Part shown: positions 1 to 38,425 of the stretch, in pieces
Numbering within the stretch: position 1 is the first letter of the stretch
Layout: each line of letters begins with the position of its first letter
DNA from: Phenylobacterium sp.
Lineage (GTDB): Bacteria > Pseudomonadota > Alphaproteobacteria > Caulobacterales > Caulobacteraceae
NCBI RefSeq assembly: GCF_004799395.1
Contig: NZ_SSMZ01000124.1
Location: 1 to 38,425 of the forward strand
Length of the DNA: 38,425 bases
Direction of reading: 5' to 3'
Position numbers and translations under genes: made by a program
The notes under the pieces: generated by a model
The model's input: the letters and a program-made list of their open reading frames with translations, nothing else
Databases searched by the model: none
Told to the model about the DNA's origin: nothing

Positions 1-84
1 GCTCTCACGCCCCAAATCGACCTGCAGCCAGGCGAAAACACCTGCCGTCCGGTGGACAAGGCTCCCGAACTCATTGAAAAATAG
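1..84 (+). CDS. Possible 3' end of a truncated gene
   Basis: Frame 1 is open from the first base to a TAG and would encode 27 residues ending in APELIEK. Third-position GC is roughly 60 percent, lower than in neighbouring genes, so coding is only possible, not shown. The stop lies just beyond the 3' end of the minus-strand nucleosidase, so the two would be convergent. I do not recognise the peptide. It could equally be non-coding sequence that happens to be open. Confidence 0.25.
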   Translation, partial: ALTPQIDLQPGENTCRPVDKAPELIEK

Positions 85-106
85 CCGTTTATGGACAGAA
101 ACTAGC

Positions 107-1006
107 CTAGGGCAGCGCCGCCACGAAGGCCCGGACCACCGCCGCCGAATTGTCCGAAGCGAGCTGGAAGAAGGTCATGGCCTGGTTCGCCCCGGGGTCG
201 CCGCCGGCCAGGTCCGAGAGACTGCGGAAGGCGATGAAGGGCATGCCATTGACCAGCGCCACCTGCGCCACCGCCGCGCTCTCCATATCCAGGACCTTCG
301 CGGAGAAGGTCGAATAGGCCCAGGCCCGCAGGGCGGCGTTGTCGACGAAGGCCTGGCCGGAGACCCCGTTTCCGCCGACCACCACATGAGGCGATGACTT
401 CAGGCACAGGCCAGCCGCCGTGCAGCGCTTCAAGGCCACCCCGCTGGCCACGCGTCGCGCCACGGCGATCAGCGCGGGATCGGCCGGGAACCACTGGCGG
501 GCCTCCGGCGCGCCCGGCGCGCGAAGCACCTCGACCGCCTTGGGATACATCATCCCGAACGGCGCCCCGGTCAGCGGCTCGCCCGGCGGCGGGGCGTAGT
601 GGCCGGGCGTGTCCTCCCGGGCCATGACGCTTTCCAGGTACTGGCCCCATTGATCCGGCGCCACCACGTCGCCCACATCGAGGCTCGGGTCCACCCCACC
701 GGCGATGCCGGAAAACACGATGCGGCTGACATGGAACCGGTCCAGCGCGCGCTGGGTGGTCATGGCCGCGTTGACCATGCTCATGCCGGAGAGGAACAGG
801 ACCACCGGCTTGCCCTCAAGGATGCCGGTCGTGAACACGGTCCCGGCGAGGGTGACGGTGTGTTTGTCGGTGGTGGCCGCTTCCAGGGCGATGAGTTCGG
901 GGGCGAAGGCTGAGACGACGGCGGTGCGTGGCACGGCGTCGTCCGCGGCGCGGGCCGAGGTCGCGAGGGCGGCGAAGAGGGCGAGGAGAGCTAGGCTGAG
1001 GCGCAT
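107..1006 (-). CDS. Exported phosphorylase-superfamily nucleosidase (MTA/SAH nucleosidase-like)
   Basis: The 299-residue protein starts with a typical signal peptide (MRLSLALLALFAALATSARA, cleavage near residue 20), so the product probably acts in the periplasm. The body resembles the PNP_UDP_1 superfamily: FSGIAGGVDPSLDVGDVV near residues 97-114 and VLDMESAAVAQVA near 238-250 match the phosphate/ribose-binding and purine-recognition segments of MTA/SAH nucleosidases. The family cleaves the N-glycosidic bond of purine nucleosides such as 5'-methylthioadenosine or S-adenosylhomocysteine. A secreted member may salvage external nucleosides; that role is inference. The ATG start is supported by the signal peptide directly after it, although the Shine-Dalgarno is weak. 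The closest subfamily and substrate cannot be settled by eye. Confidence 0.85.
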   Translation of the reverse strand: MRLSLALLALFAALATSARAADDAVPRTAVVSAFAPELIALEAATTDKHTVTLAGTVFTTGILEGKPVVLFLSGMSMVNAAMTTQRALDRFHVSRIVFSGIAGGVDPSLDVGDVVAPDQWGQYLESVMAREDTPGHYAPPPGEPLTGAPFGMMYPKAVEVLRAPGAPEARQWFPADPALIAVARRVASGVALKRCTAAGLCLKSSPHVVVGGNGVSGQAFVDNAALRAWAYSTFSAKVLDMESAAVAQVALVNGMPFIAFRSLSDLAGGDPGANQAMTFFQLASDNSAAVVRAFVAALP

Positions 1007-1080
1007 GGGTGGAGCTTAGCTGCAACAGCGGCGTGGCGCTGAGTGCAGAATGGTCGCCAAGGTTCAAGCGAGGTCTGGCG

Positions 1081-1233
1081 CTCAAAAACCTCCCCCGCGC
1101 AGCGGGCGGAGGGGACCGCGAAGCGGCGGAGGGGGCGCTGCCGGTCCACCGAACCCACAGCACGGCGCCAACGCCCCTCCAGCCCTCCGGGCCACCTCCC
1201 CCGAACGCTGCCGTAAACGGGGGAGGTTTTGAG
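1081..1233. repeat. Intergenic inverted-repeat element flanked by CTCAAAA..CCTCCCCCG arms
   Basis: The 335-base gap between the nucleosidase and the UbiH-type gene holds a 153-bp element bounded by inverted arms of 17 and 16 bases (CTCAAAAACCTCCCCCG and CGGGGGAGGTTTTGAG), complementary except for one extra A. The inside is GC-rich and contains the secondary motif CCGCGAAGCGGCGGAGG. A related motif (GGCGCGAAGCGCCGGAGG) occurs in the gap near 19.75 kb, so I read both as copies of a dispersed intergenic repeat family. No ORF inside looks coding. The element may also act as a transcription terminator. The remainder of the gap shows nothing I can name. Confidence 0.6.
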
Positions 1234-1341
1234 GCGTGACATAGCCCACTCTCTGGCGTGGGAAATGCCCTAAAACCTCATGGCGAGATTGGCTCTTGGG
1301 CTTCGTGGACTTAAGGGTTGGGGTATTCGCGGCGGCTCGAG

Positions 1342-2598
1342 CTACAGCGCCTCGCCCCGCAGCAACCTCGGCAAATCCCCCATCGCCCCGCCCGCCTCGG
1401 TCATGAAGAACCGCCGCGCGGGCCCGATGCGGTTCACCGCCGCCATGCCCGCGCCTCTGGCCAGCCGCAGCAGCGGATGGTCGTTGGAGAACAAGCGCAC
1501 AAACGCGTCCATCCCGGCGCTTAAGGTCACGGTGTCGAACCTCCGCCAAGCGGCGTAGCGCTCCAGCACCGCCTCCGAGCCGATGTCCTCGCCCAGGCGC
1601 ATCGCCTCGACCAGCACTTCAGCGAGGGCGGCTGCGCCCTTCAGGCCGAGGTTCAGGCCCTGGCCGGCGATGGGGTGGACGCCGTGGGCGGCGTCGCCCA
1701 ACAGGGCCGCGCGGGGCGCGGTGAAGCGTTCGGCCAGCTGCAGGCTCAAGGGATAGGTGAAGACCGGCCCCTCGACGCGGACCTCGCCGAGATAGTCGCC
1801 GAAGCGGCGGTCGAGGTGGGCCTGGAAGATTTCCGGCCGGGCGGTCTTCAGCGCGGCGCCCCGGGCGCGGCTCTCGGTCCAGACCAGGCTCGCCCGGTTG
1901 CCGGTCAACGGCAGGATCGCGAAGGGGCCGCCGGGCAGGAAATATTCGTGCGCCACGCCCTCGTGCGGCTTCTCCAGGCGCACGGTCGCGACCACGCCGG
2001 TCTGCGGATAGTCCCAGCCGATGGCGCCGATCTTGGCCTCGGTGCGGATCACCGAGCCGCGGCCCTCGGCGCCCACGGCGACCGGCGCGCGCAGAGTCCG
2101 GCCGTCGGCCAGGGTCACCACCGCCTCGCGGGCGCCGAAGGCGGCGCTCGCCACCTTGGCCGGCGCCAGGACCGTGATGCCGGCCTCCAGGATCGCCTGG
2201 GCCAGCGCGGCGCGGATGCGGCGGTTCTCCAGCAGGTAGCCAAGGGGCTCGCCGTCGGAGCTGTCCGCGATCTCGGCGCTGTCGAACCGGAGGAAGAATG
2301 GGCTGGCCGGGCCGGAGGCGGCGCCGGGCGTCGAGCCGTCGGTGACCAGGATCTGCTCGATCCGCTGGACGTGGGGGGCCAGCGCCTCGCCGACCCCCAG
2401 CGCGCGCCACTGGCGGAAGGCGGCGTAGGCGATGGCCGAGGCGCGTCCATCGAATGTCGGAGCCACCTGACTGTCGAACGCGACCGGGTCGATCAGGACC
2501 GGCTTCAAACCGGCCTGGTTCAGCGCCAGCGCTAGGGTCGCGCCGGCGATGCCGGCTCCGGCGATGATGACGTCCACGTCCTGGGCGGCGTCAGCCAT
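1342..2598 (-). CDS. UbiH/UbiF/COQ6-family FAD-dependent monooxygenase (ubiquinone ring hydroxylase)
   Basis: The 418-residue protein belongs to the flavoprotein hydroxylases that add oxygen to the ubiquinone precursor ring. The N-terminal dinucleotide-binding fold DVIIAGAGIAGATLALAL is at residues 8-25. A DGRASAIAYAAF segment follows near 50-61, and the family's second FAD motif ALLGDAAHGVHPIAGQGLNL lies near 295-315. Length is normal for the family (about 400). It starts three bases after the fabI stop on the same strand, so it is probably co-transcribed with fabI; both act in membrane lipid supply. The family has several paralogues with different ring positions (UbiH, UbiF, UbiI, UbiL), and sequence reading alone does not decide which one this is. 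Confidence 0.88.
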   Translation of the reverse strand: MADAAQDVDVIIAGAGIAGATLALALNQAGLKPVLIDPVAFDSQVAPTFDGRASAIAYAAFRQWRALGVGEALAPHVQRIEQILVTDGSTPGAASGPASPFFLRFDSAEIADSSDGEPLGYLLENRRIRAALAQAILEAGITVLAPAKVASAAFGAREAVVTLADGRTLRAPVAVGAEGRGSVIRTEAKIGAIGWDYPQTGVVATVRLEKPHEGVAHEYFLPGGPFAILPLTGNRASLVWTESRARGAALKTARPEIFQAHLDRRFGDYLGEVRVEGPVFTYPLSLQLAERFTAPRAALLGDAAHGVHPIAGQGLNLGLKGAAALAEVLVEAMRLGEDIGSEAVLERYAAWRRFDTVTLSAGMDAFVRLFSNDHPLLRLARGAGMAAVNRIGPARRFFMTEAGGAMGDLPRLLRGEAL

Positions 2599-2601
2599 GG
2601 C

Positions 2602-3423
2602 TCAGCCTTCTCCGGCCTCGTCTTCGCGGAAGCCCATGATGTGGAAACCGGCGTCCACGTGGATCACCTCGCCTGTGGTCGACAAGCCCAGGTCCGACAA
2701 CAGCCACAGCGCCGCGCCAGCGACGCCCTCCATGGAGGTATCCTCCTGCATGGCCGAGAGCGCGCGGCCCTTGGCCAGCATGCCGCGACCGCCGGAGATG
2801 CCGGCGAGTGACAAGGTCTTCATCGCGCCGGGCGACATGGCGTTGACCCGGATGCCCCTGGGCCCCAAGTCGCGGGCGGCGTAGCGCACCGCCGCTTCCA
2901 GCGCCGCCTTGGCGACGCCCATGGTGTTGTAGTTCGGAATCGCCCGCTCGGAGCCCATGTAGGTCAGGGTCAGGATCGACCCACCGGTATCTGGCATCAG
3001 GGCCGCGGCGCGCCGCGCGCAGTCCACGAAACTGAACGCCGAGACGTCCATCGCCCGCAGGAACCCCTCGCGGGTGGTGTTCTCCACGAAGCTGCCCTTC
3101 AGCTCGTCCCGGTTTGCGAAGGCGATAGCGTGGAGGAAGAAATCGATCTGGCCGAACGCCTTCTCGACGACGCCGAAGGCTGAATCCATGGCCGCGTCGT
3201 CCGTGACATCGACCGGCGCCAGCACCTTGACCCCGATGCTCTCTGCCAGCGGCTCGACCCGGCGCTCCATGCCCGGCAGATGCAGGAAGGCCATCTCGGC
3301 GCCCTGCGCGGCCAGCTGGCTGGCGATGCCCCAGGCGATCGACTGGTGGTTGGCGACGCCGGTGATCACCCCGCGCTTGCCGCGCATGAGTTCGCCTTTG
3401 GGCATTTGATAGTCTTCGGCCAC
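2602..3423 (-). CDS. fabI: Enoyl-[acyl-carrier-protein] reductase (NADH) FabI
   Basis: This 273-residue short-chain dehydrogenase performs the last reduction of each fatty-acid elongation cycle, turning trans-2-enoyl-ACP into acyl-ACP in the cytoplasm. FabI hallmarks are visible: the nucleotide-binding GVANHQSIAWGIA at residues 22-34, the first active-site tyrosine in LTYMGSERA (Y155), and the catalytic pair in YNTMGVAK (Y165, K172, spacing x6) as in E. coli FabI. The start is taken as GTG because AAGGGAG lies seven bases upstream; an internal ATG six codons later lacks a good ribosome site. The gene runs into the UbiH-type gene. In many alphaproteobacteria fabI follows fabA-fabB; here a CLC transporter gene on the opposite strand lies between them. 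Confidence 0.95.
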   Translation of the reverse strand: MAEDYQMPKGELMRGKRGVITGVANHQSIAWGIASQLAAQGAEMAFLHLPGMERRVEPLAESIGVKVLAPVDVTDDAAMDSAFGVVEKAFGQIDFFLHAIAFANRDELKGSFVENTTREGFLRAMDVSAFSFVDCARRAAALMPDTGGSILTLTYMGSERAIPNYNTMGVAKAALEAAVRYAARDLGPRGIRVNAMSPGAMKTLSLAGISGGRGMLAKGRALSAMQEDTSMEGVAGAALWLLSDLGLSTTGEVIHVDAGFHIMGFREDEAGEG

Positions 3424-3580
3424 GCGGCGTCTCCCTTCGCTTTGGGTCGTCGAGGCCGGTTTGTGGACGGGGCCGGGGCGAAGGGCAAGCGGCCGTGATG
3501 CAGGTCTGGGTCTTCAATTCGTCGCCCGGCTGGGCGTATGACGTGGGATCGGACCACCGGAGAGAGCCAAAGACCCCCGG

Positions 3581-5353
3581 ATGATCGACGTTCCCTTCGT
3601 CACTTCCCCGCGGCGCGCGCCGATGCGGCTGCTGACGGCGCTCCGGCGGCGGATGCGGACCAGCGAGCTGTGGCTGATCGCACTGGCGGTGCTGGTCGGC
3701 GCGGCGGCGGGCCTGCTGGCGGTGATCCAGGCGGGCCTGGCGCATGGGCTGCAGTCGCTGCTCTACGGAATCAAGTTCGACGAGCGGCTGAGTGCTGCGG
3801 CGCAGATCGCGCCGCTCACCGCCGTGTGGCTCGCCGCCGGGGGCCTGGTTCTGGGCGGCTTCACCTGGCTGGTGCAGCGCCGGCGCTCCACCTTGGTGGA
3901 CGTGGTCGAGGCCAATGCGCTCTACGGCGGCGTGCTGGGCCTGGTCGACAGCCTGATCGTCTGCGCCCAGACCGTGCTCTCCAACGGCGTCGGGGCCTCG
4001 GTGGGGCTGGAGGCGGCCTATGCTCAGGCTGGCGGCGCGGCCGCCTCCTGGGCCGGGCGACAGATGAAGCTGCGCCGCCATGACATGCGCATTCTGCTGG
4101 GCGCGGGCGCGGGCGCCGCAATCGGGGCGGCTTTCGGAGCGCCGTTGACCGGCGCCTTCTACGCCTTCGAGATCGTCATCGGCTCCTACACGCCCTCGGC
4201 CATCGCTCCAGTGGCGGCGGCCTGCCTGACCAGTGTGATGGTCGCCAAGGCCATTGGCGCGCCGCCCTATTCCATCGAGATCGCCGCCCAGAACACGCCG
4301 GACGCCCTGGGCTACGCCCTCTATTCGGGCCTGGGCCTGATCTGCGCCCTGATCGGGGTGGCGATCATGCGCCTGGTGGCGGTGGCTGATCGGCTGGTTC
4401 GGGCTTCCCCCATACCCATGGTCCTGCGGCCCGCCGTGGGCGGCCTGCTGCTGGGCGTGCTGGCGGTGATCTCGCCGCAGACCTTGTCGGCCGGTCACGG
4501 GGCGCTGCACCTGGACCTGGCTGTGGGCGTGCCCCTGGCGATCCTGGCCATCGTCCTGGCGCTGAAGACGCTGGCCTCGGTGATCTCGCTCGGCTTCGGC
4601 TTCCGAGGCGGCCTGTTCTTCGCCTCGCTGTTCCTCGGAACCTTGGTCGGGCAGCTCTATGCCGGCGCCGCCGACTTCGCCTCCATCGAGAGGCTGAGCC
4701 CGGAGAACGCCGCGCTCGTCGGCATGGGCGCCCTGGCGGTCACCGTGGTCGGGGGCCCGCTGACCATGAGTTTCCTGGTGCTGGAGACCACCCGCGATTT
4801 CGGCGTCGCCGCCGCGACCTTGGCCGCCACTCTGATCGCCTCAACCGTAGTGCGCGAGCGGTTCGGCTATTCCTTCTCCACCTGGCGGCTGCACCTGCGC
4901 GGCGAGACCATCCGCTCGGCCCGCGACGTTGGCTGGATGCGCACACTCACCGCCGGCAAGATGATGCGTAAGGACCCGCCCACCGCGCCGGCCGCAATCA
5001 CCCTAACCGAATTCCGCCGGCGCTATCCCTTGGGCTCGACCCAGCGGGTGCTGCTGGTCGATGACCTGGGCGGCTATGTGGGTGTGATGGTCACCGCCAG
5101 CGCTTACGCCGACGGGCTCGACCTGGAGGCGCTCGCCGAGAGCCTGGCGGTCAGCCGCGATGATACGTTATCGCCAGAAATGAGCATCGAGGCGGTGATG
5201 CGCGCTTTCGAAACCACCGAGACCGACGAACTTGCCGTCGTCGGGCCTGAAGGCGAGGTGTTGGGCCTGCTGGCCGAGGCCTACGTCACCCGGCGCTACG
5301 CCAGCGAACTGGAGAAGCAGCAACTCGACCTCTACGGCGAGGGCAAGGACTGA
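3581..5353 (+). CDS. CLC-family chloride channel/antiporter with C-terminal CBS domains
   Basis: The 590-residue protein has about ten hydrophobic segments in residues 30-425, followed by a soluble tail (450-580) that reads as a pair of CBS domains. CLC features include the repeat-like NGVGASVGLEA (136-145), corresponding to the usual G-R/K-E-G-P filter; APLTGAFYAFE (187-197); GFRGGLFFASL (340-350), corresponding to GxFxP; and GGPLTMSFLVLETT (391-404). The external gating glutamate seems kept (E144), but the following GP is AA and the proline of GxFxP is alanine, so the filter is divergent. Members move chloride, often coupled to protons, across the inner membrane, while CBS domains usually bind nucleotides. 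It is convergent with fabB, 13 bases apart, and divergent from fabI. An internal ATG at 3623 is an alternative start. Confidence 0.9.
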   Translation: MIDVPFVTSPRRAPMRLLTALRRRMRTSELWLIALAVLVGAAAGLLAVIQAGLAHGLQSLLYGIKFDERLSAAAQIAPLTAVWLAAGGLVLGGFTWLVQRRRSTLVDVVEANALYGGVLGLVDSLIVCAQTVLSNGVGASVGLEAAYAQAGGAAASWAGRQMKLRRHDMRILLGAGAGAAIGAAFGAPLTGAFYAFEIVIGSYTPSAIAPVAAACLTSVMVAKAIGAPPYSIEIAAQNTPDALGYALYSGLGLICALIGVAIMRLVAVADRLVRASPIPMVLRPAVGGLLLGVLAVISPQTLSAGHGALHLDLAVGVPLAILAIVLALKTLASVISLGFGFRGGLFFASLFLGTLVGQLYAGAADFASIERLSPENAALVGMGALAVTVVGGPLTMSFLVLETTRDFGVAAATLAATLIASTVVRERFGYSFSTWRLHLRGETIRSARDVGWMRTLTAGKMMRKDPPTAPAAITLTEFRRRYPLGSTQRVLLVDDLGGYVGVMVTASAYADGLDLEALAESLAVSRDDTLSPEMSIEAVMRAFETTETDELAVVGPEGEVLGLLAEAYVTRRYASELEKQQLDLYGEGKD

Positions 5354-5366
5354 TGCCGCGCGGCGC

Positions 5367-6578
5367 TCAGACCCGGGCCATCACAAGACAGCCGTTGGTC
5401 CCGCCGAAGCCAAACGAGTTGCTCATCACCGTCTCGAGCGGCCGGTCGGCGCGTTCGCGCAGGATCGGCAAGTCGGCGAATTCGGGGTCGAGGTTGTCGA
5501 TGTTGGCGCTCTCGGCGGCGAAGCCGTTGTTCATCATCAGGAGGCAGTAGATCGCCTCCTGGGCGCCGGCCGCGCCCAGGCTGTGCCCCGTCAGCGACTT
5601 GGTGGACGAGATCAGCGGCGGCTTCGCGCCGAACACCTCGCGCACCGCGGTCATCTCGCGGGAATCGCCCACCGGCGTCGAGGTGCCGTGCGGGTTCAGG
5701 TAGTCGATGGGCCGTCCGCCGATGGTCGACATGGCGATCTTCATGCAGCGCACCGCGCCCTCGCCCGATGGCGCGACCATATCGTAGCCGTCGGAGTTGG
5801 CCGCGTAGCCGATGATCTCGCCGTAGATCTTCGCGCCGCGGGCCTTGGCGTGCTCGTACTCCTCCAGCACGACGATGGCGCCGCCGCCGGCGATCACGAA
5901 GCCGTCGCGGTCCTTGTCGTAGGCGCGGCTCGCCACGGCCGGTGTCGCGTTAAAGTTGGAGCTCATGGCGCCCATGGCGTCGAACATGACGCTCAAGGTC
6001 CAGTCCAGCTCTTCGACGCCGCCCGCGAAGACGATGTCCTGCTTGCCCATGAGGATCTGCTCATAGCCCACGCCGATGCAGTGGGCCGAGGTGGCGCAGG
6101 CCGAGGAGATTGAGAAGTTCAAGCCCTTGATCTTGAACCAAGTGGCCAGCACGGCGCTGGCGCCGGAGCTCATCGCCTTGGGCACGGCGAAGGGGCCGAC
6201 GCGCTTGGGGCCCTTGGAGCGGGTGATCTCCGCGGCCTCCACGATGGCGCGGGTCGAGGGCCCGCCGGAGCCGACGATCAGGCCCGTGCGCTCATGGGAA
6301 ACCTCGGCCTCTTCCAGGCCGCTATCGGCGATCGCCTGCTCCATGGCGATGTGGCCGAAGGCCGTGCCTTGGGCGAGGAACCGCGCAGCGCGGCGGTCGA
6401 CCATGGATTCCCAGTCGATCTGCGGCTTGGCGTGCACCTGGCAGCGGAAGCCCAACTCGGCATATTCCAGGGCGGCAGTGAGGCCCGACTTCGCCTCGCG
6501 CAAAGAGGCGAGCACCTCGTTGGCGTTGTTGCCGATCGAGGAGACGACACCCATCCCGGTGACGACTACGCGCCGCAT
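5367..6578 (-). CDS. fabB: 3-oxoacyl-[acyl-carrier-protein] synthase I FabB
   Basis: This 403-residue condensing enzyme extends acyl-ACP with malonyl-ACP and, together with FabA, is required for unsaturated fatty acids. The Cys-His-His triad of the KAS I/II class is plain: SSACATSAH with C161, [11 protein letters not shown] with H297, and [12 protein letters not shown] with H332. The C-terminal glycine-rich motif [10 protein letters not shown] is present. The N terminus [16 protein letters not shown] is typical, so the start is secure. It lies 18 bases downstream of fabA on the same strand, forming the classical fabAB unit. Length and key residues are all normal. Confidence 0.97.
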
Positions 6579-6596
6579 TCCTGATCTCCCGATCCG

Positions 6597-7112
6597 TCAG
6601 GTCCGCTGGAATAGACCGACGCGAAGGTCGGCCGCCGTATAGATGGGCGTTCCGTCGGCTTCCAGAACCCCGTCGCCGATTCCCATCACAAGGCGTCGGT
6701 TGATGACACGCTTCATATCGACCTTGTAGGTGACTTTTGTGATCGATGTCGTCACTTCGCCCGCGAACCTGGCCTCGCCGCAGCCGAGCGCGCGACCGCG
6801 GCCCTTGCCGCCGATCCAGCCCAGATAGAAGCCGACCAACTGCCAGAGCGCGTCGAGGCCCAGGCTGCCCGGCATGACCGGGTCGCCGATGAAATGGCAC
6901 TTGAAGAACCAGAGGTCCGGATTGATGTCGAACTCCGCCTCGATGTAGCCCTTGCCGTGGGCTCCGCCGTCGTCGTTGATCTGGGTGATCCGGTCGAACA
7001 GCAACATCGGCGGCGACGGAAGTTGGGCGTTCCCCGGCCCGAACATCTCGGCGCGCGCGCACGTCATCAGCTCTTCGAAGCTGTACTGGCTCTTGGCTGT
7101 GGGGTGCGTCAT
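6597..7112 (-). CDS. fabA: 3-hydroxydecanoyl-ACP dehydratase/isomerase FabA
   Basis: FabA dehydrates 3-hydroxyacyl-ACP and isomerises the C10 trans-2 product to cis-3, the branch point for anaerobic unsaturated fatty acid synthesis. I start at the ATG giving [15 protein letters not shown] because it yields 171 residues, the usual size; the ORF track begins 19 codons earlier at a non-conserved leader. The catalytic histidine sits in [12 protein letters not shown] (H73) and the catalytic aspartate in [10 protein letters not shown] (D87). It is followed closely by fabB. The 75 bases upstream separate it from the SH3-domain gene on the same strand, so it may have its own promoter or be read through. 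Confidence 0.96.
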
Positions 7113-7187
7113 CGAACCGTCCGTATCCTCAAGGGCGCCCGGCGTAGCAGAGCCGCATCCGGCGCTCAATAACGCGCAACGGTCCCG

Positions 7188-7733
7188 CTAGTGGCACTGC
7201 GGCGTGTCGGTGGTGCCCCAGAGCGCGCCTTCGCGCACCCAGCCGGAGGCATGATCGGCCTTCACCTTGCACCAGCCCTTGTCGCAATGGTCCAGGCCGG
7301 CGAGGGCGCGGGAGTTCAAATAGGCCGCCGCCTTGAAGCCATCCTTCGGCCGCTTGAGGAGGGGCACGGCCTGGGACGTGGTGTTCATGGTCATCCGCCG
7401 CCCGTCGGTGACGCGCTTGTGCACCCAGGCGAGCGTTCCCTCCGGGTCGCAGACGCGCCGCCACTCGCTGGTCTCGGCCACCACCTGTAGCGGCAGGCCG
7501 CGCACGCGGTAGACGAACAGCAGTTTGTGGTCGTCGCCAGGTCCGGCGCGAGCGTTGACCTTGTCGAATTTCAGCGACACGTAGCGCGGCACCGGCATCC
7601 CTGAAGGTGTCTGGCGTTCGGGCGCGGCGGCGGTCGTCAGCACGCCGACAGCGGCCAGCAGACCTAGAGCCGCGCTTTTCAGCAGCAGCCCCTTCGGTCC
7701 CAGCCTTTTCTGCGCGTCGCCTTGGCCGCCCAT
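7188..7733 (-). CDS. Exported SH3-domain protein
   Basis: The 181-residue protein has a basic start and a hydrophobic segment (KSAALGLLAAVGVLTTAAA, about residues 19-37) that looks like a signal peptide or anchor. Two bacterial SH3-like modules follow: one around 50-105 beginning YVSLKFDKVNARAGPG, and one around 115-176 ending ASGWVREGALWG. The VNARAGPG signature is typical of SH3_3/SH3_4 domains in alphaproteobacterial envelope proteins. Such domains bind peptides or cell-wall components, but the ligand here is unknown. Two cysteines (DHCDKGWC) in the second module could pair in the periplasm. It is upstream of fabA on the same strand and divergent from the reductase at 7.83 kb. Confidence 0.8.
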   Translation of the reverse strand: MGGQGDAQKRLGPKGLLLKSAALGLLAAVGVLTTAAAPERQTPSGMPVPRYVSLKFDKVNARAGPGDDHKLLFVYRVRGLPLQVVAETSEWRRVCDPEGTLAWVHKRVTDGRRMTMNTTSQAVPLLKRPKDGFKAAAYLNSRALAGLDHCDKGWCKVKADHASGWVREGALWGTTDTPQCH

Positions 7734-7829
7734 GGAGCCTTTGATACAGATTCAAACAACAGGACGCGCCGGTGAAGCGGCGTCAAGGAAACGCCCCCTC
7801 TTCACGTCACCCCCAATTTCAAGACACCC

Positions 7830-8816
7830 ATGGCCGCCCGCAAGCCGAAAGTCATCGTCACCCGAAAACTCCCCGGCCCGGTGGAGACGCGGATGCGCGA
7901 ACTCTTCGACGCCGAACTGAACGACTCCGACGAGCCGTTCAGCCGCGCGCAGCTGGCCGACGCGCTCGGCCGCGCCGACGTGCTGGCGCCCACCATCACC
8001 GACAAGATCGACGCCACCCTCATCGAAAAAGCCGGGCCGCAGCTGAAACTGATCGCCAACTTCGGTGTCGGCATCGACCACATCGACGTCGCCGCGGCCA
8101 ACGCCAGGGGGATCGCTGTCACCAACACGCCGGGCGTGCTGACCGAGGACACCGCCGACTTGACCATGGCCCTGATCATGGCCGTCGCCCGCCGCATCGT
8201 CGAAGGCGCCAATGTCACGCAAGAGGGCGGTTTCCAAGGCTGGACTCCCACCTGGATGATGGGCCACCGGATCACCGGCAAGCGGCTCGGCATCATCGGC
8301 ATGGGCCGGATCGGCCAAGCGGTCGCCCGCCGCGCCAAGGCTTTCGGCCTGCAGATCCACTACCACAACCGCAAACCGGTCAGTTCGCGCATCGCCGAGG
8401 AGCTGGAGGCCACCTATTGGGAAAGCCTCGACCAGATGCTGGCGCGGATGGACATCGTCTCGGTCCATTCGCCGCACACGCCGGCCACCTATCACCTGCT
8501 TTCGGCGCGGCGGCTGAAACTGCTGCAGCCCCACGCCATCCTCATCAACACCGCCCGCGGCGAGATCATCGACGAGGGTGCGCTCGCCGACCTGTTGAGG
8601 GCCGGCGCCATCGCGGGCGCCGGCCTCGATGTCTTCGAGTTCGAACCCAAGATCAATCCGAAGCTCCTGGGCCTTCCCAACGCGGTCCTCCTGCCCCACC
8701 TCGGCTCGGCGACCATCGAGGGCCGCGTCGACATGGGCGAGAAAGTGATCATCAACATCCGCACCTGGATGGACGGCCACAAACCGCCCGACCGGGTGAT
8801 CCCGGCGATGATGTGA
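7830..8816 (+). CDS. D-2-hydroxyacid dehydrogenase, glyoxylate/hydroxypyruvate reductase type
   Basis: This 328-residue NAD(P)-dependent enzyme is of the D-isomer-specific 2-hydroxyacid dehydrogenase family. The substrate-side segment FGVGIDHIDVAAANARGI is at residues 75-92, the Rossmann motif LGIIGMGRIGQAVARRA near 154-170, and the catalytic Arg, Glu and His lie in INTARGEIIDEGAL, LDVFEFEP and LLPHLGSAT. The first-half motif VGIDHID and overall length fit glyoxylate/hydroxypyruvate reductases (GyaR/GhrB group), which reduce glyoxylate to glycolate. Exact substrate preference is inference. The upstream 96 bases are shared with the divergent SH3 gene. Its 3' end faces the O-methyltransferase gene, with a hairpin repeat between them. 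Confidence 0.9.
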   Translation: MAARKPKVIVTRKLPGPVETRMRELFDAELNDSDEPFSRAQLADALGRADVLAPTITDKIDATLIEKAGPQLKLIANFGVGIDHIDVAAANARGIAVTNTPGVLTEDTADLTMALIMAVARRIVEGANVTQEGGFQGWTPTWMMGHRITGKRLGIIGMGRIGQAVARRAKAFGLQIHYHNRKPVSSRIAEELEATYWESLDQMLARMDIVSVHSPHTPATYHLLSARRLKLLQPHAILINTARGEIIDEGALADLLRAGAIAGAGLDVFEFEPKINPKLLGLPNAVLLPHLGSATIEGRVDMGEKVIINIRTWMDGHKPPDRVIPAMM

Positions 8817-8824
8817 GCGCGAAG

Positions 8825-8853
8825 CAAGTCATCCCGGCGAAGGCCGGGATCCA
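8825..8853. repeat. REP-like hairpin of the ATCCCGGC-GAAG-GCCGGGAT type
   Basis: The gap between two convergent genes holds an 8-bp perfect stem (ATCCCGGC / GCCGGGAT, 8831-8850) with a GAAG loop, flanked by GTC and CCAG. This is the widespread repeat that translates as VIPAKAGIQ in one frame. It lies where a bidirectional terminator would be expected, but there is no T-run, so termination is only a possibility. Confidence 0.7.
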
Positions 8854-8864
8854 GATCGTGCCGG

Positions 8865-9518
8865 CTAGTCCAGGACCCGGATCATGCAAAGACCGTCCCA
8901 GCCCTTTGAGCCCACGGTCTGGACCGCGGTTGCGCTGACCCGCGGTTCGGCGGCGATCATCTCGAACATTCGCCGGATGCCCCGGATGTTGGCGTCGCCG
9001 GCGGGGTCGGCCACGCCGCCGCCGCGGACCACATTGTCGACGACGATCAACGAGCCCGGCCGGCTTAGCCTGAGCGCCCAGGCGAAATAGTCCGGGTTTG
9101 ACGCCTTGTCGGCGTCGATGAAGACCAGGTCGAAGGGCCCCGACAGGGTTGGCAGCAGGTCGACCGCCGCGCCAACCTTCACCTCGACCTGCGCCGCGAG
9201 CCCGGCGCGGGCGATGTTCTTTCGCGCCACCTCGGCGTGCCGGGCCTCGTACTCCAGCGTCACCAGCCGGCCGTTCGCTGGCAAGGCGCGAGCGAGCCAG
9301 ATCGTCGAGTAACCGCCGAGCGTGCCGATCTCGAGAATGCGTTCCGCGCCCAGCATCTGGGCCAGCAGCTGCAGCAGCTTGCCCTGATTGGGCGCGACCG
9401 CGATCGCCGGCAGGCCAGCCGCGGCGCTATCCGCCAGCGCCTGATTCAGCACCGGGTCGGGCGCCAGCAATGCGCCGACCATGTAATCGTCGACTTTCGT
9501 CCAATCCTGCTGGGTCAT
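8865..9518 (-). CDS. SAM-dependent O-methyltransferase (Methyltransf_3 type)
   Basis: From the ATG giving MTQQDWTKVDDYM, the protein has 217 residues, normal for caffeoyl-CoA/catechol-type O-methyltransferases. The SAM-binding motif ILEIGTLGGYSTIWLARAL is near residues 60-78, and the metal/substrate region LVFIDADKASNPDYF is followed by LIVVDNVVRGGGVADP. These enzymes move a methyl group from SAM to a hydroxyl with a divalent metal; the acceptor here is unknown. The ORF track extends 78 codons further upstream, but that part is out-of-frame MoeB sequence. The chosen ATG overlaps the moeB stop as ATGA, a strong sign of coupled translation. Confidence 0.88.
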   Translation of the reverse strand: MTQQDWTKVDDYMVGALLAPDPVLNQALADSAAAGLPAIAVAPNQGKLLQLLAQMLGAERILEIGTLGGYSTIWLARALPANGRLVTLEYEARHAEVARKNIARAGLAAQVEVKVGAAVDLLPTLSGPFDLVFIDADKASNPDYFAWALRLSRPGSLIVVDNVVRGGGVADPAGDANIRGIRRMFEMIAAEPRVSATAVQTVGSKGWDGLCMIRVLD

Positions 9519-10261
9519 CCCGCGCCGCCTCCACACACTGGGCACTCCGGATCGGCCCCGACCCGCACCGTTCGCGTCTCCGCCGACAACGCGTCGTAGA
9601 TCATCAGCCGCCCCGTCAGCGGTTCGCCCGCGCCGGTGATCAGCTTGATCGCCTCCAGGGCCATCATCGAGCCGACCACGCCGGCCAGCGCGCCGACCAC
9701 GCCCACAGCGACGCAGGTCTCGGCGTCCGGCGGGATCTCGGGCACCAGGCAACGGTAGCAGGGTTGGCCTGCGAACACGCCCACCTGTCCCGTCCAGCGG
9801 CCGATGGCGCCGGAGATCAGCGGCTTGCCGTGGCGCACGCAGGCGGCGTTGACCTCGTAGCGCGCCTCGAAGCTGTCGGTGCCGTCCAGCACCAGGTCGA
9901 CGCCCTCCACCAACTGGTCGGCGTTGTCGGGTCCGAAGGCGTCCGGGCCGCCAGCCACGAAGATGTGCGGGTTCAGCGCCGCCAGCCGGTCTGCGGCGGC
10001 TTCCACCTTCGGCAGGCCGATATCGGCCTCGGCGTAGAGGATCTGGCGCTGCAGGTTGGAGCGGTCGACCTCGTCGGGGTCCACCAGGATCAGGGTTCCG
10101 ATTCCGGCGGCGGCCAGGTACAGGGCCGCCGGCGATCCCAGGCCGCCGGCCCCGACGATGAGCGCGCTGGCGGCCTTGAGCCTCTGCTGCCCTGGGCCGC
10201 CCACCTCGCGCAGCACCAGGTGGCGCGCGTAACGCTCGATCTCAAGGTCGGTGAACACCAT
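9515..10261 (-). CDS. moeB: E1-like adenylyltransferase/sulfur-carrier activating enzyme (MoeB/ThiF/HesA family)
   Basis: This 248-residue protein activates the C-terminal glycine of a small sulfur carrier (MoaD, ThiS or similar) by adenylation. The ATP-binding motif LIVGAGGLGSPAALYLAAAG is near residues 33-52. The DRSNLQRQILY segment carries the conserved arginine, and two CxxC zinc pairs are present: CYRC (about 168-171) and CPVC near the C terminus. The start MVFTDLEIERYARHLVL is typical of MoeB; the longer track ORF adds a non-family leader. The stop overlaps the methyltransferase start by four bases. MoeB versus ThiF cannot be separated firmly, since no moaD or thi gene is adjacent, so the symbol is the more likely choice only. 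Confidence 0.85.
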   Translation of the reverse strand: MVFTDLEIERYARHLVLREVGGPGQQRLKAASALIVGAGGLGSPAALYLAAAGIGTLILVDPDEVDRSNLQRQILYAEADIGLPKVEAAADRLAALNPHIFVAGGPDAFGPDNADQLVEGVDLVLDGTDSFEARYEVNAACVRHGKPLISGAIGRWTGQVGVFAGQPCYRCLVPEIPPDAETCVAVGVVGALAGVVGSMMALEAIKLITGAGEPLTGRLMIYDALSAETRTVRVGADPECPVCGGGAG

Positions 10262-10397
10262 GGCCGCTATCTTGGCCTTGGAGGCCCCAAGCGCAACAGG
10301 CGCGCAAACTGTCGCTTGGCCGGGACCGCTGGTCGCACTGGCCCGCGACGCCCCTGTCGGGCTAGGGCATAGGCGCCGGATCAGGAGACTGCCGACC

Positions 10398-11261
10398 TTG
10401 CTGAAGATGACCCTCGCCTTGGCCGCCGCCGTCGCTCTTGCCGCCGGCGGTGCGCTCGCCGCGCCGGCCCCGGCCGCCGATCCGGCCCCGGTGATCGCCG
10501 CCGAGCATGCCTTCGCCGCCCGCGCGGCCGAGATCGGGGTGGCGCCGAGCTTCCTGGAATATATGACCGACGAAGCCATCGTTCTCAGTCCCGACCCGCT
10601 GCTGGCCCGGGCGGTCTACGGCGTGCGGCCGGCGCCCAAGCTGCCGAAGGACGGCGGAACCCTGCTCAACTGGTGGCCGAACTTCGCCGGCGTGGCGCGC
10701 TCCGGCGACCTGGGCTTCACCACCGGCCCGGCCACCGTGAATGGGGGCAAGCCTGGTGTGTTCTATTTCACGGTATGGACGCGGCGGCCGGGCGGGCCCT
10801 GGAAATGGATCTACGACGGCGGCGTCGAGGCGGATGGCGCAGCCGCGCCCGGACCGGCCGAGGCGCCGATCCTGCTGCCGCCCGGCGACGCAAGGCCGCT
10901 GGCGCCGGATGTGGCCATGCAGCAGGTGCGCAGCGCCGAGATCGCCCTCGCCGCCAAGGCCAGGATCGACACCGCCGCCGCCTACAGGGCAGTTCTGGCG
11001 GCTGACGCCCGCGTGCAGGGCTCCAAGTTCGCGCCCGCCACGACCCCGGCTGCGGCCGATCAGGAGCTCGCCACGCGCGCCAAGGCCATCGCGTTCGGCC
11101 CCATCGGCGGCGGAGCGTCCAAGGCGGGCGACCTGGCCTGGACCTACGGCGACGCCAAGTGGCAGGCGGGCCGCGGCCACTATGTGCGCATCTGGCAACG
11201 CCGCGGCGGCAAATGGACGCTAGTGTTCGATCAGATCACTGAGGTTGAGAAGCCGACCTAG
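10398..11261 (+). CDS. Secreted protein with two tandem SnoaL-like (DUF4440-type) modules
   Basis: I place the start at TTG 10398 (MLKMTLALAAAVALAAGG) because AGGAG lies ten bases upstream; the ATG three codons later has poorer spacing. The product is 287 residues with a signal peptide cut near APA. Two repeats are visible. The first runs from AEHAFAARAAEIGV to a block with RSGDLGFTTGPATV and WKWIYDGGVEAD. The second runs from SAEIALAAKARIDT to KAGDLAWTYGDAKW and GKWTLVFDQITEVE. The repeated helix-then-GDL..T.G-then-GKW pattern matches the cone-shaped NTF2/SnoaL fold. Function is unknown; such periplasmic proteins may bind small ligands. The stop shares the bases CTAG with the convergent DUF2244 gene. 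Confidence 0.75.
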   Translation: MLKMTLALAAAVALAAGGALAAPAPAADPAPVIAAEHAFAARAAEIGVAPSFLEYMTDEAIVLSPDPLLARAVYGVRPAPKLPKDGGTLLNWWPNFAGVARSGDLGFTTGPATVNGGKPGVFYFTVWTRRPGGPWKWIYDGGVEADGAAAPGPAEAPILLPPGDARPLAPDVAMQQVRSAEIALAAKARIDTAAAYRAVLAADARVQGSKFAPATTPAAADQELATRAKAIAFGPIGGGASKAGDLAWTYGDAKWQAGRGHYVRIWQRRGGKWTLVFDQITEVEKPT

Positions 11262-11746
11262 CCGCGCTCCCGCCGCGCTTCCCAGATCGCCTGTTCGAGA
11301 GCCTTGGCGAACTCGCCGCGCTCCCGGGGGCTGAGCGCCTGGGCGACGGCCACCTCACGCCCTGACAGCGCCAGGCGCAGGCCGAAGGTGTGTTCGTCCT
11401 CGCGCTCGACGTTGACGCGGGTGAAGGCTGTCGGGCTTTCCCAGACCACCCGGCTCCAGCTCGGCGTCTCGTGGGTCACCACCACGTCGCGGGCGGTGAT
11501 GGTCACCCGCTCCACCCGCCGCGCCTGGCGGAAGCTCACCGTAAAGGCGACCAGCACCGCCATCACGTCGATGCCGAGGAAAAAGGGCACAAAGACCGCA
11601 CCCATGTGGACGAACACCGCCGCCGAGCAGCAGTTGGCGAGGGTCACTATGGCGATCAGGATGATGAAGCCCCGCTCCGAGAGCGAGCGGTGCGGCGTGA
11701 TCACCGCGTCCATGTAGGTCTGGCCCATCATCTGGGCCCGGACCAT
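11258..11746 (-). CDS. DUF2244 family membrane protein
   Basis: The product has two adjacent hydrophobic segments (GFIILIAIVTLANCCSAAVFV and GAVFVPFFLGIDVMAVLVAF), then a soluble C-terminal domain with VERVTITARDVVVTHETPSW and LSPRERGEFAKALEQAIWEA. This is the pattern of DUF2244, a small alphaproteobacterial inner-membrane family of unknown role. The start is uncertain. ATG 11746 (MVRAQMMGQTYMD) gives 162 residues; ATG 11803 gives 181 but would overlap the nth start codon. I prefer the shorter form because it leaves room for promoters. Its stop overlaps the preceding plus-strand gene by four bases. Confidence 0.78.
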   Translation of the reverse strand: MVRAQMMGQTYMDAVITPHRSLSERGFIILIAIVTLANCCSAAVFVHMGAVFVPFFLGIDVMAVLVAFTVSFRQARRVERVTITARDVVVTHETPSWSRVVWESPTAFTRVNVEREDEHTFGLRLALSGREVAVAQALSPRERGEFAKALEQAIWEARRERG

Positions 11747-11801
11747 AGGCCCGGAAACCGCCTTGGCGGAAGGGGTCGGCTCACGCCATCTTGCGCCGCG
11801 C

Positions 11802-12497
11802 ATGTCCAGAACCGCGAAACCGAAGGCGAAGACGCCCGCCAAGACGCGCCTCAGCCCCGCCGAACAGGCGCGGATCGCCGAGATTTTCCGCCGCTTCGAG
11901 GAACAGGAGAGCGATCCTCGCACCGAGCTCGACTATGGGAGCCCCTTCGAACTGGTCACCGCGGTCGCGCTGTCGGCCCAGGCGACGGACGTGTCGGTGA
12001 ACAAGGCGACCTACAAGCTCTTCAAGGTCGCCGACACGCCGCAGAAGATGCTGGCCCTGGGCGAGGCGGGCCTGAAGCCCTTCATCTCCTCGATCGGCCT
12101 CTACAACTCCAAGGCCAGGAATGTCATCGCCATGAGTCGCATCCTAGTGGAGCAGTATGGCGGCGAGGTCCCGCTGACCCGCGAGGCGCTGCAGTCCCTG
12201 CCGGGCGTCGGGCGCAAGACCGCCTCGGTGGTGCTGAACGAGCTGCGCATCGAGCCGGCCATCGCCGTAGACACCCACGTGTTCCGCGTCTCCCATCGGC
12301 TGGGGTTGGCCAACGGCAAGACGCCCGACCAGGTCGAGGCCGAACTGATGGCCATCGTCCCGGATCCGCTGAAGACCCGCGCGCACCACTGGCTGATCCT
12401 GCACGGTCGCTATGTGTGCGTCGCGCGACGGCCGAAGTGCGAAGAGTGCGTGGTGGCCGACCTTTGCCCGTCGAAGCGTCTGTTCGTGGCGCAATAG
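11802..12497 (+). CDS. nth: Endonuclease III (DNA glycosylase/AP lyase)
   Basis: The 231-residue enzyme removes oxidised pyrimidines and cuts the abasic site in base-excision repair. The helix-hairpin-helix LPGVGRKTASVVL carries the catalytic lysine, and the catalytic aspartate is in AVDTHVFRVSHRL. The C-terminal 4Fe-4S cluster cysteines are intact with C-x6-C-x2-C-x5-C spacing (CVARRPKCEECVVADLC). A lysine/alanine-rich N-terminal tail of about 30 residues precedes the family core, which is common in alphaproteobacterial Nth. The ATG shares the palindrome CATG with an alternative start codon of the divergent DUF2244 gene. No clear Shine-Dalgarno is visible. A strong hairpin follows downstream. 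Confidence 0.95.
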   Translation: MSRTAKPKAKTPAKTRLSPAEQARIAEIFRRFEEQESDPRTELDYGSPFELVTAVALSAQATDVSVNKATYKLFKVADTPQKMLALGEAGLKPFISSIGLYNSKARNVIAMSRILVEQYGGEVPLTREALQSLPGVGRKTASVVLNELRIEPAIAVDTHVFRVSHRLGLANGKTPDQVEAELMAIVPDPLKTRAHHWLILHGRYVCVARRPKCEECVVADLCPSKRLFVAQ

Positions 12498-12633
12498 ACG
12501 CCATTCGCGCCGCCGCACTGCGTACTTCCCCCTACGGGAAAATTCCGAATATGCGGTATGGCCGACGCACCCTAACTAACCCCTCGAAGCACGCCGAACC
12601 GTTCCAACCACCGGCTCCGGTCAGCTTTATGGG

Positions 12634-12661
12634 GCGGCGGGACCTGCAAAGGTCCCGCCGC
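12634..12661 (+). terminator. Strong GC-rich hairpin downstream of nth
   Basis: A perfect 12-bp stem (GCGGCGGGACCT / AGGTCCCGCCGC) with a four-base loop GCAA is followed by TCGTCGTTT. It lies between the nth stop and the pfkB start, so it probably ends nth transcripts and insulates the his cluster. The T-run is weak, hence moderate certainty. The rest of this 254-base gap shows no gene; an AT-richer stretch near 12530-12560 has no motif I can assign. Confidence 0.65.
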
Positions 12662-12751
12662 TCGTCGTTTGGGCTCCGCCTGAGCCGCGTTGCCGCGAAG
12701 GCCGATCTTCGGTAAGTCCCGCCCTCGCCGTACTTGCCTGAAAGTCCAAGA

Positions 12752-13741
12752 ATGCCAGACCTCTACGACGTCGCCGCGATCGGCAACGCCATCGTCGACG
12801 TGATTGCTCCAGCCGACGACGCCTTCCTCGCGGCCAATGGCCTCGACAAGGGCGCGATGATGCTGGTGGACGCCGAGCGATCGCTGGCCCTCTACAGCAA
12901 GATGGCCAAGGGCGTGGAGACCTCCGGCGGGTCGGCGGGCAACACCATCGCCGGCGTCGCCAGCTTCGGCGGCAAGGCGGCCTATCTGGGCAAGGTCGCC
13001 GAGGACCAGTTAGGCGTGACATTCACCAACGAGATGCGGGCTATCGGCGCCCACTTCGACCCGACCCCCCTGCGGGACGGCCCAGCGACCGCGGTCTCGA
13101 TGATCAACGTCACGCCGGACGGCCAGCGCACCATGTGCACTTTCTTGGGGGCCTCGGTGGAGTTCACCGATGCCGATGTGACGCCCGCCGTGATCGAGGG
13201 CGCCAAGATCGTCTACCTCGAGGGGTATCTGTTCGACGCCGAGCCGGCGCGTAAGGCCTTCGCCAAGGCCGCGGCCCTGGCGCGCGGCTCGGGCCGGATG
13301 CTGGCCATCACGCTGTCCGACGGCTTCGTGGTCGATCGCCACCGTGCGGGCCTCCTGGCCTTTATCGAAAGCCAGGTCGACCTGGTGTTCGCCAACGAGG
13401 TGGAGATCTGCTCGCTGTTCCAGACCGACAGCTTCGAGGCGGCCATGGGCGAGATCACGCTGCGCGCCAAGCTGGCCGCCGTCACCCGCAGCGAACTGGG
13501 GTCGGTCGTGGCCACCAACGCCGAGACCTATTCCGTGCCGGCCTATCCGGTGGAGAAAGTCGTGGACACCACCGGCGCCGGCGACCAATACGCGGCAGGG
13601 TTCATGTTCGGCCTCGCCCGCGGCCGGGCGCTGCCGGATTGCGCGCGGCTGGGTTCGCTGGCGGCGTCAGAAGTGATCTCGCACTACGGTCCACGCCCGC
13701 AGGTGTCGCTGCAGGCGCTGGCCGCGGAAAAGGGACTCTAA
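12752..13741 (+). CDS. PfkB-family sugar/adenosine kinase
   Basis: The 329-residue kinase carries the two PfkB signatures: SGGSAGNTIAGVASFGGKAA (about residues 56-75) and the ATP-site motif DTTGAGDQYAAGF with the catalytic aspartate. The opening YDVAAIGNAIVDVIA and overall layout resemble the adenosine-kinase branch, which phosphorylates adenosine or a related nucleoside or sugar. Substrate is inference. Its TAA ends one base before the hisB ATG, so the gene is very likely translated with the histidine operon. That position is suggestive because HisF/HisH release AICAR, a purine intermediate. An in-frame TTG at 12734 is an alternative start. Confidence 0.86.
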   Translation: MPDLYDVAAIGNAIVDVIAPADDAFLAANGLDKGAMMLVDAERSLALYSKMAKGVETSGGSAGNTIAGVASFGGKAAYLGKVAEDQLGVTFTNEMRAIGAHFDPTPLRDGPATAVSMINVTPDGQRTMCTFLGASVEFTDADVTPAVIEGAKIVYLEGYLFDAEPARKAFAKAAALARGSGRMLAITLSDGFVVDRHRAGLLAFIESQVDLVFANEVEICSLFQTDSFEAAMGEITLRAKLAAVTRSELGSVVATNAETYSVPAYPVEKVVDTTGAGDQYAAGFMFGLARGRALPDCARLGSLAASEVISHYGPRPQVSLQALAAEKGL

Positions 13742-13742
13742 G

Positions 13743-14333
13743 ATGAGCCGCACGGCGGAGGTTGTCCGCAATACCAAGGAGACCCAGGTCCGGATCGCCG
13801 TCGATCTGGACGGGACGGGTGCGTCGAAGGTCTCCACCGGCATCGGCTTCTTCGACCACATGCTGGAGAGCTTCATCCGCCACGGCGGTTTCGACATCGA
13901 GATCGAGACCAAGGGCGACCTGCACATCGACATGCACCACACGGTCGAAGACACCGGCATCGTGCTCGGCCAGGCGTTCAACAAGGCGCTGGATGGCTTC
14001 AAGGGCGTGCGCCGCTTCGGCCATGCCTATATTCCCATGGACGAGACCCTGACGCGGGTGGCCCTCGACCTGTCCAATCGGCCGTACCTGATCTGGAACG
14101 TGTCGTATAAGACCCCCAAGGTGGGCGATATGGACACCGAACTCTTCAAGGAATTCCATCACGCCTTCGCCATGAACTGCGGGGCCTGCGTCCACCTGGA
14201 AACCCTCTACGGGACCAATTCCCACCACATCGCCGAGAGCGGTTTCAAGGCGCTGGCCCGCGCGCTACGGACCGCCGTCGAACTCGACCCCAAGACCCAC
14301 GGCCACGCCCCCTCCACCAAGGGCGTGCTGTAA
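13743..14333 (+). CDS. hisB: Imidazoleglycerol-phosphate dehydratase
   Basis: The 196-residue single-function HisB dehydrates imidazole glycerol phosphate to imidazole acetol phosphate, the seventh step of histidine synthesis. The two manganese-binding repeat motifs are clear: FFDHMLESFIRHG with DLHIDMHHTVEDTGIVLG in the first half, and HHAFAMN with GTNSHHIAESGFKALARALR in the second. Length matches the monofunctional bacterial form without a phosphatase domain. It begins one base after the PfkB gene and is followed by hisH eleven bases later. Confidence 0.97.
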   Translation: MSRTAEVVRNTKETQVRIAVDLDGTGASKVSTGIGFFDHMLESFIRHGGFDIEIETKGDLHIDMHHTVEDTGIVLGQAFNKALDGFKGVRRFGHAYIPMDETLTRVALDLSNRPYLIWNVSYKTPKVGDMDTELFKEFHHAFAMNCGACVHLETLYGTNSHHIAESGFKALARALRTAVELDPKTHGHAPSTKGVL

Positions 14334-14344
14334 GGATTTCCCCC

Positions 14345-15001
14345 ATGCAGAGCGTCGCCCTGATCAACTACGGGTCGGGCAACCTTCGCTCGGCCGAAAA
14401 GGCCCTGATCCGCGCCGCGGACGCCAAGAGCGAAATCGTCGTCACCGACGACCCCGACGTCATCGCCGTGGCCGACCGCGTGGTGCTGCCGGGCGTCGGC
14501 GCCTTCGCGGCCTGCATGGCCGCGCTCGAGGCGCGCCCTGGGGTGATCGAGGCGATGACCGAGGCTGTGCACGGCAAGGGCGCCCCGTTCCTGGGCATCT
14601 GCGTCGGCATGCAGCTGCTCGCCTCGCGCGGCCTGGAATTCGGCGAGACGCCGGGCCTCGATTGGATCTCGGGCGACGTCCGCAAGCTGGATGACGGCGG
14701 CGACCCAGCCATCAAGATCCCGCACATGGGCTGGAACGGCCTGACAAACGTCACCGACCAGCCGGTGTTCGCCGGCCTCAAAGCCCCTCCGGGCTTGAAA
14801 GAGGGCCAGACCGTCTATTTCACCCACTCGTTCGCCTTTTTCCCGAAGGACTCCGCCGACGTGGCGGCCTATGTGGAGCACGGCGAGCGCTTCCCCGCCG
14901 CCGTCGCCCGCGGCAATGTTGCTGGCGTCCAGTTCCACCCGGAGAAATCGCAGGCCGTGGGCCTCGACCTCCTCGCGCGCTTCCTGGAGTGGCGACCGTG
15001 A
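14345..15001 (+). CDS. hisH: Imidazole glycerol phosphate synthase, glutaminase subunit
   Basis: The 218-residue class I glutamine amidotransferase supplies ammonia to HisF. The nucleophile is in FLGICVGMQLL (C86), and the His-Glu pair is in GVQFHPEKSQAVG near the C terminus. The N terminus VALINYGSGNLRSAEKAL is typical. AGGA lies eight bases before the ATG. The stop overlaps the hisA start as GTGA, so the subunits and pathway partners are translated as a block. Confidence 0.97.
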   Translation: MQSVALINYGSGNLRSAEKALIRAADAKSEIVVTDDPDVIAVADRVVLPGVGAFAACMAALEARPGVIEAMTEAVHGKGAPFLGICVGMQLLASRGLEFGETPGLDWISGDVRKLDDGGDPAIKIPHMGWNGLTNVTDQPVFAGLKAPPGLKEGQTVYFTHSFAFFPKDSADVAAYVEHGERFPAAVARGNVAGVQFHPEKSQAVGLDLLARFLEWRP

Positions 15002-15720
15002 TCCTATATCCCGCCATCGACCTGAAAGACGGCAGCTGCGTGCGCGTCGTGCATGGGGACCTTTCCACCGCCACGGTGTTCAACACCTCGCCCGCCGCCC
15101 AGGCCCGCGCCTGGGCCGACGGCGGCTTCCACTGGATCCACGTGGTCGACCTGAACGGGGCGGTGTCCGGCCAGGCCGTGAACCAGGCCGCGGTCGAGGA
15201 GATCCTCAACGCCGTCTCCGTGCCGGTGCAGCTGGGCGGCGGCATCCGCACCCTTGCCGACATCGAGGGGTGGATCGAAGCCGGCGTCTCCAGGGTGATC
15301 CTGGGCACCGTCGCCGTGCGCGACCCGAAGATCGTCTACGAGGCCGCCAAGGCCTGGCCCGAGCAGATCGCCGTCAGCGTCGACGTGCGCAAGGGCAAGG
15401 TCGCCGTCCAGGGCTGGACCGAGGATAGCGACCTCGACGCGATCAGCGTGGCCAAGCGCTTCGAGGACGTGGGCGTCTCGGCCCTGATCATCACCGACAT
15501 CGACCGCGACGGCACCACCATGGGCTTCAACGTCGAGGCCTTCGGGGCCATCGCCGACGTGGTGGCGATTCCGGTGATCGCCGCCGGCGGCCTCGCCACC
15601 GTCGAAGACATCATCCGGCTAAAGGCCCGCAAGGGGACCGAAATCGCCGGCGCCGTCCTGGGCCGCGCACTCTACAACGGCGACATCGTGCCCGACGCCG
15701 CCCTGAAGGCGGCCGCGTGA
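14998..15720 (+). CDS. hisA: ProFAR isomerase
   Basis: HisA isomerises the aminoaldose ProFAR to the aminoketose PRFAR with a TIM barrel. The 240-residue product begins [17 protein letters not shown], the usual family start. I choose GTG 14998 over the track GTG 14989 because GGAG (14986-14989) is then eight bases upstream and the GTGA overlap with hisH is formed. Phosphate-binding and catalytic segments are present: [16 protein letters not shown], and [12 protein letters not shown] with the second catalytic aspartate. The stop overlaps hisF by four bases. Confidence 0.96.
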
Positions 15721-16487
15721 CTCTGCGTGTACGCGTCATCCCCTGCCTGGACGTCAAGGACGGTCGGGTCGTGAAGGGCGTGCAGTTCGTCAGCCTGCGC
15801 GACGCCGGCGACCCGGTGGAACAGGCCCGCGCCTATGACGCTGCCGGCGCCGATGAGCTGATGTTCCTGGACATCACCGCCAGCCACGAGAACCGCGGCA
15901 CCATCCTCGACGTGGTGGCCCGCACGGCGGACGTCTGTTTCATGCCGCTCTCGGTGGGCGGCGGCATCCGCAAGGTCGAGGACGCGAGGCGCCTGCTGCT
16001 GGCCGGCGCCGACAAGATCTCGGTCAACACTGCCGCCGTGGAGAACCGCGACCTGATCGCCGCCTGCGCCGACGCCTTCGGCAGCCAGGCCGTGGTCGTC
16101 GCCATCGACGCGAAAAAGGCCGGGGATCAGTGGCGGGTCTTCACCTATGGCGGCCGCAACGACACCGGTCTGGACGTGGTTCAATATGCGGTCGAGGCTG
16201 TGGAACGCGGCGCGGGCGAAATCCTGCTGACCTCCATGGACCGCGACGGCGCCAAGACCGGCTACGACCTCGACCTGCTGAAGGCGGTGAGCGGCGCGGT
16301 CTCTGTGCCGGTGATCGCATCGGGCGGCGCCGGCGGCGCCCAGCACATGGTCGATGCGGTGACCAGGGGCGGCGCCGACGCCGTGTTGGCCGCTTCGATC
16401 TTCCACTTCGGCGAGGTCTCCATCGGCGACGTGAAGCGCGCCATGGCCGCCGCGCGCCTGCCGGTCCGCCAGACGGAGCCCGCGTGA
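15717..16487 (+). CDS. hisF: Imidazole glycerol phosphate synthase, cyclase subunit
   Basis: The 256-residue TIM-barrel subunit uses ammonia from HisH to convert PRFAR into imidazole glycerol phosphate and AICAR. The N terminus [19 protein letters not shown] contains the first catalytic aspartate, and [18 protein letters not shown] contains the second. [16 protein letters not shown] and [12 protein letters not shown] are the phosphate-binding loops. It starts with GTG overlapping the hisA stop (GTGA), and its stop overlaps the hisE ATG by one base (TGATG). Confidence 0.97.
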
Positions 16488-16810
16488 TGAGCCGCTTCAC
16501 CGAGGTCCTGGCGCGCCTGGCCGCCACGGTCGAAAGCCGCAAGGGCGGCGACCCGGCCGCGTCCTACACCGCCAAGCTCCTGGCTGACCCTTCGCTGGCG
16601 GCCAAGAAGCTGGGTGAAGAGGCTGTCGAGGTCGTCATCGCGGCGACCAAGGGTGAGGGCGACGCGCTCGCGGCCGAAAGCGCCGACCTGATCTACCACT
16701 GGCTGGTGGTGATGGCCGCCGCTGGTGTGTCGCTGGACGACGTCGCGGCCAAGCTTGAAGGCCGCGAGGGGACTTCGGGGCTGGCTGAGAAGGCGTCGCG
16801 CCCGAAATAG
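16487..16810 (+). CDS. hisE: Phosphoribosyl-ATP pyrophosphohydrolase
   Basis: The 107-residue HisE hydrolyses phosphoribosyl-ATP to phosphoribosyl-AMP, the second pathway step. The MazG-like helical core shows AKKLGEEAVEVVIAA and ESADLIYHWLVVMAAAGVS, which hold the metal-binding acidic residues. Length is standard for the stand-alone enzyme. No hisI lies in this cluster, so the cyclohydrolase must be elsewhere. It ends the cluster and faces the Smr gene, 21 bases away. Confidence 0.95.
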   Translation: MSRFTEVLARLAATVESRKGGDPAASYTAKLLADPSLAAKKLGEEAVEVVIAATKGEGDALAAESADLIYHWLVVMAAAGVSLDDVAAKLEGREGTSGLAEKASRPK

Positions 16811-16831
16811 CCCTCGCCCTTCGTCGTACGA

Positions 16832-17338
16832 CTACCCCCGCGGCTTCCGCTTCAGCGCCACATAGAGCGCGCCCTCGCCTCCGTGGTGGCGGGCGGCATC
16901 CGAGATGCCGGCGACAATATGGGCGAGGTGCGGCGCCGCCAGCCATTCCGGCGCGCGCCGCTTCAGGACCCCGTCGCCCTGGACGCCTTTGCCGGTGATC
17001 ACCAGCACGGCGCGCCAGCCTTCGTGGAAGGCGGTGGCGAGGAAACCTTCCAACACCGCCCGGGCGCGGACCTGATCCATGCCGTGCAGGTCGAGGCGTG
17101 CGCCGATATCCTCTCGTTCGCGGGCGATGCGGTGGCGGCGGTTGGGCTCGATCCCATCAAGCTGCTCGCGGATCTTGCCAGGACGGGTCGCAGGCCTGGG
17201 CGGGGCTATGCGGGCGGCGGTCTCGGTCCTGGCGGCTTCCTGGCTTGGAGTCGGCGTTCCGCGCCCGGGCAGCGGGTGGACCGTGGCGGAAACCACGCCC
17301 CAGATATGGCGCTCTTCGGGCTTCAGGGGCCGCTTCAT
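16832..17338 (-). CDS. Smr-domain protein
   Basis: The 168-residue protein has a proline/arginine-rich N-terminal part (1-75) and a C-terminal Smr domain. The Smr signatures are LDLHGMDQVRARAVLEGFL from residue 82, TGKG at 115-118 and GVLKR at 123-127. Stand-alone Smr domains in other bacteria are nucleases or nick-binding proteins; the DNA or RNA substrate here is not known. The ATG overlaps the mltA stop (ATGA), so it is co-translated with the lytic transglycosylase, a pairing common in alphaproteobacteria. Confidence 0.88.
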   Translation of the reverse strand: MKRPLKPEERHIWGVVSATVHPLPGRGTPTPSQEAARTETAARIAPPRPATRPGKIREQLDGIEPNRRHRIAREREDIGARLDLHGMDQVRARAVLEGFLATAFHEGWRAVLVITGKGVQGDGVLKRRAPEWLAAPHLAHIVAGISDAARHHGGEGALYVALKRKPRG

Positions 17339-18456
17339 GGCGCGGCGTCCTTCGGGATCAGGCGATAAAGGCGAAGCGTGTGGCGCACGCGGCCGGCTTC
17401 CGCGCCGGCGGCCTGCCCTGTGCCCATATAGAGGTCGGCGCGCACGTCGCCCTTGATGGCGCCGCCGGTGTCCAGGGCCAGCGCCAGGCGACGATAGGTC
17501 GGGAAGGCGCCGGACAGGATCGGCGCGCCAGCGTCGACCCAGTAGAGTTCGCCCATCTGGTGGAAGGTCGGATCAATGGCCAGGGCCCGGCCCGGGGGCA
17601 GAGGCAGGTTGGCGGACCCCACCGGCTGGCGCCCGTCGTCGGGGCCAAGGGTGAAGAAGGCATAGCGGGGATTCAGTTGCATGATCGCCTGGGCGTCTGC
17701 GCCGCGATGGGCGGCCAGCCAAGCGCGGATCGAGTCCGCCGAGACGTTGTCGGGCGCAAGCAGGCCCTTGTCGCGCATCGGGTTGGCGACGCCCACGAAC
17801 GGGCGACCATTGTTGCCGGCGTAGAGCGCCTTCTTCCGCTTGCCGTCGTCGAAGGTCAGCACGCCGGAGCCCTGGATCTGCAGGAAGAACAGGTCTTCCG
17901 GCCGCATCCAGGCCAGCGGCTTGCCTGGCGGCTGGGCCTCGATGGCCGTACGGTCGAGGTAAGGATTGAGCGTGGTGTCGCCGAGGTCGGCCGGCCTGGG
18001 CCGGACCGGGGCGCAGAACTCATCGTCCGCCTTGCTGCGCGCGGGGTATTCCGGGGCGAAGTAGGCGGTCAACACGCCGTCGGCGTGGCTGGCCTCCGCG
18101 CGGAAATGGGCTTCGAAGAAGCGTTTCGACTGATCCGCGTCCAGCGGGCCGATGGCGCGGGCGTCGCGGCAGACCTGGGCCATGGCCGGATCGCGCGCCG
18201 CGCCACAGGTCTCGCGGAAGGCGGCGAGCGCCGCAGAATGGTCCTCAGCTTCCCAGCCGCGCAGGGCGCTAAGCGGAACGATGCGTTCGGTGGAGGCTTC
18301 CGGCTCCGGCGCCGGGCGAGGCCTGGGGCGCGCCTCGAGCGGCGGCGCCTTGTGTCCGGCCGCTGGCGTTGGCGGCGCCTGTTTCGGGGTGGGCGTCGAG
18401 GCGCAGGCCGCGAGGATGAGCGCGGTCAGGGCCGCGCCGAGAACGCCTCCCCGCAC
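17335..18456 (-). CDS. mltA: Membrane-bound lytic murein transglycosylase A
   Basis: The 373-residue lipoprotein cleaves peptidoglycan glycan strands with formation of 1,6-anhydromuramic acid. The signal peptide MRGGVLGAALTALILAACAS has a lipobox with C18, and a proline/alanine linker follows to about residue 55. The MltA core includes GVLTAYFAPEYPARSK and FFLQIQGSGVLTFDDGK. The C-terminal 3D domain ALDTGGAIKGDVRADLYMG contains the catalytic aspartate region. The start is GTG. The gene overlaps Smr at its 3' end and lies eight bases after the Tim44-like gene. Confidence 0.93.
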   Translation of the reverse strand: MRGGVLGAALTALILAACASTPTPKQAPPTPAAGHKAPPLEARPRPRPAPEPEASTERIVPLSALRGWEAEDHSAALAAFRETCGAARDPAMAQVCRDARAIGPLDADQSKRFFEAHFRAEASHADGVLTAYFAPEYPARSKADDEFCAPVRPRPADLGDTTLNPYLDRTAIEAQPPGKPLAWMRPEDLFFLQIQGSGVLTFDDGKRKKALYAGNNGRPFVGVANPMRDKGLLAPDNVSADSIRAWLAAHRGADAQAIMQLNPRYAFFTLGPDDGRQPVGSANLPLPPGRALAIDPTFHQMGELYWVDAGAPILSGAFPTYRRLALALDTGGAIKGDVRADLYMGTGQAAGAEAGRVRHTLRLYRLIPKDAAP

Positions 18457-18463
18457 GGGCGCG

Positions 18464-19081
18464 TCAAGCCTCGGCGGCGTCGACGTGGATCAAGAGCCAA
18501 TTGGGGTCGCGGCTCTTCAGGCGCCGCTCGAACGTCCAGAGTTCGGCGGTCCGGCGGTCCTCGACGCCCTCGCCCTCCGGGCCCTTGGTGCGGCTGCGGA
18601 ATTCGGAGAGGAAGCGCACGGTCACCCGCGCCAGGTCCGCGCCCACGACCTCAGCCTTTTCCAGGTCGGCGCGGGGCGGGTGCAGGAATTCCACGGTCTC
18701 GGTGCGGTTCTCCGCCTCGCGGGCGGCGATGGCGGTGTCGAAGCCGGCCATGACCGGAGCGGCCAGGAGGTTGCGCAACTGGGTGCGGTCGCCGGCTGCG
18801 AATGCCTTGACGATCATCTCGTAGGCGCTCTTCGCGCCGCCGAGGAAACGGCCGACGTCGAAGCTGGGGTCCTTGGCCTTCACGGCGGCGAGGCCGCTTA
18901 GCGACACGCCGTCGTCGGCCTGCGCCGGGGCGTCCGGCGCGCGATCCAGCGGCGCGGCCGTCGCCGGGACCGCTGGCGCGTCCTCGGGCTGGCGGCCGAC
19001 CCGGCGGCCGAGCACCGCATAGAGCTGGTAGAGCACGATGGCCGCCAACCCCGCGAAGATGATCAATTCCAGAACTTCCAA
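18464..19081 (-). CDS. Tim44/TimA-like domain membrane protein
   Basis: The 205-residue protein begins with a single transmembrane helix (EVLELIIFAGLAAIVLYQLY), followed by LGRRVGRQPEDAP. A variable linker follows, then a Tim44-like domain from about residue 72 (DPSFDVGRFLGGAKSAYEMI). Bacterial members sit in the inner membrane of alphaproteobacteria; the mitochondrial relative is a translocase component. I set the start at TTG 19081 because GAGGG lies eight bases upstream and the helix follows at once; the track ORF adds 21 unlikely residues. The 168-base gap to the divergent secB contains the promoters for both, but no motif I can name. Confidence 0.87.
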   Translation of the reverse strand: MEVLELIIFAGLAAIVLYQLYAVLGRRVGRQPEDAPAVPATAAPLDRAPDAPAQADDGVSLSGLAAVKAKDPSFDVGRFLGGAKSAYEMIVKAFAAGDRTQLRNLLAAPVMAGFDTAIAAREAENRTETVEFLHPPRADLEKAEVVGADLARVTVRFLSEFRSRTKGPEGEGVEDRRTAELWTFERRLKSRDPNWLLIHVDAAEA

Positions 19082-19249
19082 CCGACGAGCCCTCGGGGTG
19101 CTTGAGCGCCGCACGGCGCTCCTTACCCATATAGACCGAACCAACGCCTGCGTCAGGGGCGGCGTTGCATCGCCAGGGGCGCCATGTTAGCCCGGCGCCC
19201 CGACAAGACGCGAACCGTTCGTAGTCTCCACACGGATTTAAGCCGAACT

Positions 19250-19732
19250 ATGACCGACACCGACGCCGGCGCGCCCGACATCGCCGAGACCGCCGATCAG
19301 CCCGGCATCCGCATCCTGGCCCAGTTCATCCGCGACCTGTCGTTCGAGAACCCGCGCGCGCCGGAAGCGCTGCGCGGCGGCGCGGCCCAGCCGCAGATCG
19401 ACCTGGGCGTCGAGATGAACGCCCGCGGCCGCGACGACGGCTTCTTCGAGGTCGACCTGAAGCTCTCCGCCAAGGCCAACCGGGAGGACGGCCCGGTGTT
19501 CGTGGTCGAGCTGCTCTACGGCGGCGTGTTCCAGATCGCTGGCGTCGGGCCCGAGGACATGGAGCCGGTGCTGCTGATCGAATGCCCGCGCTATCTCTTC
19601 CCGTTCGCGCGCAAGATCATCGCCGACGTGACCGCCGACGGCGGTTATCCGCCTTTCATGCTCGACCCCATCGATTTCGCTGGCGTCTACACGGCCCGCA
19701 AGGCCCAGGAACAGCAGGTCGGCCACGCGTAA
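19250..19732 (+). CDS. secB: Protein-export chaperone SecB
   Basis: The 160-residue SecB keeps precursor proteins unfolded and delivers them to SecA. Family segments visible are [20 protein letters not shown] (about 17-36), [15 protein letters not shown], and the C-terminal [20 protein letters not shown] with [21 protein letters not shown] start at ATG 19250 ([10 protein letters not shown]); the track extends 22 residues further without family support. It is divergent from the Tim44-like gene and convergent with dnaQ. Confidence 0.95.
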
Positions 19733-19738
19733 CGCGTT

Positions 19739-19842
19739 CCTCCCCGTCGGGGGAGGTGGCGCGAAGCGCCGGAGGCGGCTTCCTCGCCGGTTTGAGCGAT
19801 CCCCCTCAGTCAGCTGCGCTGACAGCTCCCCCGATGGGGAGC
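19739..19842. repeat. Three tandem hairpins in an intergenic repeat element
   Basis: Between the convergent secB and dnaQ genes lie three perfect short stems: CCTCCCC/GGGGAGG at 19739-19756, GTCAGC/GCTGAC at 19809-19823, and GCTCCCC/GGGGAGC at 19825-19842. Between the first two lies GGCGCGAAGCGCCGGAGG, which resembles the inside of the element at 1.1 kb. I treat it as a dispersed intergenic repeat that may also terminate both genes. Confidence 0.6.
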
Positions 19843-19849
19843 CGCTTGG

Positions 19850-20560
19850 CTACAGCCCGAACCTCGCCCAGAGGTCTTCGTTCTTCACGACGCCGCGAAT
19901 GAATTCGGCGTGCGTCGCCCTTTCGGCCTCGGTCGAGCGCGGAGCGAGCGGATTGGGCCGGGCGCCGTAGGCGCTGCGGGCCGCGGCGTGAACCGCGACC
20001 GCCATGGCCGCAGTGGTCAGCTCCAGCCGCCGTTCGCGGCCGCCCTTCAGCTCGAGATAGACCGCCGCAAGCAGCTTGGCGTCCACCAGGGCGCCATGTT
20101 TCTCGCGCTCGCTGAGCGAGATCTTGAAGCGCTTGCAGAGCGCATCCAGCGAATTGTGCATTCCCGGGAAGCGGGCGCGGGCGAGCGCCAGGGTGTCGAT
20201 CCAGCGCGTCTCGTGCAGCGGGTGGCGGCTCACGACGCCCAGCTCGTAATTGATGAAATTGCGGTCGAAGGTCGCGTTATGGGCGATCAGCGGCGCGTCG
20301 CCGACGAAGTCCAGGAAGGCGTCCACCACCTCCGGATGCTCGAACTTCGGCTTGCCCTTCAGGAAGGCGCCCGAAAGACCATGGACCCGCTCGGCGTCCG
20401 GCGGCATGTCGCGGCAGGGGTCGATGTAGGTGTGGAAGCTTCGGCCCGTGGGCACGAAGTCGTCGATCTCCAGGCAGGCGATTTCCACCAGCCGGTGCCC
20501 CTGGGTCGGCTCGAAGCCGGTAGTCTCGGTGTCGAGGACGATCTCGCGCGCCATGACCAT
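19850..20560 (-). CDS. dnaQ: DNA polymerase III epsilon subunit (3'-5' proofreading exonuclease)
   Basis: The 236-residue protein carries the DEDDh exonuclease motifs: ExoI IVLDTETTGFEPTQG, ExoII LIAHNATFDRNFIN, and ExoIII EKHGALVDAKLLAAVYLEL with the catalytic histidine. The C-terminal tail, ending NEDLWARFGL, is the polymerase alpha-binding side in homologues. Of two ATGs (20560 and 20554) the first has GGGG about six bases upstream. It lies 33 bases downstream of coaE and ends the minus-strand operon leading away from the origin. Confidence 0.95.
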   Translation of the reverse strand: MVMAREIVLDTETTGFEPTQGHRLVEIACLEIDDFVPTGRSFHTYIDPCRDMPPDAERVHGLSGAFLKGKPKFEHPEVVDAFLDFVGDAPLIAHNATFDRNFINYELGVVSRHPLHETRWIDTLALARARFPGMHNSLDALCKRFKISLSEREKHGALVDAKLLAAVYLELKGGRERRLELTTAAMAVAVHAAARSAYGARPNPLAPRSTEAERATHAEFIRGVVKNEDLWARFGL

Positions 20561-20593
20561 TCATGACCCCATTCGCCCCGGGGATTCAACAGC

Positions 20594-21208
20594 CTAACGG
20601 TCGCGGGCGGGACGTGTCTGTGGATCGCGCATCGCGGCGATGATTTCGGCGACCTGGATGCGCGCCGGCTCCAGACCGCGGGAGGTGTCGACCACGAAGT
20701 GGGCGCGGGCGCGCTTTTCCGCATCGGCCAGCTGCTGGGCGAGGATCGCATCGAGCCGTTCGGGCGTCATGCCCGGCCGCGCCAGCACGCGCTCGCGCTG
20801 CAGGCCAGCGGGCGCGCTGGCCACCACGATCGCGTCGACATTCACGTGGCCGCCGGTCTCGAACAGCAGCGGGATGTCGAGGACCACCATGTCCGCACCG
20901 TCTGCCTCGGCTTTGGCGAAGAAGCCGATCCGGTCGCTGCCCACAAGGGGATGGACGATGGCGTTGAGGCGTTTGAGCTCGTCCGGCTTGCCGAGCACCG
21001 CCTGGCGCAGGGCCTCGCGGTCCACCTTGCGATCCCTGACGACGCCGGGAAACGCCTCACCCACCGGCCCGACCGCCGCGCCGCCGGTGTCGTAGAGGTC
21101 GTGCACCGCGGCGTCGGCGTCATAGACCGGTACGCCCGCCTCGCGGAACATGGCCGCTGTGGTCGACTTGCCCATGCCGATGGAACCGGTAAGCCCGATA
21201 AGGATCAT
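20594..21208 (-). CDS. coaE: Dephospho-CoA kinase
   Basis: The 204-residue enzyme phosphorylates dephospho-CoA in the last step of CoA synthesis. The P-loop [17 protein letters not shown] is at residues 5-21, followed by [15 protein letters not shown] and [17 protein letters not shown], both typical of CoaE. The ORF track starts 130 codons earlier in a frame that is aroE shadow. The correct ATG overlaps the aroE stop as ATGA. Confidence 0.95.
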
Positions 21209-22053
21209 GCGCCCAGCGCCTTCAGCGCCAGGGCCCGGACGTCGAGGTTCGCCGGCGGCGGCTGGCCATAGAACGCCTCGAACGAGGGCCGGGCCTGGCC
21301 GATCAGCATCGCCAGGCCGTCCACCGTCGGCCGGCCCAGCGCTTTCGCCAGCGCCAGGAAGGGCGTGACCAGCGGCATGTAGACCATGTCCATCACCACG
21401 CAGCCCGCCGGGGTGGCCGCCAATGGCGCATCGAGGGTCAGCCCGTCGGCCACGCCCGCGGAGGTGGCGTTGATGACGGCCACCGCGCTCTGCAAGGCCG
21501 TTTCGGCGTCGCCCCAGGCCGCGGCCCCGCCGCCGAGATCGGCCGCCAGGGCTTCCGCGCGCGCCAGAGTTCGGTTGACGATCCGGACGTCGCGGCAACC
21601 GGCGTCCTGCAGCGCAGCCACCGCGCCCCGCGCGGCGCCGCCGGCGCCCAGCACCACCACCGGTCCGCTGCGCGCGTCGAACTGCGGCGCCTGCTCGGCG
21701 AAAGCCGTGGCCAAACCCAGGCCGTCGGTGTTGTCCGCCCGGACCCGACCGCCGTCGCCGAAGACCAATAGGTTAGCCGCGCGGGCGCGCTGGGCGCGCG
21801 GGTGCGCCTCATCGGCGACGGTGAGCGCGGCCTCCTTGAACGGCAAGGTGACGTTGACGCCTGCCCAGGACGTCCGTCGAAGGCCTTCGACGAAGGCGGC
21901 AAAGCCGTCCTCGCCGACCTCCAGCGCCACATAGACTCCGTCAATTCCGGCCGCTTCCAGCCAGGCGTTGTGCAGGATCGGGCTCAGTGAATGGGCGACC
22001 GGCCGGCCGGCCACGCCGGCGACCCGTGTGGCGCCGCTGATCGTGCGGCTCAT
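21205..22053 (-). CDS. aroE: Shikimate dehydrogenase (NADP+)
   Basis: The 282-residue enzyme reduces 3-dehydroshikimate to shikimate in the aromatic amino acid pathway. The substrate motif [18 protein letters not shown], the catalytic lysine in [12 protein letters not shown] and the aspartate in ADNTDGLGL are present. The NADP-binding loop is [16 protein letters not shown], with [10 protein letters not shown] after it. It overlaps coaE and maf by four bases each and is part of the ppsR-maf-aroE-coaE-dnaQ operon. Confidence 0.96.
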
Positions 22054-22646
22054 GGCGCCAGGATCCCGCGCTTGCGCAGCAGCTCCAGCAGACCCATCAG
22101 CGGCAGGCCCAGGATTGTGAAGTAGTCACCCTCAATCTTGGAGAACAGTTGCACCCCTTGCGCCTCGAGGCGGTAGCACCCCACTGAGCCCAGCGCCGCC
22201 TCGCCTTCCTCGGCCAGATAGCTGTCCAGGAAGCTGTCGGAGAAATCGCGCATGCGCAGGGTTGCGCTCTGGGTTTCGCGCCAGACGACGGCGCCGCGTT
22301 CGGCCACCACCACCGCCGAATGCAGCATGTGCGGCTTGCCGCGCAGGGTCTGCAGGCGCTCGCGGGCCGCCGCCAGGGTCTCGGTCTTGTCGTAGAGCTT
22401 GCCCTGGAATTCCAGCGTCTGGTCGGCACCGAGCACAAGTTCGGGCCGACCGACCGAGACAGCCAGCGCCTTTTCTTCGGCTAGGGCTTCGGCCACTTGG
22501 CGCGGCGTGGCGCGCTTGGCGACCAGTTCGGCCTTCGTGACCTCCTCGTCCACGCCGGAGCCGACCGCCTCGAACGGCACGCCGGCGCCTTGGAGAACGG
22601 CCCGCCGCGCGGTGCTTTTCGAGGCGAGAACCAGACCGGGGCTCAC
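22050..22646 (-). CDS. maf: Maf-family nucleoside triphosphate pyrophosphatase
   Basis: The 198-residue protein hydrolyses non-canonical or modified nucleoside triphosphates to monophosphates. The Maf signature [19 protein letters not shown] is at residues 5-23, the conserved aspartate in [10 protein letters not shown], and [15 protein letters not shown] lies mid-chain. The family is linked to house-cleaning of nucleotide pools and, in some bacteria, septum formation. Start and stop both overlap neighbours by four bases (ppsR and aroE). Confidence 0.93.
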
Positions 22647-23494
22647 CCCAGCACCTCGACCTGTCCATGGCCGCCATGCAGCAGGTTGAGGACCGCCGCC
22701 GCGGTTTCCTCGACGGAGCGGCGGGTCACATCGATCACCGGCCAGCCCTGGCGTTCGTAGAGCCGCCGCGCCTGGACGATCTCCTCGCGCACCGCATCCA
22801 CGTCGATGTAGGTCGACTCGCGGTTTTCCTTCAGACTCAAGAGGCGGTTGCGGCGGATCTGGATGAGCCGGTCCGGCGAGATCGAAAGGCCGACAACCAG
22901 GGTCGACTTAAGGGCGAACAGCTTCTCCGGCGGCGGGCGGCCCGGCACCAGGGGCACGTTGCCGGCCCGTACGCCCCGATGCGCCAGGTAGATGCAGGTC
23001 GGCGTCTTCGAGGTCCGCGAGACGCCCACCAGGATAACGTCGGCCTGTTCCAGGTCCTGGCCACCTTGGCCGTCGTCGTGGCCGATGGCGTAGTTCAGCG
23101 CGTCCATGCGGTTGAAATAGTCGTTGTCGAGCCGCAGGTGCGCGCCGACCCGGCTGGTGGTGGTGTAGCCCAGGTAGCGCGACATGGCCGAGACCAGCGG
23201 GTCCAACGCCGGGATGCAGGGCATGTCGAGTTTGCGGCAGCCCTCCTCGAGGGCCTCGCGCAGTCCGTCGTCGACGATGGTGTGGATGACGACGCCCGGC
23301 GCCTCCTCGATGTCGCCCAGCGCCCGGTCGAGCTGGCGCTGGGAACGGACCAGGGCGTAGATGTGCTCGATCGGCAGGACATTGTCGAAGCGGGCGCAGA
23401 CCGCGCGCGCCATGGCGTTCAGGGTCTCCCCGGTGGAATCCGACACCAGGTGGACATGGAAATAGGTCGCGAGCTTCGGGGCGGTCGTTGTCAC
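22643..23494 (-). CDS. ppsR: DUF299 kinase/pyrophosphorylase (PEP synthase/PPDK regulatory protein)
   Basis: The 283-residue protein belongs to the bifunctional ADP-dependent kinase/Pi-dependent pyrophosphorylase family, which switches PEP synthase or pyruvate phosphate dikinase off and on by threonine phosphorylation. The opening FHVHLVSDSTGETLNAMARA and the P-loop-like GVSRTSKTPTCIYLA match the family. Whether the partner is PpsA or PPDK cannot be read here. The start is GTG 23494. It is the first gene left of the putative origin and heads a minus-strand operon, the same position held by the DUF299 gene RP001 beside the Caulobacter origin. Confidence 0.9.
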   Translation of the reverse strand: MTTTAPKLATYFHVHLVSDSTGETLNAMARAVCARFDNVLPIEHIYALVRSQRQLDRALGDIEEAPGVVIHTIVDDGLREALEEGCRKLDMPCIPALDPLVSAMSRYLGYTTTSRVGAHLRLDNDYFNRMDALNYAIGHDDGQGGQDLEQADVILVGVSRTSKTPTCIYLAHRGVRAGNVPLVPGRPPPEKLFALKSTLVVGLSISPDRLIQIRRNRLLSLKENRESTYIDVDAVREEIVQARRLYERQGWPVIDVTRRSVEETAAAVLNLLHGGHGQVEVLG

Positions 23495-23630
23495 GGGCGG
23501 CCTGACGCGAAAATGCCTGGGGACGATTCCTGTGGAGCAGTCTTAGCGAACGCGGGCCGGATTGGGGATAGACCGCGTGCGCCGGCGGCTCGTCCGCCGG
23601 CGGGGCAAATCACCGGGATGGAATCGGCCC

Positions 23631-23646
23631 TAAACCTTCCATTAAC
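23631..23646 (+). promoter_or_regulatory. Near-consensus CtrA box
   Basis: TAAA-CCTTCCA-TTAAC differs by one base from TTAA-N7-TTAAC, the binding site of the cell-cycle regulator CtrA. It lies inside the putative origin, about 100 bases from the perfect box, where CtrA binding would block initiation in non-replicating cells. Confidence 0.55.
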
Positions 23647-23691
23647 CCACTGGGCGAGTCCCCGGTGGACGCCGCAGAGCTCGCGGACCGA

Positions 23692-23704
23692 CAAGGATTG
23701 GATA
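23692..23704 (-). promoter_or_regulatory. IHF-like site in the origin
   Basis: CAAGGATTGGATA matches the complement of WATCAANNNNTTR with one mismatch. It lies between the two CtrA boxes and overlaps a DnaA-like box. IHF bends the Caulobacter origin and competes with CtrA there, so the placement is sensible, but a one-mismatch short motif is weak evidence. Confidence 0.35.
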
Positions 23705-23738
23705 GCCACAGGCGCGCACCGCGCGGTCCCCCTAGAGG

Positions 23739-23754
23739 TTAACGATTCCTTAAG
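23739..23754 (-). promoter_or_regulatory. Perfect CtrA box with GATTC in its spacer
   Basis: The plus strand reads TTAA-CGATTCC-TTAAG. Read from the minus strand with the flanking base it is TTAA-GGAATCG-TTAAC, the full CtrA consensus. The seven-base spacer includes GATTC, a CcrM methylation site. The box sits centrally in the putative origin and could repress initiation or control nearby promoters. Confidence 0.8.
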
Positions 23755-24004
23755 CGTCCGCGGGGCTTGGCGGTCGGTCCCCGCAATTCACAGGCCTGTC
23801 CTCCCTGGAGGGCGCAGGCGGGACAAGCTGGGGACGGGGGTTGCGCCGTCATGAATGTGTCGCCGTTGTCCACGCACTCGACAGCCCCTATCGCTCCTAC
23901 ACCAACCTTTTTCAGAACCCTTATTAGGAAGAAGAGGGGCGGACGGGATGAGTGGATTCGGCGTTGGGCTTGAGCCGCAGGCCGGGAGGCGATTTAAAGC
24001 TCCC

Positions 24005-25057
24005 ATGAGCGAGACCACTCCGCGGCTCCTACGAGCCTTGGCCGGCGAAACCCTCGACCGGCCTCCAATCTGGCTCATGCGCCAGGCGGGCCGCTCGCTG
24101 CCGGAATACCGCGAGCTGCGCACCCGGGCTGCGGACTTCATCACATTCTGCCACAATCCGGAGATGGCCGCCGAGGCGACGCTGCAGCCCATGCGCCGCT
24201 TTCCACTGGATGCGGCCATCGTCTTCGCCGACATCCTGCTGATCCCTGGCGCGCTTGGCCAAAAGGTCTGGTTCGAAGCCGGTGAGGGCCCACGGCTTGG
24301 TGAGCTGCCGCTGGTCGAGGCCATGGCCGAGCAAGTCGAAGCTTCCACGGGACGGCTTTCGGCGATCGGCGAGACGCTGTCGCTCGTGCGCGCCGAACTT
24401 GAGCCAGACCGAGCGCTGATCGGCTTTGCAGGCGGCCCCTGGACGGTGGCTACCTACATGATCGAAGGTCGCAGCTCGAACCGCGAAGTGGCGCGAGCCT
24501 ATGCCTACGCTCACCCCGAAGAACTGGATGCTCTGCTGGCCGTACTGGTGGACGCCACAGCCCGCTATCTGGTCATGCAGGCCAAGTCCGGCGCCCAGGC
24601 GCTGAAGATCTTCGAGAGCTGGGCGGAAGGCCTGGCCGAGGACGTGTTCGAGCGCATCGTCATCGCTCCGCACCTGGCCATTGTCGAGAAGGTCCGCGCA
24701 GCCGGCGTGACCGTCCCGTTCATCGGCTTTCCCCGTGGGGCCGGAGCGCTGGTGGAGAACTACGCCCGCACCGTGCCCGTGCAGGGCGTCGCGCTCGACA
24801 CCCAGGCGAGCGCCGAACTGGGTCAGCGGCTGCAGGCAGGCGGCAAGACGATCCAGGGCGCGCTGGACAACCTGCTGCTGCGCGAAGGCGGCTCAGCCCT
24901 GGATGCTCGGGTGGACCAGCTGCTCGCCCAATGGAGCGGCGGTCCCTACATCTTCAACCTGGGCCACGGGGTGATGCCAGACACACCGATCGCCCACATC
25001 GCCCGCGTCGTGGAGCGGGTGACCGGAAAACCGGCTAAGGCCATGGCCGCCGAGTGA
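24005..25057 (+). CDS. hemE: Uroporphyrinogen decarboxylase
   Basis: The 350-residue enzyme decarboxylates uroporphyrinogen III to coproporphyrinogen III in heme synthesis. The substrate-binding motif RPPIWLMRQAGRSLPEYR is at residues 19-36, and FAGGPWTVATYMIEG and FNLGHGVMPDTP are further family signatures. Most homologues read RQAGRYLPEYR, so serine replaces tyrosine here. I start at ATG 24005 (MSETTPRLLRALAGE), as in homologues. ATG 23948 is in frame with a better purine-rich upstream and would extend into the origin. The gene is the right boundary of oriC and overlaps hemH by four bases. Confidence 0.96.
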   Translation: MSETTPRLLRALAGETLDRPPIWLMRQAGRSLPEYRELRTRAADFITFCHNPEMAAEATLQPMRRFPLDAAIVFADILLIPGALGQKVWFEAGEGPRLGELPLVEAMAEQVEASTGRLSAIGETLSLVRAELEPDRALIGFAGGPWTVATYMIEGRSSNREVARAYAYAHPEELDALLAVLVDATARYLVMQAKSGAQALKIFESWAEGLAEDVFERIVIAPHLAIVEKVRAAGVTVPFIGFPRGAGALVENYARTVPVQGVALDTQASAELGQRLQAGGKTIQGALDNLLLREGGSALDARVDQLLAQWSGGPYIFNLGHGVMPDTPIAHIARVVERVTGKPAKAMAAE

Positions 25058-26091
25058 AGAAGCTCGCCGTTGTCCTGTTCAATCTTGGTGGGCCGGACAA
25101 TCTGAAGGCCGTAAAGCCGTTTCTTTTCAATCTATTCCGTGATCCGGCGATCATCACACTGCCAGCGGTGGCGCGCTATCCGCTCGCGGCGTTGATCTCG
25201 ACGACACGGGAGAAGACGGCCCAGGCCAACTACGCGATCATGGGCGGCGCCTCACCGCTGCTCTCCGAGACCCAGGCCCAGGCGACAGCGCTCGAAACCG
25301 TCCTTGCGGAGCAGGCGTCGGGCGTAGAGGCGCGCTGCTTCATCGCCATGCGCTACTGGAAGCCCTTCGCCAAAGAGACGGCCCGCGCGGTGGCGGCCTT
25401 CGCGCCGGACGAAATCGTCCTGCTGCCGCTCTACCCCCAGTATTCGACGACCACGACGGCGTCTTCCGAGGGGGATTGGCGAAAGGTCTACCGCGGGCCC
25501 GGGCGGACGCGAACGGTCTGCTGCTATCCGACGGCGCTCGGTCTGATCGATGCGCACGCGGAGTCGATCCGCAAGACCTGGACCGACGCCGGAAGGCCCA
25601 CAGGCGTTCGGCTGCTGTTATCCGCTCACGGGTTGCCGAAGCAGGTGGTGGACGACGGCGATCCCTACCAGGCGCAGATCGAAGCCACCGCGGCGGCGAT
25701 CGCGGCACGGCTTCCGGTGTTTGCGGACTGGCGGGTCTGTTATCAGAGCCGCGTCGGACGACTGGAGTGGCTGAGGCCGTCCACCGATGACGAAATCCGC
25801 CTGGCGGGCGCGGAGCGAAAGGGCGTGCTGATCGCCCCCATCGCCTTCGTCTCCGAACATGTGGAGACCCTGGTCGAACTCGACCATGAATATTCCCATC
25901 TGGCGAAGGCGGTCGGTTGCGCGCCCTACCTGCGGGCGCCGACGCCCGGGGTGCAGGAACGGTTCGTGGACGAACTGGCCCGCGCCGTCCTGGCGGCGGT
26001 CGACCGGCCCTGCGGCCCCGCACCGCATGGGCCTTGGGGCTGCCCGGCGAGCTATTCGAAATGCGCGCTCCGGACGGGGACCGCGGCATGA
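25054..26091 (+). CDS. hemH: Ferrochelatase, probably [2Fe-2S]-containing
   Basis: The 345-residue enzyme inserts ferrous iron into protoporphyrin IX. The start region LAVVLFNLGGPD, the catalytic histidine motif LLLSAHGLPKQVVDDGDPY and the IAFVSEHVETLVELDHEY segment are clear. The C terminus carries three cysteines (C320, C330, C337; GCPASYSKC), and further cysteines occur mid-protein (C156, C157). Ferrochelatase of C. crescentus is known to bind a [2Fe-2S] cluster through such a C-terminal set, so this one probably does too. GTG start overlaps the hemE stop, and the stop overlaps the hemJ start. Confidence 0.96.
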   Translation: MKKLAVVLFNLGGPDNLKAVKPFLFNLFRDPAIITLPAVARYPLAALISTTREKTAQANYAIMGGASPLLSETQAQATALETVLAEQASGVEARCFIAMRYWKPFAKETARAVAAFAPDEIVLLPLYPQYSTTTTASSEGDWRKVYRGPGRTRTVCCYPTALGLIDAHAESIRKTWTDAGRPTGVRLLLSAHGLPKQVVDDGDPYQAQIEATAAAIAARLPVFADWRVCYQSRVGRLEWLRPSTDDEIRLAGAERKGVLIAPIAFVSEHVETLVELDHEYSHLAKAVGCAPYLRAPTPGVQERFVDELARAVLAAVDRPCGPAPHGPWGCPASYSKCALRTGTAA

Positions 26092-26546
26092 CCGGCGCAT
26101 ACAACCTGCTGATCGGCCTGCACATCCTCGCGGTCATCGCCTGGATGGCGGGCCTGATGATGCTGCCGCGGCTCTACGCCTACCACACCGAGACGGCTCC
26201 GCCGGGGAGCGAGTTCGACGCCCACTTCACCCGGTGGGAAGGAAAGGTGTTGAAGATCATCCTTGGTCCGGCCATGGGACTTGTCTGGCTGCTGGGTCTT
26301 TCGCTGATCTATGTGGATAGCCAGATAAGGGGCGTTGGCTTCCTCGCCGAGCCTTGGATGCTGACCAAGATTGCCGGCATCGTCTTCATGACCGGCTGGC
26401 ATGGGTTCATCGCGGGCGCCCACAAGGGTTTTCTGGCCGGCCGCCGGGATCGGACGGCGAAGTTCTGGCGGATGACCAATGAACTGCCGTTCCTGGCCGC
26501 CATTGTCATGGTCCTGGCCGTGACCACCAAGTTCGGCGACCACTAG
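26088..26546 (+). CDS. hemJ: Protoporphyrinogen oxidase HemJ
   Basis: The 152-residue integral membrane protein (UPF0093) oxidises protoporphyrinogen IX to protoporphyrin IX, the step before HemH. It shows four hydrophobic segments, and the conserved IGLHILAVIAWMAGLMMLPRLYAYH holds the essential histidine and arginine. Further motifs are EPWMLTKIAGIVFMTGWHGF and FWRMTNELPFL. The ATG overlaps the hemH stop as ATGA, so hemE-hemH-hemJ form one translationally coupled heme unit beside the origin. Confidence 0.94.
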   Translation: MTGAYNLLIGLHILAVIAWMAGLMMLPRLYAYHTETAPPGSEFDAHFTRWEGKVLKIILGPAMGLVWLLGLSLIYVDSQIRGVGFLAEPWMLTKIAGIVFMTGWHGFIAGAHKGFLAGRRDRTAKFWRMTNELPFLAAIVMVLAVTTKFGDH

Positions 26547-26743
26547 GCCGCACCCGGCTGTTCGGCTGGAGTCCTTGACCCGACGCGGTCTTCGTGGTTC
26601 CGATCACGCCGCGTGTTCCTGACAAGGATACGTCCCGCCTTATTTCCGGCCCTCCGTGTGGATTGACCCGCGGGCGCGGTCCGGCTCCCAAAGACGACGA
26701 AACGACATCCGGCGCACTTCCGAGCGCCCACATCATCTGAAAA

Positions 26744-26776
26744 GCCCGCGCCCGGACTCTGTCCGGCCCCGCGGGC
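26744..26776 (+). promoter_or_regulatory. Long two-part hairpin in the rho leader
   Basis: The 248-base gap before rho contains nested stems GCCCGCG/CGCGGGC and CCGGAC/GTCCGG with loop TCT, together a 33-base near-perfect hairpin ending 18 bases before the rho ATG. There is no T-run after it. Rho genes are often autoregulated in their leader; this structure could be part of that or could end hemJ transcripts. The rest of the leader shows no gene. Confidence 0.6.
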
Positions 26777-26794
26777 GAACACGAGTGAATTGCT

Positions 26795-28219
26795 ATGCAA
26801 GACGAAAACGAAACCCCCGCCTCCGACGAGACCCCGGTGAACGAGGCCGAAACCGCCGATCAGACCGCAGCTGAAGCGGCTGCAGAGGCCGAGGCCGAAG
26901 CCGCGGAGTCCGACGAGCCGTCCGAGGCGGCCCAGGCCATCGCGAAGCTCGGGCTCACCCGGATGAGTCTGCAGGAGTTGAAGGATAAGGCGCCCGCGGA
27001 CCTCTTGGCCTTCGCCGAGCTCTTCGAGATCGAGAACGTGAACTCCATGCGCAAGCAGGACATCATGTTTGCGATCCTCAAGGTGATGGCCGAGGAAGGC
27101 GTCGAAATCTCCGGCTCCGGCACCCTGGAAGTGGTGCAGGACGGCTTCGGCTTCCTGCGCAGCCCCGAGGCAAACTACCTGCCTGGGCCCGACGACATCT
27201 ATGTCAGCCCCTCGCAGATCCGGAAGTTCGGCCTGCGCACCGGCGACAGCGTGGACGGCGCCATCCGCGCGCCGCGCGAGGGCGAGCGCTACTTCGCCCT
27301 GGTGAAGGTCGATCTGACCAACTTCGAGAACCCCGAGAACGTCCGGCACAAGGTGCTGTTCGACAATCTGACACCGCTCTATCCCGACCAGCGGCTGAAG
27401 ATGGAGATCGACGACCCCACCCTGAAGGACCGCTCTGGCCGGGTGATCGATATCGTCGCCCCGCTCGGCAAGGGCCAGCGCTGCCTGATCACTGCGCCGC
27501 CCCGCGTCGGCAAGACAGTGATGTTGCAGAACATCGCCAAGTCCATCGAGATCAACCACCCCGAGTGCTACCTGATCGTCCTTTTGATCGACGAGCGCCC
27601 GGAAGAAGTCACCGACATGCAGCGCACGGTGAAGGGCGAGGTGATCTCCTCGACCTTCGACGAGCCGGCGACGCGTCACGTCCAAGTGGCTGAAATGGTT
27701 ATCGAAAAAGCCAAGCGCCTGGTCGAGCACAAGCGCGACGTGGTGATCCTTCTGGACAGCGTCACCAGGCTTGGCCGCGCGTACAACACCGTGGTGCCGT
27801 CGTCCGGCAAGGTGCTGACGGGCGGCGTCGACGCCAATGCCCTGCAGCGCCCCAAGCGTTTCTTCGGCGCGGCGCGGAACATCGAGGAAGGCGGCTCCCT
27901 GACCATCATCGCCACGGCTCTGATCGACACCGGCAGCCGGATGGACGAGGTGATCTTCGAAGAATTCAAGGGCACCGGTAACTCGGAAATCGTCCTCGAC
28001 CGTAAGGTCGCCGACAAGCGGGTCTATCCGGCGATCGACGTGATCAAGTCCGGCACCCGCAAGGAGGAGCTGATCACGCCGAAGGAGCACCTGACCAAAA
28101 CCTACATCCTTCGCCGGATCCTGGGCCCGATGGGCGCTCAGGACGCCATCGAGTTCCTGCTCGACAAGCTCCGCTCGTCCAAGACCAACGAAGAGTTCTT
28201 CCAGTCGATGAACACGTAG
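26795..28219 (+). CDS. rho: Transcription termination factor Rho
   Basis: The 474-residue hexameric RNA helicase ends transcription. An acidic, alanine/glutamate-rich N-terminal extension (about residues 1-48) precedes the Rho N-terminal domain ([19 protein letters not shown]). The RNA-binding cold-shock fold with [23 protein letters not shown] and the ATPase core follow. The Walker A loop is APPRVGKT at 234-241, where E. coli has PPKAGKT; Walker B is [11 protein letters not shown]. The C-terminal motifs [17 protein letters not shown] and [15 protein letters not shown] are intact. It follows hemJ after a structured leader and is followed by parS and a terminator. Confidence 0.97.
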
Positions 28220-28257
28220 GGCTTGCGGCCTTACCAAGGGCCTACTCGTTCTACTTG

Positions 28258-28273
28258 TGTTTCACGTGAAACA
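28258..28273. promoter_or_regulatory. parS: parS centromere site 1 (perfect 16-bp palindrome)
   Basis: TGTTTCACGTGAAACA is a perfect match to the bacterial parS consensus bound by ParB. It lies between the rho stop and the terminator hairpin, about 4.3 kb right of the origin. The cognate parA-parB genes are 6-8 kb away. Confidence 0.95.
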
Positions 28274-28277
28274 TCAG

Positions 28278-28305
28278 ACGCCGCCCCTTTCCGGAGGGGC
28301 GGCGT
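28278..28305. terminator. Bidirectional terminator between rho and the quinone reductase gene
   Basis: An 11-bp perfect stem (ACGCCGCCCCT / AGGGGCGGCGT) with a six-base loop is followed by TTT on the plus strand. It lies between two convergent genes and eight bases before the reductase stop codon, so it fits rho termination and possibly the opposite gene. Confidence 0.8.
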
Positions 28306-28312
28306 TTCGCTG

Positions 28313-29287
28313 TCAGGGGATCAACAGACTCGCGCCGATCGTAGCCCGGCTTTCCAGGGCTTCGTGCGCCTTGCGGGCGTCGGCCAGCGGGTACGTCTGG
28401 CCGATCTCGACCTCCACCTTGCCGGAGCCGATCATCTCGAACAGGGCCGCGGCGCTGGCGTCGAGCTCGGCGGTGGTGGTCTGGTAATCGCCCATGGTCG
28501 GCCGTGTGAAGAACAACGAACCGCCGAGCATCAGCTGGCGGGCCTCCACGGGTGGCGGCGGGCCGGACGCATTGCCGAAGCTGACAAACAGGCCGCGGCG
28601 CGCCAGGCTTTTCAAGGTGCCTTCGAAGGTGTCCTTGCCCACCGAGTCGTAGGCCACAGGCACGCCCTTCCCGCCGGTGATCCGGCGGACCTCGGCCGCC
28701 ACATCCTGGGCGCGGTAAAGGATCACATGGTCGGCCCCCAGCTCACGCACGCGCGCAGCCTTTTTCTCGGAGCCCACGGTGGCGATCACCACCGCGCCCA
28801 GAGCCTTGGCCCACTGGGTCATGATCTGGCCGACGCCGCCGGCGGCCGCATGGACCAGAAGGGTCTCCCCGGCCTCCACGCGGTGCAGGCGCCGGAGCAG
28901 GAACTCCACTGTCATGCCCTTCAGCAGCGCCGCCGCGGCGGTGCGGACATCGATGTCGTCCGGCAAGGCGACCGCGCGGTCGGCCAGAGCCACCGAATAC
29001 TCCGCATAGGCCCCCGGCGAGCTGGAGCCGGCGGTCGCCACCCGGTCGCCGACCTTGAAGCGTGTGACCTCCTCGCCCACGGCCTCGACGACGCCCGCGG
29101 CCTCGCCGCCCAGGCCCGAGGGCAGCTTCATCGGGTAGAGGCCGGATCGCTGGTAGGTCTCGATGAAGTTCACGCCGATCGCCTCGTGGCGGATCAGCAC
29201 CTGCTTCGGTCCCGGTGAGGGGGTCTCGACCTCGACATATTGCAAGACTTCCGGGCCGCCGGTGGTCTCGAGCCGGATCGCGCGCAT
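28313..29287 (-). CDS. NADPH:quinone oxidoreductase (zeta-crystallin type)
   Basis: The 324-residue medium-chain reductase reduces quinones with NADPH. The N-terminal MRAIRLETTGGPEVLQYVEV and GVNFIETYQRSGLYP are typical of QOR/zeta-crystallin, and the nucleotide site LLVHAAAGGVGQIMTQWAKALGA is near residues 142-164. There are no zinc-binding cysteines in the usual places, as expected for this branch. The track ORF extends further upstream into the hydrolase frame. The ATG overlaps the hydrolase stop by one base (TGATG), so the two are co-translated. Confidence 0.9.
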   Translation of the reverse strand: MRAIRLETTGGPEVLQYVEVETPSPGPKQVLIRHEAIGVNFIETYQRSGLYPMKLPSGLGGEAAGVVEAVGEEVTRFKVGDRVATAGSSSPGAYAEYSVALADRAVALPDDIDVRTAAAALLKGMTVEFLLRRLHRVEAGETLLVHAAAGGVGQIMTQWAKALGAVVIATVGSEKKAARVRELGADHVILYRAQDVAAEVRRITGGKGVPVAYDSVGKDTFEGTLKSLARRGLFVSFGNASGPPPPVEARQLMLGGSLFFTRPTMGDYQTTTAELDASAAALFEMIGSGKVEVEIGQTYPLADARKAHEALESRATIGASLLIP

Positions 29288-29982
29288 CAGCCGAGCACCT
29301 TCTGGAAGAACTGCAGGGTGCGGCCATTGGCCAGCTTTGCGGCGGCGGCGTCGAAATGCTCGCCTCCCTCGCGGGCGAAAGCGTGATCGCAGCCCGGGTA
29401 GGTGTGGATCTCGATCTGCGGATGATCCTTCAGGGCGGCCAGGATGATCGCCTGGGCCGGCCTGGGCACGAACTCGTCCTCCTCGGCGATGTGCATCAGC
29501 AGCGGATGGGTCAGCTTCTCCGCCTCCGCGACCCGGTTCTCCAAGCCCACTCCATAGTACGAGACGCTTGCCTCGGCGTCGGTGCGCGTGGCGGTCAGGA
29601 AAGCGAGCTGGCCGCCCAGGCAATAGCCGACTGCGCCGACCTTGCCGTTGCAGCCGGCGTCCTTGCGGACATGGGCGATGGTCGCTGCGATATCACCGAC
29701 GCCCGCGTCGACGTCGAAGGCGTTGAACAACTCGAAGGCGCGTTTCCACTCGGCCTCGGACTTGTCGGTGATGTCGATGTCGGCCTCGATCCGCCAGAAC
29801 AGGTCGGGGCAGATCGCCAGGTACCCCTGGCCCGCCAGACCGTCGGTGACGTCGCGCATCACCTGGTTCACCCCGAAAATCTCCTGGATGACGACAATGG
29901 CGGGCGCCTTCGGCTTGGCGGGTCGGGCCACATAGGCGCTGAAGGTCCCGTCCTTCGTGGTGATGTTCGTGCGCTCGCCCAT
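29287..29982 (-). CDS. Dienelactone hydrolase family protein
   Basis: The 231-residue alpha/beta hydrolase has the dienelactone hydrolase triad: nucleophile cysteine in GAVGYCLGGQLAF, aspartate in HIAEEDEFVPR and histidine in YPGCDHAFAREGGEHFD. PAIVVIQEIFGVNQVMRDV carries the conserved glutamate. Family members hydrolyse dienelactone or other small esters and lactones; with no aromatic degradation genes nearby, the natural substrate is open. It is the first gene of a two-gene minus-strand unit with the quinone reductase. Confidence 0.9.
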   Translation of the reverse strand: MGERTNITTKDGTFSAYVARPAKPKAPAIVVIQEIFGVNQVMRDVTDGLAGQGYLAICPDLFWRIEADIDITDKSEAEWKRAFELFNAFDVDAGVGDIAATIAHVRKDAGCNGKVGAVGYCLGGQLAFLTATRTDAEASVSYYGVGLENRVAEAEKLTHPLLMHIAEEDEFVPRPAQAIILAALKDHPQIEIHTYPGCDHAFAREGGEHFDAAAAKLANGRTLQFFQKVLG

Positions 29983-30076
29983 GGTGGTCTCCGGTTTCCG
30001 TAAGCTTCGATGTCTGCGCTACTAGCGCGCGGGGCCGTGGCGCGGCCATATGGAATCCGAAGCGGGAGCTTGCGGC

Positions 30077-30319
30077 ATGAAGATGACGATCGAGGTGGAC
30101 TGCACGCCCGAGGAGGCCCGCCGGTTCATGGGCCTGCCGGACGTGAGCGCCCTCAATGACCATCTGGTCAATGAGATGAAGGGGCGGATCGACTCCAACA
30201 TGTCGATGATCTCGCCGGACGAGCTGATGAAGAATTGGATGGCCTTCGGCACCGGCGCCCAGGAACATTTCCGCAAGCTGATGGAAGTGGGCCTGAACGC
30301 CGCCGCCACCCGAAAATGA
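30077..30319 (+). CDS. DUF6489-like small protein
   Basis: The 80-residue product ([20 protein letters not shown]...) is charged and soluble, with a short predicted beta strand followed by helices. GGGAG lies about nine bases before ATG 30077, which is better placed than the track start 30050. I recall small alphaproteobacterial proteins of this pattern (DUF6489) with unknown function. The stop overlaps the mnmE start as ATGA, so it is translated with the tRNA-modification GTPase. Confidence 0.75.
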
Positions 30320-31620
30320 GCGACACCATCTTCGCCCCCGCCACCGCGGCGGGTCGGGCGGCGGTGGCGGTGGTGCGGCTGTCCGGGCCCAAGACGCGCT
30401 CGGCCGTGCAGGCCTTGGCGGGCCGGGCGCCGGCCGCCCGACGCGCCTCGCTGCGCACCCTGGCGGACGCCGAGGGCGCTCCAATCGACGAGGCCCTGGT
30501 GCTCTGGTTTCCCGCGCCGGGCAGCTACACCGGCGAAGACAGCGCCGAATTCCATGTCCACGGCGGCCCAGCGGTCGTTTCCGCTCTGGTGAACGCCCTC
30601 GCGGCGCAGGGGCTGCGCCTGGCGGAGCCGGGAGAGTTCACCCGCCGCGCCTTCGAGCACGGCAAGCTGGACCTCGCCCAGGCCGAGGGGGTCGCGGACC
30701 TGGTCGACGCCGAGACGGAAGCCCAACGCAGGCAGGCCCTCGCCCAACTCGGCGGAAGACTTTCCGGAGTCCAGGCGCGCTGGCGCGACGGCCTGATCCG
30801 CGCCTCGGCGATGCTGGAAGCGGCTGTCGATTTCCCCGATGAGGAGCTTCCGGCCGACGTCGCGGGCCGCGCACGCCCGATCCTGGAGATCCTCGCTGAG
30901 GAGCTGGAGGCCGCCGCAGCGGACGTGGCGCGCGGCGAGCAGGTGCGCGAGGGCTTCCGCATCGCCCTGCTCGGCGCGCCCAACGCCGGTAAAAGCACGC
31001 TTCTTAACGCGCTCGCCAAGCGCGACGCGGCTATCGTGTCGGCTACACCGGGCACGACCCGGGACATCATCGAGGTCCCGATGGTGCTGGGCGGCTACAA
31101 GGTGATCGTCGCCGACACGGCTGGTCTGCGCGCGACCACCGACGAGATCGAGGCAGAGGGGGTCCGCCGGGCCGAGGCCTGGGCCGAGACGGCGGGCCTG
31201 CGGGTCTGGCTGGTCGACGGCTACGGGGAGCCAGATCCGGTCATGCCGGTCTCCCTACGCGCCGGCGACATCGTGCTGCTGACCAAGCGCGACCTCGGCG
31301 AGGGCCTGGAGGGCCTGCCAGGCGAACCCTTCACGGCGAAGAGCCCTAACGATGTGGCCTGGCTGGAACGTTCCCTGACACAGACGGTGGTGGAGGCCCT
31401 GGGCGGCTCCGAAATCCCAGCCGCCACGCGCCTGCGCCACCGCAACCTTCTCACCGAGGCCGCCGATCGCCTCCGCCACGCTCTCTCGCAGGACGAGACC
31501 CTGGAGCTGGCCGCCGAGGATGTGCGTCTCGCCGCCAGGGCCCTGGACCGCATCACCGGCCGTATCGACCCTGAAGAGGTGCTCGGCCGGATCTTCGCGA
31601 CCTTCTGCATCGGCAAGTGA
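30316..31620 (+). CDS. mnmE: tRNA modification GTPase MnmE
   Basis: The 434-residue GTPase works with MnmG to add the carboxymethylaminomethyl (or aminomethyl) group to U34 of certain tRNAs. The N-terminal formyl-THF-binding region has [16 protein letters not shown], and the helical part has [16 protein letters not shown]. The G domain shows G1 GAPNAGKST (220-228), G2/G3 [11 protein letters not shown] and DTAGLR, and a divergent G4 LTKRDL where NKxD is usual. The C-terminal FCIGK with its catalytic cysteine is present. ATG overlaps the DUF6489 gene. MnmG follows across a parS site. Confidence 0.95.
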
Positions 31621-31631
31621 CCGCCAAGCGA

Positions 31632-31658
31632 GTCATCCTTGCGAACGCGGGGATCCAC
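31632..31658. repeat. Degenerate REP-like element before parS 2
   Basis: GTCATCC-TTGCGAACGCGG-GGATCCA resembles the element at 8.83 kb (GTCATCCCGGCGAAGGCCGGGATCCA), with a mutated stem. It lies between mnmE and mnmG, 13 bases before the parS palindrome. Repeat membership is judged by eye. Confidence 0.45.
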
Positions 31659-31670
31659 GCCTCGCGTCAC

Positions 31671-31686
31671 TGTTTCACGTGAAACA
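31671..31686. promoter_or_regulatory. parS: parS centromere site 2 (perfect 16-bp palindrome)
   Basis: TGTTTCACGTGAAACA again matches the ParB-binding consensus perfectly. It ends about 30 bases before the mnmG start codon, about 7.7 kb from the origin and 2.5 kb from parA. In the mnmG frame it reads VSRET, which explains the extended track ORF. Confidence 0.95.
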
Positions 31687-31716
31687 CTCGCGGCGTTCGA
31701 CTATATGCAGCGCTCC

Positions 31717-33567
31717 ATGACGACCTGGGACGTGATCATCATCGGCGGCGGCCATGCCGGCTGCGAGGCGGCGGCCGCCTCGGCGCGGTTCGGCGCGCGC
31801 ACCCTGCTGCTTACCCACAAGGTCGAGACCATCGGAGAGATGAGCTGCAACCCGGCCATTGGCGGCCTGGGCAAGGGTCATCTGGTCCGCGAGATCGACG
31901 CCCTGGACGGGCTGATGGGCCGGCTCGGCGATCAGGCCGGCATTCAGTTCCGGCTGCTGAACCGCTCCAAGGGCGCCGCCGTGCGCGGCCCGCGCTCACA
32001 GATAGACCGCAAACTCTACCGCGAGGCCATGCAGGCGGAACTCGCCGCCACACCCAACCTGACCCTCGTCGCCGAGGCGGTCGAGGACCTGATCCTGGAC
32101 GACCGCGTCGTCGTGGGTGTGCTGGGCGCCAGCGGGACGGCCTACCGCGGCGGCCGGGTCGTGCTGACCACCGGCACCTTCCTGAAGGGTGTGATCCATC
32201 GCGGCGATGAGCGGATTCCAGCCGGTCGCGCCGGCGATGCGCCGGCGATCGGTCTCTCGGACCGGCTCTATGCTTCTGGGCTCCGAATGGGCCGACTCAA
32301 GACCGGCACCCCGGCCCGTCTCGACGGCTCGACCATCGCCTGGGACCGGCTGGAGATGCAGGCGGCGGACGAAGAGCCCACCCCGTTCTCCTTCCTGACC
32401 GAGGCGATCACCACGCCGCAGATCGCCTGCGGGATCACCTACACCAACGCCAAGACTCATCGGATCATCGCCGAGCGCCTCGGCGAGAGCGCGGTCTATG
32501 GCGGCAAGGCTACCGGGATCGGCCCACGCTACTGCCCGTCGATCGAGGACAAGGTGGTCCGTTTCGCCGACAAGACCAGTCACCAGGTGTTCCTGGAGCC
32601 GGAAGGCCTCTCCGACGACACGGTCTATCCGAACGGCGTCTCCACCTCGGTGTCGGAAGAGACGCAGGACCTCTTCCTACGGACCATGGTTGGGCTCGAA
32701 GACGTGCGCGTGCGCCGCTACGGCTACGCCATCGAGTACGACTATGTGGACCCTCGCGAACTCTTCCCGACCCTGGAGGCCAAGCGCCTGCCCGGTCTTT
32801 ACCTGGCGGGTCAGATCAACGGCACCACCGGCTATGAAGAAGCCGGCGCCCAGGGTCTGGTCGCCGGGCTGAACGCCGCGCGCGCGGCGTCCGGGCTGGA
32901 CGCCGGCTCCTTCGCCCGCGACGAGGCCTATATCGGCGTGCTGATTGATGACCTGGTCACCCGTGGCGTCACCGAGCCCTATCGGATGTTCACCAGCCGC
33001 GCGGAATTCCGCCTGCTCCTGCGGGCCGACAACGCCGACCAGCGGCTGACCGCCAAGGGCCACGCCCTGGGCGTCGTGGGGTCTCTCCGCGCCAAGGTGT
33101 TTGGTGAGAAGGCCGAGGCGCTCAGTGAAGCCCGCGCCATGGCCGCCAGCCTGACGCTGACGCCCTCGGCGGCCGAAAAGGCCGGCCTGCCTGTGAAGGC
33201 GGACGGTCAACGGCGCAACCTCATCGAGCTCCTCGCCTACCCGACCATCGGCTTCGACGACCTGGCGCGCGTATGGCCGCAGATCGCTGCCTGGGCGCCG
33301 GCGGTGCGCGAGCAGGTGGAGATCGACGCCTCCTACGCCGGCTACCTCGACCGCCAAGCCGCCGATGTCGCCGCGTTCCGCCGCGACGAGGACCTGACCC
33401 TGTCCGCAGATCTGGACTACACAATGGTCGGCGGCCTCTCCAACGAGGCGCGAGAAAAGCTGAATAATGTCAAACCGTTGACACTGGGACAGGCGGCGCG
33501 GATCGAGGGCGTGACACCTGGCGCGCTGACCGCCCTGCTGGCTCATGTCCGTCGCCGCGCCGCGTGA
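31717..33567 (+). CDS. mnmG: tRNA uridine-5-carboxymethylaminomethyl modification enzyme MnmG (GidA)
   Basis: The 616-residue FAD enzyme partners with MnmE. The FAD motif [21 protein letters not shown] starts at residue 6. [34 protein letters not shown] and [17 protein letters not shown] are classic GidA segments. I start at ATG 31717 ([12 protein letters not shown]); ATG 31705 is four codons earlier, and the track ORF extends through parS. No clear Shine-Dalgarno precedes either ATG, so leaderless or weak initiation is possible. The stop lies inside the rsmG start region (23-base overlap). Confidence 0.96.
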
Positions 33568-34210
33568 GCCCTTGGCGCCCGCAGCCCTGATGGACGCCGA
33601 AGGCTTCGCGTCCGTCAGCGGGGCCACGCCCGCCCAGATGGCTGACCTCGAACGCTTCCGGGTGATGCTCGCCGAGCGCAACGAGGTGATGAACCTCGTC
33701 GGGCCGGCCTCCCTCCCCGACTTCTGGTCGCGGCACGCCTGGGACTCGGCTCAATTGCTGCGTCTGGCGCCGGAGGCGCGGGCCTGGGCCGACCTGGGCG
33801 CCGGCGCCGGTCTGCCCGGTCTGGTGCTGGCCATACTCGGCAAGGGGGTCGTGGGCTTCCACGTGGACCTCGTGGAGAGCATGACCAAGCGGTGCAAGTT
33901 CCTCTCCGAAGTGGTGGAAGAGCTGGCGATTCCGGCGAGCGTCCACAACGCGCGTGCGGAAAACCTCGATCTAACTGTGGAGATCGTCACCGCCCGGGCT
34001 TGTGCGCCGCTCTACCGCCTGCTCGGGTATGCCCGGCCATACCTGCAGTCCGGCGCGACCGGCCTGTTCCTCAAGGGACAGGACGTCGTGGCCGAGATGA
34101 AGGAGGCCGCCAGACATTGGGAATATGAGGCCGACGTCGTGCCATCCAAAAGCGACCCCCGAGGCCGCATCGTTCGCGTGAGGAGGCTCGGTCGTGCCCG
34201 CAAGACCTGA
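33545..34210 (+). CDS. rsmG: 16S rRNA (guanine527-N7)-methyltransferase RsmG (GidB)
   Basis: The up-to-221-residue protein methylates N7 of G527 in 16S rRNA. The RsmG core has [24 protein letters not shown], the SAM loop [35 protein letters not shown], and the HNARAEN and VTARACAPL segments. Start 33545 overlaps mnmG by 23 bases. ATG 33590 would give a shorter 206-residue form close to homologues, and neither has a strong ribosome site. The 3' end overlaps parA by 17 bases and encodes parA's ribosome site. Confidence 0.94.
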
Positions 34211-35006
34211 AGCGGCCATGCGGGTGCTCGTCGTCGCCAACCAGAAGGGCGGCGTTGGCAAGACCACGACCGCCATCAACCTGGGCACGGCCCTGGCTGC
34301 GGTGGGAGAACGCGTGCTGCTGATCGACTCGGATCCGCAGGGGAACGCCTCCACCGGCCTCGGCATCGGCCGGGCGCAGCGCAAGAACACGCTCTACGAC
34401 GTCTTGATGGGCGAAAAGGGCCTGTCCGAGGCGGTGGTGAAGTCCTCGGTGCCGGGCCTGGACGTGGTGCCGTCGGACCCAGACCTCTCGGGCATCGAAT
34501 TGGAATTGGCCCAGCAGGCCCGGCGTTCCTACAAGCTGCGCGACGCGCTGGACGTCGTGCGCGAGGCTGGGGTCTACAGCTACGTGCTGATCGACTGCCC
34601 GCCGTCGCTGAATCTGCTCACCGTCAACGCCATGGCGGCGGCCGACGCGGTGCTGGTGCCCTTACAGTGCGAGTTCTTCGCCCTGGAGGGCCTGACCCAG
34701 CTGATGCGCACCATCGAGCTGGTGCACACCAGCCTCAATCCCAAGCTGGAGATCCAGGGGATCGTGCTGACCATGTTCGATCGCCGAAACGGCCTGTCGG
34801 CCCAGGTGGCCAACGACGTGCGCGACCACTTCGGCGAGACGGTCTACCAGACGGTGATCCCGCGAAATGTGCGGGTTTCCGAGGCGCCTTCGTTCGGCAA
34901 GCCGGCGCTGGTCTACGATCTGAAGTGCGCAGGCAGCCAGGCGTATCTGCGGCTGGCCCGCGAGGTGGTGCTGCGCGAGCGCGCCCGCCGCAAAGTCGCG
35001 GCGTAG
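34194..35006 (+). CDS. parA: Chromosome partitioning ATPase ParA
   Basis: The 270-residue deviant Walker ATPase drives segregation of the ParB-parS complex. The P-loop NQKGGVGKTTTAINLG begins at residue 16 with the deviant lysine. Walker A' is LLIDSDPQGNAST, and YVLIDCPPSLNLLT, PLQCEFFALEGL and IPRNVRVSEAPSFGKP are chromosomal ParA signatures. The GTG start at 34194 is chosen because AGGAGG ends seven bases upstream; ATG 34218 lacks one. The gene overlaps rsmG and precedes parB by ten bases. Confidence 0.97.
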   Translation: MPARPEAAMRVLVVANQKGGVGKTTTAINLGTALAAVGERVLLIDSDPQGNASTGLGIGRAQRKNTLYDVLMGEKGLSEAVVKSSVPGLDVVPSDPDLSGIELELAQQARRSYKLRDALDVVREAGVYSYVLIDCPPSLNLLTVNAMAAADAVLVPLQCEFFALEGLTQLMRTIELVHTSLNPKLEIQGIVLTMFDRRNGLSAQVANDVRDHFGETVYQTVIPRNVRVSEAPSFGKPALVYDLKCAGSQAYLRLAREVVLRERARRKVAA

Positions 35007-35016
35007 GAGAGATTCG

Positions 35017-35886
35017 ATGGCCGAGGGCCGCAGAGGTTTGGGCCGGGGCCTTTCGGCCCTGCTGGACGACGCGAACGACGGTGATGGGCCCGTCGCCGCC
35101 GGCGAAGGCGCTCGCGAGATCCCCATCGAACTGGTCCACCGCAACCCCGACCAGCCGCGCCGCCACTTCGCCGAGGCCGAGATCGCCGAGCTGGAGACCT
35201 CGATCCGCGACAAGGGCGTGTTGCAGCCGATCCTGGTCCGTCCCTCGCCCAAGACGTCGGGTGAATTCGAGATTGTGGCCGGTGAGCGCCGCTGGCGCGC
35301 GGCGCAGCAGGCTGGGCTGAAGGCGATCCCGGCGCTGGTGCGGGTGCTGGACGACGACAAGGCCTTCGAGATCGCCATCGTCGAGAACGTCCAGCGCGAA
35401 GACCTGAACGCCATGGAGGAGGCCCAGGCCTACCAGACCCTGATGCGGCGCATGGCCTACACCCAGGACAAGGCGGCCTCTGCGGTCGGCAAGTCGCGCA
35501 GCCATGTGGCCAACACCCTTCGCCTGTTGCAGCTGCCGGCGATCGTCCAGGACCACGTGCTGTTCGGCCGCCTGACCGCCGGCCATGCGCGCGCGATCCT
35601 GACCTCGGATCAGCCGGAGGCCTTGGCGCAAGCCATTGTCGAGAAAGGGCTTTCCGTCCGTGACGCGGAGGCGCTGGCCAAACGCAAGGGCGGGTCCGGT
35701 CCGGCCAAGGCCTCAGGCCCGCGCCGGAGCAAGGACACCGACACCGCAGCACTTGAGGTCGACCTGGAGGACGTGCTGGGCATGAGCGTCGACATCCTCG
35801 ACCGGGGCGGCGCGGGCGAACTGCGCATCAAGTACGCCACCCTGGAACAGCTCGACGAGCTTTGCCGCAGGCTGACCCGCGCATGA
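35017..35886 (+). CDS. parB: Chromosome partitioning protein ParB
   Basis: The 289-residue CTPase binds parS and slides along DNA. The N-terminal GLGRGLSALL (residues 7-16) is the ParA-contact motif. NPDQPRRHF (43-51), ENVQREDLNAMEEA and GERRWRAAQ (89-97) form the CTP-binding domain. A helix-turn-helix follows (DKAASAVGKSRSHVANTLRLL), then a linker and a C-terminal dimerisation domain (AGELRIKYATLEQLDELCRRL). GGAGAG precedes the ATG. The stop overlaps the next ATG by four bases. It should bind the two parS sites described here. Confidence 0.97.
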   Translation: MAEGRRGLGRGLSALLDDANDGDGPVAAGEGAREIPIELVHRNPDQPRRHFAEAEIAELETSIRDKGVLQPILVRPSPKTSGEFEIVAGERRWRAAQQAGLKAIPALVRVLDDDKAFEIAIVENVQREDLNAMEEAQAYQTLMRRMAYTQDKAASAVGKSRSHVANTLRLLQLPAIVQDHVLFGRLTAGHARAILTSDQPEALAQAIVEKGLSVRDAEALAKRKGGSGPAKASGPRRSKDTDTAALEVDLEDVLGMSVDILDRGGAGELRIKYATLEQLDELCRRLTRA

Positions 35887-36389
35887 TCCTGGCCCAGGGC
35901 TCCAAGGTGAAGCTGCGCACCATCGGGGTTCGCGACCTGAAGGCGGCGACCAGGCACAAGTTCACGCTATCCATCACCGAGCCGATGACCGACCCGGACT
36001 GGGCGCGCAGCGTGCTCGACCAGACCGGCTTCTGGACCAACACGGCCGGCGCCTGCGCCATCGAGGCGGATGACCGGCTGATCGGCACACTACAGTTCTA
36101 TGGCGCGGGGCCTGGCGTCCACGGGCTGGAGCTGGGCTACATCCTCCACGATGAAGCCGACCGTGGCAAAGGCTATGCCTCTGAAGCGCTTCGGCTTTTC
36201 TCTGACTTGTTGTTCGCCGAGCATCCCGAATGCCACCGGCTTCAGCTGATCATCGAGACCTGGAACGACGCCTCGGCGCGCCTGGCCGAAAACTGCGGCT
36301 ACGCCAGCGAGGGCATCCTGCGCAAGGCGGGCTATTCCTCGCCCGACCAGCCGGCTGACTGCTTCGTCTACAGCCGCGTCCGCGACTAG
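35883..36389 (+). CDS. GNAT-family N-acetyltransferase (RimJ/RimL type)
   Basis: The 168-residue protein has the GNAT acetyl-CoA fold: ELGYILHDEADRGKGYASEALRLF holds the pyrophosphate-binding loop (RGKGYA), and HRLQLIIETWNDASARLAENCGYASEGILRKAGY is the typical RimL C-terminal half. The substrate is unknown. The ATG overlaps the parB stop (ATGA), so it is co-translated with the segregation genes, which may be accidental. Its stop shares CTAG with the convergent gene. The track ORF adds seven residues from the parB frame. Confidence 0.88.
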   Translation: MILAQGSKVKLRTIGVRDLKAATRHKFTLSITEPMTDPDWARSVLDQTGFWTNTAGACAIEADDRLIGTLQFYGAGPGVHGLELGYILHDEADRGKGYASEALRLFSDLLFAEHPECHRLQLIIETWNDASARLAENCGYASEGILRKAGYSSPDQPADCFVYSRVRD

Positions 36390-37483
36390 CCTTCGCCGTC
36401 CTCGGCGTCCGTCGCCTTGGCCTTCTGGTCGATATTGGTGGGCGATGTCTTGTGGCCCGTACGCTCTTCCTCGCGCGCGCCCTGCAGGATGCCGACCAGA
36501 CCGTAGTTCCCCTCGTGGCAGGCGTATTCGTAGACTTGGCCGGTGATGCGCGAGAACTCGTACTCGCCGCCCCAGGCCTGGGCGAAGACGGTCGGATCCT
36601 CCACCCAGAAGGCGTAGTGCATGCGGTCCTTGTCGGTCCGCGTGAAGCGTTCGGTGACCTTCAGGTGTTGGGACGCGCCGCGGAACACCTGCTCAGGGTT
36701 GAAGTTCGTGGTCTCGACCACGAGCGTGTCACCTTCCCAGCGGCCGATCGAGTCGCCCATCCAGGGCCGGACGGAAGCCGGCAGGTGCTGAGGGGTGTCC
36801 AGGCGCACGATGCGGGCGTCGTGCACCATCTCCACGTCGATGACGACCTGATCCTTGGTCTGCACGAACTGATAGGTGTTGTTGTAAAGGCCGGGCAGCA
36901 TCACCGGGCCAGCGGAATTTCCGAACGACAGCAGGCAGCGCTCACCCAGGGCCCGGGTTTCCGGGTTGTCGCTGGGGCTCTGGCCGGGGCCCAGCGAGCG
37001 GCCGAAGGGATTGACATGCACGTCCTTGCGCATCGGCACACGGCCGTCCGGTGTGGAGGTGATGAAGCCGTTCCGGGGCTGGCCGTTCACCCGCATGACC
37101 ACGCTGCCGGGATCGGTCCAGGCGGCGTTGTAGTTGCAGTCGGTGCCGCGGCCGCCTGAACAGTCCGCGGGCAGGTCGGTGACCTTGGCGTTCGGGTCGG
37201 TGGGCTTGTTGCCGAGATCGATCTGCGCCTGGGTCTTGGCCTCGATCTTCCTGGCCTCGGCCTCGGTCAGCACCAGGCTCGCGCCGTACTTCGGATTGCG
37301 TTCCAGCCGGGTGACCGCGACGTTGGTCCACACCCCCTGCAAATCCGGGTGGCCATAGGCGTCGCGGGGGACCTTGTAGGCTGTCTTGGGTGGCGCGGGA
37401 GGCTGGGCGTGAACCAGGTCCGGTGAGAAGCCGATGCCGAGCACAGCTGAAAAGGCGAAAGCTTTCAACTTCTTCGCCAACAT
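36386..37483 (-). CDS. Exported protein of unknown function
   Basis: The 365-residue protein has a signal peptide (MLAKKLKAFAFSAVLGIGF, cut near VHA-Q). The mature part begins PRDAYGHPDLQGVWTN and includes GERCLLSFGNSAGPVMLPGL, SIGRWEGDTLVVETTNFNP and a C-terminal VYEYACHEGNYGLVGILQGA. This reads as one conserved family seen in sphingomonads and caulobacters, but I know no function. The WEGDTLVVET region looks like a beta-rich binding fold; a cysteine and histidine pair (ACHEGNY) is a candidate active or metal site. A GGGAGG ribosome site precedes the ATG. It lies downstream of holA on the same strand. Confidence 0.8.
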   Translation of the reverse strand: MLAKKLKAFAFSAVLGIGFSPDLVHAQPPAPPKTAYKVPRDAYGHPDLQGVWTNVAVTRLERNPKYGASLVLTEAEARKIEAKTQAQIDLGNKPTDPNAKVTDLPADCSGGRGTDCNYNAAWTDPGSVVMRVNGQPRNGFITSTPDGRVPMRKDVHVNPFGRSLGPGQSPSDNPETRALGERCLLSFGNSAGPVMLPGLYNNTYQFVQTKDQVVIDVEMVHDARIVRLDTPQHLPASVRPWMGDSIGRWEGDTLVVETTNFNPEQVFRGASQHLKVTERFTRTDKDRMHYAFWVEDPTVFAQAWGGEYEFSRITGQVYEYACHEGNYGLVGILQGAREEERTGHKTSPTNIDQKAKATDAEDGEG

Positions 37484-37566
37484 ATGCGCCTCCCAATATG
37501 CCTGCAGTCATTGCTGCTTATGGGCGCAAGTATCCCGGCGTTCCGGGCCGGCGGCAAGAGGAGCGT

Positions 37567-38425
37567 CTAGAGTCCCAGGCGGCGCGCGCGGCTCGCGACG
37601 GTCAGCGCCAGGCGTTCAGCGATCAACTGGTCGGGCGAACCGGCCGTCTTGCACAGGCGGTCGGCGTCGAGGATCTGCGGCTGGATGCGGTCGAGCTCCT
37701 CGAGACTCCAGGACCGCGCCTGGCGCAGGAACTCCCGTTCCTGCTTCCAGAATACGCCCGCCGCCTTGGCGGCTTCCTGCAGGCCAGCTCCGCTCTTGGC
37801 GAGCGTCAGCGCCCGTCGAAGCTTGCCCAGGTGCATGCCCATGGCGCGCACGGCGGCGGGACCGCCCTCGCCTTCCTGGGCCGCGCGGCGCAGCCCCGCC
37901 TGGGCCTCGCCCAGGCGTCCGCCGAAAGCGTCCGACGCCGCGTCGAATAGCGAGGCCTCAGGTTCGACTCCGAGGAAGGGCTCGAGGTCGGCAGGCGTGG
38001 CGATGGCTCCGCTGCCGGGACCGAGGAACAGGGCCAGCCGCTCCATTTCCTGGCGCGCGACCCCGCGCTCCTTCGGCATGCGGGCCACGAATAGGGCGAG
38101 CGCGTCGGCGTTGAGCGACAGGCTGTCCTTGGCCAGCGCCTCGCGGACCTGACGCGCGACGTCTCCAGGCTCGTCCTCGTAGCAGGGGATGGTCGCCACG
38201 CCCGCGGCCTTCTCGGCGACCTTGCGCAGGTTGGAATCTCGGCCGAGCGCGCCGGCCTCGATCAGCAGGAAGGCGTCGGGGTTCAATTCCCCCGCGGCGT
38301 GGCGGGTCAGCGCCTCGGCGGCCAGTTTGTCGAGGCCGCCCTTCTCAGTGGAAAACCTCAAGCGCACCAGCCTGCGGCCGCCCATCAAGGACTGTGCGGC
38401 AAGTTCCCCCTCCAGCCGGCCGGCG
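37567..38425 (-). CDS. holA: DNA polymerase III delta subunit, N terminus beyond the window
   Basis: The track ORF stops at an internal TTG (38388), but the reading frame continues to the window edge as ELAAQSLMGGRRLVRLR, so the start lies outside. HolA is the clamp-loader wrench subunit that opens the beta clamp. Visible features are AFLLIEAGALGRDSNLRK, GDVARQVREAL, the EMERLALFLG segment and the C-terminal helical collar (AMGMHLGKLRRALTLAK, DRLCKTAGSPDQLIAERLAL). At least 285 residues are present, out of about 340 usual. It adds another replication gene to the origin neighbourhood. Confidence 0.93.
   Translation of the reverse strand, partial: AGRLEGELAAQSLMGGRRLVRLRFSTEKGGLDKLAAEALTRHAAGELNPDAFLLIEAGALGRDSNLRKVAEKAAGVATIPCYEDEPGDVARQVREALAKDSLSLNADALALFVARMPKERGVARQEMERLALFLGPGSGAIATPADLEPFLGVEPEASLFDAASDAFGGRLGEAQAGLRRAAQEGEGGPAAVRAMGMHLGKLRRALTLAKSGAGLQEAAKAAGVFWKQEREFLRQARSWSLEELDRIQPQILDADRLCKTAGSPDQLIAERLALTVASRARRLGL

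Follow-up and report, generated by a model that had tools for sequence, protein, structure and literature searches.

Genes and features around the ppsR–hemE gap

The DNA analysed (the window, a whole stretch of 38.4 kb) is contig C29 of a host genome of 4.44 Mb in 347 contigs. The nearest relatives, identified by PpsR, are genomes labelled Phenylobacterium or Caulobacteraceae/Alphaproteobacteria, and the host genome was grouped in one genus with 80 other genomes. Genes were assigned with Pfam. Positions 23495–24004 form a gap of 510 bp (GC content of 0.645, compared to 0.684 for the whole window). To its left lies ppsR on the minus strand, with maf, aroE, coaE, dnaQ and secB also on this side; to its right are hemE and hemH on the plus strand, followed by rho, mnmE, mnmG, rsmG, parA and parB. 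The 510-base gap between divergent genes, in the gene order of the original prediction, is borne out by these assignments. Two mechanical open reading frames overlapping the gap (22667–23854, plus strand; 23788–24348, minus strand) are probably spurious. The conserved start of hemE is the ATG at 24005, where the alignment begins in most homologues. Two open reading frames of 331 and 262 amino acids between rho and mnmE (window positions 28223–30003) are without a Pfam match. The features of the gap and its surroundings, with the strand where one was assigned, are the following.

22643–23494, minus: ppsR (DUF299, Kinase-PPPase), left boundary gene (PF03618, E 3e-90)
23495–24004: predicted chromosomal origin (Cori-type ppsR–hemE gap), from conservation at the relative loci and the motif footprint
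23518–23526, minus: W-type DnaA box TCGTCCCCA, aligned with the Caulobacter G-box
23531–23539, minus: G-box-like DnaA box TGCTCCACA, one mismatch to TGATCCACA; TCCAC in 28/71 gaps
23541–23550, plus: conserved block TCTTAGCGAA, columns at least 60%, mostly >90%, conserved; CtrA match with at most 1 mismatch in 0/71 gaps
23563–23571, minus: W-type DnaA box CTATCCCCA; TCCCC in 67/71 and 6/6 (Caulobacter) gaps
23631–23645: second CtrA-type site TAAACCTTCCATTAA, 1 mismatch; perfect in 18/71 gaps
23739–23753: perfect CtrA site TTAACGATTCCTTAA; perfect in 41/71 gaps, at most 1 mismatch in ~55/71
23776–23794, plus: tandem DnaA-box-like conserved block around TCCCCGCAATTCACAGG, from the alignment
23829–23837, minus: W-type DnaA box CCGTCCCCA; TCCCC in 42/71 gaps
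23866–23874, plus: DnaA-like box TTGTCCACG; TCCCC or TCCAC in 66/71 gaps
23897–23936: probable DNA unwinding element
23969–23997, plus: probable hemE promoter CTTGAG-N18-TTTAA; N18 spacer in 64/71 gaps
24005–25057, plus: hemE, right boundary gene (PF01208, E 9e-101)
28258–28273 and 31671–31686: the two parS sites TGTTTCACGTGAAACA of the genome
34194–35006, plus: parA (PF13614, E 3e-64)
35017–35886, plus: parB (ParB_N, HTH_ParB and ParB_C)

In C. crescentus, Cori is located between hemE (CC3763) and the COG1806/DUF299 gene (CC0001) (PMC1914354). The host genome encodes DnaA, ParAB and a CtrA orthologue that is 95% identical to the query; the match supports both the query sequence and the orthologue.

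The gap was kept at 455–683 bp in all of the 79 relative loci holding both ppsR and hemE. For comparison, three sets were used: 71 Phenylobacterium-type gaps (so called because some come from genomes labelled Caulobacteraceae only), 10 Caulobacter gaps and 28 gaps of other Caulobacteraceae genera. Genera beyond the host's own carry the codes g2–g21, of which g21 was taken as Caulobacter; the 6 Caulobacter gaps obtained when searching for relatives and the 5 g21 gaps share one genome. Alignment of the 71 Phenylobacterium-type and 6 Caulobacter gaps revealed islands that are conserved by more than 80–90%, with unconserved stretches in between. The islands are CTGGGGAC, TCTTAGCGAA, TTGGGGATAG, TTAACCCAC, the CtrA site, TCCCCGCAATTCACAGG, CTGGGGA, TTNTCC(A/C)C and the hemE promoter block. 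In 7 of 40 sampled relatives (L199, L208, L213, L214, L217, L218 and L219; genera g11, g15, g19 and part of g20) the search for hemE within ~1.1 kb of ppsR was negative, and the origin neighbourhood may therefore be broken or longer there.

Regulatory motifs in the gap

The number of motifs expected by chance in the gap was obtained from 200 dinucleotide shuffles of the gap. CtrA-type sites were scored as TTAA-N7-TTAA with up to one mismatch. The gap contains one perfect site (0.000 expected) and two when one mismatch is allowed (0.025 expected), which confirms the two CtrA boxes claimed originally; these are the only CtrA-type sites at this threshold in the window. Across the 71 gaps the mean number of perfect sites was 1.08, compared to 0.012 in shuffles, and reversed controls showed no excess. 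The 28 gaps of other genera held 39 CtrA sites versus 0.2 in shuffles. Genome-wide, the host has 7 perfect matches versus 5 for the reversed control pattern, so a single CtrA site is unremarkable as such; its place and conservation are what is remarkable.

DnaA boxes of the W type are likewise in excess. TCCCCA occurs 3 times in the gap (0.42 expected) and on average 3.01 times across the 71 gaps (0.46 in shuffles; reversed controls without excess), and every one of the 71 has at least three TCCCC[AG] boxes. In the 28 gaps of other genera, 99 W boxes were counted versus 36 in shuffles. A canonical high-affinity box of the TTATCCACA type was not found in the gap with up to one mismatch. The weak DnaA-like boxes of the original prediction are thus present, together with the single G-box-like box. 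The central CtrA site and the 9-mer box of the TCCCCGCAATTCACAGG block start 36 bp apart, with the box on the right. The idea that the A-type box (TCCACA) had been wholly lost in Phenylobacterium was rejected, since 31 of the 71 gaps keep a G-box or canonical box within one mismatch.

The AT-rich tract could also be verified: 23897–23936 is the thermodynamically least stable 40-mer of the window, and in the alignment the least stable 40-mer keeps this place beside hemE in 62/71 gaps of the Phenylobacterium type and 6/6 of Caulobacter. The hemE promoter block ends 7 bp ahead of the ATG in the window and 2–12 bp ahead of it in most Phenylobacterium-type gaps, a distance that suggests a leaderless hemE mRNA.

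The two remaining motifs fared less well. An IHF-like match exists at 23608–23620, but conservation is lacking, with 6 matches across the 71 gaps versus 2.45 expected, and the same patterns match none of the 6 Caulobacter gaps. The claimed clustering of GANTC is marginal in the gap (5 versus 2.0 expected, P about 0.045) and is unsupported beyond the host genome, the genus as a whole showing no clear excess (2.65 versus 2.05).

Segregation sites, strand polarity and the position of dnaA

Exactly two parS sites (up to 2 mismatches) are present in the host genome, and both are inside the window on the hemE side, 4.3 and 7.7 kb from the gap, with parAB farther on. Clusters of parS lie ~5–14 kb from the ppsR–hemE gap in three complete relatives: four sites at 86.8–92.0 kb in G033, three at 3,986–3,988 kb of 3,996 kb in G079, and three at 242.6–246.8 kb in G020. 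The latter genome, unlike the others examined, also has four perfect parS sites at a great distance from this cluster (893,836; 986,200; 3,433,023; 3,453,271).

A switch in strand polarity was looked for by GC skew and by the orientation of GGGNAGGG, which was treated as a polar motif of the KOPS kind, following the example of E. coli. Across the 38.4-kb window a clear GC-skew switch was not seen, the signal being too weak, and the window has 2 GGGNAGGG sites only, too few for polarity. As the host genome consists of 347 contigs, the skew evidence was drawn from relatives. The gap has the same orientation in the complete relatives G020 and G033 as in the window. In G020 (gap at 233.3 kb, dnaA at 164.8 kb) the GGGNAGGG polarity changes from 1:7 in 205–225 kb to 6:1 in 225–245 kb, and the GC skew from −0.032 to +0.005 over the same intervals; both flip within ~22 kb of the gap and away from dnaA. 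In G033 (gap from 81.8 kb, dnaA at 0.5 kb) the GGGNAGGG polarity turns at about 60–80 kb; the skew is negative over 0–80 kb, which includes dnaA, near zero or slightly negative over 80–160 kb, and then positive. Polarity and skew are noisy in G079, with a weak switch. The skew is irregular in draft contig C40 of the nearest relative, G067, which is probably rearranged or misassembled.

The sign change of the skew in G033, displaced rightward from the gap by some 60–80 kb, would fit a gap that is an origin relic, with the true origin nearby (within ~100 kb) but outside it. Skew is a coarse locator only, however, the switch in G020 lies close to the gap, and the boxes and unwinding tract are conserved across the 71 gaps; we regard a relic as the least probable of the explanations considered.

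The statement that dnaA is absent from the window holds: none was found among the window genes identified, and the one dnaA of the host genome sits on contig C297. In seven genomes the distance from dnaA to the gap is 68–142 kb. Some complete or near-complete Phenylobacterium assemblies (G014, G033 and G043) begin at dnaA, which in G033 is ~80 kb from the predicted origin. This choice of start, together with the probable hemE promoter in the gap, would agree with an origin beside dnaA, in which case the gap would only be a divergent promoter region with regulatory sites for CtrA and DnaA. Against this stand the location of dnaA within the left arm, away from the switch, in G020 and G033, and the position of parS, which adjoins the ppsR–hemE gap rather than dnaA. 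By eye, a DnaA-box cluster was not found in the rpsT–dnaA stretch of the host genome, nor was TTATCCACA found on contig C297. Moreover, a simple promoter leaves the conserved weak tract and the box set over ~500 bp unexplained. An origin beside dnaA is therefore very improbable, if marginally less so than a relic.

Overall, the candidate origin between ppsR and hemE is supported by the conservation of the gap at all 79 loci, the unwinding-type tract, parS at 4–8 kb and the polarity switches near it in relatives, which are sharpest in G020. Judged from sequence, the gap is almost certainly where copying of the chromosome starts, in the same neighbourhood as in Caulobacter and with control sites that are placed differently.

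Comparison with Cori and predicted mode of initiation

Cori of C. crescentus has two moderate G-boxes (TGATCCACA), which lie near CtrA sites or overlap them, and its W-boxes are very weak (PMC4468827, PMC4285127). The gap resembles it in the boundary genes and their orientation and in a length of ~400–500 bp (PMC1914354, PMC4468827), as well as in its W-type TCCCCA boxes, the TTAA-N7-TTAA sites above chance, the AT-rich tract on the hemE side and parS within ~8 kb. The alignment with Caulobacter gaps agrees with this in part: W boxes and the weak tract are shared, but the perfect G-box and the left CtrA site are absent.

A perfect G-box is present in 0/71 Phenylobacterium-type gaps (the window has one at 1 mismatch), compared to 5/6 Caulobacter gaps found among the relatives and 4/5 g21 gaps. 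At the aligned G-box position (23518) the Phenylobacterium-type gaps have a W-type box instead (TCCCC in 69/71, versus TCCAC in 6/6 Caulobacter). None of the 28 gaps of other Caulobacteraceae genera has a perfect G-box either, so its absence here is compatible with wider Cori-type membership; a perfect G-box seems to mark the genus Caulobacter, not this kind of origin as such. The CtrA sites also differ in position: those of Phenylobacterium-type gaps are central, with none beside the leftmost DnaA box. A CtrA site (at most 1 mismatch) 12–14 bp after a leftward box was found in 10/10 gaps of Caulobacter, 7/28 of other genera and 0/71 of the Phenylobacterium type; the contrast is large, but it is not a pre-set test, because the spacing classes were picked after viewing the site maps, and the compared sequences are related by descent. 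Since CtrA tolerates degenerate sites, a weak site may exist on the left, such as one within TCTTAGCGAA, which aligns with the left CtrA site of Caulobacter. Further differences are the large distance to dnaA in Phenylobacterium and perhaps the lack of an IHF site overlapping a CtrA site, for which the patterns gave one non-conserved match in the gap and none in the 6 Caulobacter gaps. By its motif content, the putative origin belongs to a known type, of which it is a variant dominated by W-boxes.

In G079, which we take to be the P. zucineum HLK1 chromosome, ppsR starts at base 22. The authors of the HLK1 genome placed base 1 of the chromosome at a putative origin, which is probably the same ppsR–hemE gap; in the part of the report considered here, origin motifs are not described and nothing distinguishing was found (PMC2529317). 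The origins of Rickettsia and Wolbachia share hemE as a boundary gene and sites of the CtrA, DnaA and IHF type (PMC1914354), but they belong to AT-rich small genomes and the other flank differs in Wolbachia.

The best explanation, which we hold with high confidence, is an origin orthologous to Cori, with probable DnaA assembly on weak boxes, opening of the tract and a central block by CtrA. By analogy with C. crescentus, DnaA would probably assemble on weak, mostly W-type boxes (PMC4468827, PMC4285127), three of them leftward near ppsR, followed, at the centre and on the right, by boxes of both orientations. DnaA would then probably open the AT-rich tract adjoining hemE. Phosphorylated CtrA would probably block initiation, again as in C. 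crescentus, but from a single central site or from both (23631, 23739), which lie among the boxes, whereas the C. crescentus site lies directly beside the leftmost box. Segregation of the new origins would subsequently fall to ParB bound at the two parS sites. In C. crescentus, the overlap of CtrA site and G-box is thought to exclude DnaA; if this overlap is truly missing here, only the central sites would be left for CtrA to act from. Whether the Phenylobacterium Cori is a variant that does without the overlap and relies on W-class boxes with CtrA sites at the centre, the W-box being the ancestral DnaA site of the family's origins, is an even call.

If the origin is placed correctly, Phenylobacterium assemblies rotated to dnaA have it misplaced by tens of kilobases. 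The gaps compared here, 71 of the Phenylobacterium type, 10 of Caulobacter and 28 of other genera, would offer a natural test of which parts of the competition between CtrA and DnaA at Cori are essential.

Follow-up and report, generated by a model that had tools for sequence, protein, structure and literature searches.

A parS site beside a separate hairpin downstream of rho in Phenylobacterium, and its apparent use as the upper stem of a terminator hairpin in relatives with short rho-qor junctions

The ParABS system of Caulobacter crescentus (PMC5815017) resembles the Phenylobacterium locus studied here in having the same 16-bp parS consensus, parAB near the origin, clustered sites and a homologous ParB, but Caulobacter carries at least five parS sites in a tight cluster whereas the Phenylobacterium genome has two, 3.4 kb apart, one of which follows rho. 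Intrinsic (Rho-independent) terminators offer a second comparison, as here too a G+C-rich stem closes two convergent genes, joined in one alphaproteobacterial family (f37, below) by T-tracts that are often found on both strands; unlike in ordinary terminators, the upper stem and loop of the embedded form described below are a fixed centromere word, and the lower stem alone varies. Neisseria and Haemophilus likewise put a DNA-recognition word to use in terminator stems, in the form of inverted DNA uptake signal sequences, although that stem is built from two inverted copies of a repeated word and the one considered here from a single self-palindromic centromere site.

The window, meaning the whole stretch of 38,425 nucleotides that was analysed, contains a perfect parS palindrome, TGTTTCACGTGAAACA, at 28258–28273 (0 mismatches to the 16-bp consensus). 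It lies between rho, encoding the transcription termination factor (26795–28219, plus strand; TIGR00767, 683.8 bits), and the convergent gene qor, encoding an NADPH:quinone reductase (28313–29287, minus strand; NF008024, 372.7 bits). The preliminary description had placed this palindrome 38 bases 3′ of the rho stop and directly before a strong hairpin, and both statements hold, with the stop codon TAG at 28217–28219 and a gap of 4 bases to a hairpin at 28278–28305. A second perfect parS was matched between mnmE and mnmG at 31671–31686, where shuffles expect 0.04 matches even when 3 mismatches are tolerated. These two sites (to which, as to the hairpin and the origin interval below, no strand is assigned) are the only ones with two or fewer mismatches in the whole 4.44 Mb assembly. 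Read from the origin side, the window carries a kinase/PPPase gene (minus strand), the probable origin, hemE, hemH, one more ORF, rho, parS and the hairpin, followed by qor (minus), a dienelactone hydrolase gene (minus), mnmE, the second parS, mnmG, rsmG, parA (34194–35006, plus strand; AAA_31, 216.5 bits) and parB (35017–35886, plus strand). The product of the last has ParB_N, HTH_ParB and ParB_C domains and retains R173 and G201 (Caulobacter numbering), residues that mark specificity for parS and not for Noc sites.

The site after rho is 5.9 kb from parA and about 4.5 kb from the interval at 23495–24007, between the kinase/PPPase gene (minus) and hemE (plus), which we take to be the origin from the Caulobacter gene order around hemE. 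This interval holds the only CtrA-like TTAAN7TTAA site in the window (at 23739; shuffles expect 0.01), and a perfect DnaA box, TTATCCACA, was not found in it; we regard it as the probable chromosome origin. Judging from the sequence, 28258–28273 is predicted to be a genuine, ParB-loading parS of the origin-proximal centromere, and in this respect the rho-qor parS would be an ordinary centromere site. At the mnmG-side site, a conserved TTCGACTATATGC is found about 15 bases past parS and directly ahead of the mnmG start (31671–31717), and this parS may overlap the promoter of mnmG-rsmG-parA-parB.

The hairpin that follows the first parS (ACGCCGCCCC..GGGGCGGCGT, 28278–28305) is stable, G+C-rich and close behind rho. 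When the 57-nt stretch holding both elements was folded, two distinct hairpins were obtained (−32.8 kcal/mol, z = −6.2), which rules out a single long stem made of parS and the hairpin together. The flanks of the window parS scored 1.0 for arms with no run of pairs, placing this parS outside any armed stem. On the rho side the tail of the hairpin is TTTCG only, so that a strong hairpin is combined with a weak U-tract, and the terminator scan called the hairpin on the minus strand and not on the plus strand. We consider that it probably ends both the rho and the opposing qor transcripts. A search of Rfam with the window and ten relatives gave no match.

It had also been proposed that ParB spreading from this site would cover rho. 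This is a reasonable prediction, given that the 1.4-kb rho gene stops 38 bases short of the site and that ParB keeps its parS-type residues. Caulobacter ParB spread at most ~2 kb around a single parS when measured in E. coli, and it occupies ~10 kb at its native parS cluster (PMC5815017). The preliminary description went on to suggest an influence on rho 3′ ends, which could mean that ParB bound at, or spreading from, the window parS shifts the ends of rho transcripts, for example as a roadblock ahead of the hairpin. RNA polymerase leaving rho does cross parS before it reaches the hairpin, and spreading over ~2 kb is known for Caulobacter ParB; however, in relatives with the terminator first, such as L157 and L164, parS lies past the rho terminator. 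Since the order of parS and terminator varies in this way, no conserved geometry backs an effect of ParB on rho 3′ ends here, and we find such an effect distinctly unlikely. With parS and hairpin merely adjacent in the window, an influence of ParB on rho 3′ ends stays only a possibility, and nothing in the window requires it. A broader version, in which the rho-3′ parS is a point of coupling between centromere and terminator, would have ParB occupancy and termination on one word affect each other, so that segregation state tunes the rho 3′ end or transcription tunes ParB loading. This would be most direct where parS is itself the hairpin stem, and we think it unlikely.

To place the window among its relatives, we compared rho 3′ regions from Phenylobacterium and other Caulobacteraceae, allowing two or fewer mismatches to parS and using only complete intervals from rho to qor or dlh. 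In 71 of the 79 Phenylobacterium genomes, the interval from rho to the convergent qor or dlh contained at least one parS, and in 44 a perfect one. Genomes of the Asticcacaulis and Brevundimonas types also frequently have a parS after rho; in g21, a large genus of Caulobacteraceae, it is mostly absent. The rho-qor junction was observed in several forms: a terminator followed by parS; parS followed by a hairpin, as in the window and the closely related L143 and L145; and parS within the sole hairpin found, which is the form of short junctions. The junction is variable, and the window shows one of its states. In the Asticcacaulis- and Brevundimonas-type genomes, where a codirectional mnmE comes next after rho, arms around the rho-3′ parS were found in 0 of 11 cases.

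This variability bears on one account of the locus, namely that parS sits beside the rho terminator only as a result of the gene order rho-mnmE-mnmG-rsmG-parA-parB, and that the two elements are unrelated. The elements are distinct in the window, their order and spacing vary among relatives, and the parS between mnmE and mnmG is found widely among Alphaproteobacteria, far more so than the one after rho, all of which fits such an account. It does not explain why, in Phenylobacterium as well as in f37, parS at the rho-qor junction is embedded between covarying arms and the other parS sites of the same genomes are not. We give this account a substantial chance, though one somewhat short of even.

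The embedded form was examined in all 17 Phenylobacterium rho-qor intervals of 78 bp or less, which were taken irrespective of arms. Arms flank parS in 16 of them, and the exception, L268, has a degenerate parS. Arms such as GCGGCC-parS-GGCCGC (L165), AGGGG-parS-CCCCTTTT (L250), ACCCG-parS-CGGGT (L279) and CTACCGGG-parS-CTCGGTAG (L274, where one arm pair is G-U) differ in sequence and keep their pairing. Counting closely related genomes that are not independent cases, 90 of 102 arm cells were paired at the short-interval parS versus 45 of 120 at the other parS sites of the same genomes, a control that rules out palindromic arms arising by chance, and when whole arms were shuffled among sequences none of 20000 trials reached 90 paired cells. 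Across the 16 armed Phenylobacterium sequences and L223, from another genus of Caulobacteraceae, 24 two-sided changes were seen in the arms versus 7.8 in shuffles, and none in the parS core. These rows were selected for having arms, and the pairing count over the 17 unselected intervals is therefore the cleaner test. On the rho-gene tree the embedded label changes six times (gains and losses pooled), with at least three changes forced by well-supported branches.

Four or more T in the 8 positions past the stem occur in only 3 of the 17 short Phenylobacterium cases, and most are without a clear U-tract. L289, which is among the clearest embedded cases, escapes the strict terminator scan, probably because its A-U pairs are counted as stem and consume the T-tract, and the T-tail was instead measured as the T count after the last G-C arm pair. 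The embedded hairpin of Phenylobacterium may terminate alone, work with Rho or shield the RNA 3′ end.

A scan of other Alphaproteobacteria gave AAAAAGGCGC-parS-GCGCCTTTT in G294, likewise in the interval that separates rho from a convergent qor. G294 belongs to the family f37, whose Rho is nearest to those of Thalassobaculum and other Rhodospirillales. A parS within 170 bases past rho was present in 8 of the 30 f37 rho loci fetched and was embedded in all eight; with a ninth case, found by a subsequent pattern search in which G/C flanks and a T tail were required, the sampled rho-3′ parS of f37 lies inside a terminator-like hairpin in 9 of 9. In the alignment of the eight, 98% of arm cells are paired, and 13 two-sided changes were counted versus 3.5 in shuffles. 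Eight of the nine have a T-rich tail (at least 4 T of 8) on the rho side, and such tails are often present on both strands; the approximately 40 other parS sites of f37 are without arms, bar one with weak arms. Because the eight embedded cases form one clade (support 99/95), embedding in f37 is probably old and has been maintained through changes of the arms.

It could be argued that the arms serve ParB rather than RNA, a longer DNA palindrome binding or loading ParB better. The repeats are indeed also palindromes as DNA, and many Phenylobacterium cases have only a weak U-tract, but the arm sequence varies freely while pairing is retained, the other parS sites of the same genomes have no arms, one arm pair, in L274, is G-U, and in f37 A/T tracts stand beside the arms. 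On this evidence we judge a role of the arms in ParB binding very unlikely.

The explanation that we favour, and hold to be quite probable, is that the window parS is a genuine one beside a separate hairpin and that in short junctions parS is the upper stem of the terminator hairpin. Any palindrome can fold as RNA. As double-stranded DNA the parS word, which is palindromic because ParB binds as a dimer, would load ParB; as RNA it would form the stem UGUUUC/GAAACA with the loop ACGU, and this fold together with the arms and often a U-tract would make an intrinsic terminator. With a long rho-qor interval, parS and terminator are neighbours. With an interval of 78 bp or less, the palindrome is almost always the upper stem of the sole hairpin, with G+C arms on both sides, and selection on convergent genes with little room seems to have reused parS in this way by adding the arms. 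Where parS itself is the stem, a single sequence underlies both DNA binding and RNA folding, and it seems that in relatives with short junctions one 16-base word has two readings, one at the DNA and one at the RNA level. A core fixed as parS and arms in which only the pairing is kept amount to two constraints on one word. The arm covariation, like the conservation and position of the sites, was observed directly in the sequences, whereas binding by ParB, termination and a possible influence of either on the other are inferred.

A centromere word that doubles as a terminator stem would bring two machines, ParB clamps and RNA polymerase, together on one 16-base stretch near the origin, and an embedded parS would be a simple test case for interference between ParB loading and transcription. 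It would also mean that altered flanks alone can give a self-palindromic protein site a second role as an RNA element, and, as a caution, that parS mutations at such sites may alter termination. A literature search at the level of titles, abstracts and term counts, outside subscription papers, found no report linking chromosomal parS to terminators, which is weak evidence of novelty, and at that level no paper on Phenylobacterium parS.

Several further observations were made around these sites. In L152, L169, L257, L253, L145 and L151, a conserved GCCATACCGGTNTTACGA precedes the rho-3′ parS by a few bases; no exact copy was found elsewhere in the searched genomes, and 28238–28257 of the window is a diverged version. 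In L155, L159, L169, L249, L254 and others, a conserved AAATnGGCTCTGTCGCGAAATTAG is followed by a matching CGCGACAG 75–200 bases past the rho stop, and some relatives carry CTGTGGCG/CGCCACAG in the same place, with pairing judged by eye only. The stretch, located between rho and parS, may be a structured RNA; an Rfam search with it gave no match.

In L378, a parS with one mismatch overlaps the rho stop codon and an ordinary terminator follows; this is a separate form and was left out of the counts. Combinations of parS and terminator are also scattered in other Pseudomonadota, next to genes for an ABC transporter, for an inositol monophosphatase and a TetR regulator, and for an amidohydrolase and a methyladenine glycosylase. 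In three species of the family f197 (L296, L297 and L298), parS lies in a terminator-like hairpin 3′ of the ABC transporter gene, with differing arms and T-tracts, and in L308 (G765) AAAAAGCCATG-parS-CATGGCTTTTT forms a perfect 38-base palindrome between the inositol monophosphatase gene and the convergent TetR-family gene.
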